From Nanobdellota archaeon (lineage in GTDB: Archaea > Nanobdellota > Nanobdellia > Parvarchaeales > Parvarchaeaceae), in the NCBI GenBank assembly GCA_021818905.1, contig JAKASS010000003.1, positions 1 to 64,000 of the forward strand: a stretch of DNA of 64,000 nt. The letters run 5' to 3'. This document shows, one piece after another, positions 1-64,000 of this stretch; position 1 is the first letter of the stretch, and the number at the start of each line of letters is the position of its first letter. A program made the translations under genes and the position numbers. The notes below the pieces were generated by a model. That model worked only from the letters and a program-made list of their open reading frames with translations, was not told where the DNA came from and did no database searches.

Positions 1-56
1 TGCAGAACGAGCTCAAGCTGAAGGCGATGCTTTACAATAAGCTTCTCAAAACGTAA
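1..56 (+). CDS. IS5-type transposase, C-terminal fragment cut by window edge
   Basis: The last 17-18 codons of a DDE transposase, ending with TAA at 54-56. The residues match the C-terminus of the transposase at 15956-16906 except for two substitutions (P to L and E to K). The gene begins before the window, so whether this copy is intact cannot be judged here. Confidence 0.85.
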   Translation, partial: QNELKLKAMLYNKLLKT

Positions 57-126
57 GCCGATACGAGAAAGATGAAAGACCGCTAGCCTCAGCTATCGTC
101 TTTTATGCTAGTTATGCACAGGCGTA
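1..126 (+). mobile_element. IS5-type element, right end only (copy 1)
   Basis: This stretch aligns without gaps to 16851-16976, the right end of the complete IS5-type element further on, with roughly a dozen differences. It contains the last transposase codons and ends in the terminal inverted repeat TATGCACAGGCGTA at 113-126. The rest of the element lies outside the window. The differences from the second copy show that the two insertions are not recent duplicates of each other. Confidence 0.9.
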
Positions 127-179
127 CTAAACCAAGCACCTATAAAACAAGCCTTTAATAGCCAAAAAGCTTTAAATAC

Positions 180-350
180 ATGAAACGACATATAAATATC
201 ATATTAGTATCACATAAGGATAGTAAAGAAGTGATAGATAATATTACCGATAGTATGAGAAGAAAGGGAACTATGGCGTTTAATGATAAAGATACAGACA
301 ATCCTGATGACGATTATGAGCTAGAGAAGGACAAGTCCCTTTTTGAGTAA
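180..350 (+). CDS. small acidic-tailed protein, 56 aa, unknown
   Basis: I do not recognise this gene. An ATG at 180 opens 57 codons ending in TAA at 348-350. The N-terminus (MKRHINIILVSHKDSKEV) is mixed basic and hydrophobic, the middle is basic, and the tail is strongly acidic (DNPDDDYELE). A TATA-like CTATAAAA at 140-147 lies about 35 nt upstream, a plausible archaeal promoter spacing. It ends four bases before the convergent prepilin peptidase gene. An internal ATG at 273 could be the start instead. Coding status rests on the open frame and promoter spacing only. Confidence 0.45.
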   Translation: MKRHINIILVSHKDSKEVIDNITDSMRRKGTMAFNDKDTDNPDDDYELEKDKSLFE

Positions 351-354
351 TCAA

Positions 355-1197
355 TCATAATATCAGATTAGAGGTTATTAACTGAAGTATCGGGTTCAAA
401 AACAATAGTGTTACCAATGTCCCTATAAGCAACCCGGGCACGAAAGGCAATCCGATTTTGACTAATACTTGCTTTATACCTGATTCTTTCAACTTTTTTA
501 TATCGCCGGCTTCGAGTCCGGTATTCTTCCTGCTTACTATGGTTTTGCCGGATGGGTCTATGGCATCGTCTGCGAGCCAGTCTCCTTCCGTTAATTTATC
601 CACGTGGGTGTTTACAAACATGAGGTTCTCTGCAACCACATATATGTACCTCATCGATACCAGCATGAACGCAGCGAACGCCGCAAGATAATTTAATGGC
701 AGAGGGAGAAAATCTATGAAAAGAAATATCAGAACCGCCGCGCCGACGACTAGTCCGATGTCATATAAACGCAGGAATTTTTCCATGTGTTGGAATTTTG
801 TAAGGCCGAAGACGATGGTCCCAAAAAGCCCGTAAAGCCCACCAAAGATCAGGATATTTATAAAAAGGTTTATGAAAGAAAAACTTGAAGACATGCTAAG
901 TGATGTGAATATAAAAGACAACCCGAGCATCAACTTTACATCGCCGCCCGCCCATTGCCCTAGCCTGTACATCAGATAAGAGAACCCAAAAAGCAGCGCC
1001 GCGGACAAAGGCATAAATTCTAAATTTTCTATAGAATGGTTGCTTATCGCCAACATCAGTGACAATAATAGACCGCCACAGATAAACATGTAACTTATGA
1101 AATCCGGGACCTCTCTAGTTTTTATATCCGAATAAGAAGCCACCGAAAGCATCGCGACAAGAAATACTGATATAAACAGAATGAGATAAGATATCAT
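355..1197 (-). CDS. prepilin/preflagellin peptidase, A24 family
   Basis: A 280-residue polytopic membrane protein of the A24 aspartic peptidase family, which cleaves class III signal peptides of archaeal pilins and archaellins at the inner face of the membrane. The two family aspartates are visible: D24 in YSDIKTREVP after the first membrane segment, and D86 in GGDVK. Further hydrophobic segments follow, with a cytoplasmic-looking insert near 200-240 and a last membrane helix at the C-terminus. Several neighbouring minus-strand surface proteins carry pilin-like N-termini and are likely substrates; that link is inference. Its ATG (1195-1197) is immediately adjacent to the ATG of dph5 on the other strand, so its promoter must lie within dph5 coding sequence. 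Confidence 0.85.
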   Translation of the reverse strand: MISYLILFISVFLVAMLSVASYSDIKTREVPDFISYMFICGGLLLSLMLAISNHSIENLEFMPLSAALLFGFSYLMYRLGQWAGGDVKLMLGLSFIFTSLSMSSSFSFINLFINILIFGGLYGLFGTIVFGLTKFQHMEKFLRLYDIGLVVGAAVLIFLFIDFLPLPLNYLAAFAAFMLVSMRYIYVVAENLMFVNTHVDKLTEGDWLADDAIDPSGKTIVSRKNTGLEAGDIKKLKESGIKQVLVKIGLPFVPGLLIGTLVTLLFLNPILQLITSNLIL

Positions 1198-1935
1198 ATG
1201 TTATACCTAATTGGTACTGGTTTATATTATTTAACCGACATGCCGATAAGAGCCATTGATAAATTAAAAAAATGCAGGGAGATCTATCTTGAACGGTACA
1301 CAAACCTAAACGACATAAGCCAGTTAAAAAAACTCGAGGGATCTATCAAGAAAAAGATAACGCTTGTCGGAAGGGAAGAAGTAGAAAGCGATTTTATAAT
1401 CTCCAGAGCTGAGAAGGCCGCCGTCGCATTACTAGTGCCGGGCGACCCGCTTTCTGCCACTACGCACGTTTCATTATTATGCGAATGCAAAAGCCGCGGC
1501 ATAAAATTCGAGGTCTTACATTCTAGCAGCATATTCTCTGCGATTGCTGAAACTGGTTTTTCGCTCTATAAGTTCGGCGCTACATGCAGCATCCCTATTT
1601 ATACAGCAAACTTTAAACCAGAAAGTTTTTTTTCAGTTATAGAAGAGAACATAAAAGCCGGCTTGCATACGCTGGTCCTTCTGGAAGCCAAGGACGAGAA
1701 AAACTTCGTCAGCTTGAAATCCTCTATCGAGACATTGAAATCCATAGAATCAAAAAGAAAATTGGACATAATAAACTGGGGCGAGACCATATGTATCTCT
1801 AGACTAGGCAGTGAACAGCGATCTATCTCCCCCGCAGATCCATTTAGAGGAAATGACCTGCCACCTTCATGTATGATTATACCGGGAAAACTAAATCAAG
1901 TAGAAGTCGATAATTCTAAAATTCTATTGTCGTGA
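1198..1935 (+). CDS. dph5: diphthine synthase (Dph5)
   Basis: A 245-residue SAM-dependent methyltransferase of the tetrapyrrole methylase fold. Dph5 methylates the ACP-modified histidine of elongation factor 2 during diphthamide synthesis. The start MLYLIGTGL and the cofactor-site loop LVPGDPLSATTH near residue 80 are family hallmarks, and the length is typical of archaeal Dph5. The target EF-2 (59149-61332) and the amidation enzyme (42144-42833) are in the same window but not in one operon. There is no 5' spacer to the divergent peptidase gene, so the mRNA is probably leaderless, with its TATA box inside the neighbour. Confidence 0.92.
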   Translation: MLYLIGTGLYYLTDMPIRAIDKLKKCREIYLERYTNLNDISQLKKLEGSIKKKITLVGREEVESDFIISRAEKAAVALLVPGDPLSATTHVSLLCECKSRGIKFEVLHSSSIFSAIAETGFSLYKFGATCSIPIYTANFKPESFFSVIEENIKAGLHTLVLLEAKDEKNFVSLKSSIETLKSIESKRKLDIINWGETICISRLGSEQRSISPADPFRGNDLPPSCMIIPGKLNQVEVDNSKILLS

Positions 1936-1938
1936 ATC

Positions 1939-2817
1939 TTAGCTGACGGAAACCGGAAGAAGATTTGAGGTAAGGCAATATCTGTAACCTACACTTACGT
2001 TCACATCGGTATCTGTAGTAAATCCTGGTGACTGCGGTACTGGACTAAAAGTAAGCTCAAGTGGGAATTGGAATACGCCGCTGACATAGAGTATGCCTGG
2101 ATAGGTTGAGTTCGTTATATTTACATTACGATCAACGATGGACAGAGTTGCTGCATTTGGGAGCTCGGTGAATGCTTTGCCGGCTACAGCTATGTTTAGC
2201 CAATTAAAAACGTTGTTATTTAGATAGCCAGGTGAAAGCACGGGTGCTTGTATGTATAATGTTCGATTAAGGGGCGAAGGCGGAGCAGTTACTATGCTAT
2301 TAAATCCAGAGAGTGAAACCGAAACCGGCGCTGTCGAATAGCTTGGGAGAGTTATTGGCGGCGTCCCTGTAAATGTATTGTTTTCTACCGTAATCGGGTA
2401 ATTTGCATACGAGATGTCATTAAAGCATGATAGGAATTGCACATCGCAGCTTCCTGCCGTCGGCGCTGAGAAAGTCCAGCTGGAAGAATATGATGAACCC
2501 GGGTATACTTCGACGTATTTTGTAGGCTGTGTAGTCCCGCCACAACCATATCCGATTATCGAAACGTTCAACGGTGCCACCCCATTACCCACGATATTAG
2601 CAATGACGCTAAAGCTTTGACTTGGATAAAGATTAGATACCTGCGCTGATGACGATGCGCTAACGTTTATAGGGACTGCAGAAGCCGTTGTCGTTGTCGT
2701 AGTAGTGCTTGGCAGCGATATGTAGCCTGCAAAATAGAGATAAGCTATAATCACTATAACAATTACTATGGCCACCAAACCTAGCATCCCAGAACCACCC
2801 TGGGCTTTTTTTGACAT
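1939..2817 (-). CDS. pilin-like single-span surface protein with Thr linker
   Basis: A 292-residue protein with a short basic N-terminus (MSKKAQGGSG), a hydrophobic helix at about 11-32, a run of seven threonines just after it, and a long Ser/Thr/Asn-rich extracellular region with many possible N-glycosylation sequons. The KKAQ-G start before the helix resembles archaeal class III signal peptides, so the prepilin peptidase could process it. It is the last gene of the minus-strand series 9354 to 1939, six bases after the previous gene. Cysteines are few, in the middle of the ectodomain. I recognise no enzyme domain; an Ig-like fold is possible but unproven. Confidence 0.7.
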   Translation of the reverse strand: MSKKAQGGSGMLGLVAIVIVIVIIAYLYFAGYISLPSTTTTTTTASAVPINVSASSSAQVSNLYPSQSFSVIANIVGNGVAPLNVSIIGYGCGGTTQPTKYVEVYPGSSYSSSWTFSAPTAGSCDVQFLSCFNDISYANYPITVENNTFTGTPPITLPSYSTAPVSVSLSGFNSIVTAPPSPLNRTLYIQAPVLSPGYLNNNVFNWLNIAVAGKAFTELPNAATLSIVDRNVNITNSTYPGILYVSGVFQFPLELTFSPVPQSPGFTTDTDVNVSVGYRYCLTSNLLPVSVS

Positions 2818-2823
2818 ACTCGA

Positions 2824-3735
2824 TTACTGACCGCAATCTATTGTTGGGCCACTGAAAGAATATTCATAGTTATAATACGCATCAACACCTACCAAATTCT
2901 GCGTCGGCTTTGATACGGCATTACTTGCTGTAACTTCTATCGGCAACCCGCCGGTTTCCAATAACGCTAGGTTAACATCTGTAAGCGTAAGTACAAGTGT
3001 AGAACCGTTGCTGAAATCGTATGTCTTTGTATTATAGGTAACGGATGCTGCAGCAATGCCGCCAGTAGCGTTGTTTACAGTCAAAACTAACTTTGTTATC
3101 AATCCAGTAGAAGCTCCTACGAAAGGTTCACCACTATAAACGACTGGACCTAACGTCAAGCCCAGTGACTCCTGAGCATTAGATGACGTCAATTGGGTCT
3201 CTATGGTTATAGGGTTTGCTATTATAGAAAGGAACCCAGAAGAAACATTAAGGGGCAAAATCTGCAATGGCGTTGACCCATATGGGTATGTTTCTATAGA
3301 TGTCGTCGCGTTCTGCCAAAAATCTTGGAACGACAGCGAGAAAGTAGAAGTTGATTCTTCATTGCTTCCGACACATGTAACATTGAATTCCCCGGATGCC
3401 GAAGCTGACATGTCCGCAGGCATGCTTACGGGTTTAGAAGAATTTTCTACTTGAACGAAGCTCGGATTGCCCATTCGCAATGTCACATTTGGATTCAAAG
3501 CTTGGCCAAAAGGATTGAAATATGTGAATATTATGTTAGATGAATGCCCGGCCAGTATCGGTGAAGTCCGCAAGACTGCAGTCGTACTAAACGCAGTCGG
3601 AGTTGAAGTGCTATTCGAAGAGCCGAGTATGTTCTTTAGGCTTCCGCTCGCTGCAAGGTATATTATTACTACAAGAACGACAACTAGAACTAGAGCCAAA
3701 ACGACTCCTGTGCCTGCTGCTTTTTTATTGAACAT
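2824..3735 (-). CDS. pilin-like single-span surface protein
   Basis: A 303-residue protein with the same plan as its neighbour: basic start MFNKKAAGTG, one hydrophobic helix at about 8-30, and a long beta-rich, Ser/Thr-rich ectodomain. The N-terminus fits a class III (pilin-type) signal. It was originally only some 50 bases downstream of the next operon gene (5704-6684); two insertion sequences now separate them by about 1.97 kb, so its transcription may depend on an IS-borne or new promoter. No catalytic motif is recognisable. It may be a paralogue of the other surface proteins in this series, judged from architecture and not from an alignment. Confidence 0.7.
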   Translation of the reverse strand: MFNKKAAGTGVVLALVLVVVLVVIIYLAASGSLKNILGSSNSTSTPTAFSTTAVLRTSPILAGHSSNIIFTYFNPFGQALNPNVTLRMGNPSFVQVENSSKPVSMPADMSASASGEFNVTCVGSNEESTSTFSLSFQDFWQNATTSIETYPYGSTPLQILPLNVSSGFLSIIANPITIETQLTSSNAQESLGLTLGPVVYSGEPFVGASTGLITKLVLTVNNATGGIAAASVTYNTKTYDFSNGSTLVLTLTDVNLALLETGGLPIEVTASNAVSKPTQNLVGVDAYYNYEYSFSGPTIDCGQ

Positions 3736-3759
3736 AGATAAATAAGGTGGTTTGCGTAT

Positions 3760-4680
3760 TTAAACGTTTTTACAATCCGGGCTCTGTAGAAATCCTATGA
3801 TAATAATATAAGCAAGCTGTATGAATCGCCGGATGTCGTAGACCACATCGATCACCTTCACCTCCTTCAGCTTGTTCAAATGCAGTTTGCTGCCCAGGGT
3901 GGAGCCGAACTTCCTCTTCTCCACGGAGTTGACAGTCTCCACGATGCTTCGTTTATGGTACTCGTCAAGTGGAAAAGATGCTTTCATCAGCTTCCTCCAT
4001 CTTCCCCTGGTCTTCCATATCGGAACGCCTTCATTCCTTGCAGGAATGATCGATTCTGCATGGAGTCTCTCCCTCGAAAACCTGTGGTTTCTCTCCGAAT
4101 CGTATCCTTTATCAGCCAGTATCTTATCGATCTTTACTATTTCAGCGGCTTTCTTCATGAGCGGTCTGAAGGTCTTATTGTCGCTTTCATACCTTCGGTT
4201 AGAGGAGGAAACGGCTATCGCTTCCGTCTTCGGGTCTACGACGATGGAATGCTTGGTAAACACCTTTCTACGCAGTTCTTCTCCTATCCTCCACAGGTAG
4301 TGATAGGAAGCGTTTCGTTCATCGTATCCGGTGGAGTCTATCGCTGCATCCATCCTTCTTATCCCGAACAGTCTAAACGCGAAGGACAGCATCGCGTCCC
4401 ATACTCGCAGCGGTATCCGTTTGAAGAATTTCTGCAGTGTCGTATAATGAGGGACTTTATCGAAGTCAAACAATCCCTTGAGCTCTTCCAGCTCGTCTAC
4501 GACGTCCCGATAAGGCTTTCTCTCGTGTTTCATCAGGCAGATGCACGCAGCAAGCTGCGGCTGCGTGTACGTCTTCTTGGAGAACTTGTTCGAGAAGGGC
4601 GACAACGCCCTCCGCGCTATGCCCAATACGATGGACGCAAATCTTTTATAGTAAGGACTCCCATTTTTATTCATAAGCAC
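3760..4680 (-). CDS. IS5/IS903-type DDE transposase
   Basis: A 306-residue DDE transposase. The catalytic triad is visible as D115 (AAIDSTGYD), D190 (ILADKGYDS) and E248 (RSIVETVNS), with the expected spacing of the IS5/IS4 superfamily. The start is at or near 4680 (MLMNKNGS; an alternative ATG is two codons later). There is no stop inside the element: the frame runs through the inverted repeat, adding FLQSP, and stops in host flank at 3760-3762. The gene otherwise looks intact, so this copy may be active. Confidence 0.9.
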   Translation of the reverse strand: MLMNKNGSPYYKRFASIVLGIARRALSPFSNKFSKKTYTQPQLAACICLMKHERKPYRDVVDELEELKGLFDFDKVPHYTTLQKFFKRIPLRVWDAMLSFAFRLFGIRRMDAAIDSTGYDERNASYHYLWRIGEELRRKVFTKHSIVVDPKTEAIAVSSSNRRYESDNKTFRPLMKKAAEIVKIDKILADKGYDSERNHRFSRERLHAESIIPARNEGVPIWKTRGRWRKLMKASFPLDEYHKRSIVETVNSVEKRKFGSTLGSKLHLNKLKEVKVIDVVYDIRRFIQLAYIIIIGFLQSPDCKNV

Positions 4681-4746
4681 CTCTTTTTTTGTTTATTTAC
4701 TATAATAATTAAAGAGGTGCTTACTTTAGAGGATTTCTACAGAGCC
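3780..4746 (-). mobile_element. IS5-family (IS903-like) insertion sequence with 9-bp target duplication
   Basis: The ends are a perfect 17-bp inverted repeat, GGCTCTGTAGAAATCCT, at 3780-3796 and 4730-4746. The element is flanked by an exact 9-bp direct repeat TACAATCCG at 3771-3779 and 4747-4755. A 9-bp duplication and a GGCT-type terminus fit the IS903 group of the IS5 family. It lies directly beside the IS6-type element, and its right target duplication overlaps that element's left one (CGTTTACG). The preserved duplication indicates a fairly recent insertion. Confidence 0.92.
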
Positions 4747-4761
4747 TACAATCCGTTTACG

Positions 4762-5700
4762 GGCACTGTTACCAAATACGGTTGGTGAATCTTAATTACA
4801 TCGGCTGCCATCTTTATTTGAGGCAAAAATGGAAAACCGATGTAATTATTGTAAAAGCAGCAGTGTGTATTTAAATGGTTTTAGAAAGACGAAAAACAGG
4901 GGAAACATACAGCGATACCGCTGTATGTCCTGCGGTAAGACGTTCGTGGAAAATGTCGGTTTCAGGTGGAAACACCATGCGAAACGCACCATGATCGGCA
5001 GTATCCACCTCCATCTGATAGGATCGTCGCTTAGGGACGCCGCAAAGTTCCTTTCCGTGTCCGTAAATTCCGTGTCCAGGTGGTTCCTGGAATATGGAAA
5101 GATGATCATAGGATACGTAAAGGACATCAAGCCTTTCAGGACGGAAAGGCTTCACATGGACGAGATGTCCGTAAAGACGCGTGGGAAGTCCTTTTACATA
5201 TGGGCTTCCATCTGCAGGGAGAACAGATTTGCCACGGCTTTTCTCGCTTCCGATAGGACGAAGAAGAACGCCAGACTGCCGATGAAGGAGTCCCCGCCCG
5301 CCATGAACATCACCACGGACGGAGCCTTCGGATACGGATCCATAATAAAAGACTTAAAAGGCTCGTGGTATTACCACGACCACTATCACCGCTGCGCTTC
5401 CTTCGAGGACAAGAAGGACAATGATCCCATGGAAAGACGGGACAATCCCCATCGTGCCAATACTCACGAGCTTCGCGGCTTCAAGAAGCTCGCCACTGGA
5501 GACTTGTTCGTAAGATTATGGACGTTCTACTATGACTTCATAAGGCCGCATTCTTCCCTCGGCAGGACCCCTGCCGAAGAAGCGGGACTTGTAAAGTATT
5601 ACAAAGACGATGATTGGTTCGGACGGTGGGAACGATGGGTCGAGAGAGCTTCGCTCTCTTTTTATTTGGCTTATATATCAACCGTATTTGGGAACAGTGT
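4762..5700 (+). mobile_element. IS6-family insertion sequence with 8-bp target duplication
   Basis: Inverted ends CACTGTTACCAAATACGGTTG (4764-4784) and, on the other strand, the same sequence with one mismatch (5679-5699). The GGCACTGTT terminus is characteristic of IS6/IS26-type elements, which make 8-bp duplications; CGTTTACG occurs at 4754-4761 and 5701-5708. The right duplication contains the TAA stop of the minus-strand gene 5704-6684, so the insertion left that gene's protein unchanged. A truncated copy of the left end lies at 16979-17107. Confidence 0.9.
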
Positions 5701-5719
5701 CGTTTACGATGTTGTATAA
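4829..5719 (+). CDS. IS6-family transposase with N-terminal zinc ribbon
   Basis: A 296-residue protein. An N-terminal zinc ribbon (C5, C8, C32, C35) is followed by a helix-turn-helix segment near 65-90 and a DDE core with D111 (LHMDEMS), D164 (TTDGAFGY) and E202 (PMERRDN), then the typical FIRPHSSLG block near 240. The zinc-ribbon plus HTH arrangement is known in archaeal IS6 relatives. The frame has no stop inside the element and continues through the right inverted repeat and target duplication to 5719, giving a C-terminus partly encoded by host sequence, as in the adjacent IS903-like gene. Confidence 0.88.
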   Translation: MENRCNYCKSSSVYLNGFRKTKNRGNIQRYRCMSCGKTFVENVGFRWKHHAKRTMIGSIHLHLIGSSLRDAAKFLSVSVNSVSRWFLEYGKMIIGYVKDIKPFRTERLHMDEMSVKTRGKSFYIWASICRENRFATAFLASDRTKKNARLPMKESPPAMNITTDGAFGYGSIIKDLKGSWYYHDHYHRCASFEDKKDNDPMERRDNPHRANTHELRGFKKLATGDLFVRLWTFYYDFIRPHSSLGRTPAEEAGLVKYYKDDDWFGRWERWVERASLSFYLAYISTVFGNSVVYDVV

Positions 5720-6684
5720 GATTCAACTTTTAGAGCTACGCGGAAAAATCCGTTTTCCAAGTAGCTATACGAAATTGAAACCTGCATGTTCGACAGGAAA
5801 TAAGGAATGTTGCCAGCGGAAAGCGCTGAATCTTCTTTTGAACTTAATGCTATGGGGAGCGTTGCGGTGGTAGTGCCTTGACCTACAGACAAAGAGCCGC
5901 TGAATCTTACCGTCCCATTCGCATATTGGTGCGAAGTGAATCCGGGCAAGCCTTGAGTCATGTTGATCTCGCTGGAGTTCATCGTTATGTTAATGTCTAC
6001 CGGACCTAGGACTATGCCAGTGCCAACGTTATCTAGACCTAGCGACACTTCTGCTGCCGTCCCGTATACTGCAGGGAGCTGCGCAGATGTTTCTATGCTT
6101 ACTGGCCCTGCCGTGTTTCCATAAGATGAAAAAGATGGGACGGGGTAATTTCGGCTGCTATACGCCTGTTCAGAGGCAAATTCCAATGATTGCGACGCAC
6201 TTGCAGCATATGAATAATTTATGTAGTAACCTATTTCCTGCGTATAAGGTATATTCTCATATTCACCATTTGTAGGAGATGCCAGCCTGAATACCTCGAG
6301 CACGCTTCCGCCCGCAAAAAGTGTAGGTATATCTACGCATTCCTGCGGCCCAGAACTAGGTTGGTTAGGACTGGATGCTATCGTAAATAACCCTAAATTA
6401 TCCATACAAAGGTCTATAGAAGTAGCGCCTTTGCCGTCTATGTTATTTGAGATCGTAAAACTTACGTCAAATTGGGTATTTGGAGATACGCTAGAAGTAT
6501 AGCCGACTGATGACACCACGACGCCTTGCGTAACCGGGGGCGGTGTCCCTGCGGTGCTGAATATGCCTAGGTCTGCACTTATGTAAGGCAAAAATATTAT
6601 CACTAAGACTATCACTACTATTATACCTACAAAAACTACGCCGGCATTCTGACCTCTTTTTCCTAAATTTTTAGCCGATACCAT
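5704..6684 (-). CDS. pilin-like single-span surface protein
   Basis: A 326-residue protein with basic start MVSAKNLGKRGQNAG, hydrophobic helix at about 16-35, and a Ser/Thr/Asn-rich ectodomain of roughly 290 residues. KRGQ before the helix is a good match to a class III signal cleavage site of the type used by archaeal prepilin peptidases. It starts two bases after the end of the upstream gene (6687-8099), so the two are surely co-transcribed. Its stop codon lies in the 8-bp target duplication of the IS6-type element. Function unknown; a surface filament or adhesin role is inference. Confidence 0.72.
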   Translation of the reverse strand: MVSAKNLGKRGQNAGVVFVGIIVVIVLVIIFLPYISADLGIFSTAGTPPPVTQGVVVSSVGYTSSVSPNTQFDVSFTISNNIDGKGATSIDLCMDNLGLFTIASSPNQPSSGPQECVDIPTLFAGGSVLEVFRLASPTNGEYENIPYTQEIGYYINYSYAASASQSLEFASEQAYSSRNYPVPSFSSYGNTAGPVSIETSAQLPAVYGTAAEVSLGLDNVGTGIVLGPVDINITMNSSEINMTQGLPGFTSHQYANGTVRFSGSLSVGQGTTTATLPIALSSKEDSALSAGNIPYFLSNMQVSISYSYLENGFFRVALKVESYTTS

Positions 6685-6686
6685 AT

Positions 6687-8099
6687 TTAACTCGAACTTG
6701 AGCAGGCGCCAGCGCTCCCGGCTCTGATAACATAAGGCATATCCATGTCTTCTATGTAATTATAATTTATGTGCGCCAAAAGCGGGACCGTATCAAAATG
6801 TTCCGCGCCCGGAAGAGTCACTAGCTGTGGCAGGACTAGTGGTATTACCGAATTTGGATTTTCAGCGCTACAATCCCAGTAATCAGCACTTGGCAAAACG
6901 AAATTAGCTGTTAGTCCGCCCGTTGCTGGAGAACACCTCCAAGTCGGATTTAGCTGGGACATTTCGCTCAGCACGTTAACCGACCAAAGCGACATCGGTA
7001 CAAATATAGACAAGGAATTTAGATAGTAGTTACCAGTACCTGAGTTGTTTACTTCTACATTGATAGGCATGTCACCCGTGTTTGTCTCTACCGGTTGCGG
7101 TACACTAGTGCTCAAGGATATATGAATCGGCCCCGGGCTTACAAAGTTTACTGTTGGCGCGTTTGCCATAAGTGGCTGGCCGGCTACGGATAGTTCCTCC
7201 GCATAAGAACTAGTGACGAATTCTATCGGTGCTATCGATGCTGCGCTATAATTTTCTATCGTGAAGTTTAGCTGAAGAGACGCTATTGAACCGCCATTTG
7301 CCACCGATACCTGAAGATTAGTCGGACAAAAGGCATTTATCGAGGTTTGATTTGTTATTGTCTGGGAAGGATATATCAAGGGCGTCAGATCAACTTTGTA
7401 TTCCTTTGGCGAAGTGACGTTTGTTGAGTATTGACAATCGAATGCGGCTGCCGGGTCATTTGTGCTTCCGCATGAGGTGTTCAAAAGTATATTGTTGTCC
7501 GTACCTGATCCTAAAGGCACATTTGCAGTGTCCTCGACCGTATAAAATAGATCCGTAGGTGTCCCTGGATAATTTGCTGTTATAATAGCCACTGCCGGGT
7601 TCTGTGTAGGATTTGCTGTTATAAAAGAGCTAAAAGTAGGCGCAGTGTAATTTGTCACCGGCCCCTGGGTCGGACTTACACAAGCCACCGGGTTTGCGAC
7701 GCATGTGAGTTCACCGGATATCAATCCCCAAATCGGAGAAATATAAGAACCTATCGCAGAGAATATAGGGCCGTAATAAGACTGCTCCTGATAAGAGAAA
7801 AATCCAGTGTGGCCAGAAGCGCTTAGATATACGAATATTATGACTGGCAATGCGATTAAAAAGAGGATTATTATTATTGCGCTATATTTTTTGGTACCGC
7901 GAACGAATTTGGCTCTGTCGAAAAGCCGGTAAGGCGTCCTTTCGGCTTGTACGGCCTGCTTAAGCCTTAGTTCTTCCAGCTGTTCTTTAAGGGCATCTAA
8001 TTTAGACGAGCCTGCCGACGAAGGCCCCCTAGTAAAAATCTTTGAAACCCCGCCGCGGACTTTGCTATAGGCGTTTTTAGCCCTGTCTCTCCAAGCCAT
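6687..8099 (-). CDS. membrane-anchored surface protein with cytoplasmic coiled coil
   Basis: A 470-residue protein. Unlike its neighbours it has a cytoplasmic N-terminus of about 75 basic residues with a predicted short coiled coil (LDALKEQLEELRLKQAV), then one membrane helix near 76-98, then a large Thr/Ser/Asn-rich ectodomain with scattered cysteines. No enzyme motif is recognisable. The position between pilin-like genes suggests a platform or anchoring role for a surface structure, which is inference. The upstream gene ends 49 bases away and the downstream gene starts two bases on, so it belongs to the same operon. Confidence 0.7.
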   Translation of the reverse strand: MAWRDRAKNAYSKVRGGVSKIFTRGPSSAGSSKLDALKEQLEELRLKQAVQAERTPYRLFDRAKFVRGTKKYSAIIIILFLIALPVIIFVYLSASGHTGFFSYQEQSYYGPIFSAIGSYISPIWGLISGELTCVANPVACVSPTQGPVTNYTAPTFSSFITANPTQNPAVAIITANYPGTPTDLFYTVEDTANVPLGSGTDNNILLNTSCGSTNDPAAAFDCQYSTNVTSPKEYKVDLTPLIYPSQTITNQTSINAFCPTNLQVSVANGGSIASLQLNFTIENYSAASIAPIEFVTSSYAEELSVAGQPLMANAPTVNFVSPGPIHISLSTSVPQPVETNTGDMPINVEVNNSGTGNYYLNSLSIFVPMSLWSVNVLSEMSQLNPTWRCSPATGGLTANFVLPSADYWDCSAENPNSVIPLVLPQLVTLPGAEHFDTVPLLAHINYNYIEDMDMPYVIRAGSAGACSSSS

Positions 8100-8148
8100 A
8101 CATTATTCTAACAAACCTTAACTTATATAGATTTTAGACATTACCGTA

Positions 8149-9354
8149 TTAAGAAGTCGGCTTAATCTCTAGGTATTGAGGTATGACAAGACCTGTGGAT
8201 GATATAGATATCGTTCCGGTATAATTGCCGTCTGACATAGCTCCAGCAAGCGAACTATTCGAAAGTATGATTATGTTTTCTCCCGTGACTAGGTTTGCCG
8301 AACTAATCTGATAAATACGGCCAGAAGGATAGAATCCTAAAGAAACGTCTCCAGGTTCCATTATGCTATCTACGTAAAATGTCATTACGTATTCTCCAGA
8401 ACTCGTCTTTACCGAATAAGGAATGGTAACGCTGTTTGGGGTTATCTCTGGCATCTCGTACGTCAAACCAGTATTCGCTATTTCGTAAGTGCTATCTTTG
8501 CTTACAACGAAGCCTAGATTAAATGTGGCCGGTAGGATAGCCGATGTCCCGGTCCCTATCGCTTTGTCTACTACGTATGATGGCAGCATAACGGTCATTG
8601 GTGTATCACTTGCATTCGTAAGCTCTGCCAAATCGTATCCGTTAGCTGAAACTGTGAGGTTTCCGTATCCTATTGGGGTGTATGTCAAGTAATAGTTGCC
8701 TAGGCCGCTTAAAGTCAAAGCCGTTACGGTAGCATAATGTGAATCGTTATTGCCAGCCATCTGTGTTACAGCAACCGCTGAGAAGCTTATGGCCTGGGTA
8801 AATGCAAGTCCATTCAAATCGTTATATATCGATAACGTGTTCCTGCCATTTACTGCTTGTGGTAATTTGATTAGTATCTGCTCATTGCCTGCCGGTAAAG
8901 TATTATAAAAAGAGTTTCCGTTTAATGATACGCTAAGTTTTGGCGTGCCCGATACCGATGTGATGTTTATCGCTAAAAAGTAGGCATCCGCAGACAATCC
9001 ATTGAATTGTATGTTGTAAGAAGAAGAACCGAATATCGATGAGGTAAGAGTAAACGTTGTCGCGCCGCCGACTGTCGAATTATACTCGTCGTATGAAGCA
9101 CTAAACGTCCCTACGGAGTATGTAGTATTAACTGTAGAAGGATTCCCACCTATGTAGCTCGTCAATGCGTAGTAATACGAACCTGGTTGAGTCGCCAAGG
9201 TCGCGTTTGTGCTACTATGACTATTGCTAAAGTTGCCGAATACCAGGCTGTACGCTACTGGCTGTGGTATAGTTATAAGATAAATTACTATGGCCCCTAT
9301 CAAAAATATTATTAGTATCACAGCTGCGGGTATCCTCTCTCGTCCTTCGCCCAT
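8149..9354 (-). CDS. membrane-anchored surface protein, first gene of the operon
   Basis: A 401-residue protein with a charged start (MGEGRERI), one hydrophobic helix at about 8-29 and a long beta-rich, Ser/Thr/Tyr/Asn-rich ectodomain. No catalytic motif is visible. It has a clear promoter of its own: a TATA box on the minus strand at 9373-9385, about 20-30 nt before the ATG, consistent with a leaderless mRNA starting the series of five surface genes down to 1939. Function unknown; large cell-surface proteins with a single anchor are typical of small-genome archaea. Confidence 0.7.
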   Translation of the reverse strand: MGEGRERIPAAVILIIFLIGAIVIYLITIPQPVAYSLVFGNFSNSHSSTNATLATQPGSYYYALTSYIGGNPSTVNTTYSVGTFSASYDEYNSTVGGATTFTLTSSIFGSSSYNIQFNGLSADAYFLAINITSVSGTPKLSVSLNGNSFYNTLPAGNEQILIKLPQAVNGRNTLSIYNDLNGLAFTQAISFSAVAVTQMAGNNDSHYATVTALTLSGLGNYYLTYTPIGYGNLTVSANGYDLAELTNASDTPMTVMLPSYVVDKAIGTGTSAILPATFNLGFVVSKDSTYEIANTGLTYEMPEITPNSVTIPYSVKTSSGEYVMTFYVDSIMEPGDVSLGFYPSGRIYQISSANLVTGENIIILSNSSLAGAMSDGNYTGTISISSTGLVIPQYLEIKPTS

Positions 9355-9372
9355 GTTATCTTTACTACCCGC

Positions 9373-9385
9373 TAATATATAAATC
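9373..9385 (-). promoter_or_regulatory. TATA box of the surface-protein operon
   Basis: Read on the minus strand, TTTATATATTAGC lies about 20-30 nt upstream of the ATG at 9354. That distance would put the transcription start at or next to the start codon, the usual archaeal leaderless arrangement. Confidence 0.55.
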
Positions 9386-9443
9386 TTTTCGGATTATTTT
9401 AGCACTAACGCCACTTAGTGAAGAAAACTGCGTGCTTTTATGG

Positions 9444-9716
9444 TCAAGACGTAAAATACGACCTAAAATCCTCCGGCATGGCGAAAAAACCCATTTTTAT
9501 CCCCGCATCGACATACGACCAGCTTATGACTATCGCCTCGAACGCCCTTATAGAATCGCCTTTGCCGTGGAAATAGTCCGAATCGTTGTAATAGTTCTTG
9601 GCCATATCTAGGAATTGTCTTTCTTCTTTTGTTTCCCTTATTATCCTAAGCGATGCAAAGACCTTGTCCATCTTGGATTTTTCTAGAACAAATCGTTTTG
9701 TTAATTCATTATCCAT
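9444..9716 (-). CDS. DUF357 family protein
   Basis: A 90-residue soluble helical protein. The segment YYNDSDYFHGKGDSIRAFE followed by WSYVDAGIKMGFF is the conserved core of the archaeal DUF357 family, whose biochemical role is unknown. Its start overlaps the end of fen1 by eight bases, so it is translationally coupled to it. The run polB-map-fen1-DUF357 on one strand suggests a link to replication or repair, but that is guilt by association only. Confidence 0.8.
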   Translation of the reverse strand: MDNELTKRFVLEKSKMDKVFASLRIIRETKEERQFLDMAKNYYNDSDYFHGKGDSIRAFEAIVISWSYVDAGIKMGFFAMPEDFRSYFTS

Positions 9717-10707
9717 AGTTGAACAGCGATCCTTCCTGCTTTTTTGCTTTGTCTAGATATGACCTTATCCTGTCTTCTTCAAATGAATGCTTGTTGCAAA
9801 GAAAATCTATCAGTTTTTCAGTCTGCAAAGACGTCGCAACTGGTGCTTCCGAAATTTCCTTTACGTTCGGGTGCATAAAATATTCAAATACTTCTTTTAT
9901 ATCATAGCTCGAACCAAAATCATATGTTTTCATCATGTCCTGTATGTTTTCTTTCTTTACTATCGCGAGCGCTTTTTTTGGGCCGATTCCCTTAACGCCA
10001 TCATTATAATCTGTTCCTACAAAAAGAGCTATCATTATTAGCTGCTCCCTGCTCAGCCCTAAAGATTCGCTGTATGACTTGTTGTCTATTATTTCTGGCG
10101 ATACGTTTGCTGTTATACCTTTATTCTTTAGCTTCTTCTTGTTCGATACGTTGAGATTTCTTATTAATTTGTTGGCGCCAAAAAGCAGCGTATCATAATC
10201 CTGAGAAGCCACGCCATAAACAAGTCCCTTAGAATTTATTTGCGCTGCCTGCGCTTCGCCTTCTGCTGGAGCTTGGATCACAGGTATTCCCATCAAACCG
10301 AGAAGTTCTTTTGAAGATGAAATTATATAATCGTCTATCTTTACCGCGCGTCTCATGTACATTGCTCTCTCCTCTTCAGTCTTTGCCTGCTCCGCAAGGT
10401 TTCTTGCTTCTTCTCTCACTCTCGCTCTTTCTAGGTTTGTCGCCTTCTTGAATTTCGGCGCCTGACCGTCGAATACGAACGATGGCTTTATGTCATTTAT
10501 CAAAAGATTCATCGACCTGTAGAAAAGACCGTTCAGATGCGTCGTGATGTTCCCTTCTTTATCTGTCAGATATGAACCGTCCGCTAATCTTATCGTTGTA
10601 AGAAATTGATATATCCAATTGAAAGCGTCTACTGCGATTGACTTGCCAGCTAAGTCCTTAAGCTCTATTTCTCTGCCGTGGACAATGTCTTTTAATTTTA
10701 CTCCCAT
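9709..10707 (-). CDS. fen: flap endonuclease 1 (FEN-1)
   Basis: A 332-residue structure-specific nuclease that removes 5' flaps during Okazaki-fragment maturation and repair. The N-region (AVDAFNWIYQFL, SFVFDGQAPKFKK) and the I-region (IPVIQAPAEGEAQAA, ASQDYDTLLFG, FVGTDYNDGVKGIGPKKAL) carry the metal-binding acidic residues and the helix-hairpin-helix. The C-terminus KKQEGSLFNYG is a weak version of the PCNA-interacting box (Q followed by aromatic residues), without the usual hydrophobic residue at the fourth position. It starts one base after map ends. Confidence 0.95.
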   Translation of the reverse strand: MGVKLKDIVHGREIELKDLAGKSIAVDAFNWIYQFLTTIRLADGSYLTDKEGNITTHLNGLFYRSMNLLINDIKPSFVFDGQAPKFKKATNLERARVREEARNLAEQAKTEEERAMYMRRAVKIDDYIISSSKELLGLMGIPVIQAPAEGEAQAAQINSKGLVYGVASQDYDTLLFGANKLIRNLNVSNKKKLKNKGITANVSPEIIDNKSYSESLGLSREQLIMIALFVGTDYNDGVKGIGPKKALAIVKKENIQDMMKTYDFGSSYDIKEVFEYFMHPNVKEISEAPVATSLQTEKLIDFLCNKHSFEEDRIRSYLDKAKKQEGSLFNYG

Positions 10708-10708
10708 A

Positions 10709-11599
10709 TCACATTGTAGTCACTATAACTTCTCCAGAATCAAACAGGAGGGTGTGTTCAAATTGCGCCACTAATCCATTGTCCCTTTCTTTCAGCACGT
10801 TAAATTCATACAGCGCGCCTGAGTTTACCATGCCCTTCAATTCTAGGTCTGCAAATTTGCCGAACTTTTCAAGTATCCAGCGCTTCGCGAATGGAAGACC
10901 ATGATATTCTTTTGATATAAAATCCAAGATCTCCCGGCCAAGTTTGGCCCTCGGCGATTTCAGGTTATTAAGCATCAGTATCTGTACTTCTGAACTGTCT
11001 ACTACGTAACCTCCCCCGGTGGTTGCAAAAGGTTCTATAGCTATGACTCCTTCTTTTCTTAAGGTCTTTTTAGATCCTGTAGCACAGTTCGGTATAAAAT
11101 CTCCTTCGTGTATCTCATAACGCTTTATCCCATGCCCGCCTAGGTTTACTATCGGTGAAAAACCTCGCGACCTTATTGTTTCTTCTATGGCATGACTTAT
11201 ATCGTCTATTTTCCCTACTGGTTTCGCGACCTTTATAGCCTCTGCTAGGGCGGCATGAGCAGCTTTGACTAGGTCATTGTTATTCTGACCGACTACGACT
11301 GTTGCGGCGGTATCAGAAACGAATCCGTCTATGCTTGCGCCGACATCTATTTTTAGAATGTCGCCTTCTTTAAGAACGATTTCATCGTTAAATTTCGGCG
11401 TGTAATGTGCAGCTATCTGGTTGATCGAAAGGTTCGGAGGGAAAGCGGGCTTTACGTTTAATTCGGCCATTTTTTTTTCTATTTCTCTTGCTAACCTAAG
11501 GAGAGATTCGCCCGGTTTGACCAATGAGACTGCGTATTCTCTTATTGTCTTTCCCGCCTTTCCTGCTAGGATCCACTTCTCCCTTTCTTGTGCTTCCAT
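10709..11599 (-). CDS. map: methionine aminopeptidase, type II
   Basis: A 296-residue dinuclear metalloenzyme that removes initiator methionine. The metal ligands are visible in LKIDVGASIDGFVSDTAATV (two Asp), GGHGIKRYEIHEG (His), VIAIEPFATTG (Glu) and the last Glu in LVAQFEHTLLF; the insertion between the last two marks the type II enzyme of archaea and eukaryotes. It lies between polB (37-base gap) and fen1 (one base). Confidence 0.95.
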   Translation of the reverse strand: MEAQEREKWILAGKAGKTIREYAVSLVKPGESLLRLAREIEKKMAELNVKPAFPPNLSINQIAAHYTPKFNDEIVLKEGDILKIDVGASIDGFVSDTAATVVVGQNNNDLVKAAHAALAEAIKVAKPVGKIDDISHAIEETIRSRGFSPIVNLGGHGIKRYEIHEGDFIPNCATGSKKTLRKEGVIAIEPFATTGGGYVVDSSEVQILMLNNLKSPRAKLGREILDFISKEYHGLPFAKRWILEKFGKFADLELKGMVNSGALYEFNVLKERDNGLVAQFEHTLLFDSGEVIVTTM

Positions 11600-11636
11600 A
11601 TTACATAGTGTAGTAACCAGAATTAAAAATTATCTA

Positions 11637-13955
11637 TTAGAAATTCGACAGCGACTCGTTCTTCCTTCCGACTATATCGTCTTCAGAATAACCCAATACG
11701 CTTAGTATCTGCATCACAGATGGAACCAGCTGCTGGTTGATGTAATAGTCTGGATCATACTTTATCTTATTTTTCTTGGCAATGTCAAAGAGAACCGAAC
11801 GGCTCGACACGTTTTCTCCTGGCCGTCCTTTTGATATTATGTATTTTATGGTATCTCCGCTAGCAAATTCTATTCCGCTTTTAGATGCAGCTGAGATATG
11901 CCTGTTCGTCTGTTTGTAAGAGGATATATCCTTATGGAGCCGTGTGAATATCGTCAGTTTTTCCAGCGGAGTTTCGCCGCCTTTTATTTCCTTTATTATT
12001 TGCCTGACGTACTCTACCGCACCTTCTTTGTCATCATTTACCAAAATCCTCTTCAATATCTCTTTTTGTGTCTCTTTGGCTATTACGGCCCAATCACGCC
12101 TGACAGACTGAAAACCCTTTATCATTAAGTTGCCCTTCTCATCCGACATTGCATATTTCTTCTTCGCGCCTTTTTCACCTGCTTTTGAACTTACGAAAAG
12201 CGCGTGGCTGTATATACCTTGAAGCTCTAGCTCCATCGGATAAGGCAGGGTCTTATTTATTCCAGCTACGAAATCGTTTATGAAAGCTTTCATCCCGTTC
12301 TTGTGCATAAATGCGCTATCTGTGTCAGCGTATATTACATCGGCTCCGTCTTTTTCTGCTTCGCTTATTACTTTGTGCACGTATTCTCGGCCCAAAGCCG
12401 TGACTTCTCCTGCACATTCAAAACAGTACCATCTTGCATTGTAATATCCGAGATAGCCATAAAATCCATTAGCAATCAGTTTCAATACCATAACTCTCGC
12501 ATTAAGCTGTTGATTCTCCTTGTCGGCTTTCAACTTCTGCTTGGCGTCTACCCTAAGCCGTATAACTTCGTCGACAGTAGATGGTATGAATCCGAGTCTT
12601 TCTTCCTTTGACTTAAAAAGCATCTTTCCATTTTCGAAGTGTATAGTAGACGGACATATGTTATGCGATACTATTATGCTGGGATAAAGACTTCTAAAAT
12701 CCACGACTGCAACGTCCTTGTATAGGCCTGGCTTTGGCTGAAAGACAAATGCTCCCACATTTATTCTCCTTATTCTTTCGTTGACTTCAAATTCGGAGGG
12801 TTTATTCGGTATAACTTCTCCTAGTTCGATAGCTTTTTTCATTATAAAGTGCTCGACAACCGCGCCAGTAGTCATTCTAGAGATGTCGGATATCGTTTGA
12901 CCGACTAGTTTATTCAATTCGCCGAAAAGATTGTACATCCTCTCGTATAGCCTGAAAGTTATGTAAGAATCTTTTATACAGTAAGTACATAGAGCGCCGG
13001 CGGTTTCCCGATTTGAGAATACGCTATCTATTTTAGCCCAGTCAAACTCTCCTTTTTTCTCGCCAAGAGTCTCAGCAGCGACTTCCTTCAGACTCAAAAC
13101 TTCTGTCTTAAGATTATAGATCGCGTATATGTTGCGTATGAAATTGAGTATGTCTATGTGAACGCTGCCATTTATTTCTGAGACTTTCCTCTTTTCTCCT
13201 TTTATCTTTATTTCGAACCCGCTAAAAAGCGGCTTTATGCCAAGAACGTCGGCTCGCTGTTTTATGTATGGCAGGTCAAAGGTGTCCGAATTATAACCGA
13301 TTAAAGTATTGAAGCCGTTTTCGGACACGAACTTTGCAAATCTTAGGATGACTTCTTTTTCGTCCTCTACTTTTTCTATGCCCTCTCCTTCCGCATCTAG
13401 CCAAGTAAAACATTTGTTTACGTTATAATTTGAAAGTGATATGGCCAAAATAGGGTCGGCCTTTGCATCTGGAAAGGCCCTTTTGGAATAAGTCTCTATA
13501 TCAAATGCTATCGCTTTCAATGGAGGATTGCCGATTTCTACGCCCATTATTTTCTTTATCCTGTCGCCGTCAACGTTCACCTTTACCCTCGAAGAAGTGC
13601 CTATTCCCTTGTCTAGAAGATATCTCTTATAAAATGGAATGTCCGCATCGTATATCTTTACGTTTAACTGCCTAAGCTTTGGCACATCCTCCGGTAATTT
13701 TGTGAAGATCTTTGATACTATTATTTTGTCTCCAAGCCTTAGTTTTTCCGTCTGCTCTATCCTTCCTATAAAAGACATGCCTGCGGTCATCTGCTCTACG
13801 CGTTCTTTGCTAGCTCCTATGTAGCAGTATGGCTCAAAAGAATCGTCGTATAATATTTTCCTCTCGCCTTTCTCGACGATCCCGAACAGTCTAACTACCG
13901 GTTTCCCATCTATAACTATGTAATCGGCGTCTATTGGAAACATCTCTAATTCCAC
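11637..13955 (-). CDS. polB: family-B DNA polymerase (PolB)
   Basis: A 772-residue replicative polymerase without an intein. The 3'-5' exonuclease motif I is AFDIETYS (D152, E154), exonuclease motif II follows at YNSDTFDLPY. Polymerase motif A is DFRSLYPSII (D419), motif B is KLIANGFYGYLGY near 492-504, and motif C is YADTDS (D544, D546). Length and order are normal for archaeal PolB. The C-terminal thumb is complete. It heads the minus-strand polB-map-fen1-DUF357 group. A 22-bp IS end lies about 70 bases upstream, between it and glmS. Confidence 0.95.
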   Translation of the reverse strand: MELEMFPIDADYIVIDGKPVVRLFGIVEKGERKILYDDSFEPYCYIGASKERVEQMTAGMSFIGRIEQTEKLRLGDKIIVSKIFTKLPEDVPKLRQLNVKIYDADIPFYKRYLLDKGIGTSSRVKVNVDGDRIKKIMGVEIGNPPLKAIAFDIETYSKRAFPDAKADPILAISLSNYNVNKCFTWLDAEGEGIEKVEDEKEVILRFAKFVSENGFNTLIGYNSDTFDLPYIKQRADVLGIKPLFSGFEIKIKGEKRKVSEINGSVHIDILNFIRNIYAIYNLKTEVLSLKEVAAETLGEKKGEFDWAKIDSVFSNRETAGALCTYCIKDSYITFRLYERMYNLFGELNKLVGQTISDISRMTTGAVVEHFIMKKAIELGEVIPNKPSEFEVNERIRRINVGAFVFQPKPGLYKDVAVVDFRSLYPSIIVSHNICPSTIHFENGKMLFKSKEERLGFIPSTVDEVIRLRVDAKQKLKADKENQQLNARVMVLKLIANGFYGYLGYYNARWYCFECAGEVTALGREYVHKVISEAEKDGADVIYADTDSAFMHKNGMKAFINDFVAGINKTLPYPMELELQGIYSHALFVSSKAGEKGAKKKYAMSDEKGNLMIKGFQSVRRDWAVIAKETQKEILKRILVNDDKEGAVEYVRQIIKEIKGGETPLEKLTIFTRLHKDISSYKQTNRHISAASKSGIEFASGDTIKYIISKGRPGENVSSRSVLFDIAKKNKIKYDPDYYINQQLVPSVMQILSVLGYSEDDIVGRKNESLSNF

Positions 13956-14025
13956 AAGTTATTAAGAACTGGCTTCAAAATATAACCTTAAATTTTTATT
14001 TGGTAGTATCTAAAAATAAACTAAG

Positions 14026-14047
14026 ATGCTAGTTATGCACAGGCGTA
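14026..14047 (+). repeat. solo right terminal repeat of the IS5-type element
   Basis: Twenty-two bases identical to the right end of IS copy 1 (105-126), including TATGCACAGGCGTA, between the start of polB and the end of glmS. No transposase sequence accompanies it, so it is a relic of a deleted element or a target scar. Confidence 0.75.
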
Positions 14048-14057
14048 CGGTATATCT

Positions 14058-15812
14058 TTATAATACCGTTACGGTTTTGGCTAAATTGCGTGGATGATCA
14101 ATGTCTAAACCTTTTAGCATAGCAGTTTTATAGGCTAAGAGTTGTAAAATAATGGCGTGCATAACAAACGTAAATGCCCCTCCATTTTGTGTCCTTATGA
14201 ACATGTCGAAAACGTTTTCATTTTTATCCGAAATGCCTATTATGTTCCCGCCCCTCGCCTTAACTTCCTGTAGGTTATAGAGCATATCGTTTCTTGTGAC
14301 TTCAGATACAACAGCTGCAGCATATACCTTATCCGATATTAATGCCAAAGGTCCATGTTTGAAAGTCGCTGCGTCTATGGCTTCTGCATGTATGTAAGAT
14401 ACTTCCTTAAGTTTAAGCGCCCCTTCCAATGCTGTTATATAGTTTGCGTCTCTCCCTAGGAAGAAAACATTTTCTAATCCCTTTATCTTCTCTGCGACTT
14501 TGTCTATTGCCGATAAGACCGAAGGAACCAGAAGATTATACATGTTAATGTTCATCAGTTTCAAATCGCGTATCGCTTCTTCTCCCCTGCCTGCCGCGAA
14601 CATGCCGATAAAAGTTAAATATACCCCCGATAATGTGAAAGATTTTGTGGAAGCTACGGCTTTCTCAAGCCCTGCGCCGATTGGTATTAACACGTCTACG
14701 TCCTTGGCTAGAGTAGAGCCTTCAGAGTTTATTACGCCAATTTTTTGGTTCTTGTATATCAATGGAAGAACGTTTATTATGTCGGCCGTTTCGCCGCTCT
14801 GCGATATTAGTATGAAAACGTCTTCAGCGGATATTACTTTCCTGTACGTGATAAGATCCTGTCCTTGGACAGCTACTGCGTTTATTCCATTTTCTCTCAA
14901 GACTTTTGCTCCAAGCATGGCGGCATGATAAGAAGTGCCTGCCCCCATAAGATATACTTGTTTAGCGTGCTTTACAAGTTCGGCTGCCCTTACAACGTTC
15001 TTTAGGTCTGCGCTTTCTAGGTTTTTCATAAGGCCCGGTTGTTCCATTATTTCCTTGATCATAAAATGTTCATAGTCCCCTTTTTCTGCTTGTTGGTAAG
15101 AAAAGTTAACGGTCGAAACGTCGTGGTTGACGTCTCTGTTCATTAGGTTTGTTATAGTATAATTCTTCTTGCCCAATACTACCATGTCGCTGTCAGACAA
15201 GTAGACGACTTTATTCGTATGCCTTACAAACGATGGGACGTCGCTAGAAAGGAAATTGCCGTTTTTTGCGATTCCCAGAACAAGCGGAGAACCTTTCTTT
15301 ACTGCAATCAAGTCATCGGATTGTTTATCTAGAACGATGAACGAAGAAGAACCTTTTATCTTATTGAACGCGTCTTTCACGGCGGATTGTATGTCTGCGC
15401 CGTCGTTTAATTTTTCCTCTATAAGGTGCGATAAAACTTCTGTGTCTGTGTCGGATACGAATCTGTGCGCGCCTAAGGATTCCTTAAGCTCGGCCCAATT
15501 TTCTATTATGCCGTTATGTGCCACTGCTATCCTGTGCGTACAGTCGACCATCGGGTGCGCATTTTCAGCCTTTATGCCCCCATGTGTCGCCCATCTCGTG
15601 TGGAATATGGCTTTTGAAGAAGAGAAATCCTGTATTTTGTATTTGTTTATTACGTCATCTACCTTCCCTATATCTTTCTTTATTATTATGCCGACTTTAG
15701 AATCAATTGCACAGCCAAAGCTATCGTAACCCCTGTATTCCAAGTTACGTATCCCTTCCAAAAGATATGGGATTGCATCGTCTTGCCCATTATAGGCTAT
15801 AATTCCACACAT
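14058..15812 (-). CDS. glmS: glucosamine-6-phosphate synthase, isomerizing (GlmS)
   Basis: A 584-residue enzyme that makes glucosamine-6-phosphate from fructose-6-phosphate and glutamine, the entry to amino-sugar and surface-glycan synthesis. The N-terminal glutaminase starts with the nucleophile Cys2 (MCGIIAYNG) and has FHTRWATHG. Two SIS isomerase domains follow, with the sugar-phosphate loops LMGAGTSYHAAML and FILISQSGETADII, then KHGPLALI and the C-terminal DHPRNLAKTVTVL. Domain order and length are typical. Glycan demand fits the many surface proteins encoded here. Confidence 0.95.
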   Translation of the reverse strand: MCGIIAYNGQDDAIPYLLEGIRNLEYRGYDSFGCAIDSKVGIIIKKDIGKVDDVINKYKIQDFSSSKAIFHTRWATHGGIKAENAHPMVDCTHRIAVAHNGIIENWAELKESLGAHRFVSDTDTEVLSHLIEEKLNDGADIQSAVKDAFNKIKGSSSFIVLDKQSDDLIAVKKGSPLVLGIAKNGNFLSSDVPSFVRHTNKVVYLSDSDMVVLGKKNYTITNLMNRDVNHDVSTVNFSYQQAEKGDYEHFMIKEIMEQPGLMKNLESADLKNVVRAAELVKHAKQVYLMGAGTSYHAAMLGAKVLRENGINAVAVQGQDLITYRKVISAEDVFILISQSGETADIINVLPLIYKNQKIGVINSEGSTLAKDVDVLIPIGAGLEKAVASTKSFTLSGVYLTFIGMFAAGRGEEAIRDLKLMNINMYNLLVPSVLSAIDKVAEKIKGLENVFFLGRDANYITALEGALKLKEVSYIHAEAIDAATFKHGPLALISDKVYAAAVVSEVTRNDMLYNLQEVKARGGNIIGISDKNENVFDMFIRTQNGGAFTFVMHAIILQLLAYKTAMLKGLDIDHPRNLAKTVTVL

Positions 15813-15871
15813 AATCGATAAAACAAATATTACTAAGATTATAGCTAGTATTTAAGCCTATATCCAGAGTT

Positions 15872-16976
15872 TACGCTTGTGCATAAGTGCTTTATAGGAT
15901 CACTGCTTCTGCAAGGATATGGCGTCTAATATCGCTAAAAACAGGGTAGAAAGGAGTGGAGGCTGCCTTGACAAACGGAGTAAACCATATGACAAGGGAT
16001 CGTCGCCTCCAGAAATGTGAGGCAGTGATAGGTAATATAGTCGACTGGAAGCAAAATGAGCGCCCTGCGCTGCTTTCAATGGACGAAGACGAGTCCGGGA
16101 GGCCTTTCCTTTATTCGGACGAGCTTATCACAAAGATAAGCTTCTTGAGGTCCATGTTCTGCGACAAGCTTATCCCCACCGAAGCTTTGACGAGGAGGCT
16201 TTACGGCAGCTCTCCAGACCATACCACGATAAGCAGGAGGCTTTACCGCCTTGATGTGAAATGGATCATCGACAAGAAACGCAGGAAAGGAAGGCTCTTG
16301 GCGATAGACGCCACAGGGATGTCCATCTGCCGTACGGGAAGCTACAGGCATTCAAAATACGGGGGAACGCCTAGATTCTGCAAACTACATGCTTTGATCG
16401 ACCCCGATACCAAAGAGATCGTGGACTTAAGGGTCACCACAGACCGCTGTCATGACAATAGGAAGTTCCGTCCCATAGTCAGGGAAGCCGCGAAAAGAGG
16501 GGACACCGTCTACGCCGACGGAGCTTATGATTCAAAGGAGAACTTTGACTATCTCGCAAGGAACGGCATCAGAAGCGGCATAAAGATAAGGAGGAACTTC
16601 TCCACCAAGGCTGGAGGGAGCTACGCCAGGCAGAAAGCCGTGATGGAGCAGTTCGGGATATCGACTGTGCGTCTTAAGGGAAGGCTCCATTTCCTGCCTA
16701 CCGAAGGGGTCGTCTTCGACAAGATAGGATACTACCAGCAAAAATGGAAGGAAAAGGTGGGATATGGAAAAAGATGGCTGGTCGAGTCCTTCTTCTCCGC
16801 CTTCAAACGCCGCTTTGGAGAGCACGTATGCTCCCGGAGATGGAGGTCTGTGCAGAACGAGCTCAAGCTGAAGGCGATGCCTTACAATAAGCTTCTCGAA
16901 ACGTAAGCCGATACGAGAAAGATGAAAGACCGCTAGCTGTGGCTATCGCCTTCTAGGCTAGTCATGCACAGGCGTA
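15872..16976 (+). mobile_element. IS5-type insertion sequence, complete copy
   Basis: The left end is TACGCTTGTGCATAAG at 15872 and the right end TATGCACAGGCGTA ends at 16976: imperfect inverted repeats around one intact-looking transposase gene, 1105 bp in all. The flanks share TT (15870-71 and 16977-78), possibly a 2-bp target duplication but too short to prove it. The right end abuts a truncated IS6-type fragment, so the element probably landed in or next to that older insertion. Relics of the same family are at 1-126, 14026, 46058, 54748 and 58800. Confidence 0.9.
15956..16906 (+). CDS. IS5-type DDE transposase
   Basis: A 316-residue transposase if read from GTG at 15956; an ATG at 15989 (MTRDRRLQ) is an equally good start. 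The catalytic residues are D118 (LLAIDATGMS), D188 (VYADGAYDS) and E277 (WLVESFFSAFKRRFGE). No frameshift or internal stop is seen, so the copy may be functional. The preceding 80 bases between the left repeat and the start codon are strongly conserved in the relics at 46058 and 58800, suggesting a needed terminal binding region or promoter. Confidence 0.92.
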   Translation: MEAALTNGVNHMTRDRRLQKCEAVIGNIVDWKQNERPALLSMDEDESGRPFLYSDELITKISFLRSMFCDKLIPTEALTRRLYGSSPDHTTISRRLYRLDVKWIIDKKRRKGRLLAIDATGMSICRTGSYRHSKYGGTPRFCKLHALIDPDTKEIVDLRVTTDRCHDNRKFRPIVREAAKRGDTVYADGAYDSKENFDYLARNGIRSGIKIRRNFSTKAGGSYARQKAVMEQFGISTVRLKGRLHFLPTEGVVFDKIGYYQQKWKEKVGYGKRWLVESFFSAFKRRFGEHVCSRRWRSVQNELKLKAMPYNKLLET

Positions 16977-16978
16977 TT

Positions 16979-17107
16979 GTCTTTCTAAAACCATTTAAAT
17001 CCACACTGCTGCTTTTACAATAATTACATCGGTTTTCCATTTTCACCTTAAATAAAGATGGCAGCCGGTGTAATTAAGATTCACCAACCGTATTTGGTAA
17101 CAGTGCC
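16979..17107 (-). mobile_element. truncated IS6-type element, left end
   Basis: On the minus strand this matches the left end of the IS6-type element at about 4762-4890: the GGCACTGTTACCAAATACGG terminus, the leader, and the first dozen codons of the zinc-ribbon transposase with few differences. It is cut off exactly where the IS5-type element ends, so the rest was lost with or before that insertion. Confidence 0.88.
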
Positions 17108-17130
17108 CAACGCCCGTGGATAGCAAACGT

Positions 17131-17140
17131 TTTTATAATA
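17131..17140 (+). promoter_or_regulatory. TATA box of the wHTH/ThpR operon
   Basis: TTTTATAATA lies 22 nt before the ATG at 17162, a spacing for a leaderless transcript. It is just outside the IS6-type fragment. Confidence 0.5.
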
Positions 17141-17161
17141 ATGTATGCCTAATATACGTTT

Positions 17162-18088
17162 ATGAAGACGTTCATATTGAAAACTGATGAGAACGGCTAT
17201 TTTATAAACGACACCAAGATCGTAGACAACATCGAAGATTTAAGACCTATCGTAAACTCGACTTCGATTGATATATTGAAGGTGCTTGTAAAGAAACCTG
17301 CGTCGCTAGATGAAATAGCAAAAACCACCAAACTATCGAAGAAGAAAACTGCTGATCTTATCAAGAATCTCGAAAAAGCCGGATTGATAACGATACAAAA
17401 TAAAACGGCCAAACGAGGCAACATATACAAATCCGTTACGAACTCGTTCGCATTCGAGGTTTCCGATGCCAAGGTGAAGTTGGCGATAAGGGAACAAAGC
17501 ATTGGCGACGAAGGCACCGCTAGATTTTTCAGAAAATTCATAAAAGACGGGAAATTTGACGGATATATCTGCGTCGGTTCTACGGACCCACATGGAGAAT
17601 ACAGATCTATCGCAAGGGACACGCACTATGCCCTTTATCTTGCGATGTTTCTGGGGCAGTTCTGTGAACTTCCAAAGGATTTCCCCATAGTATTAGACAC
17701 CGACGTTATAGCCAAAAATCTATTCAAACAAAATCTCATAGTCATCGGCGGTCCAGTAACGAATCTAGTGACAAGAGACGTAAACAACTTTTTGCCGATG
17801 AAATTTGAAAAAGCCGAAGGATGGGCGCTTAAAGATAAGGGCGGGGTACACAGCAGGGACTATGAGGGCGCTATAGAGAAGATAAGGAACCCCTTTGAAA
17901 AGACAAAGGACATGCTAGTGCTTGGCGGGATAAGAAACATAGGTACGCTCTCGTCGATACTTGCTGCGACCAGATTTTCTAAGCTTACATTTAGAAGCTA
18001 CAACGACGAACCGATTTGGAACGTGCTGGTCAGAGGATACGACATAGACGGCGACGGCGAGATAGATTCTGTAGAAACCGTAAGATGA
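17162..18088 (+). CDS. winged-helix protein with S-layer-like C-terminal region
   Basis: A 308-residue protein. Residues about 30-95 form an ArsR-like winged helix (SIDILKVLVKKPASLDEIAK ... LEKAGLITIQ). The second half has LIVIGGPVTN and LVLGGIRNIGT, blocks that resemble parts of archaeal S-layer or envelope proteins, and ends with GYDIDGDGEIDSVE, an EF-hand/dockerin-like calcium loop. No signal peptide or membrane helix is seen, so it is probably cytoplasmic and regulatory. The S-layer resemblance is from memory of the motifs. It overlaps thpR by four bases (ATGA). Confidence 0.6.
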   Translation: MKTFILKTDENGYFINDTKIVDNIEDLRPIVNSTSIDILKVLVKKPASLDEIAKTTKLSKKKTADLIKNLEKAGLITIQNKTAKRGNIYKSVTNSFAFEVSDAKVKLAIREQSIGDEGTARFFRKFIKDGKFDGYICVGSTDPHGEYRSIARDTHYALYLAMFLGQFCELPKDFPIVLDTDVIAKNLFKQNLIVIGGPVTNLVTRDVNNFLPMKFEKAEGWALKDKGGVHSRDYEGAIEKIRNPFEKTKDMLVLGGIRNIGTLSSILAATRFSKLTFRSYNDEPIWNVLVRGYDIDGDGEIDSVETVR

Positions 18089-18570
18089 GACGACTTTTCA
18101 TCGCAATAGAATTAAAACCGGAAATCTCAAATGAGATCTGGACATCAATATCTAAGATAAAAGCGAAAGTAAACGGCGCCTTTGTAGAAAAAGAAAAATT
18201 GCACATAACACTTCTCTTCCTTGGTGACCCAAAGCTTTCAAATGGAGACATAATAAACGCAGTAAAGTCACAGACTATAGACCGCGACATCGAAATAAGC
18301 GGACTTGATGCTTTTCCTAGCTGGGCTGGGCCAAGGCTACTTTTTATAGACATTAAGACTAATCTCTCAGATGTTTATCGCGAACTTTGCCAAAAACTTG
18401 GCGTTAAAGAAGAAAGGTCTTTTCGCCCGCATATAACGATATGTAGAATAAAAGGAAATATGGCATCCAAGATGGAGCTGCAGACCAGTTTCTATGTAGA
18501 CGAAAGATTCAGGGTCAAAAAACTAAGCCTATTCGATAGCGATTTTAGGAACTATCACCAGCTTTATTAA
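18085..18570 (+). CDS. thpR: RNA 2',3'-cyclic phosphodiesterase (ThpR, 2H family)
   Basis: A 161-residue 2H phosphoesterase, historically called 2'-5' RNA ligase. Both catalytic HxT motifs are present: HITLLFLG near residue 40 and HITICRIK near 120. The start at 18085 (MRRLFIAIEL) matches the family; longer upstream readings lie inside the previous gene. The ATGA overlap with the wHTH protein indicates co-transcription. It ends overlapping by four bases with the convergent membrane protein. Confidence 0.92.
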   Translation: MRRLFIAIELKPEISNEIWTSISKIKAKVNGAFVEKEKLHITLLFLGDPKLSNGDIINAVKSQTIDRDIEISGLDAFPSWAGPRLLFIDIKTNLSDVYRELCQKLGVKEERSFRPHITICRIKGNMASKMELQTSFYVDERFRVKKLSLFDSDFRNYHQLY

Positions 18571-19178
18571 GCGCCTTTTTCTCTGGTCATGAAGTATACT
18601 GCAACTGCCATAGCGGCCAAAGTCAAAAGAAGCGACATTACGCTTGGTGCGGTAAGTATCGAGATTACATACGCACTTGTAATATAATCAAGCGAGTGGT
18701 TTACAGTAACGCTACCCGAGCTGCTGTTCGAAGAAGTAGAGTTTGCGGCAGTGCTGGAGCTACCACAATTGGCTATGCAGGCTGTAGATGCGACCGGCGT
18801 AGTGCCAAGCTGTTGGCTTGCGGCGCCATATGCTATCAGGCCGAATATAAACATAATGAAGACTATAAGCACTGGAACGAGCGTACTTTTCTTAAGGTAT
18901 GCACCGACGCTTTCCTGTGGTATCGTTGCTGTGTTAAACAAAAGCATTATCAGGAACAGAAACACGAGTATGGCAAGAACGTACGGGAGAAAAGCTATTA
19001 CGAAGTCTACAAAGAAAGCCGATGCAAGCGAAACCAATGCTACTGCTATAGCTATCAATGCCGGGATATCAGATTTGTCAAAAAATCTAGACCTCGATAA
19101 TACTGCGTACACCAGTGCGAAGACCAGCACAAATATCACTAAATCGTATATACCAAATATCTGTAAACTTAGTGCCAT
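18567..19178 (-). CDS. polytopic membrane protein, paralogue A of three
   Basis: A 203-residue protein if started at the ATG at 19178 (MALSLQIFG); an in-frame start at 19232 would add 18 soluble residues inside the upstream gene and is less likely. It has about five hydrophobic helices and a Ser/Thr-rich loop. The block LVFALVYAVLSRSRFFDKSD matches the equivalent blocks of the next two genes, showing an ancestral tandem duplication. No known transporter motif. The clustering suggests a small membrane complex; function unknown. Confidence 0.65.
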   Translation of the reverse strand: MALSLQIFGIYDLVIFVLVFALVYAVLSRSRFFDKSDIPALIAIAVALVSLASAFFVDFVIAFLPYVLAILVFLFLIMLLFNTATIPQESVGAYLKKSTLVPVLIVFIMFIFGLIAYGAASQQLGTTPVASTACIANCGSSSTAANSTSSNSSSGSVTVNHSLDYITSAYVISILTAPSVMSLLLTLAAMAVAVYFMTREKGA

Positions 19179-19200
19179 ATATATGGTAATTGTTAAATCG

Positions 19201-19800
19201 TTAATCTTTCGAACCTGCGCTTGAACCGCCAAACAACCATGCTACCACTACTATTATGGCTATAACAACAACGAGCAAGGCGATGTTCCCAGAATTGCTG
19301 AAGAACGTAGACAGTACCGTGCCCATCTGGCTAGTCGCCGAAGTCGCCCCTGTGGTCCCAGCATTGCCGCCTGCGCCTGCTGGTACGACTGCGTAAGAGA
19401 ACAGCCCCCCTGCGAAAACAACTATTATCGCCCCGACAAAAAGCCATTGCGCGGCTTTTCCTTGTTTTAGTTTATCATCATATCCCACAAGAGCAGCCAC
19501 TATGAGTATTGCTACAAGTATCATGGCCGTGACCGCTAGCGTAGATGCCATGTACATAAGCACCGGGCCTACCCATGCCGCGGTAACTGCGAAGAACGAT
19601 ATTATAAGCGCGGTCAAAGCTCTAGCGCCTTTATTCTCGTTTTCTTGGAAAAAGCTTACTTTCTTTAGGACCGTGTTGAGTATGGCTAGTACAAGTAAGA
19701 ATGATAACCAAAATTCTACTGGATTCGTTACGTTTGCTGGAGTTATCACTTGTAGCGCACTCTGTATAGAGGTGTACAACGACCCCGCTTCTACTACCAT
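19201..19800 (-). CDS. polytopic membrane protein, paralogue B of three
   Basis: A 199-residue protein with about five hydrophobic helices. The segment LVLAILNTVLKKVSFFQENE aligns by eye with LVFALVYAVLSRSRFFDKSD of paralogue A and LIFAIVYGVLEKSKMFEGKR of paralogue C. A glycine/alanine/threonine-rich loop lies between the fourth and last helix. The C-terminus is short and charged (GGSSAGSKD). No recognised domain. Confidence 0.65.
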   Translation of the reverse strand: MVVEAGSLYTSIQSALQVITPANVTNPVEFWLSFLLVLAILNTVLKKVSFFQENENKGARALTALIISFFAVTAAWVGPVLMYMASTLAVTAMILVAILIVAALVGYDDKLKQGKAAQWLFVGAIIVVFAGGLFSYAVVPAGAGGNAGTTGATSATSQMGTVLSTFFSNSGNIALLVVVIAIIVVVAWLFGGSSAGSKD

Positions 19801-19874
19801 ATTAGTTTATTGGTAGGTTATAGTATTTATACCTTTATCTGTTTATTTTCACTGTAAAGTAGAAGGAATTTTTA

Positions 19875-20438
19875 TTACTTAGAAAGCAGGTATCCTATCA
19901 CTACCAAGAAGATTAAAACGGCCGCGTAAGGTCCATAGTTATACAATCCATTTAAGATAGCTTGCTGGCTGAGCCCCGCAAACCCGAAGTTAGACCCTAC
20001 AAGTACCCATAATATAAGTATTACTGAGATTATCGCTGCGAGTATTATTATTATCTTCTTTCCGCTGCGTGGAAAGTCGCTTCCAGCGGTGTCCCCGTAG
20101 ACCATTGATGCGAGGACCAAAAGCATGAATATGATTATCGCGACTATGCCGGCTATAGGCAATATTATGTATGTCAGATTTAAGGTGTAGCTCGTCGTTG
20201 CGAAAACTATGCCCAATACGAACGCTATTATCGATTCTACGTCTCTCTTGCCCTCGAACATCTTGCTTTTTTCAAGGACGCCGTATACTATCGCAAAAAT
20301 CAGAAGAAACGGGAAAAGGAAAGACCCTATCCCGGAGTAAAGCAACGAAACCGATGCCGGTGTAGAAGTAAGCGTGTGCGTTATATTAGTCGTATTACTA
20401 ACCGTTGAATTGAATAATGTCGCTAAAGTGCTGAACAT
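19875..20438 (-). CDS. polytopic membrane protein, paralogue C of three
   Basis: A 187-residue protein with an Asn/Thr-rich N-terminal extracellular stretch, then about five hydrophobic helices. It shares the F-x-x-V-x-x-V-L-x-K-S-x-x-F block with the two downstream genes and heads this three-gene minus-strand series. A TATA-like sequence lies within the 50 bases upstream. No catalytic or transport signature is visible. Confidence 0.65.
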   Translation of the reverse strand: MFSTLATLFNSTVSNTTNITHTLTSTPASVSLLYSGIGSFLFPFLLIFAIVYGVLEKSKMFEGKRDVESIIAFVLGIVFATTSYTLNLTYIILPIAGIVAIIIFMLLVLASMVYGDTAGSDFPRSGKKIIIILAAIISVILILWVLVGSNFGFAGLSQQAILNGLYNYGPYAAVLIFLVVIGYLLSK

Positions 20439-20489
20439 AATATATGTTATTGGCTGTTCTATTTAAATGCTGACTAATTTATTATCTGC

Positions 20490-20774
20490 ATGAAACACTC
20501 GCTAAAGCCAGTGCTTTTTATCGTGACGGCATTCGCTGGTCTAGCGGTGGGAATCGTGCTAGTTTCATTCACTTTATACCAATATCTCAGTCTAACCTCG
20601 CTCATCGGCGGAAGCCCAGCGTACACCATAGTCCTGGGACAGAGCGTTGTAAACTCTGAGGAGACAAATTATCTAGTAATAATGATCGCGGCGGTCCCTC
20701 TGATCTGCTTAAGCGCGTTCCTGATGTATCGCAGCGTTAGACGTCTAAGGCACCAGACGAAAAAAGCCCGCTAA
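20490..20774 (+). CDS. small two-helix membrane protein
   Basis: A 94-residue protein with two hydrophobic helices (about 7-33 and 60-80) separated by an extracellular loop and a strongly basic C-terminal tail (RSVRRLRHQTKKAR). Not recognised. It overlaps the 3' end of the convergent ThiF-like gene by 38 bases, unusual for two real genes but common in compact genomes. Confidence 0.55.
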   Translation: MKHSLKPVLFIVTAFAGLAVGIVLVSFTLYQYLSLTSLIGGSPAYTIVLGQSVVNSEETNYLVIMIAAVPLICLSAFLMYRSVRRLRHQTKKAR

Positions 20775-21669
20775 TGAAGTCTTTTGCTTCATCTTTTTCA
20801 TAGCCAGTAAACAGAAAGTCTCCCATATTCGATACGAAGACCGTCTTTTCCTCGTCTTTATACAAAAGTGCACTTCTGCCGTCTTTGAAATCTCCACCTT
20901 TGAGTTCTTGACTAAGTTTTCCCAGGTCTACCGGCCTTTGAATGGAAAATTTTATCCCGTTCCCGCACATCTGTATAAAGCCATTTTCAAGTCTATGTCT
21001 ATAAGCATGTGCAGAACATGTTTCACACCTTTCGTCCTGGTTTATCCTTACGGCAAAAATAGAAATCGGGTCTACTGAAAAACTGGTAAAAAGGTTCTGG
21101 CCCGTTTTTCGCTCCAAAAATGCGATGAGCCCGTCTGATATTAATTTCCCCGCCGTAGCCGCAGAGTGCGCCGATATCCTGCTGCAGTCTTCTGCATCTT
21201 TCGGCTTTGAGTTACGGTATATGCAATTGAAGCATGCGTACTTCCAATCAACTATACAAAATAGTCCGTTGTTTCCTCTTAAAGATGCGAACAGAAATGG
21301 GATTTTTCGACGGGAACACGCATCGTTTATTATCAATCGTGTACGGATGTTATCGGTTGCGTCTATTACCATATCGGCGCCCCCTATAACGCCATCTATT
21401 CTTAATTCGCCTACATAGAAGTGTTCGCTTATGAAATTTGTTTTGCTATTTTTACTTTCTAGGGCGGATTTCGCCGCATCGGATTTATACCTGAGAAATC
21501 GTGCGTCGTCTTCGGAGTAAAGTGCCTGGTTTTTTAGATTATCCTTGCTCACTATGTCCCCATCGACTATCTTTATGGAGGACAAATCTATTTTTCCCAG
21601 GTTTTCTAGGATTGCGCACCCCAACGCGCCTGCCCCTATCACGACCAAATTAAATGTATTTAAATGCAT
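20737..21669 (-). CDS. ThiF/MoeB/E1-like adenylyltransferase
   Basis: A 310-residue member of the E1-like superfamily, which adenylates the C-terminal glycine of ubiquitin-like or sulfur-carrier proteins. The ATP site GAGALGCAI is at about 12-20, the KIVDGDIV strand follows, and DATDNIRTRLIIND is the family block near 105. Two CxxC pairs (CFNC and CETC) form the structural zinc site. In the block normally NLxRQ the sequence is NLKNQ, so the ATP-contacting arginine is replaced by asparagine. A C-terminal extension of about 70 residues is unlike bacterial MoeB. No sulfur-carrier gene is adjacent. Confidence 0.8.
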   Translation of the reverse strand: MHLNTFNLVVIGAGALGCAILENLGKIDLSSIKIVDGDIVSKDNLKNQALYSEDDARFLRYKSDAAKSALESKNSKTNFISEHFYVGELRIDGVIGGADMVIDATDNIRTRLIINDACSRRKIPFLFASLRGNNGLFCIVDWKYACFNCIYRNSKPKDAEDCSRISAHSAATAGKLISDGLIAFLERKTGQNLFTSFSVDPISIFAVRINQDERCETCSAHAYRHRLENGFIQMCGNGIKFSIQRPVDLGKLSQELKGGDFKDGRSALLYKDEEKTVFVSNMGDFLFTGYEKDEAKDFISGLFSSGALDV

Positions 21670-21737
21670 ATGCGCTCTATAACCTAATTAACAAATTATT
21701 TATATTTAACGAATATAGAAATTCGATGGAGGCATGA

Positions 21738-22292
21738 ATGTACGAAATTGTTACTTTAAGGGACAAGATAAGGGTAGAACCAAAGTCCCTTGGTAAAAAT
21801 TATAAAGAAGCCATAAATAATCTTATAAAACAAAATTACGTGGGAAAAGTAATCGAGGACAAGATGCTTCTGGTCGGATTGATGTCCATAGACCGCGTTG
21901 AAGAAGGTCTAATAATACCGAATGATGCCTCTATATACTACGATACGGTTTTTAAGATGGTCGCTTTCGTCCCGTTGCTGCACGAAACGCTAAAAGGCCA
22001 GATTTCAAACATAAGTGAGATTGGTGCGATAGTAAACATAGGGCCGATAGATGGGCTTGCGCACATTTCACAGGCCATGGATGATTTTGTAGACTTCACA
22101 AGGAATGCATTGATCGGCAGGAAGACGAAGACCTCGCTGAAGGTCGGCGATTCTGTGCTGACAAACGTAATAGCAGTAAGTACGAGAGGGATAATGAAGA
22201 TCGGACTTACAATGAGATCGCCTGGCTTGGGAAAACAGGGCGGAAAGAAAAAGGAAGAACGACCAAAGGCTGAAAAGCCCAAGAAAGAGTAA
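21738..22292 (+). CDS. rpo7: RNA polymerase subunit Rpo7 (E')
   Basis: A 184-residue RNA polymerase stalk subunit. The N-terminal RNP-like tip domain (MYEIVTLRDKIRVEP ... GLIIPNDASIYYDTVFKMVAF) is followed by an S1 RNA-binding domain (LKGQISNISEIGAIVNIG) and a lysine-rich tail. It binds Rpo4, not present here, and contacts emerging RNA. It heads the rpo7-spt4-S24e-S27ae cluster, a classical archaeal gene order. Confidence 0.95.
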   Translation: MYEIVTLRDKIRVEPKSLGKNYKEAINNLIKQNYVGKVIEDKMLLVGLMSIDRVEEGLIIPNDASIYYDTVFKMVAFVPLLHETLKGQISNISEIGAIVNIGPIDGLAHISQAMDDFVDFTRNALIGRKTKTSLKVGDSVLTNVIAVSTRGIMKIGLTMRSPGLGKQGGKKKEERPKAEKPKKE

Positions 22293-22297
22293 TAATT

Positions 22298-22483
22298 ATG
22301 TCACTAAAGGCTTGCAAAGTTTGCAGTTATCTAACGGAAGAGAAAAAATGCCCTATGTGCGGCGGCGATGAACTTTCACTTAAGTGGAAAGGCCAAGTTG
22401 TAATATCAAATCCAGAAAAATCAGAGACCGCAAAGAAACTCGGGATAACAAAGCCTGGCAAATACGCGCTTTCGGTAGCTTAA
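22298..22483 (+). CDS. spt4: transcription elongation factor Spt4
   Basis: A 61-residue zinc protein that pairs with Spt5 to keep RNA polymerase processive. The zinc ligands are CKVC near the N-terminus and CPMC twelve residues later. The C-terminal part TAKKLGITKPGKYALSV is conserved in archaeal Spt4 (formerly RpoE''). Five bases after rpo7 and one before S24e. Confidence 0.93.
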   Translation: MSLKACKVCSYLTEEKKCPMCGGDELSLKWKGQVVISNPEKSETAKKLGITKPGKYALSVA

Positions 22484-22484
22484 G

Positions 22485-22796
22485 ATGGAATTAAAAATAA
22501 CATCAAAAACGAACGATAAGTATCTCGATAGAACCCTAATAAATTTCTCCTTAAAGACCGAACCGAAAGAAACGGTCAAAATAGACGACGTTAAAAAGAA
22601 ACTCGCGGAACATTTCCCAGAAGGTTTCTTGGTAGTTTACACTTTAAAAAATGTATACGGTTCACGAGAGATAAACGGGGTCGCGCATGTTTACAAAGAT
22701 GAAGAAAGCGCCAAGAAAGTGCTGCAAAAATTTATCCTGAAGAAGAATGGTGTAGTATATGCCGAAAAGCAAAAAGAAGAAAAGGGAACCAAGTAA
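22485..22796 (+). CDS. rps24e: 30S ribosomal protein S24e
   Basis: A 103-residue archaeal/eukaryotic small-subunit protein. The core [20 protein letters not shown] is the family signature, and the N-terminal beta strands and lysine-rich tail are typical. The last 38 bases overlap the start of S27ae in another frame, so the two are translationally coupled. Confidence 0.93.
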
Positions 22797-22947
22797 CGTT
22801 TGGGGGCTGTATAAAGTAGACGACGGAAGAGCCGTTACAAAGAACAAGAGCTGTCCTAAATGTGGCTCCGGCGTTTTTCTGGCAGAACATGGCAATAGGG
22901 AAAGCTGCGGCAAATGCGGTTACACCGTCTTTAAAACGAAAAAGTAG
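22759..22947 (+). CDS. rps27ae: 30S ribosomal protein S27ae
   Basis: A 62-residue zinc-ribbon ribosomal protein. The ligands are CPKCG and CGKCG, separated by the expected [12 protein letters not shown] segment, after a lysine-rich N-terminus that includes WGLYKV. Length is normal for archaea, which lack the fused ubiquitin. It closes the Rpo7 cluster. Confidence 0.93.
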
Positions 22948-22958
22948 CTTTGGTTCTT

Positions 22959-23705
22959 TTAGTTTTTGATGCACTTGAATATTATAGTCGGTGGAACCAT
23001 GTGCACCAATTTCCTCCTGTAACCATGACCCCATACTTTATCATCTGGATCAAAAGGCTCTATTATTTTTACCAGCTTAAGTCCACTGTCGGTTATACTA
23101 TCGCAAATGCCGCTTATTTTTCTTCTGTACATAAAGAATTTATGTTTACTCCCGTCTGGCCAGGTCTCTTCTTCTTTTGTCTGCCCAGTCTTTTGATAGC
23201 TATTGGATAGTGTCATGCCGTTTGGCTCTATCAAAAGATAGAAAGGGTGTTCAAAACTAAATACAAAAATCCCGTTTTTCTTCAATATTCTTTTCACTTC
23301 TGTAAAAACTTTGCTTAAGTCTCCAGCATACTGCAGCGCAAGGATGGAAACTACGATGTCATAAGAATTGTTTCTAAAGATTTTTAGATTAGAAAATGAA
23401 TTTTTTATGAACTTTACGTCCACGGAATTCGCATTTGCAAGTTTGGCTGCGTATCCTAACTGCTTCGCCGAGATATCTATACCGGTACAAATTGCGCCTT
23501 TTTTCGCTAGCGAAATTGCGCACTGACCGCCTCCACAGCCTAAGTCTAAAACCTGCTTGCCGTTTACACTTCCAAGTAACTTGAGTTTATTTTCTGTAGA
23601 AGCAAATGGACCATAACTGACGGTCTTCAATCTGTCGCCGCTTATTTCTTTTTGGTAGTATTCCGCTGCTTCGTCCCACCATCTTTCTATCTCTTTTTCA
23701 GTCAT
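22959..23705 (-). CDS. class I SAM-dependent methyltransferase
   Basis: A 248-residue protein with Rossmann motif I VLDLGCGGGQCAI near 50-62, the acidic strand end CTGIDIS, and VSILALQYAGD as motif IV. The C-terminal half (VKRILKKNGIFVFSFEHPF) is typical of the UbiE/COQ5-like type-11 group acting on small molecules. The substrate cannot be told from the sequence. It is convergent with S27ae and divergent from kae1. Confidence 0.85.
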   Translation of the reverse strand: MTEKEIERWWDEAAEYYQKEISGDRLKTVSYGPFASTENKLKLLGSVNGKQVLDLGCGGGQCAISLAKKGAICTGIDISAKQLGYAAKLANANSVDVKFIKNSFSNLKIFRNNSYDIVVSILALQYAGDLSKVFTEVKRILKKNGIFVFSFEHPFYLLIEPNGMTLSNSYQKTGQTKEEETWPDGSKHKFFMYRRKISGICDSITDSGLKLVKIIEPFDPDDKVWGHGYRRKLVHMVPPTIIFKCIKN

Positions 23706-23772
23706 ACCCCTATCACTTTGACCTAAGGCTAAAAATATAAAGTTAAATTTGACTGGACATTATTGATAGACT

Positions 23773-24735
23773 ATGTACGTATTAGGAATAGAGAGTACCG
23801 CACATACTTTTGGAGTGGGCATAATAAAAGACGGCGAAGTATTAGCAAATGAAAGAGACATTTACAGGCCAAAGGCCGGCGGGATAATACCGGGCGAGGC
23901 TGCTCTCCATCATTATGAACTTGGACCCATCATACTAAAACGCGCGCTGGACAAAGCGAAAGTATCCCTGAGCCAAATCGATTTATTTGCCTTTTCCCAA
24001 GGGCCTGGCCTGCTGCCTTGCCTTAAAGTAGGATACCAAATGACAAAATTCTTGGCAGATAAGTATGATAAAAAGATAATTGGAGTAAATCACTGTGTAG
24101 CCCATATAGAGATAGCTAGAAAAGTCACGGGTCTAAACGATCCCGTCATGCTATATGTAAGTGGCGGAAACACCCAAGTTGTAACCTACGAAAACGGCAG
24201 GTATGTAGTTTTTGGGGAGACTCAAGACATAGGTATAGGCAATCTTTTAGACAAGACTGGTCGAAGGCTCGGAATCCCTTTTCCTGCTGGTCCTAAGATC
24301 GAGGAACTAGCAAAGCAGGGTAAAAATTACATAAAGTTACCGTACGTGATAAAAGGCATGGACGTAAGTTTTTCTGGCATAGAAACTTTCGTTTCGCAGA
24401 TAATTGGAAAGCATAAGATGGAAGACATATGTTTTTCGCTGCAAGAAACCGTCTTTGCGATGCTTATGGAAGCAAGCGAGAGAGCGATGGCTTACTGTAA
24501 AAAAGACAGCTTGATAATAGCGGGGGGTGTCGCGGCAAACACGCGTTTAAACAAGATGGGAAAAATAATGTGCGATGAACGCAATGCAAGATTCGAGTTT
24601 ATGAAAAAGGAATACGCCGGAGACAACGGTGCGATGATCGCCTTTACTGGTTATTTGATGCGTGATTATGTTCAGGACGATTTAAGTCCCAGACCAGATT
24701 TTAGAACAGACGCGGTTGAAATAAAATACAGGTAA
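23773..24735 (+). CDS. kae1: KEOPS subunit Kae1 (tRNA t6A threonylcarbamoyltransferase)
   Basis: A 320-residue ASKHA-fold enzyme that transfers threonylcarbamoyl to A37 of ANN-decoding tRNAs. Metal-binding histidines are in GVNHCVAHIEIAR near 110; nucleotide loops are MLYVSGGNTQV and IAGGVAANTRL, and the start MYVLGIESTAHTFGVGI is canonical. Bud32 is two genes downstream and separate, not fused. Cgi121 and Pcc1 are not visible in the window. Confidence 0.95.
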   Translation: MYVLGIESTAHTFGVGIIKDGEVLANERDIYRPKAGGIIPGEAALHHYELGPIILKRALDKAKVSLSQIDLFAFSQGPGLLPCLKVGYQMTKFLADKYDKKIIGVNHCVAHIEIARKVTGLNDPVMLYVSGGNTQVVTYENGRYVVFGETQDIGIGNLLDKTGRRLGIPFPAGPKIEELAKQGKNYIKLPYVIKGMDVSFSGIETFVSQIIGKHKMEDICFSLQETVFAMLMEASERAMAYCKKDSLIIAGGVAANTRLNKMGKIMCDERNARFEFMKKEYAGDNGAMIAFTGYLMRDYVQDDLSPRPDFRTDAVEIKYR

Positions 24736-24736
24736 T

Positions 24737-25432
24737 ATGCCGATAAACGCCCCTCAAGAATATTACGACCTAGAAATTAAGTATAGCCGGGAGAAAAATC
24801 TTGATGAAAAGAAGAAAATTCTACAACAGATGATGCGAGTGCTGCCTAAACACAAAGGAACAGATAAGGCATTTGCTTTTCTTAAGAGGAAAATGTCTCT
24901 TTTGAAAAAAGAAATGAGTTATTCTCCCCAAGTTCATAAAACGATTTCGATTAGAAAACGCTGGCCGAGAGTTTGCCTTGTCGGTTATGAACCTGAACTA
25001 ATCCTGAAGGATTTCAATCTCGCCAAAGTAGCTACCGTATACTATGGAATCATCAGGATAAACGACATGAAGATACAGCTTCTTTTGGTGCCAAACTTCG
25101 AGAAATATAAAGAATTCGTAAATTCGAGTGAAGTCGTGATATCAAAAAACGCGATAGCTGATTTAAAGGTCTTTGAAATAGTTACCGATTCACCGGATGT
25201 AGAATCGTCAATAAAAAGCTATGGGATAATAGGCGTGTACACGGAGAAATCGGACGAAGCCGTACCTATAATGAAAGGCGATACCGTATACGACATTGCA
25301 AAAACCCTGGGGCTAAAAACAGGAAAGGACGGCTACGCAGTAGTCTATGGAAAAAATCTAAAATTCCAAGGCCAGCGGGTAGGGATGAAATACAAACTAA
25401 ACGACGGGGACAGGGTGTCGATAAAAGCATGA
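24737..25432 (+). CDS. DRG-like TGS protein that has lost its GTPase site
   Basis: A 231-residue protein. The N-terminus (MPINAPQEYYDLEIKYSREK ... LPKHKGTDKAF) is the helical region of archaeal DRG/Rbg GTPases, and the last 70 residues are a TGS domain (MKGDTVYDIAKTLG ... QRVGMKYKLNDGDRVSIKA). Between them, where a DRG protein has GxPNVGKS, stands RVCLVGYEPELILKD without any P-loop lysine-serine, and the middle is only about 110 residues. The G domain thus seems degenerate. The gene sits two bases after kae1 and overlaps bud32 by four, so it is co-translated with KEOPS components. Confidence 0.75.
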   Translation: MPINAPQEYYDLEIKYSREKNLDEKKKILQQMMRVLPKHKGTDKAFAFLKRKMSLLKKEMSYSPQVHKTISIRKRWPRVCLVGYEPELILKDFNLAKVATVYYGIIRINDMKIQLLLVPNFEKYKEFVNSSEVVISKNAIADLKVFEIVTDSPDVESSIKSYGIIGVYTEKSDEAVPIMKGDTVYDIAKTLGLKTGKDGYAVVYGKNLKFQGQRVGMKYKLNDGDRVSIKA

Positions 25433-26025
25433 AAGTAATAGCACGCGGTGCAGAGGCGATAGTTTACGAAAACGGGGACGAAATAGTAAAATACCGCGAA
25501 GAAAAGAAATACAGGGTCCCGGAAATAGACCTCCCCCTGAGAAAAGGCAGGACAAAAAGAGAGTTTACCGCCTTGAGCACATGCAGCAGGGCGGGATTGA
25601 AAGTACCAAAACCGATAAAGATCTCATCAGAAGGCGATAAGCTCCATATGGAAAAAATCGATGGGAAACAGTTTGACTATGTGTTTTCCGTAGATAAGAT
25701 GAAGGACATAGGGATTCTCCTGGCGTCTATAAACGAACTTGGCATAGTACATGGAGACCTGACGACCGCAAACATCCTCGCTAAAGGCGAAGAAATCTAT
25801 TTCATAGATTTTGGATTAAGCTACTTCTCCAAAAAAGACGAAGACCATGCAACCGACCTTTTCCTGTTCAAAAACGCCCTAAAAGCGAGGCACCCAAATG
25901 AATTCAAAAAGGCCTACCGGCTATTTATCGAAGGTTATGAGAAGACGATGGGAAAAGAATTTAAAGGGATAGAGACACATCTTAAAGATATAGAACGTAG
26001 AGGAAGATATCATGAAAATGGTTAA
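25429..26025 (+). CDS. bud32: KEOPS subunit Bud32 (atypical protein kinase/ATPase)
   Basis: A 198-residue small RIO-like kinase. The start GAEAIVY is the glycine-rich loop, VVKYR-type lysine follows as IVKYREEKKYR, the catalytic loop is VHGDLTTANIL and the metal-binding motif IDFGLSY, and the C-terminal arginine tail (IERRGRYHE) is conserved. Bud32 supports Kae1 activity. It overlaps the upstream TGS gene and the downstream S15 gene. Confidence 0.95.
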   Translation: MKVIARGAEAIVYENGDEIVKYREEKKYRVPEIDLPLRKGRTKREFTALSTCSRAGLKVPKPIKISSEGDKLHMEKIDGKQFDYVFSVDKMKDIGILLASINELGIVHGDLTTANILAKGEEIYFIDFGLSYFSKKDEDHATDLFLFKNALKARHPNEFKKAYRLFIEGYEKTMGKEFKGIETHLKDIERRGRYHENG

Positions 26026-26437
26026 GATAAAAAGTAAATTCGTGCCACACTGGCTCAATTATACCCCCGAAGAGGTAGAAAAGATGATACTCAACAAGTA
26101 CCAGAAGGGGATGACGAAGTCACAGATAGGCTTGGCTTTGAGGGACCAATACGGTATCCCTTCCGTCAAAGACCTTACAAAAAGCAACGTAGGAAAGATA
26201 CTAAAAAGCAGAGAAATAAAGGAAGAGCTTCCAGAAGATCTTGTCGCGCTTTATAAAAAGGCTGTAAAATTACATATGCACGTCGATAAAGAGAAAAAGG
26301 ACAAGGCCTCAAAAAGAAGTTTGGTAGTCTTAGAAAACAGGATAAAAAGGCTGATAAATTATTACAAAGACAGGAAAACGCTGCCTCCGGCCTATGCTTA
26401 CAGCCTTGAAAATGCAAGATTGGTAGTCAAGTTATGA
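26012..26437 (+). CDS. rps15: 30S ribosomal protein S15
   Basis: A 141-residue archaeal-type S15 (eukaryotic uS15/S13) with the N-terminal extension HWLNYTPEEVEKMILNKY and the RNA-binding core DKASKRSLVVLENRIKRL, ending in a helical tail. It overlaps bud32 by 14 bases and S3Ae by four, so the block is one operon. Confidence 0.93.
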   Translation: MKMVKIKSKFVPHWLNYTPEEVEKMILNKYQKGMTKSQIGLALRDQYGIPSVKDLTKSNVGKILKSREIKEELPEDLVALYKKAVKLHMHVDKEKKDKASKRSLVVLENRIKRLINYYKDRKTLPPAYAYSLENARLVVKL

Positions 26438-26967
26438 ACGAAAATAATTCTTGGTTTAAAGTCATCGTGCCGCATCTCGACAATTTCAATGTCGGGGAAA
26501 TATTCGGAAACGAAGACAATGTCGTTGGCCGAAAGGTTTCGTGCAGCGCATCGGAACTGAGGGAAATAAAAGCAAGGATGGGCTATAGACTTGTTTTTAG
26601 GGTCGCGTCCGTATCCGGATCTGAATGCAAAGCGGATCTTGATTCGCTTATACTATCAAGAGAGCAAGTAGGAAGACTGGTTAGACATAATGTATCAAAG
26701 ATGGATATTGTCATACCAGTAACCATAGAAGGAAAACCTTATGCCGTAAAAATCGTCTGCGCGATAAACAAAGCCGAGAACAAATATAAAAAGGCAGTCA
26801 AGAGAGAGATAAAAGACTTTGTTGAAGCTGAAGTAAAAGACGCAAAATTAAAAGACGTTTTCGCTGACGCTATGACTAACAAGACTCAAAATAAACTGCA
26901 CAAGAAACTTGAGAAGATATACCCGACAAGAGTCGCTGAGATAAGAGCAATAACGCCTAGAGCCTAA
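26434..26967 (+). CDS. rps3ae: 30S ribosomal protein S3Ae
   Basis: A 177-residue archaeal/eukaryotic small-subunit protein (eS1). WFKVIVPHLDNF near the start and VGRKVSCSASEL are recognisable, with a lysine-rich C-terminal half and IYPTRVAEIRAI near the end. Last gene of the kae1 operon; a T-rich stretch follows at about 26978-27015 that may serve as terminator. Confidence 0.9.
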   Translation: MNENNSWFKVIVPHLDNFNVGEIFGNEDNVVGRKVSCSASELREIKARMGYRLVFRVASVSGSECKADLDSLILSREQVGRLVRHNVSKMDIVIPVTIEGKPYAVKIVCAINKAENKYKKAVKREIKDFVEAEVKDAKLKDVFADAMTNKTQNKLHKKLEKIYPTRVAEIRAITPRA

Positions 26968-27041
26968 ACGTTTTAAACCTTCTTTTGGCGATTATTTCTA
27001 CTTAGCTAATTTTTATTCACCTTTAAAATGTATGCCGAAAT

Positions 27042-27123
27042 GGACTCGGGGGGATTTGAACCCCCAGTCTTTCCCAATCTGGATCTTTGCCATGGGAACG
27101 CGGTGCCGTTGCGCCACGAGCCC
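27042..27123 (-). tRNA. tRNA-Ala(GGC) with probable 11-nt intron
   Basis: Read on the minus strand, a 7-bp acceptor stem GGGCTCG/CGAGTCC closes with a G3:U70 pair, the identity element of tRNA-Ala, and an A at position 73 (no encoded CCA). The T arm is GGGGG-TTCAAAT-CCCCC. Anticodon stem TTCCC/GGGAA encloses 18 nt: AT-GGC-A, then 11 extra nucleotides, then T. This fits anticodon GGC with a very short intron at the usual 37/38 position. The inner CCA could suggest tRNA-Trp, but that would need a poorer stem and conflicts with G3:U70. Confidence 0.75.
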
Positions 27124-27228
27124 TATAATTATAGCAGCCCTCAAAAGTAATCCTACACTCCGTCCTTTAATGTCTTTCTGAGAGGATTCAGAGAGCACAC
27201 GCTCATCGCCTCTTCCGAAGACACGGAC

Positions 27229-27604
27229 TTGACGAACCTCGCCATCGCAAAGGCCATTTGCCTTGCGGACCTAAAGAAGCGGTTGTTAAGCAGCTTCCCG
27301 CGGATATGGTTCACCGGTATTCCTGTGGATCGAGCCAACTCCCTTCCCTTCAAGATAAAGCTGGAGGCTCTTCGTGTCCCACATTGTGATGCTGAAGTGG
27401 AAACACGAGAAGACGCTGTCGGACAAGCCCAGAGAGGGAAGACCGCCATCCTTTGGAGAGAAGGAGAAGAAAGGGATGAAGAAGCTGATAGAGGAGAACG
27501 ATCCTTCAAAGCACGGTTATAATATTACGTCGTATACCGTAGAACGGTCGACCATACAGAATCTGGCTGCCGCGGTTATTTCCTCTCCCGTGCTTATAGA
27601 ATGA
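27229..27604 (+). pseudogene. transposase fragment, frameshifted
   Basis: Two overlapping plus-strand frames. The second (from about 27374) reads HEKTLSDKPREGRPPSFGEK then EENDPSKHGYNITSYT, which resembles the linker after the HTH of IS630-type transposases (DKPRxGRPP ... HGY). The frame breaks soon after and no DDE residues remain. Assignment to IS630 is by motif memory only. Confidence 0.5.
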
Positions 27605-27780
27605 AGGACAAAGTACCTTATCTTTTCGTTCGGATCCCTGCACTCCTTTGCCCTTCTCCTCAATAACTCTTCATCTTCTTCTAACATCTGAAAAGCCCCT
27701 TTCCCTCCGACTTTGGCTTTCCTCCACCTTCTTATGCTATTATTAAGAACGTTACCTCCCGAAATCCTTTTCGGTTCCCT
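27526..27780 (-). pseudogene. transposase-like HTH fragment, opposite strand
   Basis: An open minus-strand frame reading about 83 codons to TAA near 27526. It contains EEITAAARFCMVDRSTVYDV, a clear helix-turn-helix, preceded by RRWRKAKVGGKGAFQML. This is the part expected before the DKPRxGRPP block, yet it lies on the other strand facing it, so the remnant looks internally inverted. Not a functional gene. Confidence 0.45.
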
Positions 27781-27819
27781 ATTTTGGTGTCGGATTACTT
27801 CTGTGGAGAGCTATAATTA

Positions 27820-28890
27820 TCATTTCTTGTAATCTTCGGAGTCTACGAAATGACCCCCCCTGTCTTTCTTGTCTCCGGCTTTCCAGCGGAAAATCGTTTT
27901 GCCCCCCTTGTCTACTTCTATTCTTTTACCTTTTAAGTCTAGGTCCTTAAGCTTAGTAGTCCCTTTTCCTGATCCACCCCAAAATCCCGTTTTTTCTTTG
28001 GCTGGCGGCGTCCATTCTTTCAATGGGCCTTTATCCGACTTTAGAGCAGGTGGTGGCAACCATTCTTTTATTGGGCCACGAGTCGACCTGGGTGCCGGTG
28101 GAGGGAGGTGCTCTATTTTTATACCACTCGTGCCTTTCTCCCGGACAACGTTTGTCGATTTACCATGCGCAAAGATATACCAGACTATTATTCCCACGAA
28201 TACTAAGCCATAGAATATTAGCGAAAGCGGGCTAAGCAGGAATGCGCCTGCCCCTGGCACGAAGAAGAATATTATCAAGCCTAAGATCAATATTGGGATT
28301 ATCGCCTTTAGTCCTGGGTGGGTCGTACTTCTGAAAGCTCTTATCAAGAGCACTATTACTCCTACAACCAAGGCACCGACTATTATGAGCGGCAATATGC
28401 CTAGTACGTTTACATGCAATGCGTTATCAACCGAACTTGCTAAAGAGGAATTATTCGACAGCAGAAGATAGAACAATACCGCTAAAAGGATCAGGCCGAC
28501 TACTCTAGAAAAAGCTGAGCCACCTCTTCTTGTGGGTATCAAAAGCACTATCAAGAGTATCGCCATTACCGCCGCCATCACGGAGACTGTAAGGAAAAGA
28601 CTCAAGTAAGAAGAGTTAGTGTAAAGGAATACGAAAGTTATGGCTGCAAAAACGAACGCTATTGCCGCTGCACCGCCACCAAGCGTCGTCCTCTGGAGCA
28701 TCTGGTAGAATATCACGAATATTACAAGTGCAAAAAGAGCTGCGTATATCGGCGTACTTTGAGAGCCTATGGTGAATGCGCCGAAAAGGCTGCTACTGCT
28801 GCTAGAACTTGTTCCAGTGCTTAGTGCATTTACCGAAGGCACGACTGCAAGTATCGCTAAAAGCCCTAACGTCCACAAAAGCTTTGACAT
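27820..28890 (-). CDS. polytopic membrane protein with basic cytoplasmic tail
   Basis: A 356-residue protein from ATG 28890 (MSKLLWTLGLLAILAVVPS, a signal-peptide-like start); an upstream in-frame start at 28947 is less plausible. About seven hydrophobic helices follow to residue 240, then a Pro/Lys-rich tail with a repeated block (APRSTRGPIKEWLPPPA and ALKSDKGPLKEWTPPA). It resembles the 18.6-20.4 kb membrane proteins in general plan. The function is unknown. The decayed element ends at its stop codon. Confidence 0.65.
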   Translation of the reverse strand: MSKLLWTLGLLAILAVVPSVNALSTGTSSSSSSSLFGAFTIGSQSTPIYAALFALVIFVIFYQMLQRTTLGGGAAAIAFVFAAITFVFLYTNSSYLSLFLTVSVMAAVMAILLIVLLIPTRRGGSAFSRVVGLILLAVLFYLLLSNNSSLASSVDNALHVNVLGILPLIIVGALVVGVIVLLIRAFRSTTHPGLKAIIPILILGLIIFFFVPGAGAFLLSPLSLIFYGLVFVGIIVWYIFAHGKSTNVVREKGTSGIKIEHLPPPAPRSTRGPIKEWLPPPALKSDKGPLKEWTPPAKEKTGFWGGSGKGTTKLKDLDLKGKRIEVDKGGKTIFRWKAGDKKDRGGHFVDSEDYKK

Positions 28891-29016
28891 AATAACTATT
28901 GAACGGGATACATATTTAACGATGTGAACTGCCCCGAGCTTCCGCATGGAGCTTCTCGTTTCAACGTCCCGTAGCCTTGTTCTTCCATATCTTTCTTATT
29001 ATTCTCATAGTATTAT

Positions 29017-29030
29017 ACAATAATTATTGT
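29017..29030. promoter_or_regulatory. 14-bp perfect palindrome
   Basis: ACAATAATTATTGT is a perfect palindrome in the 240-base divergent region between the membrane protein gene (minus) and the TFS gene (plus). It lies about 100 bases before the TFS start and could be an operator. No second copy was found by eye. Confidence 0.3.
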
Positions 29031-29101
29031 TATAAAATACTGTTATTTACCGCCTTTCATCCCGTTAAAGCTTAGCCTTGGAAAGGTTTATTATTATATA
29101 C

Positions 29102-29112
29102 TCTTATATAAA
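29102..29112 (+). promoter_or_regulatory. TATA box of the TFS/FNR operon
   Basis: TCTTATATAAA ends about 19 nt before the ATG at 29131, giving a leaderless start for the TFS-FNR-NnrD gene series. Confidence 0.5.
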
Positions 29113-29130
29113 ATTATAGCAATTTACACT

Positions 29131-29370
29131 ATGAAAGAGGAAGATTTGGTGCTTAAGGGTAAAAATAAGAAATTGATGATAAAACGCTCAGAAGAAGCGC
29201 CTTCCGAAGAAGAAACTCTTTCTCAGACGGAATTTGAGGACATGAATTGCCCTAAATGCAATAAAAAGAAGGTAATCTCATGGATGGAACAGACCAGGGC
29301 TTCTGACGAGCCTCCGACAAGATTCTATAAATGTCTTAACTGCAACCACACTTGGCGTGAATACAGCTGA
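29131..29370 (+). CDS. TFS-like transcript cleavage factor lacking the N-terminal zinc ribbon
   Basis: A 79-residue protein. The C-terminal zinc ribbon is complete: CPKC, CLNC and the acidic loop QTRASDEPPTRFYKC, whose Asp-Glu pair enters the RNA polymerase pore to trigger RNA cleavage in TFS/TFIIS. Full-length archaeal TFS has about 105 residues with a second, N-terminal ribbon; here the first 37 residues are charged and have no cysteine. It may be an active single-ribbon TFS or a regulator of cleavage. Confidence 0.85.
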   Translation: MKEEDLVLKGKNKKLMIKRSEEAPSEEETLSQTEFEDMNCPKCNKKKVISWMEQTRASDEPPTRFYKCLNCNHTWREYS

Positions 29371-29381
29371 GATAAAAACTA

Positions 29382-30380
29382 ATGGAAGAAGTTGAATTAG
29401 TAATAATAGGAGCAGGACCTACGGGTCTTTTTGCGACGTTCTGTGCAGGATTAAGGGCGGTAAAAAGCGTGACGCTGGAAGGTCTGGAAACTTATGGCGG
29501 CCAGATGCACGAACTCTATCCAGAGAAGAAGGTGTATGACGTCCAGGGCGTACCAAAGGTCATATCTTACGAACTAGCAAAAAAAATGTATGAACAAGCT
29601 GCTATGTTCAATCCAAAAATAGTTTTCAATTCGGACGTAACCGACATAATCCCGACAGAAGGCAACAGATTCATATTAGAAGTAAACGGCGAGCAAGCTT
29701 ATACTGCAAGAGCCATATTGATATGTGCAGGGGTCGGATATTTTACTCCGAACAAATTAAACGTAGAAGGCGAAGCTACTTACGCAGACAAAGGAGTTTA
29801 TTACACGGTAAAATCGATAGCCGATTTTAAAGATGCCAGCGTCCTAATAGTCGGGGGGGGCGATTCGGCCTTTGATTATGCGCTGCAAATAGAACCTGTC
29901 GTCAAGAACGTGATAATCGCACAGCATAACGGTGTTCTAAAGGCTGCAGAGAGCAGCGTAGTTGCCGCCAAGAACAAGCCGAAAATAAGGGTGATGCTAA
30001 ACACAGAAATAAAGGAAATCGTAGGTGACGGCAAAAAAGTAATCAAAGCCGACGCATTTGACAATGTCTCAAAAACCAATGACCGCCTTGATGTAGATTC
30101 CGTAATCGTAACCATAGGCCACAAGGCAAATCCGGACATATTCAAGTCTATTACATTTGAAAGCGTAAATGGGAGATACATAAAAGTCGACACAAACTAT
30201 AAGACAAACGTAGACGGCATCTACGCCGCTGGAGACATAGCAAACGTCAGCAACGAACCAAAATTCGCACTTCTGGCGGTGGGCGGTGCGGAAGCGTATG
30301 TCGCAATAAATAATATAAAAAAATATCTTTCGCCCCGGGCTTCTCTTACGGGGGGGCACAGCAGTAACCTTGAACTATGA
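29382..30380 (+). CDS. ferredoxin/flavodoxin-NADP reductase, TrxR-like (type 2)
   Basis: A 332-residue FAD/NAD(P) two-domain flavoprotein. GAGPTGLFATFC is the FAD dinucleotide loop; VLIVGGGDSAFDYAL is the NADPH loop; GIYAAGDIANV closes the FAD site. The redox CxxC of thioredoxin reductase is absent, and the C-terminal extension is that of the ferredoxin-NADP reductase subgroup. It would exchange electrons between NADPH and ferredoxin. Eleven bases after TFS and overlapping the next gene by four. Confidence 0.85.
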   Translation: MEEVELVIIGAGPTGLFATFCAGLRAVKSVTLEGLETYGGQMHELYPEKKVYDVQGVPKVISYELAKKMYEQAAMFNPKIVFNSDVTDIIPTEGNRFILEVNGEQAYTARAILICAGVGYFTPNKLNVEGEATYADKGVYYTVKSIADFKDASVLIVGGGDSAFDYALQIEPVVKNVIIAQHNGVLKAAESSVVAAKNKPKIRVMLNTEIKEIVGDGKKVIKADAFDNVSKTNDRLDVDSVIVTIGHKANPDIFKSITFESVNGRYIKVDTNYKTNVDGIYAAGDIANVSNEPKFALLAVGGAEAYVAINNIKKYLSPRASLTGGHSSNLEL

Positions 30381-31228
30381 GCTATCAGATTATAAATCAG
30401 AGCTGGATAAAAAGAGTCTACAAAAAACGGGACAACTGGTCACATAAAGGAGACTTCGGAAAAATCCTGGTCTTTGGGGGCAGCCTTGAGTATACGGGTG
30501 CACCGGCGACAGTCGCTTTGGCCGCAGTTAGAGCAGGCGCCGACGTGGCAAAAATATTCGCACCAAAAAGAGCGGCAGACATCGCTGCATCGTTTTCGCC
30601 GGAGATAATAGCCATACCTTTTGAGAAAGAATATTTTGATTCGGACGCATTTTATGCTGCAAGAAAACTTTCCTCCTGGGCTAATGTAATCGAGATAGGA
30701 AACGGCATGGGGACCGGCAGCAACCAAGGAGATTTTGTCAACATGGTGTTAAAAGACATAAAGAAAAGGTTAGTGGTAGACGCAGATGGGGTAAAATTAA
30801 TGAACCGAAACCTTTTAGGCAGCGAAATTCTGATAACTCCCAATACATACGAGTTTAACGTCCTTTTTGGCACAAACCTTTCTACAAACGTAGATGAGCG
30901 AGCAAAGACTGTAAAAGAAAAGGCTAAAGAATATGGCACTAATATTTTGCTAAAAGGACATGTAGACGTAATATCAGACGGCGACCAGATTTTTCTAAAC
31001 AAAGTAAACAGCGTTTATATGACGAAGGGCGGCACCGGCGACAGCTTGTCTGGCATATGTGCTGGCTTAATCGGACAAGGCGCAAAAATAATAGACGCTG
31101 CATGCGCAGGGGCCTTCATAAATGGCTACACCGGGAAATATCTGGCCAGATTAAAAAGAGAATCTTTATCGTCACTTGATATAATCGATAACATCTATTC
31201 TACCATAACGAAATGGCGCTATCAATGA
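30377..31228 (+). CDS. nnrD: ADP/ATP-dependent NAD(P)HX dehydratase
   Basis: A 283-residue ribokinase-like protein of the YjeF C-terminal (CARKD) family that repairs hydrated NAD(P)H. KGDFGKILVFGGS near 24-36 and VYMTKGGTGDSLSGI near 210-225 are diagnostic; the epimerase (YjeF N-terminal) domain fused in many organisms is missing. Coupling to the upstream NADPH-using flavoprotein makes sense for cofactor repair. Its 3' end overlaps convergent GlyRS by seven bases. Confidence 0.92.
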   Translation: MSYQIINQSWIKRVYKKRDNWSHKGDFGKILVFGGSLEYTGAPATVALAAVRAGADVAKIFAPKRAADIAASFSPEIIAIPFEKEYFDSDAFYAARKLSSWANVIEIGNGMGTGSNQGDFVNMVLKDIKKRLVVDADGVKLMNRNLLGSEILITPNTYEFNVLFGTNLSTNVDERAKTVKEKAKEYGTNILLKGHVDVISDGDQIFLNKVNSVYMTKGGTGDSLSGICAGLIGQGAKIIDAACAGAFINGYTGKYLARLKRESLSSLDIIDNIYSTITKWRYQ

Positions 31229-32736
31229 ACTTCAAATTTCTTCTTTAAAGTTTCAAAGTCGTTATCAAGACTATCTTTTATCAGAGAGTCCATATTTTTT
31301 GAGTCAAATCTAAACTGTGACATAGTGTCTCTGTCCCTCAAGGTAACTGTCCCATTCTCGATAGTCTTAAAGTCTACTGTGATTTCTATAGGTATTCCTA
31401 TTTCATCCGCTTTGCGGTACATTTTCCCTATGCTCCCGGAGTGTAGGTAATACAAATCATCTTTGTAAACAGAAGTTTCTAGAAGTTTCTCCGCAAATCC
31501 TTCCAGTTCTTCCTTTGAAAGCAATGGAAAGACTGCAGCTTTGAACGGCGCTATCCTGTTTCTTAACGCAAACCATGTTCTTTCGCCGTCTGATCTTATT
31601 GCTTTGTAAAGCGCGAGATAAAAAAGTCTATCGGTACCCGCGGACATTTCGAATACATTTGGTATCTTACCGTCCACTTTTACTATGTCTCCGCCTAGTT
31701 TTGAATAAGAAGACAAGTCGTAATCTCCCCTGTGGTTGCAGGCGATCATCTCTACCCAATCGCCGTCCTTCTTTACTTCTACATCAAAAGACTCTTTTGA
31801 GTAGAAGGCTTTATCCTCATAAAGTCTCCTGAATCTTACATCTTCATTCTTGAAACCTACAGTTCCCAAGAAGCTGGCGAGTACGGATATTCCATAAGCC
31901 GCTACATTTGTTTCTATCAGTCCTTTTTTGAGAGCTTCCGATATTCTAATTTTATCGATGTCTGTATTCTTTTTATCAAATAGATGTATTTCGTTATCAT
32001 CCAAAATCTTGAACTGGCTGTCATCTAAGAAGAATATCTCTATGTCATTTTGATAAAATTCCCTTTGTCTTATAAGATTGTTCCTCGGTGAAATTTCGTT
32101 CCTAAAAGCTTTACCGACTTGGGCAATAACAAAGGGGAGATGCTTCCCGTATAGCGAGAATAGCCTCCTGAAATCTAGGAATATTGATTGACATGCTTCA
32201 GGTCTTAGGTAAGCGTTAACGCCTTTTCCATCCGTATTTTGCACACCTACGTCCAGACCGAACATCGAACCGAATTTTTGGATCTTTGTAAGTTGACCGC
32301 CGCATTTTTCGCAGGTTATCCCGTAAGTCTTTATCCAACTGAGATAATCCTCGTCGCTTAGACCCTCATAGTTCCTGCCGGGGTCAACTTCTTCCAGTAG
32401 TTTATCTACCCTATAAATAGAATTGCACTGCGAACATACCACTGCTACATCAAAAAAATTAGTTTCGTGACCAGAAGCCTGTAAAACTATCCTCGGCAGT
32501 ATAACGCCCCCGGAGATCTCTACCGCGCCAATCCTATGTAGGACATTCCGCCATTCTTTTAGAAGGTTATTGAATATCGCTAAGCCTATCGGGCCGTAGT
32601 CCCATACTCCGCCGAGTGAATTACCAAACGCCTCCGCTGATGGGAAGAACATACCCCGTGATAAGGCTATCTTTACGAGCTCGTCGTCTTGATTGCTCTT
32701 TACAGGTGTTGTATTTTTATTTGGCTGTTCTGACAT
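31222..32736 (-). CDS. glyS: glycyl-tRNA synthetase (alpha-2 type)
   Basis: A 504-residue class II synthetase. GVWDYGPIGL near 45 is motif 1 region, GKAFRNEISPRNNLIRQREF is motif 2, and the anticodon-binding domain follows LRNRIAPFKAAVFPL. A zinc-like insert has CSQC and CEKC. It is somewhat shorter than the usual archaeal enzyme (about 560-570), with a short N-terminus. Single-copy essential gene, convergent with nnrD. Confidence 0.93.
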   Translation of the reverse strand: MSEQPNKNTTPVKSNQDDELVKIALSRGMFFPSAEAFGNSLGGVWDYGPIGLAIFNNLLKEWRNVLHRIGAVEISGGVILPRIVLQASGHETNFFDVAVVCSQCNSIYRVDKLLEEVDPGRNYEGLSDEDYLSWIKTYGITCEKCGGQLTKIQKFGSMFGLDVGVQNTDGKGVNAYLRPEACQSIFLDFRRLFSLYGKHLPFVIAQVGKAFRNEISPRNNLIRQREFYQNDIEIFFLDDSQFKILDDNEIHLFDKKNTDIDKIRISEALKKGLIETNVAAYGISVLASFLGTVGFKNEDVRFRRLYEDKAFYSKESFDVEVKKDGDWVEMIACNHRGDYDLSSYSKLGGDIVKVDGKIPNVFEMSAGTDRLFYLALYKAIRSDGERTWFALRNRIAPFKAAVFPLLSKEELEGFAEKLLETSVYKDDLYYLHSGSIGKMYRKADEIGIPIEITVDFKTIENGTVTLRDRDTMSQFRFDSKNMDSLIKDSLDNDFETLKKKFEVH

Positions 32737-32859
32737 AATCTATAATGAAATTTATGCCTTATTAATATTTCTTTGCTATCTGGCCAGTTAAAAGATATTT
32801 TAATCATGCTCTAAGCTCCAGATATTTTTTCTATATTTTTATAGCAGATATTCTTTGAA

Positions 32860-33254
32860 TTAGATTGGTAATATGTTCGTTTCAGATAATAGTTTAACTT
32901 CTGGTTTTGTTTTGCATAAAATGAACTCTCCTTTGTATGATGTATTATCGTTATACTCTGGACCAGATCTTTTTTTGAAAGAATATTTCTCTACATCACA
33001 AAGATAAAACTCTTGTATTATCATAGTACCATTCTTCTCTTCTGATAACTCGAATAATTTTTTCTTTATTTTAACTAAGGATGCTCCAATCTCTTCTTTT
33101 AATTCACTCTTTAATGCAGCTAGTGGGTTACTATCTGTAGACTCTATTCCCCGCCCGGAGCAACAAAATATGGCGGGGTATTTCGTTTAACTCGCTTTAT
33201 TAGAAGCAACTTACCTTTGTTAAATGCCAGTGCCCTTACGCGCATATTCACCAT
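32860..33254 (-). pseudogene. Nudix hydrolase pseudogene
   Basis: On the minus strand an ATG at 33254 opens MVNMRVRALAFNKGKLLL and reaches PYFVAPGGE, then hits a stop. Shifting the frame by one near 33148-33155 restores GGGIESTDSNPLAALKSELK and KEEIGASL, an almost complete Nudix box, and continues about 100 residues to TAA at 32860-32862. One base is therefore missing in the box. The arginine of the RExxEE block is also replaced by Ser. The gene lies alone in the 560-base gap between GlyRS and the Lon-like protease; the rest of that gap holds nothing I recognise. Confidence 0.8.
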
Positions 33255-33295
33255 AAAGTTCGCTGCTATGTAGATTATCTGGATCTTACTTCTAA

Positions 33296-35215
33296 CTATT
33301 TCTTATTTCTTCTGCGTCTTTGTTTAGTATTATTCTTACGTTTTCTAGACCTTGGTCCATTATTAATGAGCTTAGCCAAAGCATTCTTTCTGACCAATCT
33401 GAAGAGCCTATATTCGTATAGAAGCCCGCTTACGAGTACGCCTATCGCAAAGCCCAATACTGCGTATCCGAAAATTTCCCAGTCGACGTTCGTCGGTGCC
33501 GGTACTGATATCGGCTGCAAAACCGGGGTGAATGGCAAAGAAGAAGCGTTGACTAGACCTGCTTCAAAATTTGTATAAGTCATTGATAATGCTTCAAAAT
33601 CCAAATAATATGTCAAAGAAGTGTTTTCAAAGCTATTACCATATTGGTAATAGCTTAGTCCTAGAAATGGCGTTATCCCTGCTTTTTCCGCTTCGTCTAT
33701 CGCTCTCAAAGCGGATAGAGATATTTGATTTTCTACCACTGAAACCGACCCGTTTATGCTTATGCTATTTTCCTCGATCAATTGGTCTGCGGTTGCGATA
33801 GTGCCGAGAGAATTAAATATGGACGCAATGAAATGTCCTTCGCCCTGATAGTTTTCCGCTGCGCCGAAGGATGACTTCATTCCGTTCACTTGGGCCGGAT
33901 TATTGACGCCCAATAGCTCTGCGTAATTTATGAACGATGATGCCCTATAAATATAGTAGTTGCTTAGATTTGCATAATACGCTTCCGAGAAGTTAGAGCT
34001 TCCGGTCGGCAAACTGCCTACCCAGAATAAAGACGAGGCTCTTTTCACCTCTGCAAAAGAATAATTGATTGCTGACGAAAACAAATCTGAATCTAAAGTC
34101 GACTCCGACGAATTAAGATAAGAGGAAGCTTCAGCCAGACGGTCTATGGCAATCAGCTTAAGGTCTATGGTAGAAGAATTTGTAAGATGATCTTGAGTCA
34201 CTTCGCCGTAAGTATTTTGTATGGAAGTATTCTCAGATGATATTAGACCGGCCATAAATTGCGAAGGGTCTGCGGAAGTGCCTAATTGCTCCAAAGTTTT
34301 AGCTACCAATAAGTAACTCGCGGATTCTACCATCTCGCTTGCTGCAACGTAGTAATCCCCGCTAGCCGCATATGCCGATTCATTTTGTATCAATATATCC
34401 GCTTGCCGTATAAAGGACTCTACTGTCGAATTTGTACTCGTCTTCTCCGGCAAAGAAGAATAAATCGATTGCTGATAAGCATTAAACTCCTGGTATGTAG
34501 ATTTCATAACGAGATTGTATAAGCTTGTATATATGTCTGAATTCGCCGCCGGCGTTATGTTATATCCCGTGAAGTATTGGTATGCCTGATAAACAGAACT
34601 TATAGGCACCGCGACCATGCCTAAGCTTTCATCGTAAGCCAGCGCTGCAGGAGTCATGTTATCGGGGCTTGGTTCGTCTGATGGATACAAAAATATTTTC
34701 ATTCCCTGGGCCGCTGCTGCTTCACTTTTTGTAGCTACATCGCCGACTATCCCCATGCTTCCATCAGGATTTGCAGTTCCGGTCATAGCTATTTTGGGAT
34801 TCAGCGGTTTTCCTGTCAGAACGGCCATAGCCGCTATCGCAAAGGCGGCTCCTGCACTTGGGCCGCTGACCTCAGATGAAGATGAGGTTATGTAAAAGTA
34901 AAAGTTGTAGTGGTTGCAGTTAACGTTCACAAGCCGACACGCCACCAAAGTAGAAAGCGTCGCTTGTGCCTGTGTGCCTGTCCCTGTCAGAGGCGTCGAT
35001 CCTAGAAAAACTTGCCCGGTCCCATTAGTAACTTTCAGTGATAAGATCGCTGGCACGCCGACGGTGGTACCGTTTGATAAAGTCGAAACGCCGAATATGT
35101 ACAGGCTGGCATTGCCTAGCTGGTCTACCTGTTGTAATGGCGAGGCATGTACTAGTGCAAACGCGGACAAAAAAATCAGTGCAACTAAAGGAATCAATGA
35201 CCAGATTAATTTCAT
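33296..35215 (-). CDS. secreted, membrane-anchored Lon-type (S16) protease
   Basis: A 639-residue protein with an N-terminal signal peptide (about 1-24), an S16 protease domain whose dyad is Ser120 (EVSGPSAGAAFA) and Lys163 (VGDVATKSEAA), a long helical Ser/Asn/Tyr-rich region, and a C-terminal membrane helix near 585-607 followed by a very basic tail. There is no AAA+ domain, so it is not a Lon unfoldase; it acts outside the cell on unfolded or surface proteins. Such AAA-less S16 exoproteins are known in archaea. The lysine-arginine tail would be cytoplasmic. Confidence 0.85.
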   Translation of the reverse strand: MKLIWSLIPLVALIFLSAFALVHASPLQQVDQLGNASLYIFGVSTLSNGTTVGVPAILSLKVTNGTGQVFLGSTPLTGTGTQAQATLSTLVACRLVNVNCNHYNFYFYITSSSSEVSGPSAGAAFAIAAMAVLTGKPLNPKIAMTGTANPDGSMGIVGDVATKSEAAAAQGMKIFLYPSDEPSPDNMTPAALAYDESLGMVAVPISSVYQAYQYFTGYNITPAANSDIYTSLYNLVMKSTYQEFNAYQQSIYSSLPEKTSTNSTVESFIRQADILIQNESAYAASGDYYVAASEMVESASYLLVAKTLEQLGTSADPSQFMAGLISSENTSIQNTYGEVTQDHLTNSSTIDLKLIAIDRLAEASSYLNSSESTLDSDLFSSAINYSFAEVKRASSLFWVGSLPTGSSNFSEAYYANLSNYYIYRASSFINYAELLGVNNPAQVNGMKSSFGAAENYQGEGHFIASIFNSLGTIATADQLIEENSISINGSVSVVENQISLSALRAIDEAEKAGITPFLGLSYYQYGNSFENTSLTYYLDFEALSMTYTNFEAGLVNASSLPFTPVLQPISVPAPTNVDWEIFGYAVLGFAIGVLVSGLLYEYRLFRLVRKNALAKLINNGPRSRKRKNNTKQRRRRNKK

Positions 35216-35249
35216 AAAACTGATAGTCGCGGGAAACTTATAAGCATTT

Positions 35250-35516
35250 CTACTCGAAATCCTTCGATTCGAGCTTCTTCCTGAAAGATTCGAGCGCTTC
35301 TATGAGGAGAGGTAACTCGTCAAAACTCAGGGATAGGCTAGTTTTTATCCTTTCTTCCGGCTTTCCAGATTGCATAGAGACATAGCCTTTCTTCAGGCTT
35401 ATGAACGTTATTTCTTTTTCGCCTTCTTTGCCGCGGGTAAGGTTTATCTTTATGAAGTTATTTGAGCCTTCCCTCGTTATTTTTTCTGTAGGTTCTGCCA
35501 GATCCTTGAATTCCAT
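35250..35516 (-). CDS. hypothetical protein, 88 aa, unknown
   Basis: Not recognised. A small soluble protein with a beta-rich core (FIKINLTRGKEGEKEITFIS) and a C-terminal helix (LPLLIEALESFRKKLES). The layout of strands followed by one helix is reminiscent of PC4-like nucleic-acid-binding proteins, but I cannot confirm that. I chose the ATG at 35516 over a GTG at 35531 because an AT-rich TATA-like stretch near 35545 sits the right distance from it. Confidence 0.5.
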   Translation of the reverse strand: MEFKDLAEPTEKITREGSNNFIKINLTRGKEGEKEITFISLKKGYVSMQSGKPEERIKTSLSLSFDELPLLIEALESFRKKLESKDFE

Positions 35517-35547
35517 AAAAGAAAAATGCACGCGGAGCTTAAATAAT

Positions 35548-36369
35548 TTACTTCTTTTCTAATACGGCTTTAGCTCTTTCTACGTCTTCTCTCGCCCTTA
35601 CGTGGATCCAATTACCATTATATAGATAACCATATAGCAGCCCATCTTTCGCTAAAAGCGGTAACAGATCCCTCTTTATGTCCCATTCCATCTCGCCGGG
35701 CGGTATATATTTGAACATTTCATGGTCAAAAATGAACGCAGAAGTCGGCAAAAGTTTTGAATGAAACGGCATCTGTGATCTTTCATACAAGACGACCCGA
35801 TTGCCTTTCACTACTAATCTATCTTTTACCTCTTCAGAAGACGAAGTCGATATCGCCATCGAAGCTACGCTGTTATGCGCTGTGTGGAACCTTAGCATGT
35901 CTTTTAGGTCTATATCAAATACAACGTCTCCCGGCACGAAAAGGGTCGTTGAACCGACATACTGTTTTATCCTTTCCAGGGCCTTTGCACTACCTCTGAG
36001 GTTATTATCATCGATGTATTTTATGTCAACACCGTAGCCTTCACCGTTTCTTAACAGCCTGAACACGCTTTTTAGAAGCTCGGTCTGGCCCGATATAAAA
36101 ACATTCCTGAATCCGTTAAGCCTTAGTATGCTTAAAGTATTTTCTATTATGGTCTGATTCCCAACTTTTAATAGCGGCCTGTATATATCTGTGCCTTCAA
36201 CTGTAAAATTGCCGCCGCAGAGAATTATCGCGGTATGTTGTCGCTCAAAGAATTTTCTCAATATGTCTTCTACCGCTTCGCTTTTTGATTTGTAATTTAT
36301 GTTGTCGACTACCGAATCCAGCTTGGAAAGAACGTCTCCGTCTATCGTAAACGATGCCCTAGATTTCAT
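35548..36369 (-). CDS. ribbon-helix-helix / nucleotidyltransferase fusion
   Basis: A 273-residue protein. Residues 1-45 form a CopG-type ribbon-helix-helix (ASFTIDGDVLSKLDSVV ... YKSKSEAVEDILRKFF). From 47 on is a sugar-phosphate nucleotidyltransferase fold: AIILCGG, RPLLKVGNQTIIENTL, FVPGDVVFDIDL and TSAFIFDHEMF. The usual GGxGTRL signature is altered (GGNFTVEGTDIYRP), so activity is uncertain. Fusion of a DNA-binding domain to such an enzyme suggests a sensor-regulator that reads sugar-nucleotide levels; this is inference. Confidence 0.75.
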   Translation of the reverse strand: MKSRASFTIDGDVLSKLDSVVDNINYKSKSEAVEDILRKFFERQHTAIILCGGNFTVEGTDIYRPLLKVGNQTIIENTLSILRLNGFRNVFISGQTELLKSVFRLLRNGEGYGVDIKYIDDNNLRGSAKALERIKQYVGSTTLFVPGDVVFDIDLKDMLRFHTAHNSVASMAISTSSSEEVKDRLVVKGNRVVLYERSQMPFHSKLLPTSAFIFDHEMFKYIPPGEMEWDIKRDLLPLLAKDGLLYGYLYNGNWIHVRAREDVERAKAVLEKK

Positions 36370-36556
36370 ATTACAGTATTACTTTGGCGGACGAAATATT
36401 TAAACCAATACTTGCTATCTAAAGCGGATCTAAGTAAAGTTAAAAATCACCTAAACGGGTCATAGTGAAATAATCACGCGTGGCAATCTAGTTTGCAGTC
36501 TAAAAATCTAATAATGGAATAATAAAAACGTAAATAGCCGGGTATTCGTATAAGAC

Positions 36557-37024
36557 ATGGGAAAGGATTCTATAACTTATACTATCGAACTTAATACACA
36601 AAAAATTTGGGGTTGGCATTTCGCAAAAAGCCGTATTCTCGATTGATCGGCAATTCGAAAAGTTGCCCAAGCGAAAGCCGATTATGAGCCTACATTTAAT
36701 GTTTCACAAGAGCGAAATCCAAAGACGGCCCAAAGAATGCTGGGAGCAATCTTAACTGATTCTGCAAGTATACCCAGCACGATAGGGGCCGTTATGACAT
36801 ATCTTACACAGTCCGTTCCAATTGGTGTGATATGCGGTGCGACGGCGTCTTTAGGGGTTTTGTTTTTTAATGGGGGCGGTGTTATAAACACTCTTGAAAA
36901 ATATAACAAGGATTACATACGCGAGTGGGTGGCATATTACCAACGGGTAAACATAAAAGTAAAGGCTAAAACGGCGATAGCAACTATAACAATTCCCTGG
37001 GGGCGAATTAAAAACGACAACTAG
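36557..37024 (+). CDS. small membrane protein, 155 aa, unknown
   Basis: I read an open frame from ATG 36557 to TAG 37022-37024; an internal ATG at 36737 would give only 95 residues. The N-terminal 60 residues are polar and basic (NLGLAFRKKPYSRLIGNSKV), then comes a hydrophobic segment (VMTYLTQSVPIGVICGATAS) long enough to span the membrane once or twice, and a basic tail. No family recognised. The 36370-36556 stretch before it shows only AT-rich promoter-like sequence. Confidence 0.45.
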
Positions 37025-37048
37025 AAGAATAAACCAAATTTATTTAGT

Positions 37049-37324
37049 TTACTCTAAACGCTTGATTATATGATATCCAAACTGCGTTTTTACTATGGGA
37101 GAAACTTCTCCCTTATTCAATGCGAACGCTGCCCTCTCAAATTCTTTTACCATCATCCCTCGACCGAAAAACCCTAGGTCCCCGCCGTGCTTGCTGGACC
37201 CGTCTATAGAATATTTTTCGGCGAGCGACGAAAAGCTTTTTCCCTCCTTTAAAAGACTCATTACTTCTTCAGCCGTTGCCTGGTTTTTTACAAGGATATG
37301 CGCGCATCTTATTTTATCTACCAT
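37049..37324 (-). CDS. parvulin-type peptidyl-prolyl isomerase (PpiC)
   Basis: A 91-residue single-domain parvulin. Family blocks: [70 protein letters not shown]. The ATG at 37324 matches the usual start just before the first strand; the upstream in-frame start adds an implausible hydrophobic lead. No signal peptide, so cytoplasmic. Confidence 0.92.
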
Positions 37325-37401
37325 AAGAATTATTGGTTTCCGATTATTTAACAATTAACTTCTAATAAACTATTAATACTGGCTGGAGTCAATTATCTCA
37401 A

Positions 37402-38274
37402 ATGAAGCCGCCATCCCAAAGCAATCTGGATAACATAGTCGATAGTATATACAGAGATAACAGGCCAGAGGTGTCGATAAAATTAAAAGACAACGGCGCA
37501 GGTCTCCCTATAGCTTACAACCCTTTCACGAATGCGATTGAAGTAAGTCCTTCTGTCGTAAGCGCAATCGAAACTGGGCGGGAGAAAGGTAGTCTTCATG
37601 CTATATTGCACCTATCCCGGGGCGTAAGGACTTTGATGAATCACGAGATAGGACATTATTATCAGGCTCAGACTATAGCAGAATTAATAAAAGACGAACT
37701 CGTCCTTAGAGGGAAGTACACGCCAAAAAGAGCCGAGATACTTTCTAAATTGGGTAAGGGGGACATAAGCGATTATTTGAGATTGCGCCACTTTTTTACG
37801 ATTTATCCTATCGGTAAGGCATTCCAAAAAGTGTTTGAAAAATATATGGATGGGGCAGAGGCAGGAGCTACTTTATACGCATTGAGTCTGAGTAAAAATC
37901 CTACGAACGATTATGCATCATCAATAGGCTTAACGGTCGCATACCTTGCAATGAAAGGCGGCAAAAAAATGAAGATCCCTGTAAAAGCCTCTGACAACGA
38001 CATGTCGTCACCTCTAAGCGCATACAGAATAGAATATAAGAACTGGGCGGAGGCATCCTTAGACGAACGCATAGATTTCCTAGTAGGCCAACTACTTAGG
38101 CATCACGGCTCTGACCGTTTTGGCGATGCAAAATTCATTGAAGAAGCTTCGAAGTTATACTACGGCAAAAAGAAAGATTTTAGCGATGTGGATGTAGATG
38201 AAGCCGTAAAGAACGGGAAGCTAGCTGCGAGAAGATTGATAAAAGAAATGAATTCTTTGGGAATAAAATTCTGA
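37402..38274 (+). CDS. putative HExxH zinc metalloprotease
   Basis: A 290-residue soluble protein. TLMNHEIGHYYQAQ at about 78-90 contains HEIGH (81-85), the zinc-binding HExxH helix. A later EAGATLYAL helix could supply the third ligand as in gluzincins. No signal peptide, no membrane helix and no known family beyond the motif. It is followed after ten bases by an ADP-ribosyltransferase-like gene, almost certainly in one operon. A regulatory or effector protease is the best guess; the HExxH motif alone can also occur by chance. Confidence 0.6.
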   Translation: MKPPSQSNLDNIVDSIYRDNRPEVSIKLKDNGAGLPIAYNPFTNAIEVSPSVVSAIETGREKGSLHAILHLSRGVRTLMNHEIGHYYQAQTIAELIKDELVLRGKYTPKRAEILSKLGKGDISDYLRLRHFFTIYPIGKAFQKVFEKYMDGAEAGATLYALSLSKNPTNDYASSIGLTVAYLAMKGGKKMKIPVKASDNDMSSPLSAYRIEYKNWAEASLDERIDFLVGQLLRHHGSDRFGDAKFIEEASKLYYGKKKDFSDVDVDEAVKNGKLAARRLIKEMNSLGIKF

Positions 38275-38284
38275 TTAATAAGAT

Positions 38285-38863
38285 ATGGCGGAAACTAAGC
38301 TTAACCAAATAATAGAAATAGAAAAAGGAGAAGAGCTATATCACGGTTCTAATGTAAAAAACATCGAGCATTTTTTGCACTCTGAATATGGCTCACTTGG
38401 GACTGGTTTCTATATCACAAGAAGCCTTGATAAGGCGAAATACTACGCAAAAAAGAAAGCAAAAAATCGTGGCGGGGAACCCGTAGTCTACGCAGCCGAG
38501 TCGTCCGGGGCGAAATTCTTTAATCTGGCTTATACTGACGGCAAAGAAATACTGGTGCATTTTGGTGGATATCTTTTGGAACGCTCAAAAATCGGGCGTG
38601 AAAACTGCCGGTCATTGGATAGACGCTACGATGCCGTAATCGTCGGCGATGAGGTAAATGCTCTATGCGAGTCCCTCGGGAAAGAGATGGTGCAAAATCC
38701 ATCGAGTTTTCTTATGCTTCTGCCGACATTGACAGATTTCGGAGAATATAATTTAGCGCTAATCGATTTCTTAAAGAATCGCGGATATGACGGTATGACT
38801 CTAGACGAGGATTATGTGCTATTCGATCCCTCTGATTTTAAGCACGCACACATTATCAATTGA
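38285..38863 (+). CDS. ADP-ribosyltransferase-like protein
   Basis: A 192-residue protein. ELYHGSNVKNIEHF (H20), GSLGTGFYITRSLDKAKYYA (Y43) and DYVLFDPSDFK near 176-186 have the order of the H-Y-[E/Q/D] motifs in diphtheria-toxin/PARP-type ADP-ribosyltransferases, where the last block is usually E-Y-x-V-F-D-P. The catalytic acidic residue would be E175 or D176. It would use NAD to modify a protein, RNA or DNA. Co-transcribed with the HExxH protein. No antitoxin-like partner is visible. Assignment is from motif pattern only. Confidence 0.55.
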   Translation: MAETKLNQIIEIEKGEELYHGSNVKNIEHFLHSEYGSLGTGFYITRSLDKAKYYAKKKAKNRGGEPVVYAAESSGAKFFNLAYTDGKEILVHFGGYLLERSKIGRENCRSLDRRYDAVIVGDEVNALCESLGKEMVQNPSSFLMLLPTLTDFGEYNLALIDFLKNRGYDGMTLDEDYVLFDPSDFKHAHIIN

Positions 38864-38930
38864 ACGTCTGCGGCAACAAAAAGCTTTTATACTATGTCAA
38901 TTATATAAATAATTGATTCTGATAAAATCT

Positions 38931-39545
38931 ATGGACTCAGTAAAGACAGGTACTACGACGTTGGGCTTGATATACAAAGACGGAGTCGTCTTAGCCGCAG
39001 ATAGAAGGGTTTCCGCCGGGAACTTGGTTTTTGGACACTACGAGAAAATCGCCAAACTAAGTCCTAGCATGGGTATAACTATGGCGGGCTCGGTGGCTGA
39101 TGTGCAGACCCTCATAAAGATAATGCAGTCAGAAATAGCGCTTTATGAGATCCGTTCTGGAAATAGGATGACTACAAAGGCCGCGGTCGGATTATTTGCT
39201 ACCATACTTTTTAATAACAGGTTCTCGCTCATAGGCAGCGGCTTCATAGTCGGCGGCTATGACACAAAACCAGAAATTTTCAGTTTAGAGACTGCGGGTT
39301 CTAAATTACCGGATAAGTATGCATCTATAGGAAGCGGAAGCGTTGTCGCTCTTGGTGTATTAGAGGCCGAATACAAAGACGACATGCAAGAAGATGATGC
39401 GATAAAACTTGCCCACAGGTCGATTTCTACAGCGATAAAAAGAGACGTTTATACAGGCGATGGCGTCGATATAGTATTAGTAGACAAAAAAGGTTACAGG
39501 AAATTATCCGATGCCGAAGTAAGCAGAGCCCTTGCTTCTAAGTAA
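38931..39545 (+). CDS. psmB: proteasome beta subunit
   Basis: A 204-residue Ntn-hydrolase. The short propeptide MDSVKTG is removed to expose the catalytic threonine of TTTLGLIYKDGVVLAADRR; Lys of the KIAKL strand and GSGS near 140 complete the active site. I start at ATG 38931 since a TTG at 38913 would lengthen the propeptide without reason. Its 3' end is 34 bases before fttA. The alpha subunit is not in the window. Confidence 0.94.
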   Translation: MDSVKTGTTTLGLIYKDGVVLAADRRVSAGNLVFGHYEKIAKLSPSMGITMAGSVADVQTLIKIMQSEIALYEIRSGNRMTTKAAVGLFATILFNNRFSLIGSGFIVGGYDTKPEIFSLETAGSKLPDKYASIGSGSVVALGVLEAEYKDDMQEDDAIKLAHRSISTAIKRDVYTGDGVDIVLVDKKGYRKLSDAEVSRALASK

Positions 39546-39579
39546 GTTAAATCCTAATCAGTTATTTTTAGTGCGTTTT

Positions 39580-41469
39580 ATGGAGATTAAAAAAGACATA
39601 ATCGAACTTATCGGAGATGCCGCGCTTGTCGAAGACATAAACTTCGAAGTATCAAACATAATAGTATACACTAAAAATAGGAAATTCTTTCTAGGCTGCT
39701 CTGACTTGATAAAGACCATGGTAAGCAAAGAGAAAAAACGCATAGAGGTGCGGCTCGACCCATCGCTTTTGATGGATGAAAAGGAAGCTGAGAATGCTAT
39801 AAAGAAAATAGTCCCTAAAGAAGCCGAACTAAAAGAGATCTGGTTCGATAAAGAAAGGAGCGTTGTTTCTCTAGAAGCCGTTAGACCAGAAATGATAACC
39901 AACAATAATAAAAAGGTAATAAATAACATACGCGAAGAGACTGGCTGGTCTATTTTCCTCAGTAGATATCCTTTGATAAAATCGGACGTACTTAGAGCGA
40001 TAAGAGAGATGCTTTATTCCAGCTCAAAGTTTAGAACGAAGCTACTCAATTCTATAGGAGAAAAAATATACAATTCTAAAGTCGACGTAAACGACAAATA
40101 TTGGGTGAGGTTGAGCGCGCTTGGCGGATTCAGACACGTTGGCAGGTCGTGCATGCTCGTGCAGACACCGATAAGCACGATAATGTTGGATTGCGGAATA
40201 GACGTAAGCAACTCACGAGAACCTGTGCCAAGGATAGACGCTCCTGAGTTTGACATATCAAAATTGGACGCCGTAGTAATAACCCACAGCCACTTGGACC
40301 ACTGCGGCTTTCTACCGACGTTATATAAATACGGTTACAAAGGACCGGTCTATTCGACGCTGCCTACAAGGGACGTGATGACCCTGCTTCATCTTGATTA
40401 CATAGCCTTAGGCAATAAGACGAACTCTAAAGCAATGTTCGCCGTCGCTGATATAAAAGAGATGCTGAAGTATTCTATACCCCTTTCATACAGAGAAGTA
40501 ACTGACATCACTCCGGACATAAGGGTTACGTTGCACAATGCCGGACACATACTTGGGTCTTCCATGGTACACCTAAACATCGGCAGCGGCTTTTACAACG
40601 TACTATATACAGGCGACTTCAAATACGCAAATTCGAAGACTCTGAATAAGGCGGACAATATCTTTGACAGGGTAGAGGCCTTGATAATGGAAAGCACGTA
40701 CGGCGGCGACCAGGATCAACAGCCGGTAAGAGAAGACGCAGAACAATTCTTCTTAGACATAATAACAAAAACTGTGGAGAAAAAAGGCAAGGTGCTCGTG
40801 CCGGTACTTGGTGTCGGCCGTGCGCAGGAACTGATGTTGCTGATAGAAGAGTGGGAACGATTCGGTCTTATGCCGGATATCCCTGTTGTAGTAGACGGAA
40901 TGCTTTGGGACGTCACTGCGATTTATACGGCCTACCCAGAGTTTATGAACACCGAGACGAAAAAAAGGATAATCGAACACAACAACAATCCATTCATATC
41001 TCCCAACTTCAAACACACCGTTAGCGAAGAAGAGAGACAACAGATACTTGCTGGTGGGCCTGCGATTATAATCGCCACGTCCGGGATGTTGAACGGCGGC
41101 CCGTCTGTAAGTTACTTTGCAAACCTGTGCGAAGACGAAAGGAATTCCGTCGTGCTAGTATCATACCAAGGCGCTGGAACCTTGGGCAGAACACTCCAGA
41201 ACGGGGGGAGAGAAGTAGACATAGAATTCAACGGGAAGATAAGGCACTTCACCGTGAATTCGCTCATATATTCTATAGAGGGATTCTCGGGCCATTCGGA
41301 CAGGAACCAGCTTGAACGATACATAAATGACATAAAACCAAGGCCTAGAAAGTTGATACTTGACCACGGGGAAGAGAGCAAGATAATCTCACTCGCACAC
41401 TTCATGAGAAAAAGATTCAAAGTCGAGACCTTAGCACCGCACGTGCTTGACGCAATCAGATTGAAGTGA
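39580..41469 (+). CDS. fttA: aCPSF1/FttA, KH-containing beta-CASP ribonuclease (transcription terminator)
   Basis: A 629-residue archaeal CPSF1. Two N-terminal KH domains (about 1-150) bind U-rich RNA, followed by a metallo-beta-lactamase core with THSHLDHCGF near 235 and GHILGSSMVHL, a beta-CASP domain, and the C-terminal GFSGHSDRNQLERYI. In archaea this nuclease releases transcripts after U-tracts, so it explains T-rich 3' ends here. I start at ATG 39580 (MEIKKDI); the upstream in-frame start overlaps psmB. Confidence 0.94.
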   Translation: MEIKKDIIELIGDAALVEDINFEVSNIIVYTKNRKFFLGCSDLIKTMVSKEKKRIEVRLDPSLLMDEKEAENAIKKIVPKEAELKEIWFDKERSVVSLEAVRPEMITNNNKKVINNIREETGWSIFLSRYPLIKSDVLRAIREMLYSSSKFRTKLLNSIGEKIYNSKVDVNDKYWVRLSALGGFRHVGRSCMLVQTPISTIMLDCGIDVSNSREPVPRIDAPEFDISKLDAVVITHSHLDHCGFLPTLYKYGYKGPVYSTLPTRDVMTLLHLDYIALGNKTNSKAMFAVADIKEMLKYSIPLSYREVTDITPDIRVTLHNAGHILGSSMVHLNIGSGFYNVLYTGDFKYANSKTLNKADNIFDRVEALIMESTYGGDQDQQPVREDAEQFFLDIITKTVEKKGKVLVPVLGVGRAQELMLLIEEWERFGLMPDIPVVVDGMLWDVTAIYTAYPEFMNTETKKRIIEHNNNPFISPNFKHTVSEEERQQILAGGPAIIIATSGMLNGGPSVSYFANLCEDERNSVVLVSYQGAGTLGRTLQNGGREVDIEFNGKIRHFTVNSLIYSIEGFSGHSDRNQLERYINDIKPRPRKLILDHGEESKIISLAHFMRKRFKVETLAPHVLDAIRLK

Positions 41470-41571
41470 TCATCTCTAAAATAGGCACATTATCTCTTCA
41501 TACGCTTTCATATACCATCGAAAGTTTCCGGTTAATTAAAGTTTTTAATATAGGCTAATTTATGTATAGAC

Positions 41572-42147
41572 ATGAGCGGCAGAAATAAAACGATTGTAGT
41601 CGGTCTAAGTTCTTTACCCGGCGGAGGAAAAGATTACATAGCTGACATATTAGTCGCCGACTACGGTTTCTACAAAGTTTCTCCTGGAGACATAACGCGT
41701 GAACTACTAAGACAAGCCAGCAAGTCTGTAACTATGACGAGAGAAGTCCAAGAACAACTGACAAAGAACCTGATAAAAAAATACGGCCAAAATTATCTTA
41801 TGGAGCTTTGCTACAGAAAGATACGAAAATCAAAAAAGCAAAGGATAGTTATCCCGGGGCTGAGATATGCATCTGATGTCAACTTTTACAGGGAACATTT
41901 TGACGGAGCATTTACCAATATATTCATATACGCATCCAAAAAAACTCGTTACTCCAGATTGACAGCTAGGGACAGGGAAGACGCGCCATCTTCATACGCA
42001 GAGTTCAACAGGCAAGACGAAGCCCAGGAGAAGCGATACAATCTGCAAAAAACTAAGGAAGTTTCTGATTACGGGGTGTATAATGACCATAAAAATAAAA
42101 GACAGATAAGGTCAGAACTAGAAAAAATATTGGAAAAACTTTCTTAA
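41572..42147 (+). CDS. P-loop nucleotide kinase-like protein
   Basis: A 191-residue protein. GLSSLPGGGKDYIADIL is a Walker A loop of the nucleoside-kinase type with Asp in place of Ser/Thr after the lysine. The remainder (VSPGDITRELLRQ, IVIPGLRYASDVNFYRE, TRYSRLTARDREDAPSS) has the layout of the UPF0200/dephospho-CoA-kinase-like group found in archaea. Substrate unknown. It overlaps the end of convergent dph6 by four bases. Confidence 0.65.
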   Translation: MSGRNKTIVVGLSSLPGGGKDYIADILVADYGFYKVSPGDITRELLRQASKSVTMTREVQEQLTKNLIKKYGQNYLMELCYRKIRKSKKQRIVIPGLRYASDVNFYREHFDGAFTNIFIYASKKTRYSRLTARDREDAPSSYAEFNRQDEAQEKRYNLQKTKEVSDYGVYNDHKNKRQIRSELEKILEKLS

Positions 42148-42833
42148 GACTTGTCTTCTAAGACGGCGTTTTGTATTTCTAGATAACCAGTTTTATCTTT
42201 TTCATCCCACATCTTGGCAGAACTTCCGACCTCTATTTTCTTTGCAAAAATCGGACAATCGATTACAAGGCTTTCATATTCTCCCCCTTCACCTGAAACG
42301 TTTATACCAAACTTCTTATTCAGTTTTACCAATTCCGTAACGGCTGATTCATCGAGCATCCTACCAAGCCAGTCTTTGCCAAGCCCGTCTGCCGCTACTT
42401 TGATTATAATAACTTTGAAATTTGATTTTAGTAGTGTTCTTAGATATACCTCCTGATTTATTCCCCATATGGGGGCGATGCTCGCTATTCCTAGTTCTTC
42501 GCAGATTTTATCTACCCTGGACTTTTGGTACTGACTGGCTATCGCACCGCTGACTATCCCGTCAAGACCGTATTTTTCTTTCATCTTTTTTAGGAAGGCG
42601 GTTAAATCTCCCAGTTCCTTTTCTTTCTCTCCTTTAGTATGAAAGCGCTCTAGCGGGATTCCTAAAGCCTCTGCTTGTCTATCCAATAGCGCAGAGCCGA
42701 CGGTATGGAACATGTAAGAATCTTTATTTTCGGAGTCTGCATTTATCAGACAGCTTATCTCGTTTTCTTTGGAAGCCAAGAACATTGAATAAGTCGAGTC
42801 TTTTCCACCGGTGAACAATACGCCAAGTCTCAT
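42144..42833 (-). CDS. dph6: diphthine--ammonia ligase (Dph6)
   Basis: A 229-residue adenine-nucleotide-alpha-hydrolase protein. The PP-loop LFTGGKDSTYSM is at the start, GDIVSGAIASQYQKSRVD-like block (DGIVSGAIASQYQKSRVD) near 93-110, and NVSGEGGEYESLVIDCP near 180, all diagnostic for Dph6, which amidates diphthine to diphthamide on EF-2. The ATG at 42833 follows the stop of a small ORF by three bases. With dph5 and EF-2, two of the pathway's later steps are in this window. Confidence 0.9.
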   Translation of the reverse strand: MRLGVLFTGGKDSTYSMFLASKENEISCLINADSENKDSYMFHTVGSALLDRQAEALGIPLERFHTKGEKEKELGDLTAFLKKMKEKYGLDGIVSGAIASQYQKSRVDKICEELGIASIAPIWGINQEVYLRTLLKSNFKVIIIKVAADGLGKDWLGRMLDESAVTELVKLNKKFGINVSGEGGEYESLVIDCPIFAKKIEVGSSAKMWDEKDKTGYLEIQNAVLEDKS

Positions 42834-42836
42834 CAA

Positions 42837-42965
42837 TTAAGTCCAACAGTCGGTCTCGGCAGCTAAACGGCTCGCGGAAGCCATCTTTCTCTTTTTTATG
42901 TTCTCAAAGTCGAATATGCCCCACTTTGTATAGACTTTATCAAGTAACCCCGTTAAATCAACCAT
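42837..42965 (-). CDS. small ORF upstream of dph6, 42 aa
   Basis: An ATG at 42965 opens 43 codons ending TAA at 42837-42839, three bases before the dph6 ATG. The product (MVDLTGLLDKVYTKWGIFDF, then basic ENIKKRKMASASR) is amphipathic with one cysteine near the end. Not recognised. The tight spacing suggests a real co-translated microprotein or a leader peptide. Confidence 0.5.
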   Translation of the reverse strand: MVDLTGLLDKVYTKWGIFDFENIKKRKMASASRLAAETDCWT

Positions 42966-43060
42966 AGAAATATTTCTGAGGTTTTTTAGTATATAAGCCT
43001 TTCAGGCAAAGATATGCCGGCCAAAAGAAAATTTATAACCGCCAAAATCATAGACCTTAT

Positions 43061-43720
43061 ATGCGAAATGACATACTACTACCCGACGAAAAAATAATAA
43101 ATTACAGAAAGCCATCGATTTTAGGAGAATCAAAATTCTGGCTAGGCTCTATAATATTGGCATTGTCGTTGGTGACTTTTGTAATTTTTTCACTAAGCTA
43201 CCCGCAGTATAACTCAACCCTTTCCAACCTATACGGCTACTTGCACCTAAGTGGTGGTACTTCTCCGCTTAACAGTATACCACTAGTGCCTACCGTTTTG
43301 CTAGTCATAGGTTTTTTTTATATATTATACTCGGAATTCGAGGTCTACTTCAAGGAATTCACGGTAACGAACATGCGCGTGATATTCCAACATGGTATAC
43401 TTGTAAGAGACGCGAACATAGTCCTGCCGCGCATGGTGTCCGACGTAGCAGTCGATGTAAGCATATTAGACAGGATACTTGGGCTTGGAAAAATAATAAT
43501 AAGGTCGCTTGATACGGGCCGCCCAGATGTCGTGATAAGCGGGATAACAGAACCTTACAAATTCCAAGATGACATAATAAAGTTAGTATCAAAAGGACCT
43601 TCTACTGATTCATCTACGACTACCGCGTCGCCTCCTCCCTCGCTACCGCCCCCGGCGGCAGAAGAAAAAGAAGAGAACGGTAATAAAGAGCAGAACGATG
43701 GAACTGGCGAAACTAATTAG
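43061..43720 (+). CDS. bacterial-type PH domain (bPH2/DUF304) membrane protein
   Basis: A 219-residue protein with two membrane helices (about 29-50 and 78-95) and a C-terminal PH-like domain: FTVTNMRVIFQHGILVRDAN followed by VSILDRILGLGKIIIRS, the hallmark of the YdbS/bPH2 family. A Pro/Ser/Glu-rich tail of 40 residues ends it. Possible role in membrane organisation. It overlaps the next gene by 23 bases. Confidence 0.82.
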   Translation: MRNDILLPDEKIINYRKPSILGESKFWLGSIILALSLVTFVIFSLSYPQYNSTLSNLYGYLHLSGGTSPLNSIPLVPTVLLVIGFFYILYSEFEVYFKEFTVTNMRVIFQHGILVRDANIVLPRMVSDVAVDVSILDRILGLGKIIIRSLDTGRPDVVISGITEPYKFQDDIIKLVSKGPSTDSSTTTASPPPSLPPPAAEEKEENGNKEQNDGTGETN

Positions 43721-44318
43721 AGCGTCTGGTTTTTTCCTATCAAGTGCGGTTACTATAAGTTTAGCGATAATGTTTTTTGATATAATCCATTCAACCTTGA
43801 TATCCCTGTCAGTATTCATTTTTATAATTCCACTATTCGCAGGCAGCATAATATTGAGGGCTTTTGCTTGGAAAAGGCTGTACGATGTATCAAGAAAAGT
43901 CCTTTATTTTATCACGGCGGCGCTCGTTCTCGTGCTCGGATTTGCACTGCTGATATGGTTCCTGTTGTGGGTTTCGACACAGACGATATTGTACCCGCTT
44001 TCTGATTATGCCGGAATGTCCATAGTGATAGGCATGTCGCTGCTTTGGGCGGCCTATTCTCTTGCAGAATTTGTTTCTGTATATGGCCTTTTCCAAAATA
44101 AAATCTACAATCTATCCAAGATGCTCCTTGTCCCGATAATATTGATAGAAGCCTCACTAGTTTTCCTTGCAGGAGACTTCAGTTACGCACTGCCAATAGG
44201 CCTTCTGATTCTTGCGGCATCTACGGCGATGATAGGGCTTGGATTCCTGTTTGATAATCCTAAAATAAATTCTGTAAACTCAAGGGGACCTACTTCCTCA
44301 GGTCGATTATATCCATAG
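43698..44318 (+). CDS. six-helix membrane protein, unknown
   Basis: A 206-residue protein made almost wholly of six hydrophobic helices (first about 12-30, last about 178-197). It is translationally coupled to the PH-domain protein and the two may form one membrane complex. It may belong to the DUF996-like group, but I cannot confirm it. The 3' end overlaps convergent purA by 29 bases. Confidence 0.6.
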
Positions 44319-45285
44319 CGTCTTCACCAGTGCCTATAAGAGTTATCGGGACGTTGATGGAATCTTCCACGGTTTTTAGCCATTTTCTCGCCTCTACCGG
44401 CAAATCTTTATATTTTCTTTTTTTGTAAGCATCTTTGAACATGGCGTCTATTTTTGTTATAGCAACCTGATTCGCCGAATTAACCCTTACTACGTTCCTA
44501 GCCAATTCTTTATCAAAGGGGGCAACCCTTCTTTTTCGTCCTGTCACTGTGCCGTGTTCTTCAAACTCTTTTTTTACAGAATTCTCTTCTACTTCGCCAT
44601 CCAATGGCCCGCCACCGACCCTAGTTATAAAAGATTTGAATATGACAATGACGTTTTCAACGTATCTTGGACCTACGCCGACTTCGCTTAGTACTCCAGA
44701 AGAAGTCGTATTTCTGCTTGTGACGTAAGGATATGCACCGTGGTAGAGACTTATCATGTGTCCTTGCGTACCTTCTGCGATTACTTTTTTGCCTTTCTCT
44801 AAAGCGCCCGTGACGATTTCGGGTACATTAGCTAAATATTTAGAAAGCCCAGGATAAGATTCTGCAAGTTTTAGTTTTCTCAAAACCCTTTTTGCTTCGG
44901 CCGTGCCTACGCCCTGCTTTGTACTTCCAACTTTCCCGCTCAAGAATGGATCGTTTTCTTCTTCTTTCGCCTCTTGATCGGTTATGACCGCGGTATGCGG
45001 ATCTATTATGACTCTATTTTCAGTACCAGTCTCTTCAATCTCCTTGAATAGAATCTCTCGTCTTATCAGTGCGCCTGGTGATATGGCCAAAGTAGTTTTC
45101 TTATTAACGAAAGCTCCTGGTAGCGTCCTTAACTTGAAAGTCTTTCCATCAAAAACGACCGTGTGGCCTGCATTCGTACCGCCGGTCCTTACTGCAATAA
45201 CTGGATCATCTTTCAGGGCCAAGTAGGAAGCTATTTTACCCTTGCCTTCGTCGCCATAGAAACCGCCGACGAGTATATCTAGCAT
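44290..45285 (-). CDS. purA: adenylosuccinate synthetase, short archaeal form
   Basis: A 331-residue GTP-dependent enzyme that makes adenylosuccinate from IMP and aspartate. [18 protein letters not shown] is the P-loop with catalytic Asp, [13 protein letters not shown] holds the catalytic His, and [19 protein letters not shown] binds IMP/aspartate. It is about 100 residues shorter than the bacterial enzyme, as in other archaea such as Pyrococcus. No other purine gene is present nearby. Confidence 0.94.
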
Positions 45286-45365
45286 ATATTTAATCCAAAA
45301 ATATTATGTTTATCGAAAACATCAACTTTTGTTGCGTCTAGTCTTTTAGTCATCATAGACAATCA

Positions 45366-45911
45366 CTATAGCTTCGTAGCATCAGAAAGCTTTACCCTCA
45401 CCCTTTCCGACATATCATTGGTGCTAACATAAGCAAGCACATCGATATCTGGGTCATAAAGCTCAACCATATCAAGATCAGTTCGATCCATTATCCTCGC
45501 TCCTTTCACCTTCCTTCCGTCTTTTAGAGATTGTTTAAGCGCTGCGTATTTCTTTGGTTCTAGATAAAAGTCCACATCTCCAACATGATGACGATATGGG
45601 TCTGGTCTTCTTATGTAAAGATAAGCGTAAGTCGTTTCTGGCACATCACCACTAGCAGGAATGACTATTGGTTCATATAAGTGGAAGTATTTTTGGTTAA
45701 GATTATAAGATGGTTCTGTTAGTGCTTTTCTAAGTTTGATAAGTGCATCATATTCATTATCGTAGTGGCAAAAAATTCCCATATTCCCTGCGTTTTTAAG
45801 ATATCGGCCAAATGACTGTTTACAAAGTTTGTGACACTCGAAATGAACGTGCTCTATAGCTTTGAACAATTTATCTTTATTAGTTATAGGGCTGAATCTA
45901 TACAATTTCAT
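45366..45911 (-). CDS. conserved-looking hypothetical protein, 181 aa
   Basis: Not assigned. A soluble alpha/beta protein with polar, conserved-looking blocks: HVHFECHKLCKQSFGRYL, GNMGIFCHYDNEYDAL, YLYIRRPDPYRHHVGDVDF and MVELYDPDIDVLAYVS. Paired His/Cys and Asp residues could bind a metal or nucleotide. No signal peptide. It stands alone on the minus strand before the accessory island; the region 45912-46057 upstream has two short perfect hairpins but no gene. Confidence 0.55.
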   Translation of the reverse strand: MKLYRFSPITNKDKLFKAIEHVHFECHKLCKQSFGRYLKNAGNMGIFCHYDNEYDALIKLRKALTEPSYNLNQKYFHLYEPIVIPASGDVPETTYAYLYIRRPDPYRHHVGDVDFYLEPKKYAALKQSLKDGRKVKGARIMDRTDLDMVELYDPDIDVLAYVSTNDMSERVRVKLSDATKL

Positions 45912-46057
45912 TTAATCACTTCCTTATTACACTAAATTAGTGCCACTACTTCTGATGCGTTGCATCATCATAGAGACAGCTCTAGTCGGAGTCTTGAGAG
46001 TTGTTATCACCATACTTAGTTAAACAGAAGGGCCGTTAAATAGGTTTCCTCGAATGG

Positions 46058-46160
46058 TACGCGTGTGCATAAGTGCTTTATAGAATGGCTGCTTCTGCAA
46101 GGATATGACGTCTAATATCGCTAAAATAAAGTCGTATGGTAGTGGAGGCGACTTTACACA
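46058..46160 (+). mobile_element. left-end relic of the IS5-type element
   Basis: About 103 bases match the left end of the complete element (15872-15975), from TACGCGTGTGCATAAGTGC through GGATATGACGTCTAATATCG and the start of the transposase region (AGTGGAGGC), then similarity stops. No transposase remains. It lies in the 315-base gap before the toxin-antitoxin pair and marks the left border of the accessory island. Confidence 0.8.
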
Positions 46161-46226
46161 AGCCTGGGTGCCTACTTATGAACATTAAGTTTATATAGTG
46201 TATTATACATTAACTATATGTAAACT

Positions 46227-46457
46227 ATGGTAAAGGAGATCAGCACGATACAGTTAGATAAGTCTGTCATATCGGATTTAAAGAAACTTAAAAGATCGCC
46301 CAGGGAGACGTACGTAGAATTGATAAGATACTTGATTACTCTAGCTAAAAGAGACGACCTAAAGAACCAATACGATGAATTTTTACACAAGACCCAGCAA
46401 AAAAAGATGAAAGAATTATGGGACAACAAAGAAGATGAGAAGTGGGAAAATGTTTGA
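46227..46457 (+). CDS. antitoxin, ribbon-helix-helix type
   Basis: A 76-residue protein. STIQLDKSVISDLKKLKRSP then RETYVELIRYLITLAKR is a ribbon-helix-helix DNA-binding fold; the charged C-terminal half (FLHKTQQKKMKELWDNKEDE) would wrap the toxin. A TATA-like TTTATATAG at 46192-46200 precedes it, and the GTATTATAC at 46200-46208 could be an autoregulatory operator. It overlaps the MazF-like toxin gene. Confidence 0.8.
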   Translation: MVKEISTIQLDKSVISDLKKLKRSPRETYVELIRYLITLAKRDDLKNQYDEFLHKTQQKKMKELWDNKEDEKWENV

Positions 46458-46764
46458 CCCCGGTGATGTAGTTATAACCGAGGTGCAGTTTACAGATACG
46501 TTTGAAATAAAAAGACGCCCCGCACTTGTCCTGTTCGAAGAATTTGATAATGTAGTGATAGCCGGGATAACCAGTAATACTGGCATGGAAGGAGTCTCTA
46601 TATCTAAAAAGGACGGTGCTGTCAAGGATAGCGTGATAAAGTTAAATTATATTTTTACCGTTTCAACAAAAATGATTGAAAGGAAACTTTTCACATTAAA
46701 CAAAGAGAAAAAGAGATTGGTCTTTCAAGAACTTACAAAACGCTTGAGCCCGCTTAACAGTTAA
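46450..46764 (+). CDS. MazF/PemK-like toxin
   Basis: A 104-residue protein of the MazF/PemK/CcdB fold, sequence-specific mRNA interferases. FDPGDVVITEVQFTDTFEIK and RRPALVLFEEFDNVVIAGIT match the family's first strands, with VIKLNYIFTVSTKMIERKL as the later block. I start at the Met of MFDPGDVV; an ATG at 46435 is possible. The gene ends seven bases before the 45-bp direct repeat. Confidence 0.8.
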   Translation: MFDPGDVVITEVQFTDTFEIKRRPALVLFEEFDNVVIAGITSNTGMEGVSISKKDGAVKDSVIKLNYIFTVSTKMIERKLFTLNKEKKRLVFQELTKRLSPLNS

Positions 46765-46770
46765 ATCGCA

Positions 46771-46815
46771 TTCTGTGGAGCAGATTGCCCAAAAATCGCT
46801 TTCGGAACTACTGGG
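46771..46815. repeat. 45-bp direct repeat, left copy
   Basis: Forty-three of 45 bases equal those at 53148-53192, beside tRNA-Leu. Core: CAGATTGCCCAAAAATC then CTTTCGGAACTACTGGG. The two copies have the same orientation and bound 6.3 kb. Just right of this copy the segment CTTTCGGA pairs with TCCGAAAG at 46826-46833, making a hairpin. Confidence 0.85.
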
Positions 46816-46886
46816 AATCAGTACCTCCGAAAGTGAAAAATAACAAACTTCTAACATATAAATAGTATTACCTACATTTAAACAAA

Positions 46887-47156
46887 ATGCAAGGAAAACA
46901 TAAAAATCATAACTTGGTAAGGTTCGCTTGGCTTCTAATTGGAATCGGCGCACTGATAGTTATACTGGATATCATTGGTCCTAGTGGTGGTTGCGCTGTG
47001 GGATTGCCGATTTTTCCAATAAATGCGACAAGCACCACAGGTTCTCAATGTGCGTCTTTAGCGGTAAATTATAATCCATATAATTGGTTTTTAGGTCTTG
47101 GGTTTGCGCTCATTATTATTGGTGCTGCAATAGAGATTGTTCTCTATTACCAATAA
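46887..47156 (+). CDS. small two-helix membrane protein
   Basis: An 89-residue protein with two hydrophobic helices (about 10-30 and 62-84) and an outer loop with two cysteines (GGCAV and QCASL). Not recognised. It is the first gene inside the direct repeats and ends two bases from the convergent transposase pseudogene. A TATA-like sequence (ACATATAAATAG) at 46856 sits about 26 nt before the start. Confidence 0.55.
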   Translation: MQGKHKNHNLVRFAWLLIGIGALIVILDIIGPSGGCAVGLPIFPINATSTTGSQCASLAVNYNPYNWFLGLGFALIIIGAAIEIVLYYQ

Positions 47157-47158
47157 AG

Positions 47159-48691
47159 TTATCCGTCTGGATTCTTAGTAGCTAAAAGTCTGATAGAAAA
47201 CATTCTAGCGGTTATCATCGTCTTAGTCGTCCTTATGCCTAAAAATGCCATAATTAGTAGGTCCACCAATATCCAACAGTTGTATAATATTACTGAAAGC
47301 ATAAAGTAGAAGTATCTTATAATATAGTTTATCGATGTCGTCTTGCCCCTGAAATTATACTTCTTTACACGATATCCTGTCTCAATCTGCCAACGCCTTC
47401 TGTACATATCCGCGATTTTCTGCGCAAAAAGGATGTCCTGCGGACCTATGTCGATGTTAGTTGCAAATCCTTGTCTGCCTCGGTCGCCTTCTATGACCGC
47501 CAAGTTGAACTTGCAATCTCCCATAACTGCATTTCTTTGTATAAATGGCGTGACTCTGGTCTTACTGTTCTTCATTGCATTATTGCTTTCCTTCATCGGC
47601 ATTATAAACTTTACGTCTAGTTTGTTTAGTCTTCTTATGCACTCAGACCCTAGAAAACCTCTATCAAGAAGTATTGTACCTATATGGATTCTTTCTTTTG
47701 CAAACGACACTAATCTTTCGACTAAATCATTCTAATCGTCTTGTGGAAAGACTGGCAGGGCGAATAAAGTTAACCTTTGACCATGATTTACTATGTCAAT
47801 TGTGATGAACTTGAAACACCATTTCGTGCCTCTTTCTGGTTTGGTGCCGATGATTGCTGGATGTTCGGGATTTCCGTAGAAGAACCAGGGTGTTGCGTCT
47901 ATTGCTAAATCTAGTTTACGGCCCAGAATCGAGCCGCCTTTCTTAGCCATTTTGAAGACCATGTCAAACAGATCATAGAATATCCTTTGTATTTCTCCGT
48001 AATCGAACTTCTTAAGGTGGTAGAATAGCGTGTCTGCGGATGGCATTCTTTTTGACGATGTTTCCGCCAATATCTTTGATCCGCCTTCTGCGAAGTTTTG
48101 AGTTGCTGCGATGTTTATAAGCAAACCAAGAAAATCATCTTCTTTAAAGACGGAGTTTTGCTTAATGTTAAAACTTAGTTTTTGTCTGAGTTTTGTCCTG
48201 ACTAACCTGAGTAGTTCTTTTTCCTTAACATTCTTGTTTTGTATTACGGAGTTCTCTTTGCGCAGTTCCTTTGACTTATTTTCTAAAGAAACGTCATCGA
48301 ATATGATGTTAAATTTATTTGTAAGTTCTTTTATTATTGCTATAACTTGATTAGCTAACTCTAAGATTTCTGGGTTTAGTGTAAAAATAAAGTGTGAAAA
48401 ATCTCGTCGCATTGGTAAAATTACTTTATCGGCATCTTTGTCGAAACCAATGTTTATTGCATCTTCAAGATGACCATTTAGATAAACTATCAGTTTTCTC
48501 TGCGACTTAATCCCTTTAATTATCATAAAAATGTAAGCTTTGATCAGCGAATCGGAAGAATATTTTCGCTTTGAGGATATTTTCGGTAATAAGTCAATTT
48601 GTTTTAAAATGTCGGATAACAGAAACATTTTGGATTTGGAACTAACAAAAATCGAACGAATTTTACGCATTAACTCGTTATTTTCTTTCAT
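47159..48691 (-). pseudogene. ISH3/IS4-like transposase interrupted by one in-frame TAG
   Basis: Two minus-strand frames, 48691-47732 and 47710-47159, are in the same frame and separated by a single amber codon at 47732-47734. Joined, they give a 510-residue DDE transposase: first Asp in LDLAIDATPWFFYGN, second in TILLDRGFLGSECI, Glu in YRRRWQIETGYRVKKYNF. The TAG falls between the first and second Asp. The coding sequence is otherwise clean, so the mutation is young or the codon is sometimes read through. I could not find convincing terminal repeats. Confidence 0.8.
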
Positions 48692-48773
48692 ACAAGTGAT
48701 TTACTTACAAGTCATTCACTTATATTATAAAAACGAAAAATATATAAGCTTTTCGCTTGTAAGTTAATAAGTG
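48692..48773. promoter_or_regulatory. operator array before the winged-helix gene
   Basis: Two head-to-tail 15-bp units, ACAAGTGATTTACTT (48692-48706) and ACAAGTCATTCACTT (48707-48721), 13 of 15 identical, and an inverted copy CTTGTAAGTTAATAAGTG at 48756-48773 that ends four bases before the ATG. The spacer has the TATA-like AAATATATAAG. Such an arrangement is typical of autoregulation by the adjacent DNA-binding protein. Confidence 0.6.
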
Positions 48774-48777
48774 TGAT

Positions 48778-49035
48778 ATGGTGAAGTATATCCCAAAATG
48801 GTTAATAAAACGTCTAAGTAAATTATGGGCAGCGTATAAAGAAAAGGAATTTACTTTTGAGGAGGCAACAAAGGCGCTGCCTGAAGACGACCCTAGAAAC
48901 TTAGCTATGGTGCTTTCTGACTTAAATAAAAGTGGGTGGATAGAAACCAAACAAGATCCAAAAAATAAGAGGAAGACCCTTTACAAAATAAAGCAAGGTT
49001 CTATCGTAAATGAGCTTATAAAAATAGAGCTTTAA
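48778..49035 (+). CDS. winged-helix regulator of the helicase-nuclease
   Basis: An 85-residue basic protein: KEFTFEEATKALPEDDPRN, LAMVLSDLNKSGWIETKQDP and KTLYKIKQGS form a winged helix (recognition helix then a beta wing). It resembles small wHTH antitoxin or repressor proteins, such as the DNA-binding half of AbiE-type systems. It lies between its likely operators and the 958-residue gene 69 bases on, whose own leader (ACTTAAGTAACTTATG) partly repeats the operator motif. Repressor of the pair is inference. Confidence 0.7.
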   Translation: MVKYIPKWLIKRLSKLWAAYKEKEFTFEEATKALPEDDPRNLAMVLSDLNKSGWIETKQDPKNKRKTLYKIKQGSIVNELIKIEL

Positions 49036-49104
49036 TTATCGTTTTAAAGCAGATGAAATTTGAAACTAAAATTAGTATTATATTAGCTTTAACTTAAGTA
49101 ACTT

Positions 49105-51981
49105 ATGGGTTACTATAGCGATTCAGAATTAATTAGAAAGCTAAAGGTAAGACAACATAAAAATTATATTTCTACAAAGGAACATAAATTTGAGGGAATT
49201 TTATTTAAAAAACGGATCACTAACCCAGACGACTTGCCTGCCGAAATAAGAAAAATGGATACATTTAATAAAATACGCAATTTTTTCCCGATACAGATTA
49301 AAGCATTCGACGCCGGAATTTTAAATCACAGAAATTTAGTACTTTGCGCACCGACTGGTATGGGAAAAACTCTACCAATAGACATTTCAGCTATTAAGAC
49401 CGTTGTTGATGGTCATAAAAAAGTAATATTTTTAGAACCTTATCTCGCAATAACGAACCAAAAGGTAGGAACGTTAGCTAATGAAACTTTAAATATAATT
49501 CCTGGACAATTTACTGGAGAAACGAATGATAATCCTTCTAGATCAAATATAATTTACGCCACCGCTGAAAAACTGTTTCTAGCGATACAAAATAGAGAAA
49601 TCTGGTTAAATGATGTTGGTTTACTAGTTGTTGATGAATGTGACATTCTGAATGATATTAACCGGGGCGCAATTCTAGAAGAAGTAATTAGTTGCTTTAT
49701 AACTCTATACAAAGATGCACAGATTGTGATGTTGTCGGCGACATTATCTAATGGAGAAGATTTGGCCAAATGGATTGGGGGAACATACATAAGTGATAAT
49801 ACGCGTAATGTTAAGATAAAATACGAACTTTATCCGACATTTGATTTCACTGTAGAAGAATTAAAAAAGATTGAAGAGCAAGAAAATCAAATCTTTATCA
49901 CATTAGAAAATCCGATAAAACCGCTAGAAAATAAAAACCCGTCTGAAAATGAGATATTAGTTGCCACCTCCACTAGAAAGGAGGCAAAAAAACTATGTTG
50001 GAAATTACTAAAATCTAGAGGTACTCACTCATCTACTCAAGACCTTGGTAGATATTTAAGTGAATTAGGAAAAAAAATAAAAAGGGAAGCAAAGTATGGG
50101 ATGGATAAGATTTCTAAGATGGTGTCTATAACCGTTCATGCTGAAGTTGCAGTTCATAACGCGGGTTTAACAAGAAAGCAAAGAACTTTAATAGAAAGCG
50201 CATTCGAAGAAAAACTTATAAAAATATTAGTATGTACCCCAACTCTAAATAGAGGAATTAATTTGCAGCTTAAAAAACTTATTTTATACAATGGAATAAA
50301 AAAAGCGGAGGGATTGATGACTGTATCAGAATTCCATCAGCTATGTGGGCGTGTTGGGAGACCTGGTCAAGAAAACGTGGGTGAGGTTATAATATGTTGC
50401 AATAGCTTTGAGGAGATGGTCGTTGCGAAGGAGAAAATAATGGGACGATATGAACTCGTTGAATCCAAATTAAAACCGCACATCGCAAGTTTTATTATTC
50501 TTCTTGTAGGTGCGGGATACTCTCTCAAGATAATAAGCCAAATTTTAATGAATACTCTATTCGCTTCTATGAATTTTGAGTCACCCATAGTTAAAGATTT
50601 TAATGAAGCGGCTTTGCTGTCTACTATAAAAAGTGCGCCAACAATTTTCGATTTAATAAATGAAACGCCAAAATTAACAAAATTCGGGGAACTATGTTTT
50701 AGGTATAGTGGCTACGAACTAAAGGATATAAAAGAACTATGTAAGTCAATAACTAAGAAAGCAAAGGATGAGACACTGAATAAAAGTGATTTAATTGAGC
50801 TAATAAACACTTTGATTTCTAAAAGAAAAAGTCAACATGCGGAATGGACTTTGCTTCTAAATGCTTGGTTAAGTGGTGATAAAAATGTTCCTAAGCCTCT
50901 AGAAACTGAAAAAACGGATTTTGGAACGAAAGACTTTAAAGAGTTTAAAAAACGATCTAAAAATATAAGTAATCTAATTTGTTCACTTATAGAATATAAT
51001 GACATTGATAAATCTTCAATTTTTTGGATATTCGGATTACCAAATTGCATTGAATTCGGGCTGGACCCTATTAAATACGGAGAGTTAGCCGCGATATCGA
51101 ATAATAGAAAGCAGGCATGTTTACTTACAGAGGGTTTTGATGGCAGCATAAAAATAGCGAGCGAAAAAACGCTTAATGAATACAGAGAGATATTAGGACA
51201 TAACTCATTTGCATCTTCTATGGGTATACTTAAAAAATTAAATAAAATATTAGGAAAACCGGAGCGAGTGAGCGTCGGCGAAGCAGTTAATTTTATTCAT
51301 TGTCCGTTGTCGTTTTTATTAGACTATTATTACAGCTTAAAGAATATGGAAATGCTAGAGAAAGATATACAAGAAAAAACAGAAATTGGGGGAAATGTAC
51401 ATAAATATATACATAAGTTCTGTGAATATTGGAATCACGTAGGAACGATAGTAAAGGCAAAAGGGCTTACATTAGACTTAATTGGAAGAGATTCTCCTAA
51501 TAATATTGACGAAATAACCTCTGCTTTTAATAATTTCTGTAATTTTTTACTATCAAATAATTTTAAAGCTGCGAACTCCTCTGAAAAAGTTATAGAAAGT
51601 AAAAAATTGGAAATTCAAGGCATATTAGATTTAGTGCTTTTGGATTATAATAATTATTTAACATTAATAGAAATAAAATCTGGCGACTTTCAGGAATACA
51701 GATATGAACAATGGGACCAAAATCAAATTTATTTGTATTATCTTATTTTAAGAGACTGCGACATAGATATAAAAGATGCCTTTGTTTTATATTTAAAACC
51801 TCTAACTGCGTCATATGTTGATTTAAGCGAAGAAAAATTACGAAAAATTTCTTCTTATATAGGAGCGATGCGTAATTTAATGAGTCGCGTGGACGCACTT
51901 AAAGATGAGAATCTAAGAGGACTTTGTACTTGCAGAAACTCTTCTCATAAATGCGTATGCAATCAACTTTTTGATGAATAA
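49105..51981 (+). CDS. Ski2-like helicase fused to Cas4/RecB-like nuclease
   Basis: A 958-residue fusion. Helicase: FPIQ (61-64), Walker A APTGMGKT (82-89), Walker B VVDECD (175-180), SAT (211-213), CTPTLNRGIN (377-386) and motif VI HQLCGRVGRPG (411-421), then an unassigned helical part to about 720. Nuclease: C733 (FIHCPLSF), H766 (GGNVHKYIH), D842 (GILDLVLL), E856-x-K858 (LIEIKSG), QWDQNQIYLYY (869-879), and C941, C943, C950, C952 for an iron-sulfur cluster, the Cas4/AddB pattern. It should unwind and degrade DNA. The coding sequence is visibly AT-rich and rich in AAA, ATA and TTA codons, unlike the housekeeping genes, so it was probably acquired by transfer. A defence role is inference. 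Confidence 0.85.
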   Translation: MGYYSDSELIRKLKVRQHKNYISTKEHKFEGILFKKRITNPDDLPAEIRKMDTFNKIRNFFPIQIKAFDAGILNHRNLVLCAPTGMGKTLPIDISAIKTVVDGHKKVIFLEPYLAITNQKVGTLANETLNIIPGQFTGETNDNPSRSNIIYATAEKLFLAIQNREIWLNDVGLLVVDECDILNDINRGAILEEVISCFITLYKDAQIVMLSATLSNGEDLAKWIGGTYISDNTRNVKIKYELYPTFDFTVEELKKIEEQENQIFITLENPIKPLENKNPSENEILVATSTRKEAKKLCWKLLKSRGTHSSTQDLGRYLSELGKKIKREAKYGMDKISKMVSITVHAEVAVHNAGLTRKQRTLIESAFEEKLIKILVCTPTLNRGINLQLKKLILYNGIKKAEGLMTVSEFHQLCGRVGRPGQENVGEVIICCNSFEEMVVAKEKIMGRYELVESKLKPHIASFIILLVGAGYSLKIISQILMNTLFASMNFESPIVKDFNEAALLSTIKSAPTIFDLINETPKLTKFGELCFRYSGYELKDIKELCKSITKKAKDETLNKSDLIELINTLISKRKSQHAEWTLLLNAWLSGDKNVPKPLETEKTDFGTKDFKEFKKRSKNISNLICSLIEYNDIDKSSIFWIFGLPNCIEFGLDPIKYGELAAISNNRKQACLLTEGFDGSIKIASEKTLNEYREILGHNSFASSMGILKKLNKILGKPERVSVGEAVNFIHCPLSFLLDYYYSLKNMEMLEKDIQEKTEIGGNVHKYIHKFCEYWNHVGTIVKAKGLTLDLIGRDSPNNIDEITSAFNNFCNFLLSNNFKAANSSEKVIESKKLEIQGILDLVLLDYNNYLTLIEIKSGDFQEYRYEQWDQNQIYLYYLILRDCDIDIKDAFVLYLKPLTASYVDLSEEKLRKISSYIGAMRNLMSRVDALKDENLRGLCTCRNSSHKCVCNQLFDE

Positions 51982-52057
51982 ATCTTATATTATTTAATTT
52001 TAATGCCAACGCTCTCTGGTCCAATTATTATCTGAGCACAGAATTAACACATGGTGC

Positions 52058-53026
52058 TCAGTTTTCATAGGTTCTCCTATTTTTTAGCGCCATTTGTATT
52101 TCGCTTATTTTTCGCTTACTAAAACCATTAGGTTGTTTGATATCCAAGAAAGCTTTTATAGCAACTGCTTCTTTTCCTGGAAGACAGTAAATTGCCACCT
52201 TGCCGATTATTACTGATTTAATGAGTGCATTTTTCCCTATTCGCTTGAATATCATTATATTTTTGCGGTTAGATATTACATACCCTCTGTTTATCAGATT
52301 GCACAGGATTTGAAAATAAACTCCGCCTATCCTACTGTGTTTTCCTTTTAAGTCAGACGTCCACCTGACTATTGTCGGATAGCTCACTTTTAGCATGTTA
52401 GATAGTTCAGTCTTCTGAACACCGCTCTTTATCAGCCGTCTTACCTTTTTCTTAAACTTGTCTGGATACCTTTTGAGTTCTGGCGCGCGGTTTAGCCACT
52501 TGTTAAGGGTTTTTAGGTTTATTCCTAGCTCCGCTGCGGTCTTAAGTCTGGACTTTCCTGAAGCGACTAAATCTAGCGCTTTTTTTCTAAATTCGTCCGT
52601 ATAGATTACTTGCTTGTTTGATATCGGTATGTTCCATCTGTTTATAGTGCTTATCGCTATTCCAAGACGCCCAGCCGTTTCGGTCCTGCTGAGCCCAGAA
52701 GAAAGCATTTCTACGGCTCTTTGTTTTACGCTTTCTGGTAACCTGTGATAGGTTGAAATGCCATAAAGCCATTTTGCAAGAGTTCCGTACGGGATGCCAA
52801 GTTCCGCTGATATTTTGTATCTCGACTTGCCTTCTAAAGCAAGGGCTTTAGCTTTCTCTTTTACCTCTTGCGGATAAATTCGTGCGTTAATACTTGGTAT
52901 CTGCCAAGTACTTAACGTGCCTAGGGGTACACCTAATTGCAGAGCAGTAGCATATTTTGTCATTCCTGACGTTATAAGTTCCTTTGCTTTGCTTCTGATA
53001 TCGTCGGGATACTTGCTTCCTTTCAT
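52058..53026 (-). CDS. protein with five tandem helix-turn-helix repeats
   Basis: A 322-residue protein. Five units of about 45 residues (near 6-41, 51-88, 96-132, 142-178, 187-224) each read like RSKAKELITSGMTKYATALQ followed by LGVPLGTLSTW: a homeodomain-like HTH ending in a tryptophan. The C-terminal 95 residues (FQILCNLINRGYVISNRKNI, KVAIYCLPGKEAVAIKAFLD) form an unknown, probably alpha/beta domain. Single HTHs of this type occur in transposases, but five in a row without a DDE core is unusual. It is beside the right direct repeat, where an integrase or excision protein often sits. Confidence 0.7.
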   Translation of the reverse strand: MKGSKYPDDIRSKAKELITSGMTKYATALQLGVPLGTLSTWQIPSINARIYPQEVKEKAKALALEGKSRYKISAELGIPYGTLAKWLYGISTYHRLPESVKQRAVEMLSSGLSRTETAGRLGIAISTINRWNIPISNKQVIYTDEFRKKALDLVASGKSRLKTAAELGINLKTLNKWLNRAPELKRYPDKFKKKVRRLIKSGVQKTELSNMLKVSYPTIVRWTSDLKGKHSRIGGVYFQILCNLINRGYVISNRKNIMIFKRIGKNALIKSVIIGKVAIYCLPGKEAVAIKAFLDIKQPNGFSKRKISEIQMALKNRRTYEN

Positions 53027-53147
53027 AGTATTTCATGAAAACGCATATTAAAACCGTCTTCGGTCGTTGCCCAAAACAGGCTATTTTTAGAGGGAGCTTT
53101 TTGCGAACCGATTTTCAGAAATGGGCACTGGCGGGCAATCAGTAACG

Positions 53148-53192
53148 TTCTGTGAAGCAGATTGCCCAAAAATCACTTTCGGAACTACTGGG
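53148..53192. repeat. 45-bp direct repeat, right copy
   Basis: Second copy of the repeat at 46771-46815 (two G/A differences), ending four bases before the 3' end of the tRNA-Leu gene. Its start also pairs with upstream sequence: GGGCAATC (53133-53140) and GATTGCCC (53160-53167) make an 8-bp hairpin. Confidence 0.85.
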
Positions 53193-53196
53193 GAAT

Positions 53197-53280
53197 GCAG
53201 GGAGAGGGATTTGAACCCTCGAAGGCCTAAGCCACTAGCCCCTGAAGCTAGCACGTTTGACCGGGCTTCGCTATCCCTGC
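53197..53280 (-). tRNA. tRNA-Leu(CAG)
   Basis: An 84-nt type II tRNA. Acceptor stem GCAGGGA/TCCCTGC, D arm with CCCGGTCAAA, anticodon stem CTAGC/GCTAG around loop TTCAGGG (anticodon CAG), a long variable arm (TGGCTTAGGCCTTCG) and T arm GAGGG-TTCAAAT-CCCTC. No intron and no encoded CCA. A weak TATA-like AGATATAATA lies about 10 bases upstream. Confidence 0.93.
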
Positions 53281-53324
53281 GCCGTATTATATCTTTACCT
53301 CTATGCGGATTAAGAAGATGATTT

Positions 53325-53723
53325 TTATTTGTACCCTAACGTATTTTTTACAGTTATTACGAACTCTTCGGCGTTCTTCAAAGTGTTTTCTACGGCTACT
53401 TTATCAGGTTCTATTGTCACATCATATGTACTAGCTTGTCTTATAGCCAATGCGCGATTCAAATATCTAGAAAATTTCTTTTCTAATTTTCCCGTTTTTA
53501 TGTAATAGTTACTGAAAGAGGCTACAACGCCTCGGTGCGTTTTTGGAGGCCTTATTCTTGCGCTTATTAGCGCTGCGGTGGCGGAATAGAACATTGCATA
53601 ATAAGCCAGGCTTGCGGCCGGTCTAAGCAGTGAGTTCTCAAAATTAAGATAGGACTCCTCGAGTGTCTTATCCGCTAGTTTTACGTAGCTTTCCAGTAAG
53701 CTTTTCGAATACACTTCTTCCAT
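53325..53723 (-). CDS. HEPN-domain protein (toxin of MNT-HEPN pair)
   Basis: A 132-residue all-helical HEPN protein. SLLRPAASLAYYAMFYSATAAL is the family's second helix; AIRQASTYD holds the catalytic arginine, with Tyr-Asp where other HEPN RNases have His, as in the PF05168-type subgroup. HEPN toxins are RNases or are themselves AMPylated by the MNT partner. It overlaps the MNT gene by 56 bases. It lies between the intact tRNA-Leu and the tRNA duplicate. Confidence 0.8.
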   Translation of the reverse strand: MEEVYSKSLLESYVKLADKTLEESYLNFENSLLRPAASLAYYAMFYSATAALISARIRPPKTHRGVVASFSNYYIKTGKLEKKFSRYLNRALAIRQASTYDVTIEPDKVAVENTLKNAEEFVITVKNTLGYK

Positions 53724-54075
53724 AAAGTCCTATTGCGTCTTCACTAACATTTCTTATAAACGGTGTGCCTAGCATCACCGATTTCCTCAAAGTTTCTGGC
53801 GTTACAAAAAATAAAGATATAAAAAACGCGAAATCGTTCTCCAATTCGAAGTCTACCAAGGTGTCATATGCCCTAGACGTGAAATTTAGGTCATTAGCAT
53901 ATTTAGTTAAGACCATGATGTCTATGTCGCTGCTTCTTTTGGCATGGCCTCTCGAAACAGAGCCATAGAGCACTATTGCGTCTATCTTTTTGCCAAATTT
54001 CAAAGATAGTCGCCCCGCAAATTCTTGCGCTACCCTTCTATATTCTAAGCTGATGGTCTTTGCCATATTTTTCAT
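53668..54075 (-). CDS. MNT nucleotidyltransferase (antitoxin of MNT-HEPN pair)
   Basis: A 135-residue minimal nucleotidyltransferase. IVLYGSVSRGHAKRSSDIDIMV is the GSxxR-(x)n-DxD motif; a third Asp is in TLVDFELENDF. The frame is open up to 54165 inside the tRNA fragment, but ATG 54075 (MKNMAKTIS) or 54066 is the likelier start. MNT antitoxins neutralise HEPN partners by oligo-AMPylation. See 61376-62346 for a second such pair. Confidence 0.8.
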   Translation of the reverse strand: MKNMAKTISLEYRRVAQEFAGRLSLKFGKKIDAIVLYGSVSRGHAKRSSDIDIMVLTKYANDLNFTSRAYDTLVDFELENDFAFFISLFFVTPETLRKSVMLGTPFIRNVSEDAIGLYGRSVFEKLTGKLRKTSG

Positions 54076-54135
54076 TGGGTGCTTAAACAATTTAAGCTTT
54101 TTAGATTTTAGAAGGCGCATTCTAATTGCTGTGAA

Positions 54136-54191
54136 GCCTAAGCCACTGGCCCCTGAAGCTAGCACATTTGACCGGGCTTCGCTATCCCTGC
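54136..54191 (-). pseudogene. partial duplicate of tRNA-Leu, 5' two-thirds
   Basis: Fifty-six nucleotides match the 5' part of tRNA-Leu(CAG) with two substitutions: acceptor strand, D arm, anticodon arm and part of the variable arm. The T arm and 3' acceptor strand are absent. A good TATA box (CTTTAAATAAATT on the minus strand) lies about 30 bases upstream, better than that of the intact gene, so this may be the original 5' end displaced by an insertion. Confidence 0.85.
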
Positions 54192-54248
54192 ATGTATCTA
54201 AATAGGTTGTAATGAATTTATTTAAAGCCTCTGCGGATAAAATATACC

Positions 54249-54668
54249 ATGAAAGTTTTGTTTATCTGCAAATACAATGCTGGCAGGAGCAGGATGGCGG
54301 AAGCATTTTTCAATGAATTTTCAAAGGAAAATACTGCCCTGAGTCGGGGGATAGAGCCCTATCCTGATTCGCCATCGGCTGAGCGTGGACTTAAAGGGAC
54401 GATAGAAGTGATGAAGGAGGTCGGCATAAAAATCCCATATAAACCCGGAAGTCCAGTTACAAAAGAAGACGTCGAAGAAGCCAATCTAGTGGTAGTCTTA
54501 TTGGACGAGAAACAACGGAATATCCTGCCCGAGTACATAACAAATTCTCCAAAGACGAGATACGACGGCGTAGTCGATTCCGACTCGAGGAGCGCAGATT
54601 TCCTAGACCAGCATAGGGCAAACAGGGATAAAATCCAAAAAATCGTCTTAAACCTGCTTAAACAATAG
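54249..54668 (+). CDS. low-molecular-weight phosphatase / arsenate reductase-like
   Basis: A 139-residue protein with the P-loop CKYNAGRSRMAEA (C-x5-R) near residue 7 and the acid loop region DSDSRSADF near 118. The fold is that of LMW protein tyrosine phosphatases and thioredoxin-linked arsenate reductases. The start MKVLFICKYNAGRS is typical. Which substrate it uses cannot be told. No arsenic genes are adjacent. Confidence 0.82.
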   Translation: MKVLFICKYNAGRSRMAEAFFNEFSKENTALSRGIEPYPDSPSAERGLKGTIEVMKEVGIKIPYKPGSPVTKEDVEEANLVVVLLDEKQRNILPEYITNSPKTRYDGVVDSDSRSADFLDQHRANRDKIQKIVLNLLKQ

Positions 54669-54747
54669 AACGGACACGCACCAATATTTCTTTCTAGAAG
54701 ACTTTTTCGTCTGGGAAAGTCGTGAAGGGGGGTACTTTGCCAGATAT

Positions 54748-54764
54748 TACGCTTGTGCATAACT
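54748..54764 (+). repeat. solo left terminal repeat of the IS5-type element
   Basis: TACGCTTGTGCATAACT matches the left end of the complete element for the first 15 bases. It lies in the 208-base gap before the RHH-cysDN operon; no further IS sequence is seen. About 95 bases downstream begin the operon's promoter sequences (TATTTATACT at 54841). Confidence 0.6.
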
Positions 54765-54876
54765 CCATTAAATAAGCCTAACTTCGTCTGACTTGCTTTG
54801 GACTTTCTTTCCTGCTGCGCCCAGCCGGAGAAGAAAAAAGTATTTATACTATGATTATTCTTAATTATCTATAATT

Positions 54877-55095
54877 ATGGGGAATAAAAACAGCAGATTT
54901 ACGACCGTTTCTATACCAAAGCCTTTGGCGGACAAGGCGAAAAAAATAATAGAAAAAACTGGCTTTACTTCTCTCTCAAGTTTTGTTGAATACCTTCTTA
55001 GGGAGATCGCCTCTGAAAGAAGAGGGGGCACTAAGGGAAAGGGGGAGGATTTAAAGGGCGTCGAAGAAAGGCTGAGGCGCCTTGGCTATCTATGA
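54877..55095 (+). CDS. ribbon-helix-helix protein heading the cysDN operon
   Basis: A 72-residue protein. FTTVSIPKPLADKAKKIIEK then TSLSSFVEYLLREIAS is a CopG-type ribbon-helix-helix. The C-terminus VEERLRRLGYL closely resembles the C-terminus of the CysD encoded two genes on (VMERLRQFGYM). It overlaps the next gene by four bases (ATGA). Probable autoregulator of the operon. TATTTATACT at 54841-54850 is a fitting TATA box. Confidence 0.7.
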   Translation: MGNKNSRFTTVSIPKPLADKAKKIIEKTGFTSLSSFVEYLLREIASERRGGTKGKGEDLKGVEERLRRLGYL

Positions 55096-55385
55096 GTAAA
55101 ATAAAGGAACTGTCAGAAGCTCTATGGAAACTTCCTAGCCAGAAAAACTGGGCTGCCTTTTCAAAGGGTTTAAAAAGCAGCGGACTTAGATACTACAAAA
55201 TAGTATTTGCAAACGAGGGGAAACTAAATAGAATGCAAGATCTCACAAAATCCTTTGTCGAACTGTACGATTCTAAATATGCGCTAATAACAAAGGTGCC
55301 ACTTTTCAGAAAAACCGGAAATAAAGTAGACGGCGCCACAATCTATCTAATCGGACTATCTGTTTCAAATAAGGGGAAAATATGA
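55092..55385 (+). CDS. unknown protein in the cysDN operon
   Basis: A 97-residue soluble basic protein, not recognised. ALWKLPSQKNWAAFSKGLKS and KIVFANEGKLNRMQDLTKSF are helical, and KYALITKVPLFRKTGNKVDG with ATIYLIGLSVSN looks like two beta strands. It overlaps both neighbours by four bases, so it is strictly co-translated with the RHH protein and CysD and may be a partner of one of them. Confidence 0.6.
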   Translation: MSKIKELSEALWKLPSQKNWAAFSKGLKSSGLRYYKIVFANEGKLNRMQDLTKSFVELYDSKYALITKVPLFRKTGNKVDGATIYLIGLSVSNKGKI

Positions 55386-56170
55386 TAAAGCAGGATTTAA
55401 AGAGTTTAGAGGGGAAGAGCATCTACATTATAAGAGAAGCCAAATTAAAGTTCAAAAACGTGGCGGCGCTATGGAGCATGGGCAAAGATTCAACAACTAT
55501 GCTCGCCTTGACTAGAAAGGCCTTTTTAGGCAAAGTCCCATTTCCAGTCATACACATAGATAACAGCATAGATTTTCCGGAAACGTACAAATTTAGACAG
55601 GATCTAGCAAAAAAATGGGGCTTAAACCTTATAGTGGCTAGAAGCGAAATAAAACCGGACATTATCGGTTCTGCTTGCTGCGGAAAAAATAAACCGGAAA
55701 CGCTCAAGAAAGTCATGAAAGAATACGGCTTTGATGCACTTATAGTTTCCATAAGACGAGATGAGCATGGCATACGAAGCAAAGAGAGGTACATGAGCCC
55801 AAGAGACGAAAAATTTCGATGGAATTTCAAGGATCAACCGGCAGAACTGTGGGATGATTACTCCTCGAAGCTTGACGAAGCGGGGCACGTGCGGGTCCAT
55901 CCGATACTTGACTTTAACGAGATTGACATATGGAATTATATAAAAAAGGAGCGCGTACCAGTCAATCCACTATACTTTTCAAGAGACGGCTACCGATACA
56001 GAAGTCTAGGTTGCACGCACTGCACGACCCCTATAAAGTCCGCCGCAAAAAACGTTGACGACATAATAAAAGAGCTATCGACTACAAAAACCGAAGAAAG
56101 ATCTGGGAGGAGCATGGACAAAGAAAACGCATATGTGATGGAGCGATTGCGCCAATTTGGATACATGTGA
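55382..56170 (+). CDS. cysD: sulfate adenylyltransferase small subunit (CysD)
   Basis: A 262-residue PAPS-reductase-like ATP pyrophosphatase. The PP-loop LWSMGKDSTTML is near 32-43; HIDNSIDFPETYKFR, SIRRDEHGIRSKERYMSPRD, GHVRVHPILDFNEIDIW and YRSLGCTHCT are CysD blocks, ending MERLRQFGYM. With CysN it makes adenosine phosphosulfate from ATP and sulfate. DndC-type homologues lack a CysN partner, so CysD is the better call. The next gene starts 19 bases on. Confidence 0.9.
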   Translation: MIKQDLKSLEGKSIYIIREAKLKFKNVAALWSMGKDSTTMLALTRKAFLGKVPFPVIHIDNSIDFPETYKFRQDLAKKWGLNLIVARSEIKPDIIGSACCGKNKPETLKKVMKEYGFDALIVSIRRDEHGIRSKERYMSPRDEKFRWNFKDQPAELWDDYSSKLDEAGHVRVHPILDFNEIDIWNYIKKERVPVNPLYFSRDGYRYRSLGCTHCTTPIKSAAKNVDDIIKELSTTKTEERSGRSMDKENAYVMERLRQFGYM

Positions 56171-56189
56171 AAGACCATAGACGATTTGT

Positions 56190-57413
56190 ATGAAAGTTTA
56201 CCCGATATCTCTGCTAGGACATAAAGACCACGGAAAATCTACACTTATTGGCAGCTTGCTGATGCAAACCGGTGCCGCTACGCAAGCCAGAATTCAAGAA
56301 GCGGAACAATACAGTAAAAAATTGCATAAAGACTTCGAACCTGCTTTCATACTCGACAGCTTCGCTGAGGAACGAACCGGAGAGATGACCATAGATACTA
56401 CAAGGGCAGAGATAACCTACAAAGGGCTTGCTTTTGCACTGATAGACGTGCCCGGGCATGAAGAACTGATAAAAAATATGATAAGCGGGGCCAGCTACGG
56501 TGAAATAGCGATTCTACTTGTCTCCGCAAAGGGGGGAGAAGGTATACAGCCGCAAACGAAGAGACATCTCTACATCGCAAGAATGCTCGGAATAGACACA
56601 CTGATAGTCGCGGTAAATAAAATGGACCTAATCGACTATGACCAAGAAAAATTCGAGGAGATAAGACACGATTTATCGAGTTTCATAGAAAAAATAGGCT
56701 TTGAAAGAAGCAAAGTGCACTTTGTGCCGATTTCTGCTTACAAAGGAGAAAACTTAGTGAAAACCTGCAAGAGTCTGGATTGGTACGGCGAGGGAACACT
56801 TTTAGACGTGATTTACAGAAGCGTTAAAAAAGAAGAAAAAGCTGTCGGTGGTCCCTTAAGGATCGTAGCACAAGGCAGCATAGTCAGTGCCGGAAAAAGC
56901 ATGGTGGTCGGTAGAGTGATAAACGGGAGCATAAAGAAGGGAGAAAGAGTATGCTTTCTACCATCTAAAATCGCCGCTGTCGTCAGTGATATAGTCGTAA
57001 ATGGGAAAAAAGTAGGCAGAGCTTTTTCTGGAGATAACGTAGCCCTTGCCTTTAAAAATAAGATCAATGGAGAAACGCGCGGCTCTGTGATATATAGCGG
57101 TGAGAATAAACCATCACTAAAAGATTCTATAAACGCCAGGATATTCCTGGCCGGGAAACTCGGGAAGGATTTAAAAATAAAATTTAACGGTATCGATGTC
57201 GGATGCAAGGGGATAAAGATTTTGCGTAAGATAGACCCGACTACCGGCGATAGCAGCAGTGCTAAAAATATAAAACCACTAGACGCGGCAGAGGCCGAGG
57301 TGACTTTAATCAAAAATATACCCACAGAGGATTATAATATTACAAGAGAGCTCGGAAGATTCGTCTTTTACAGCGGAAATAAGTTTTTGGGTATCGGGAT
57401 AATAGAACGATAA
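56190..57413 (+). CDS. cysN: sulfate adenylyltransferase GTPase subunit (CysN)
   Basis: A 407-residue translation-factor-type GTPase. G1 GHKDHGKST, G3 DVPGHEEL, G4 VNKMDL and a C-terminal pair of beta-barrel domains are visible. It follows cysD directly, which separates it from EF-1-alpha. No APS kinase (CysC) or reductase genes are seen, so the APS may feed sulfation or be exported to another pathway gene elsewhere. Its 3' end is six bases from the convergent sulfatase-like gene. Confidence 0.9.
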   Translation: MKVYPISLLGHKDHGKSTLIGSLLMQTGAATQARIQEAEQYSKKLHKDFEPAFILDSFAEERTGEMTIDTTRAEITYKGLAFALIDVPGHEELIKNMISGASYGEIAILLVSAKGGEGIQPQTKRHLYIARMLGIDTLIVAVNKMDLIDYDQEKFEEIRHDLSSFIEKIGFERSKVHFVPISAYKGENLVKTCKSLDWYGEGTLLDVIYRSVKKEEKAVGGPLRIVAQGSIVSAGKSMVVGRVINGSIKKGERVCFLPSKIAAVVSDIVVNGKKVGRAFSGDNVALAFKNKINGETRGSVIYSGENKPSLKDSINARIFLAGKLGKDLKIKFNGIDVGCKGIKILRKIDPTTGDSSSAKNIKPLDAAEAEVTLIKNIPTEDYNITRELGRFVFYSGNKFLGIGIIER

Positions 57414-57419
57414 GTTTAT

Positions 57420-58754
57420 CTAAACTTCTGGCATTTTGAAATTTTCTTTGCCTTTAAATCCCTCCAATCTATTCAGAAGCCCCTTTACGACATCAGACCT
57501 ATCTTTAGGATCTAGGCTTCTTCCATTTTCTAAGAATTCTTCTATTCTCCCATCTGTGCCGTTGACAGTCAGCTTGAATCTATCATTATAAATGGCCTTT
57601 CTGACTTTTTCGTATTTTTGCTTTACGTACGCCCTTCTGTCTTTATATCCCCCCGGAAGTATTGTGACATCCCCATACGCTTCGGAAAATGCCGTTTCTT
57701 TTGTAAGTGCGCTATCGTTTCCTCCTTCCAGTATACTTTTTATTAGATCAGATAAGTTTACAAGGCTCTGGTATCCGTTCCTTTTGGGAAACTTTCTACT
57801 TTTAGGGTATTTTATTATCATTGGTATTCTGGTTATCTCATCGTAAAGATAAGTATTATGATACATGTAACCATGTTCATTGAAAGCCTGGCCGTGGTCA
57901 GATGTTATTATGAGCATCGTATCGTCATATACCCCCCTGCGTTTTAAGGTGCTGATGATCTCTCCTAACTGGGAATCTAAATATTCGGCTTCTAATATGT
58001 ATTGTTTTTTAAGATGCTTCGCCTTAGATCTTCCTATAGAGCGGATACCAGTAAAATCGTCCCATGTTTCCTTCGGTTTGTAACCTACGTACGGTTCGTG
58101 CATCTCGACGAAATTAATGAATTTAAAGAAGTGTTCCCCCCACTTACTGTTGGCAAAAATATCGTTTATTAAATAAGCGCCTTTGTCCAATGGATAGTTA
58201 GAAACTTTTTCAAGGCGACGTATCTTCGTCCACGCCTTTGCATACCTATACAGTTCCTTAAACTTTCCGTGTTTCAAAAGCGCCGCGGCTATTGCGCCCG
58301 GACTCGGACCTAATTTTCTAGCCTCTAAAAAGAGCTCGCTCGCCCATTTTTCCCTCATTTTCGGGATTGGGTCTAAGCTTACGAAAGATTGAAAACCGAT
58401 ATCAAAGGCGGTGAAGGGCGAGACCATTATATTTGTAGACAGCCCGTCTGTGGCATATCCGTTTTCTGAAAAGCGTTCTGCTAACCTTTCGGCTCTTAGA
58501 TCTCGATGATATTTTGTAAGTCCAAGCAGTTTTATTTTATCCGTTTCGTGAACTCCATGTTGGCTAGGGTAAAGGCCAGTAAACAATGATACATGAGAAG
58601 GATAAGTCCATGGAGAAGGCGCGATCGCGTTCTCGTACACCATCGCATCTTTTGCGAGCAGTTTAAGCGACGGCGTTTTTGCATCCCCGCCATAAAGGCC
58701 TAGAATATCCTTTCGCATCGTATCGCAAACTATCAATAGCACATTTGACGCCAT
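57420..58754 (-). CDS. sulfatase-superfamily hydrolase
   Basis: A 444-residue alkaline-phosphatase-fold protein. LLIVCDTMRKDILGLYG holds metal-binding Asp residues; the nucleophile region is APSPWTYPSHVSLFTGLYPS, where the CxPxR formylglycine motif of true sulfatases is replaced by SPWTYPSH; MLIITSDHGQAFNEHG is the distal metal site. No signal peptide, so it appears cytoplasmic. The active residue could be Thr or Ser, favouring a phosphodiesterase/transferase or an unmodified sulfatase. Its position facing cysDN suggests a link to sulfated compounds. Confidence 0.82.
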   Translation of the reverse strand: MASNVLLIVCDTMRKDILGLYGGDAKTPSLKLLAKDAMVYENAIAPSPWTYPSHVSLFTGLYPSQHGVHETDKIKLLGLTKYHRDLRAERLAERFSENGYATDGLSTNIMVSPFTAFDIGFQSFVSLDPIPKMREKWASELFLEARKLGPSPGAIAAALLKHGKFKELYRYAKAWTKIRRLEKVSNYPLDKGAYLINDIFANSKWGEHFFKFINFVEMHEPYVGYKPKETWDDFTGIRSIGRSKAKHLKKQYILEAEYLDSQLGEIISTLKRRGVYDDTMLIITSDHGQAFNEHGYMYHNTYLYDEITRIPMIIKYPKSRKFPKRNGYQSLVNLSDLIKSILEGGNDSALTKETAFSEAYGDVTILPGGYKDRRAYVKQKYEKVRKAIYNDRFKLTVNGTDGRIEEFLENGRSLDPKDRSDVVKGLLNRLEGFKGKENFKMPEV

Positions 58755-58799
58755 ATTGCTGTTTAATTACATATTATATATAAGGCTTAGGTAAAATTG

Positions 58800-58937
58800 T
58801 AGGCGTGTGCATAACTCGGCCAGTAAACCTTTATTCTAAGCCAAACTATGACTGATATTGCGTCTAATACCGCTAAAAAGGGATCGATAAGAAGTGGAAG
58901 CGGGGACGATCCCCAGGGAAGCCGCGAAAAGGAGTGC
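58800..58937 (+). mobile_element. internally deleted IS5-type relic
   Basis: Starts with the left end TAGGCGTGTGCATAACT, retains the conserved leader (ATTGCGTCTAATACCGCTAAA at 58857-58877), then jumps to CAGGGAAGCCGCGAAAAG, which occurs at about 16481-16498 inside the transposase gene. So about 480 bases were deleted. This is a short, non-autonomous derivative. It fills the first part of the 394-base gap before EF-2. Confidence 0.75.
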
Positions 58938-59030
58938 TTCGTCAAATATCAATAGTATTTATCCTAGTTCTAATCTTATAATACTCTGTATTTAGATGAT
59001 TTTCCCATTAGAGTGGAGGTCATCCTAAAG

Positions 59031-59062
59031 TGTGCAAGGTCCGAGACTTTGCACATATTTTT
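59031..59062 (+). terminator. strong hairpin with T-tract; possible small RNA end
   Basis: TGTGCAAGGTC (59031-59041) and GACTTTGCACA (59045-59055) pair over 11 bp (one G-U) around a CGA loop, followed by TATTTTTCT. That is the form of an intrinsic terminator. A TATA-like CTTATAATA at about 58974-58982 would start an RNA of some 55-60 nt near 59002. No upstream gene on this strand needs this terminator. Confidence 0.5.
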
Positions 59063-59117
59063 CTAACACCGCGTTATACTCTTTCGGCGTCATAAAAAAC
59101 TTATTTGTCAAATAAAG

Positions 59118-59126
59118 CTATAAATA
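59118..59126 (+). promoter_or_regulatory. TATA box of EF-2
   Basis: CTATAAATA lies 22 nt before the ATG at 59149, so the mRNA should start at or next to the ATG. Confidence 0.6.
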
Positions 59127-59148
59127 GAATAAGATGTATTTTTAGGAA

Positions 59149-61332
59149 ATGCCCGAAAAGGAATCTCTTACTGAGAAGGTAGTTAGGCTGATGACGCAGC
59201 AACGACGGATAAGAAACATCGGCGTCATCGCTCATGTCGACCATGGGAAAACTACGACCTGCGACAGCTTGCTTGCGGGATGCGGCATGCTTTCCGAAGA
59301 AAAGGCTGGAAAGCAGCTTTACTTAGACTCGGAAAAAGTAGAGCAGGAAAGGCAGATGACCGTAAAATCCTCCAACGTAAACATGGTCTACGAGCTAAAG
59401 GAAGGGGACGAATATCTTATAAACCTCATTGACACGCCCGGCCACGTGGATTTTGGCGGACACGTCACCCGCGCGGTCAGGGCTATCGATGGCGCGATAG
59501 TAGTCATGGATTCGGTAGAGGGCGTGATGCCGCAGACGGAAATGGTCCTGAAACAGGCGTTAAAAGACAAGGTAAAACCGATCTTATACATAAACAAGAT
59601 AGACAGGTTGATCACGGAATTGAGGCAGACCCCCGACCAGATGCAAAAGCACCTCATAAAATTGATACTTCAGATAAACTCTTTCATAAAAGACCTCGCC
59701 CCTGCGGAGATGCGGGAAAAATGGCAGGTAAACGTCCAGGATAACACGGTCGCCTTCGGCGCATCAAGAGAGAATTGGGCTCTTTCCTTCAAAAGGATGA
59801 AAGAGACCGGTCTTTCATTCAAAGACATATACGACGCCTACACCGCAAATGACAAGGAAAAGATAAAAGAGCTTTCTAAGAAGACCCCCGTGCACAAGGT
59901 CCTTTTGGATATGGTGATAGAACACCTGCCGAGTCCACTCGACGCCCAGAGATACAGGATCCCGATAATATGGCATGGGGACATGGAAAGCGAAGTCGGC
60001 AAGGGACTTGTCAACTGCGATGTAAACGGGCAGCTTATGCTATCCGTCACCAACATAGAGATAGACCCGCAAGCGGGAGAGGTCGCCGTCGGCAGGATAT
60101 TCTCTGGAAAAGTAAACAAGGGCCAGGACGTGTTTTTGGTGAACAACAAGCAAGTGAACAAGATACAAAATATATACATCTGGAAAGGCCCTCAAAAGTT
60201 CCAAGTAGACACCGCAAACGCGGGCAACCAAATAGGGATGGCAGGGTTAAAAAACATAGTCGCAGGCGAGACGCTTTCTTCAAGCCAGGACGCGACTCCG
60301 TTTGAGCCAGTAAGGCACATATTGCAGCCAGTGATGGTGAAAGCCATAGAGACAAAAAATCCAAAAGACCTGCCAAAATTAGTGCAGGCGCTTCATGAGC
60401 TAAGCGTTTACGACATAACGTTAAAAGTCTCGATAAACCACGAGACTGGAGAGAACCTGATCGCCGGGCTCGGGACATTGCATCTGGAGATCGTGGAAGA
60501 CAAGCTTAGGCGTACTTATGGGATAGACATAGTAAGTTCGCAACCGATAGTAGTCTACAAGGAGAGCATCTCGACGAGAGGGGCCGTGGTCGAAGGCAAG
60601 TCCCCGAACAAACACAACCGATTCTACTTATACGTAGAGCCGATCAGCCAGGAAGTCTCGACCGCTATGGAAGAGACTGGGATGCAGACTGGAAAAATAA
60701 AGAGCCTTACTCCAGAACAACTTAACGCTTTGATGGCCGCGGGGATGTCAAGAGACGAAGCAAAAAGGATAGCCGCGGTCTATGGCAATAATATCTTCAT
60801 AGACGGGACGAAGGGGGTCATACACATCGGCGAGATAATGGAGATGTGCATAGAAGCTTTCAATGACGTAATGAAGACCGGGCCACAGGCAAAAGAAGAG
60901 GTCTGGGGGGTAAAAGCCGTGCTTACCGATACGATATTGCACGAAGATGCGATACACCGCGGGCCCGCACAGGTCATACCTGCGGTAAGGGACGCTATAA
61001 AGGACGCATTTATGACGGCTGGCCCCGTCCTATTGGAGCCTATACAGCTGATAAGGATAGACATGCCCATGGCTTTCCTAAGCAACGTAAGCCCGCTCAT
61101 ACAATCAAAGAGGGGGATGATAAACGACGTAAAAGAGGACGGCGACAAGGTGGTCATCCTCGCAGACCTGCCAGTGGCTTCGTCTTTCGATTTTACGAAT
61201 GAACTGAGATCCGGCACGGAAGGAAGAGGTTCCTGGTCTTTGTCGGGAGAAAAATTCAGAAAAGTGCCAAAGGATCTTTATCCCGGCGTGTTAAAGCAGA
61301 TAAGGGAAAGAAAAGGATTGCCCCCGCTTTGA
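59149..61332 (+). CDS. fusA: translation elongation factor 2
   Basis: A 727-residue aEF-2 that drives ribosomal translocation. G1 AHVDHGKTT (28-36), G3 DTPGHVDFGG, G4 NKIDRL, followed by the domain II-V blocks. LHEDAIHRGPAQVIPAVRD near 600 contains the histidine that becomes diphthamide; the modifying enzymes Dph5 and Dph6 are encoded in this window. Codon use is G/C-rich at third positions (AAG, CTT, GAC, ATA), typical of a highly expressed gene. Preceded by its own TATA box. Confidence 0.96.
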   Translation: MPEKESLTEKVVRLMTQQRRIRNIGVIAHVDHGKTTTCDSLLAGCGMLSEEKAGKQLYLDSEKVEQERQMTVKSSNVNMVYELKEGDEYLINLIDTPGHVDFGGHVTRAVRAIDGAIVVMDSVEGVMPQTEMVLKQALKDKVKPILYINKIDRLITELRQTPDQMQKHLIKLILQINSFIKDLAPAEMREKWQVNVQDNTVAFGASRENWALSFKRMKETGLSFKDIYDAYTANDKEKIKELSKKTPVHKVLLDMVIEHLPSPLDAQRYRIPIIWHGDMESEVGKGLVNCDVNGQLMLSVTNIEIDPQAGEVAVGRIFSGKVNKGQDVFLVNNKQVNKIQNIYIWKGPQKFQVDTANAGNQIGMAGLKNIVAGETLSSSQDATPFEPVRHILQPVMVKAIETKNPKDLPKLVQALHELSVYDITLKVSINHETGENLIAGLGTLHLEIVEDKLRRTYGIDIVSSQPIVVYKESISTRGAVVEGKSPNKHNRFYLYVEPISQEVSTAMEETGMQTGKIKSLTPEQLNALMAAGMSRDEAKRIAAVYGNNIFIDGTKGVIHIGEIMEMCIEAFNDVMKTGPQAKEEVWGVKAVLTDTILHEDAIHRGPAQVIPAVRDAIKDAFMTAGPVLLEPIQLIRIDMPMAFLSNVSPLIQSKRGMINDVKEDGDKVVILADLPVASSFDFTNELRSGTEGRGSWSLSGEKFRKVPKDLYPGVLKQIRERKGLPPL

Positions 61333-61375
61333 TTTGAAACGCTACGAGGTATATTGAATAAATTTCTTGACGAGA

Positions 61376-61777
61376 TCAACTTTCAATCACAGACGCTAAA
61401 AGGTTTATCAACTTTTTAACTATCGGCAGCGTCTCTTCCACCTCCGCTTTGAAGTTATTTTTTATCGGAGAAAATCCATAGCCAGCCATATTCCGTGATG
61501 CCAGCAATTCGCTGTATGTCCTTATTATCTCGGGCAGATTTGCTTTCAACGCAGAAAACTTTTTTTTATTATTTACCAAGTCTTTGAATTGATCTATTAC
61601 GTCGTGCTTCTTTGGAAAATTTACCTCCTCTTCCAGTAAAACGGCCTTCACGCTTATCTCCAACGCCATTTCAAGAGAGTACAAAGCTATGCTAAAATTA
61701 CGACCGTTCGCCTCGAGTTCTGCGGATAAGAGCCAATCATTCGCCATCCGCATCGCTTCTTTAGCTACGTTTTCCAT
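61376..61777 (-). CDS. HEPN-domain protein (second MNT-HEPN pair)
   Basis: A 133-residue helical HEPN protein. ANDWLLSAELEANGRNFSIA and YSLEMALEISVKAVLL are the first helices, and LLASRNMAGYGF holds the arginine and tyrosine of the R-x4-Y variant of the catalytic site. It overlaps the upstream MNT gene by 13 bases. Probable RNase toxin or AMPylation target. Confidence 0.78.
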   Translation of the reverse strand: MENVAKEAMRMANDWLLSAELEANGRNFSIALYSLEMALEISVKAVLLEEEVNFPKKHDVIDQFKDLVNNKKKFSALKANLPEIIRTYSELLASRNMAGYGFSPIKNNFKAEVEETLPIVKKLINLLASVIES

Positions 61778-62346
61778 GATAACATTTCGCCTTTTTCTGA
61801 AAATCGCCTCTCGTGTTTTATCCTTCGCATCGACATCAAAAAATCGGCAAGTGTTTCATTGCAGTCATAGAGTATCAATCCATAGTCCAGAAGATCCAGA
61901 TATATCGGCCTGAATGTCTTTAAATCTTCGATGGCCAATAGCAAAACGCTTATCCTCAAGTGGAATCCTCGCTTCACGAAAGCGTCCCGCAGAGGTTCTA
62001 TTTGCTGTTGTATTTTTGAAAGTCTGCTACGTAAATTTCTGGTCGCGTCTTCCGCTATCACGAGAATGTCTATATCGCTGTATTCATTGAACGTCCCCTT
62101 TATTACGGAACCGAAAAGCATGATGCCGACTACGTCGCGTTCCTTTGAAGCGGACTTGACAAAAGTCTCTATATAATTTCGTATGTCGGCTGGTAAGGCG
62201 ATAAAGCGCAGCTGTTTACCCATAAAGTCTTCTATGATCTCGTTAAACGTGATCTTTCTGCCCGCCGCCTTCGAAAACTCTTCTTTCAGCGCCTTGATCT
62301 TAGAATAAGCCGTTGCGCGCAGCAATAGCTGTTTATTCTTTTCCAT
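61765..62346 (-). CDS. MNT nucleotidyltransferase with N-terminal DNA-binding segment
   Basis: A 193-residue protein from ATG 62346. An N-terminal RHH-like segment (KIKALKEEFSKAAGRKITFN, EIIEDFMGKQ) precedes an MNT domain with IMLFGSVIKGTFNEYSDIDI (GSxxK-x-DxD; Lys replaces the usual Arg) and a third Asp region in HLRISVLLLAIEDL. The DNA-binding lead would allow autoregulation by the antitoxin. The longer reading to 62487 overlaps the HIT gene antisense and is rejected. TATATATAAT at 62350-62359 is a TATA box. Confidence 0.75.
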   Translation of the reverse strand: MEKNKQLLLRATAYSKIKALKEEFSKAAGRKITFNEIIEDFMGKQLRFIALPADIRNYIETFVKSASKERDVVGIMLFGSVIKGTFNEYSDIDILVIAEDATRNLRSRLSKIQQQIEPLRDAFVKRGFHLRISVLLLAIEDLKTFRPIYLDLLDYGLILYDCNETLADFLMSMRRIKHERRFSEKGEMLSWKT

Positions 62347-62461
62347 ATTAATTATATATATAATTTTATATATAAACTTTACCATGTTAAATTCTTTAAG
62401 CGATAAAGGCCGCCTGTTCGCACAGGCTAAATTATTAAAATGACGGGCGCCGCAAGTGTAT

Positions 62462-62932
62462 ATGGCATGTCCGTTCTGCGACGACACAAATATAAACCTC
62501 CGAAAATTCTATGAGAATGATCTCTTTGTCGGGATATACAATCTTAGGCCTTTCGTAGAAGGGCACGTCCTTTTTATGCCCAAGAGGCATGTCGACAGCA
62601 TATTTAAACTTAATGACATGGAGAAAAAAGGTCTGATGTCTTTCGCCGACAGATGCGTCTTTATAGCCCTAAAATACGCCGGCGCTTATCAGTTCGATCT
62701 TCTGCTACAAGAGGGTGGATCCGCGGGGCAGAGCATACCGCACGCGCATTTTCATGTCCTGCCTAGGAAATTCGACGACAAAGTGGCTACAAGCAAAAAG
62801 GAATGGCTTGCAGAGTTTGGCAAAAGGGAAAAAAGCTCTAGAGGCAACCTAACAAACGAAGAAACAGAAAAAATAGTCAAAAGACTCAGGTTTATAGCAA
62901 AAGAACACGCGATACAACTCGAAACGCTTTAG
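62462..62932 (+). CDS. HIT-family nucleotide hydrolase
   Basis: A 156-residue HIT protein. The N-terminal zinc site CPFC and the histidine triad SIPHAHFHVLPRK near 95 are present; VLFMPKRHVDS is the first conserved block. HIT proteins hydrolyse dinucleoside polyphosphates or AMP-lysine adducts. I take ATG 62462 (MACPFCDD). The 3' end overlaps the convergent thioredoxin-like gene by four bases. Confidence 0.9.
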   Translation: MACPFCDDTNINLRKFYENDLFVGIYNLRPFVEGHVLFMPKRHVDSIFKLNDMEKKGLMSFADRCVFIALKYAGAYQFDLLLQEGGSAGQSIPHAHFHVLPRKFDDKVATSKKEWLAEFGKREKSSRGNLTNEETEKIVKRLRFIAKEHAIQLETL

Positions 62933-63606
62933 ATGGTGCTATCGCAAAAGCTGCTGACATTTGTATCCGCACAAATGTCCTGTAAAATTTGGGGAAGCGT
63001 CTGGTAACCTTTGACCACGTATTTTCCGTTTATTACTAACGTCGGGAATGTAGTTATATTAAACGCCCGATTAAGAGATGAAACCACTTGTAGATTTACA
63101 GTGCCATCTAAAACTACCCCGATGGAAGCGTTAGTTTCAGACGATAGGTATGCTATTTCATTGCCCTCGGTGACACAATTCGGACAATTCTTCGGTGAAT
63201 AAAACATAAGTTCCGTAACTATCTTATTGCCACATTGGTCATTTATTCTTTGGGCGATCAACCAGTAACTTACACGTGTATAGGCCAGTTGGACGATCAC
63301 CCCCGTATAGTTCACACCTGGAGTCGGCTGGCTTGTGAGATCTATTGCTTCTGTCGATAGGGTGTTAAGTTGTGAAGATAGACTTGACAGGCTGGAATAA
63401 AGTATACCGCATGACGCGGATGAATTCGAATTGCCGAGCGATGCCGCTAGAAGCAGGTTATCCAAGTCTCCGTTATATTGTTGCAAAGAGTTTAAAAGAG
63501 ACGGGACCTGCACCCGCCCGATATTATATCCTAAAGAAAAAGCCAAAGAAACCACTAAAACTGTGCATATCGCAGCCAACATCAATTTTTGATTTTTGCT
63601 TTCCAT
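62929..63606 (-). CDS. membrane-anchored extracellular thioredoxin-fold protein
   Basis: A 225-residue protein from ATG 63606. One N-terminal membrane helix (about 9-29), a helical Ser/Asn-rich spacer, then a thioredoxin-like domain with active-site CPNC in YSPKNCPNCVTEG and a cis-proline block TFPTLVINGKYVVKG. A pair of cysteines near the C-terminus (ICADTNVSSFC) may form a disulfide. It is likely to act on disulfides outside the cell, useful for the Cys-containing surface proteins. It overlaps the upstream membrane gene by 25 bases. Confidence 0.8.
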   Translation of the reverse strand: MESKNQKLMLAAICTVLVVSLAFSLGYNIGRVQVPSLLNSLQQYNGDLDNLLLAASLGNSNSSASCGILYSSLSSLSSQLNTLSTEAIDLTSQPTPGVNYTGVIVQLAYTRVSYWLIAQRINDQCGNKIVTELMFYSPKNCPNCVTEGNEIAYLSSETNASIGVVLDGTVNLQVVSSLNRAFNITTFPTLVINGKYVVKGYQTLPQILQDICADTNVSSFCDSTI

Positions 63607-64000
63607 TCTGAACCTTGCTTCCCCGTAAATAAATACTGTATAAATGCATAAAGCCAAGTGAATGCAAGTATGTAAGAATAAACAAATATATATAGTAGCA
63701 AACCGAGGACGTCTCTTTTTATATCAAACTTCTTTTTGACGCCGTGCAAAGCGTAGAACAACATGTAAGCCCCCACGGCTAATACCGCCAATCCCAACAC
63801 GGACAATGCATCAAAACTAAATAAAAAGTAGTTTACATTTAATGAATTTGCCATCACGTATAAAATACTGGTGTTCGCCGCGGTAACATAGAAAGCATAA
63901 GCGTAAGTCCAAATAACGTATATAAACGTAGGGATCACTAAGATCGAAAGCGCAACGGACGAGAATATAAGTCCAAAGACCGTAATATCTAACCTGCCGT
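63582..64000 (-). CDS. polytopic membrane protein, 5' end beyond window
   Basis: The minus-strand frame is open from the stop at 63582 to the window edge (at least 139 residues), so the GTG at 63938 is not the start. About four hydrophobic helices are seen, and a basic C-terminus (WKAKIKN). Not recognised. Coupled to the thioredoxin-fold gene, so perhaps part of a disulfide relay (a DsbB/VKOR-like role), but no CxxC is visible in the part present. Confidence 0.6.
   Translation of the reverse strand, partial: GRLDITVFGLIFSSVALSILVIPTFIYVIWTYAYAFYVTAANTSILYVMANSLNVNYFLFSFDALSVLGLAVLAVGAYMLFYALHGVKKKFDIKRDVLGLLLYIFVYSYILAFTWLYAFIQYLFTGKQGSEWKAKIKN

What the first reader, a model, noticed from the sequence alone, without database searches (positions are those of the whole stretch)
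48692..51981. Winged-helix regulator plus a Ski2-helicase/Cas4-nuclease fusion: candidate undescribed defence module
Seen: an 85-aa wHTH protein behind a repeated operator, then a 958-aa single chain with complete SF2 motifs (82-89, 175-180, 211-213, 411-421) and a C-terminal RecB-type nuclease (H766, D842, E856, K858) with Cys at 733, 941, 943, 950 and 952. Known: helicase plus PD-(D/E)XK with Fe-S occurs in Dna2, AddAB and Cas4 contexts, but here the helicase is Ski2/HelQ-like and comes first. AT-rich, transferred-looking, next to toxin-antitoxin genes, a transposase and a tRNA. Inference: a DNA-degrading anti-plasmid or anti-virus system under tight repression.
Basis: partly seen in the sequence, partly recalled or inferred. 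Interest (0 to 1): 0.9.

Follow-up and report, generated by a model that had tools for sequence, protein, structure and literature searches.

The report
Helicase-nuclease carried by archaeal tRNA-targeting transposon
An archaeal gene that joins a DNA-unwinding motor to a DNA-cutting domain rides, probably as a defence gene, in a jumping element that lands just behind tRNA genes and whose relatives mostly carry restriction-modification systems in the same place.

Summary
An 85-aa winged-helix protein (48778-49035) is followed by one 958-aa chain: a Hel308/Ski2-type SF2 helicase core plus a C-terminal PDDEXK_1 (RecB/Cas4-like) nuclease domain, with the named residues present. The interpretation needs correction. 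All seven confident wHTH homologues lie divergently next to an ISH3-like transposase, not next to another helicase-nuclease, so the wHTH belongs to a mobile element. The gene sits in a 6.4-kb unit (46819-53190) with 18-bp inverted repeats, 5-bp flanks and an empty site in a sister species, 5 bp from the 3' end of tRNA-Leu. Genus-wide, 13 of 46 such ends lie 3-7 bp behind tRNA genes (random positions 0.26%). Sibling elements carry type II, IIG and III restriction-modification genes, three of them directly behind the wHTH. Most likely: a single-chain helicase-nuclease, probably anti-invader defence cargo of an ISH3-derived archaeal transposon that behaves like Tn7. Defence is inferred, not shown. 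Main rival: a replication/recombination enzyme, because lipothrixvirus AFV8 encodes the same two activities as adjacent genes in the same order. No other fused copy was found. New variant of a known kind; the transposon family is the more surprising part.

The parts
46771..46815 (+). Left copy of a 45-bp repeat; read as the relic right end of an earlier element pushed away by a later insertion at the same spot (inference)
   Evidence: 96% identical to 53148-53192, no other close copy in the window; contains an end motif at 46798-46813
46814..46818 (.). GGAAT, left 5-bp flank (target duplication, one base off the right flank)
   Evidence: ISH3 duplications are 4-5 bp (PMC2266710)
46819..46836 (+). 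Left terminal inverted repeat CAGTACCTCCGAAAGTGA
   Evidence: inverted pair with 53173-53190, 16 of 18; motif genus-wide
46887..47156 (+). Small ORF of 89 aa, probably membrane protein, no family
47159..48691 (-). ISH3-like DDE transposase, interrupted by one in-frame TAG (47732-47734)
   Evidence: DDE_Tnp_1 3e-12, ISH3 8e-14, TAG
48692..48777 (.). Divergent promoter/operator region with 16-bp direct repeat 48692-48707/48707-48722
48778..49035 (+). 85-aa winged-helix protein, partner of the transposase
   Evidence: 7 of 7 homologues divergent from a transposase
49105..51981 (+). 958-aa helicase-nuclease (element cargo)
49288..50367 (+). SF2 helicase core (DEAD 62-216, Helicase_C 343-421)
51265..51954 (+). 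PDDEXK_1 nuclease domain (721-950)
52058..53026 (-). 322-aa protein with several helix-turn-helix units, conserved tRNA-side gene of the element family; target selector by inference
53148..53192 (+). Right copy of the 45-bp repeat (element right end)
53173..53190 (-). Right terminal inverted repeat (CAGTAGTTCCGAAAGTGA on the - strand)
53191..53195 (.). GGGAA, right 5-bp flank between the element end and the tRNA 3' end
53196..53280 (-). tRNA-Leu(CAG), the landmark of the insertion

Best explanation
The 958-aa protein is a single-chain ATP-driven DNA translocase/helicase with a Cas4/RecB-type nuclease at its C-terminus. It is passenger cargo of a 6.4-kb ISH3-derived transposon inserted 5 bp behind a tRNA gene. 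Shown: domains, catalytic residues, element borders, empty site in a sister species, wHTH-transposase pairing, restriction-modification genes in sibling elements. Inferred: the wHTH represses the divergent promoters (transposase and cargo); the multi-HTH protein helps choose the tRNA site; the helicase loads on invading or broken DNA, moves along it (3'-5' by analogy with Hel308) and feeds a strand to the nuclease, which degrades foreign DNA. No methylase accompanies it, so self is probably spared by recognition of DNA ends, ssDNA or replication intermediates, as in RecBCD or Hachiman, rather than by DNA marks.
For: Domains and active-site residues. Separate ordinary Hel308 in the same genome, so not the housekeeping copy. 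Element with inverted repeats and 5-bp flanks; empty site in G087, G375 and G381. End motif 63 hits in 28 genomes against 14 for the reversed control; 13 of 46 sites 3-7 bp behind tRNA 3' ends against 0.26% at random. wHTH next to the transposase in 7 of 7. In the slot behind the wHTH: D12 methylase (G345), methylase plus ResIII helicase (G054, G179). Other siblings: TdeIII R-M, two D12 methylases, Eco57I-type enzyme. Literature: PDDEXK_1 nucleases fused to UvrD in defence loci (PMC5704561); defence cargo and downstream-of-tRNA insertion in bacterial Tn7-like elements (PMC8649781).
Against: No activity is shown and no homologue of the fusion was found, so function rests on company. Two wHTH-transposase loci carry an AN1-finger membrane protein and G380 carries non-defence genes. 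Fold prediction failed. The same helicase-nuclease pair occurs in a virus. The local transposase is broken by a TAG.
Confidence: 0.55

Rival explanations
1. A replication, recombination or repair enzyme captured from an archaeal virus or plasmid: helicase and Cas4-like nuclease process DNA ends or recombination intermediates for a mobile element, not against invaders.
For: AFV8 (lipothrixvirus) encodes a Hel308-like helicase (ORF593) overlapping ORF203, a PDDEXK_1/Cas4-like nuclease, in the same order. The best PHROG match of the query is a viral helicase family (E 7e-52).
Against: Identity to the viral helicase is only 23% and the nucleases show no BLASTP match. No replication gene accompanies it in the element, and siblings carry restriction-modification genes in its place.
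Confidence: 0.25
2. A fused or degenerate Hachiman-type system: a Ski2-like sensor helicase that holds its nuclease in check and releases it on DNA damage.
For: PADLOC HamB profiles are the best defence matches (E 3e-30); Hachiman is a helicase-nuclease complex that senses DNA damage (PMC12278908).
Against: HamB matches are confined to the helicase core, and Hel308 profiles score better (E 2e-62). None of the neighbouring proteins scanned matches HamA, and the nuclease here is PDDEXK_1/Cas4-like.
Confidence: 0.1
3. A transposition accessory of the element (nuclease for ends, helicase for target or repair).
For: It lies inside the element between the transposase and the multi-HTH gene.
Against: Sibling elements with the same ends, transposase and multi-HTH gene lack it.
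Confidence: 0.06

Closest known systems
Hel308/HelQ (archaeal Ski2-type DNA helicase)
   Same: Helicase core, about 31% identity over 440 residues to Hel308 of relatives
   Different: Far below the equivalog cut-offs; no Pfam match to Hel308 domain 4 or its winged-helix domain; carries a nuclease; the genome has its own Hel308
Lipothrixvirus helicase plus Cas4-like nuclease gene pair (AFV8 ORF593-ORF203)
   Same: Same two activities in the same order
   Different: Two genes, very distant sequence, viral genome
UvrD-Cas4-like (pfam12705) fusions in defence loci (PMC5704561)
   Same: Same nuclease family fused behind a helicase; defence contexts
   Different: Their helicase is SF1 UvrD, here SF2 Hel308-like
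Hachiman (HamAB)
   Same: Ski2-like helicase with a nuclease
   Different: Separate HamA nuclease of another family; none found here
ISH3 insertion sequences
   Same: CRGT-type ends, about 5-bp duplication, Y-2-R-3-E-3-R motif, archaeal
   Different: 6.4 kb with cargo instead of 1.2-1.5 kb; transposases below the NCBIfam cut-off
Tn7-like transposons (bacteria)
   Same: By behaviour: safe-site insertion downstream of tRNAs, defence cargo, stacked insertions, a DNA-binding accessory protein (role inferred here)
   Different: Other transposase family; Tn7-like elements were reported absent from archaea (PMC8649781)

Membership tests
Hel308 | NCBIfam Hel308 equivalog score above cut-off | tested here: not met
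   189 bits against 1200
Hel308 | Domain 4 (PF21280) and winged-helix HTH_61 (PF20470) | tested here: not met
   no Pfam match at E <= 1; both match in the Methanomethylovorans plasmid helicase L007
PDDEXK_1 (PF12705) nuclease | Score above gathering cut-off, catalytic H, D, E-x-K | tested here: met
   37.8 against 22 bits; residues align
Cas4 (TIGR00372) | Equivalog score above cut-off | tested here: not met
   42.4 against 65 bits
Cas4-type Fe-S cluster | Four cysteines with Cas4/RecB spacing | tested here: inconclusive
   C733, C943, C952 align; third cysteine shifted
UvrD-Cas4-like defence fusion | SF1 UvrD helicase | tested here: not met
   SF2 DEAD/Helicase_C domains
Hachiman | HamA partner gene | tested here: not met
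   no HamA-type match among the neighbouring proteins scanned
DdmD-type helicase-nuclease | Sequence relationship to DdmD, with a DdmE partner | tested here: inconclusive
   not among the 60 solved structures shown of 81 matched; no structure model
ISH3 family | Ends CRGT, 4-5 bp duplication, Y-2-R-3-E-3-R motif | tested here: met
   CAGT ends; flanks GGAAT/GGGAA, one base off; YRRRWQIETGYR
ISH3 family | Size 1.2-1.5 kb and NCBIfam ISH3 score above cut-off | tested here: not met
   6372 bp; sibling transposases 106-162 against 225 bits
Tn7-like | TnsB-type transposase | tested here: not met
   transposase matches DDE_Tnp_1/ISH3 only
Tn7-like | Site-specific insertion with defence cargo (behaviour only) | tested here: met
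   13 of 46 ends 3-7 bp behind tRNA 3' ends against 0.26% at random; R-M cargo

The most novel reading that the evidence does not exclude
Archaeal ISH3-type insertion sequences evolved independently into Tn7-like, tRNA-3'-end-targeting transposons, with a multi-HTH target selector and a wHTH regulator, that collect defence genes; the helicase-nuclease is a new single-protein defence system among their cargo that needs no methylase or partner.
Probability: 0.4. Interest if true: 0.8.

Novelty: new variant of a known kind. Interest (0 to 1): 0.62.

Why it matters
If right, a small archaeal genome spreads restriction and other DNA-degrading systems on its own kind of site-specific transposon, a lifestyle reported for bacterial Tn7 relatives but stated to be missing from archaea (PMC8649781). 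The element borders and the tRNA landmark give a concrete way to find further unknown archaeal defence genes: read what lies between transposase and multi-HTH gene. The helicase-nuclease is one such candidate and is compact enough to test directly.

Tried and rejected
Homologues: pattern scans of genome and viral contigs, tblastn of phages and plasmids, and 371 genomes of the same phylum gave no second fusion. Five long PDDEXK_1 ORFs of the phylum show no similarity to the query helicase, and one long Hel308 ORF has an intein-like insertion. The 45-bp direct repeat was first read as integrase att sites; rejected because no integrase was seen and inverted repeats with 5-bp flanks fit a DDE transposon better. 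Helicase tree: query on a long branch, placement unresolved. The middle region 490-720 stays unassigned. A profile from solo RecB-like proteins of the phylum matched only weakly (6-7 bits), so the nuclease call rests on the Pfam, NCBIfam and PADLOC profiles. An alignment of mixed helicases was too diverse to scan with.

Full report
Observation. The 958-aa chain has a DEAD domain (62-216), Helicase_C (343-421) and a nearly full-length PDDEXK_1 domain (721-950). The best NCBIfam models for the helicase half are archaeal Hel308-type helicases (E 2e-62), but the scores are far below the equivalog cut-offs; the best solved structures are archaeal Ski2-type/Hel308 helicases. The genome has an ordinary Hel308 of its own on another contig. 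H766, D842 and E856-x-K858 align with the active-site residues of RecB-like proteins, as do C733, C943 and C952; the remaining cysteine spacing is unusual, so an Fe-S cluster is possible but not established. Structure prediction without relatives failed.

No sister fusion. Pattern scans of genome and viral contigs, tblastn against phage and plasmid records, and 371 genomes of the same phylum gave no second Hel308-like/PDDEXK_1 fusion. Absence is limited to these collections and sensitivities; genomes outside the phylum were covered only by a short-pattern scan, and metagenomes were not available.

The wHTH belongs to the transposase. Seven homologues of the wHTH with E below 1e-12 (the window copy included) were found among 55 relatives, and in all seven an ISH3-like transposase gene starts on the other strand right next to it. 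What follows the wHTH differs: the helicase-nuclease here; a D12 adenine methylase in G345, 5 nt behind; a DNA methylase plus a ResIII-type helicase gene (type III R-M-like) in G054, 17 nt behind, and again in G179, overlapping by 8 nt; an AN1-finger protein in G000:C3 (the AN1 domain was checked by Pfam in the related G000:C18 protein). So the wHTH looks like an element-level regulator in front of an exchangeable cargo operon. Binding is not shown.

The element. The window copy is bounded by CAGTACCTCCGAAAGTGA (46819-46836) and, inverted, CAGTAGTTCCGAAAGTGA (53173-53190), with GGAAT before and GGGAA after, one base off a perfect 5-bp duplication. ISH3 elements are described with ends CRGT, about 5-bp duplications and a Y-2-R-3-E-3-R transposase motif (PMC2266710); all three fit (YRRRWQIETGYR). 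But the element is 6372 bp, not 1.2-1.5 kb, and intact sibling transposases stay below the NCBIfam ISH3 cut-off (106-162 against 225 bits), so this is an ISH3-related group rather than a typical member. The end motif occurs 63 times in 28 genomes of the genus against 14 for the reversed control. Of 46 distinct sites in the loci read, 13 have their outer end 3-7 bp behind the 3' end of a tRNA gene (Leu, Val, Lys, and intron-bearing Cys and Ser), all in one orientation; random positions in the same loci do so in 0.26%. At four loci, the window among them, two such ends stand back to back with a 5-bp gap, as expected from repeated insertion at one spot.

Empty site. In G375 the phosphatase gene, tRNA-Leu and the adenylosuccinate synthetase gene follow each other directly; in G087 tRNA-Leu is followed by one diverged copy of the repeat and then the PemK gene that flanks the element in the window; in G381 the synthetase gene lies next to the sequence that follows the island. 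Removing 46819-53195 from the window gives the G087 arrangement. The whole interval between the synthetase gene and about 54195 is a hot spot with toxin-antitoxin genes.

Sibling elements. Complete or near-complete siblings have the transposase at one side and a multi-HTH gene at the other. Two have long direct repeats at their ends (117 bp in G383:C22, 192 bp in G000:C22). Cargo: D12 methylase, TdeIII restriction enzyme and N4/N6 methylase (G383:C22); two D12-type methylases (G000:C3); an Eco57I/N6 methylase (G000:C22); homologues of the TdeIII enzyme and its methylase in G000:C6. Five of the nine strong D12 methylases in the genus lie in such contexts. Some siblings carry other genes (G380:C3, G000:C18), so defence is the main but not the only cargo. 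The multi-HTH protein as target selector is my inference from its position near the tRNA-side end and its DNA-binding units.

Function. Shown: an SF2 helicase core and a PD-(D/E)XK domain (by profile) in one chain, carried as cargo. Most likely: an ATP-driven translocase that feeds DNA to its nuclease, used against invading DNA. Support is by company and by analogy with UvrD-Cas4-like fusions in defence loci (PMC5704561), type III restriction enzymes and Hachiman (PMC12278908). The chief rival is a DNA-processing enzyme of viral or plasmid origin: AFV8 encodes a Hel308-like helicase overlapping a PDDEXK_1/Cas4-like nuclease gene in the same order, although sequence identity is low. A fused Hachiman is less likely because HamB resemblance is confined to the helicase core and no HamA was seen. 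A transposition role is unlikely because siblings lack the gene. The helicase tree does not decide its origin.

Novelty. A Hel308-like SF2 plus PDDEXK_1 fusion was not found described in the papers searched, but PDDEXK-helicase fusions as such are known, hence 'new variant'. The transposon family is the more surprising part: Tn7-like elements carry defence cargo and insert downstream of tRNAs but were not found in archaea (PMC8649781); composite transposons with passenger genes were listed as undetected in archaea in 2019 (PMC6563490); passenger genes were not recorded for ISH3 in 2008 (PMC2266710). The paper searches cover open-licence papers only.

Noticed in passing
window 54136-54191 and 53225-53280: A 56-bp 5' fragment of tRNA-Leu is repeated (96%) 911 bp from the intact gene and brackets a HEPN/nucleotidyltransferase pair, as if that pair were a small insertion of its own.
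   Followed up: partly
window 46058-46160 and 15872-15973: A repeat of about 70-100 bp with at least seven further copies (76-94%) in the genome, no gene assigned.
   Followed up: no
window 47732-47734: The local transposase is open over 510 codons except for one in-frame TAG; siblings are intact.
   Followed up: partly
L191 3013-5402: AFV8 helicase gene overlaps a PDDEXK_1/Cas4-like nuclease gene in the same order as the domains of the query.
   Followed up: partly
L009 5902-8703 and L189 4914-7739: Haloarchaeal plasmid helicases of 933-941 aa; L009 has an ALECKSK stretch in its C-terminal part that could be another PD-(D/E)XK nuclease, without a Pfam match.
   Followed up: no
L079 168-3818: A Hel308 ORF of 1216 aa with an intein-like insertion in the helicase core.
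   Followed up: no
window 27041-27123: A second tRNA found by Rfam but not by ARAGORN without introns.
   Followed up: no
L149 2825-3502: A solo PDDEXK_1 nuclease gene lies in the same gene cluster as the type III-like restriction genes behind the wHTH in G179.
   Followed up: no

Follow-up and report, generated by a model that had tools for sequence, protein, structure and literature searches.

A tandem helix-turn-helix protein as the probable target selector of ISH3-like transposons homing on structural RNA genes

The protein encoded at 52058..53026 (minus strand) of the window, the whole 64,000-nucleotide stretch of DNA analysed here, is the product of the right-end gene of a transposon and carries five tandem helix-turn-helix (HTH) units in an open reading frame of 322 aa. 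Comparison of this element with its relatives suggests that the protein is probably both the target selector and the end-binder of a family of ISH3-like transposons with structural RNA genes as their homing sites. Recognition of ends as well as of target is suggested by its position at the right end, the co-varying sites in that end, the phylogeny of the HTH proteins and the natural swaps between elements.

The HTH-array protein

An alignment of the units and an AlphaFold2 model place them, all on the minus strand, at residues 6-43 (52898..53011), 51-88 (52763..52876), 96-133 (52628..52741), 142-179 (52490..52603) and 187-224 (52355..52468), the fifth unit being common to most family members. 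The pairwise identity among the five units is 29-53%, with a mean BLOSUM62 pair score of 71.9 (−31.6 ± 4.0 when these residues are shuffled), and each unit has one Trp (residues 41, 86, 131, 177 and 222). The AlphaFold2 model of the whole protein shows a three-helix unit at each of the five positions; its overall pTM is 0.23, and the unit-to-unit arrangement is not fixed by the model. In Pfam the units are labelled HTH_23, HTH_28 or HTH_Tnp_1, and the Pfam scan found no transposase core in the protein. Alignment, structure prediction and Pfam labels bear out the sequence-only reading of five homeodomain-like units of about 45 residues with a Trp in each, and the Pfam scan its statement that a transposase core is absent. 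In a Foldseek comparison of the whole protein with known structures, the matches included the CAP repeat, Pax and Cbp1, at E-values of 0.009-0.45.

The units are followed by a C-terminal domain (approximately residues 235-318, 52073..52324, minus strand) that is conserved in the HTH family. Folded alone with AlphaFold2, it adopts an alpha-beta-alpha-beta-beta-alpha-alpha order with moderate confidence (pLDDT 71, pTM 0.58). Gly, Arg and Ala, but no acidic residue, occupy the columns with conservation in 90% or more of the rows. Profile searches of Pfam and the PDB gave no credible match for this domain, and Foldseek and VIA-align gave weak matches only, including winged-helix and eS10/S8 folds; the best VIA Z was 4.9, with an rmsd of 5.4 over 76 residues, which may reflect a common arrangement. 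Nuclease, recombinase and resolvase folds had been named as candidates for comparison with this domain, and none stood out among the weak structural matches. No signature of these three kinds was seen with profiles, Foldseek or VIA-align, which is not proof of absence, and neither an enzyme family nor a plain transcription-factor family was matched. The domain is probably non-catalytic and perhaps winged-helix-like.

The transposon and its ends

The transposon spans 6,372 bp (46819..53190), as defined by its paired ends and its target duplication. The terminal inverted repeats, CAGTACCTCCGAAAGTGA at the left (46819..46836, plus strand) and CAGTAGTTCCGAAAGTGA at the right (53173..53190, minus strand), are identical at 16 of 18 positions, and CAGT is present at both tips. 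Comparison of the ends revealed the target duplication GGAAT at 46814..46818 and at 53192..53196, the right copy reaching the discriminator base of the target tRNA-Leu(CAG) gene (53196..53280, minus strand). An extra G at 53191 separates the right tip from the duplication. One extra G is present at the target-proximal tip in three examined elements (the window's, C22 and G037), and the true tip at this end is perhaps CCAGTAG.

At the left end, the element encodes a small membrane protein without a family (46887..47156, plus strand; open reading frame and Pfam scan), either cargo or accessory, followed by an ISH3-like DDE transposase (47159..48691, minus strand), assigned from Pfam and from homologues at the same end. 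This transposase is the sole recombinase in the element and lies at the end opposite the HTH gene. Since its gene is split by one in-frame TAG, the window's copy is probably non-autonomous, that is, immobile without help; intact copies of the transposase are present elsewhere in this genome. The broken transposase frames were also considered as a nested insertion sequence, a reading that was rejected on account of intact homologues at the same left end of sister elements (C3, C22, G037 and G038). Next comes a small winged-HTH protein (48778..49035, plus strand; Pfam), whose counterpart in a sister element is a 93-aa protein in the same place (L007:10692-10973). The main cargo is a 958-aa fusion of a DEAD helicase and a Cas4-like PD-(D/E)XK nuclease (49105..51981, plus strand), identified with family profiles; its helicase part is Hel308/HamB-like, resembling HamB of Hachiman, and the fusion is possibly a single-gene relative of Hachiman-type defence.

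A 45-bp repeat (46771-46815 and 53148-53192, 96%) had been taken as a pair of direct-repeat borders, with the HTH gene beside the right copy. The position is correct, the gene starting 122 bp from that copy, but the meaning given to the repeat does not stand, as the element has inverted ends: each copy is a right end, and the two belong to neighbouring elements of the same transposon family. The older of these elements survives as a remnant (46227..46813) with its right end at 46813 and a PemK/MazF-like toxin gene pair as cargo. Two ends lie back to back in 46798-46836, the right-end tip at 46813 (element leftward) and the left-end tip at 46819 (element rightward), with five bases between them.

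Two further observations concern the surroundings of the element. About 0.9 kb upstream of the tRNA-Leu gene, its 5' part recurs over 56 nt (53225-53280 and 54136-54191, 96%), and between the gene and this partial copy there is an MNT/HEPN-type pair (53325-54165, minus strand), an arrangement that would fit the use of this tRNA by a further element or duplication. A different insertion sequence is represented in the window by scattered copies and remnants of its ends (15864-16977, 46050-46149, 54740-54770 and 1-126), which share TACGC.TGTGCATAAGTGCTTTA.

Sister elements and distribution

Elements of the same family were delimited in several genomes, and several others are truncated where a MAG contig ends. 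Exact target duplications flank a sister element of this genome, C3 (7,573 bp, CTTCA), and element G038 (7,693 bp, ACTCA), and a duplication plus one G was found for G037 (8,917 bp, AAAGC) and C22 (9,721 bp, GTATA(C)). In G129, from a distant genus, the element has 7,718 bp and an AGTCA duplication, and in G015 the duplication matches in four of five bases only. The HTH gene is the right-end gene, at the same position and on the same strand, at about 30 loci, while the other cargo changes completely, and in nine contigs the HTH gene is followed by the transposase gene on the same strand. The cargo comprises two D12 methyltransferases and a Panacea protein in C3, a copper-type ATPase (read from sequence only) in G015, and a C5 methyltransferase, an N4/N6 methyltransferase and Vsr in C6. 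The C6 element, at tRNA-Thr (L140:390-8633), is without a recognisable HTH gene.

A scan of 84,980 genomes with the single protein returned no relative of it, and a scan with the alignment of the HTH family returned four MAG contigs, named Parvarchaeota or Nanoarchaeota in GenBank. Among 280 genomes of the class, the family was present in 17 of the 28 genomes of the genus and in one genome of a sister genus, with one weak and doubtful match in another family; it was not found in the viral contigs, phages and plasmids searched. The occurrence of the HTH family is almost wholly restricted to a single genus of Parvarchaeota-type DPANN archaea. The transposase is more widespread and occurs in 14 further genera. 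Two of the wider elements, from other DPANN genera, have a zinc-ribbon protein of about 170 aa at the right-end position (L262:15628-16143 and L270:11895-12404). These two cases suggest that the right-end DNA-binding protein may be an exchangeable module. The G129 element, the one complete member of this wider group, is not beside a tRNA.

Insertion beside structural RNA genes

Right ends are located 4-8 nt past the 3' ends of tRNA genes for Leu (in the window), Arg, Lys, Met, Val, Pro and Cys, and the Cys-associated HTH proteins form a clade of their own. A second HTH clade is found at tRNA-Phe and tRNA-Thr in the opposite orientation, so that the left end adjoins the tRNA. In a third kind, the left end lies just upstream of the TATA box of the 5S rRNA gene, at a near-constant distance, in about 15 of 24 genomes (Rfam matches). 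Offset, side and orientation of insertion are clade-specific. Of approximately 42 tRNA genes in this genome, six have an element end at their 3' side, for which we estimate a chance of about 1e-17, a rough value that allows for at most 20 random ends and assumes independence.

The orthologue of the tRNA-Leu gene is occupied 4-5 nt past the discriminator base in 9 of 23 genomes and empty in the other 14, which is direct evidence of a polymorphic insertion. In the readable cases (tRNA-Leu in the window, tRNA-Cys in C3 and G038), the five duplicated bases are the discriminator base and the next four. Elements also accrete in tandem at one site, and the joined ends seen in the window and in several relatives arise because each newer copy enters at the same place and displaces the older ones. 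A full right end in G006 lies at no recognised RNA gene, and the same holds for several partial HTH genes. A left end of the family was also observed, in three genomes, a few dozen bases upstream of tRNA-Cys, near the promoter (L007:8872, L040:11099 and L128, the last with tRNA-Cys at 11531-11641), and these may represent a fourth target class; the HTH genes of the three elements fall outside the contigs or were not recognised.

The sequence-only reading had looked to tRNA genes and element borders for homologues of the protein. They do occur at element borders, mostly beside tRNA genes, and as the C-terminal part matches no plain transcription-factor family, neither of the outcomes that would have counted against that reading was obtained.

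Co-varying motif sites in the right end

The right end contains a conserved region of about 118 nt (53073..53190, minus strand), of which the first ~110 nt can be aligned nearly without gaps across 24 loci. A locus-specific motif of about 8 bp is present at +22 from the tip (site 1, TTGGGCAATCT, 53159..53169, minus strand) and again at +116-118 beside the HTH promoter (site 2, TTGGGCAACGA, 53064..53074, minus strand), just upstream of the likely BRE/TATA of the HTH gene (TTTTAATA, 53046-53053). The two sites co-vary between loci: they match at 8.8 of 11 positions within loci and at 7.4 of 11 between loci (permutation P ~1e-5), in a set that includes some decayed loci. The same result was obtained for 22 loci without near-duplicates, and the control stretches flanking the sites were mostly null.

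Association of target with the HTH protein

HTH clade and target class correspond closely. On the HTH tree, the three target classes require two changes, which is the minimum, and none of 200 shuffles gave a value as low. All six tRNA-Cys rows fall in one clade; those of the 5S class by themselves do not resolve into a single clade. The pair C22 (tRNA-Phe) and G037 (tRNA-Thr) has transposases that are 87.5% identical and HTH proteins that are 35% identical. G037 and G001, both at tRNA-Thr, share 78% identity in the HTH protein and about 60% in the transposase, and for C3 and G038, both at tRNA-Cys, the values are 61% and 51%. Because near-identical transposases with unlike HTH proteins sit at different tRNAs, the comparative data, with one clean swap and two supporting pairs, suggest that the target follows the HTH protein.

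Target class is broadly reflected in the transposase tree as well, which means that co-inheritance explains part of the correlation between HTH protein and target. The C6 row was disregarded in this tree, and the pairwise identities of C6 were taken from the open frame. Isotype and clade do not correspond one to one, since several right-end types occupy tRNA-Leu, and two truncated proteins with a similar N-terminus, C5 and G012, are found beside different tRNA genes, those for Arg and Lys respectively.

Proposed role and alternatives

In the mechanism that we propose, the HTH array would bind both co-varying sites of the right end to which its gene belongs; the promoter-proximal site would provide autoregulation of the HTH gene, and the site at +22 would mark the right end for the transposase. 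The same array would read the tRNA or 5S gene and hold target and right end together, whereupon the transposase would cut at a fixed offset, in the tRNA-Leu case between nucleotide 72 and the discriminator base, leaving the RNA gene intact. The C-terminal domain, predicted to be winged-helix-like and non-catalytic, may contact the transposase or a partner molecule. More tentatively, the system may represent a homing strategy unrelated to that of Tn7, in which the RNA gene entered is specified by modular arrays of one to five HTH units, which also recognise their own right end through a locus-specific, co-evolving motif, and in which lineages swap the right-end protein, a zinc ribbon taking its place elsewhere.

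The most serious alternative is that the protein acts only as an end-binder and autoregulator, either repressor or activator, and that target choice lies with the transposase itself or with a host factor present at tRNA and 5S genes, as in the parallel of the yeast retrotransposons that target Pol III genes. Three observations agree with this alternative: the co-varying sites are found at the right end and the HTH promoter instead of the target, the transposase phylogeny broadly tracks target class, and several right-end types use the same tRNA-Leu. On the other hand, it does not account for near-identical transposases with very different HTH proteins at different tRNAs, nor for more divergent transposases that share a target when their HTH proteins are similar, and the clade-specific offset, side and orientation are not expected from a general host factor. 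We consider it unlikely, leaving it a quarter of the weight because the swap argument rests on few pairs and the transposase tree tracks targets.

It is very improbable that the protein is an unrelated transcription factor carried near the border as passenger cargo. Tandem homeodomain-like HTH units do occur in regulators such as Cbp1, and the gene's own promoter carries one of the two motif sites; yet the gene keeps its position and strand at the ~30 loci while RM genes, copper ATPase, helicase-nuclease and toxin-antitoxin genes are exchanged around it, and in more distant members of the superfamily its place is taken by a zinc-ribbon protein. The 45-bp direct repeat beside a tRNA gene had also suggested an integration or excision factor acting on att-type repeats, that is, the recombination directionality factor of a tyrosine-recombinase element, an idea that we regard as barely credible, its main points being refuted by the end structure: the repeats are the ends of two adjacent DDE elements, each with inverted ends and a 5-bp duplication, and there is no integrase among the open reading frames of the element.

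If the protein is indeed a target selector and end-binder, site-directed transposition would have been invented independently in tiny-genome DPANN archaea, and defence and metal-resistance cargo would move between safe sites at tRNA and 5S genes. The natural swaps of HTH arrays would make the reading of a long site by an array, and the hand-over to a transposase, directly testable, and the system could provide a compact targeting tool.

Comparison with known systems

The ISH3 family is defined by CRGT termini, 4-5 bp direct repeats, a Y-(2)-R-(3)-E-(3)-R motif, archaeal hosts, a length of 1225-1500 bp and a transposase as the only gene (PMC2266710). Against the ISH3 model NF033541 our transposases score 159-162 bits (E ~1e-47), by far the best family, with a curated cut-off of 225 bits, and they contain the Y-(2)-R-(3)-E-(3)-R motif (YRRRWQIETGYR). 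The elements resemble this IS4-related DDE family, whose transposase is the nearest, in their CAGT termini, 5-bp duplications, motif and archaeal hosts, but differ in their length of 6,372-9,721 bp, their multi-gene content with cargo and a tandem-HTH gene, and their fixed RNA-gene targets.

Tn7-like elements provide the best-known dedicated target selectors, and Tn7 makes a 5-bp target duplication. The elements described here are similar in logic, with a DDE transposase, a 5-bp duplication, insertion at a safe site next to an essential gene, defence cargo and, as proposed selector, a multi-HTH protein. In CAST I-D, a TnsD that has multiple C-terminal HTH domains homes to tRNA-Leu (PMC10293859). 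On the HTH array the Pfam TnsD model reaches 28.5 bits, short of its 32.4-bit cut-off, and the open reading frames of the element contain no TnsABC or TniQ/TnsD core (DDE_Tnp_1, helicase, wHTH and HTH array only in Pfam). Unlike Tn7-like elements, ours use an ISH3-like transposase and insert 4-8 nt past the tRNA, as opposed to 30-33.

Casposons are archaeal elements with terminal inverted repeats and target duplications that are found in part at tRNA genes. Our elements differ from them in having a DDE transposase, a 5-bp duplication and, in a Pfam scan of the element's open reading frames, no Cas1. For the protein itself, a further comparison is with Cbp1 of Sulfolobales, which has three HTH units and binds CRISPR repeats and IS110 ends (PMC10883916). 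Both consist of tandem homeodomain-like HTH units, and Cbp1 reads along a DNA repeat and binds transposon ends, much as we propose here for the HTH array. The HTH protein scores 32.4 bits against the Cbp1 model NF040595, which has a cut-off of 140 bits. Whereas Cbp1 is a host-encoded protein of three units that acts on CRISPR arrays, the present protein has five units and a C-terminal domain and is carried by a transposon.
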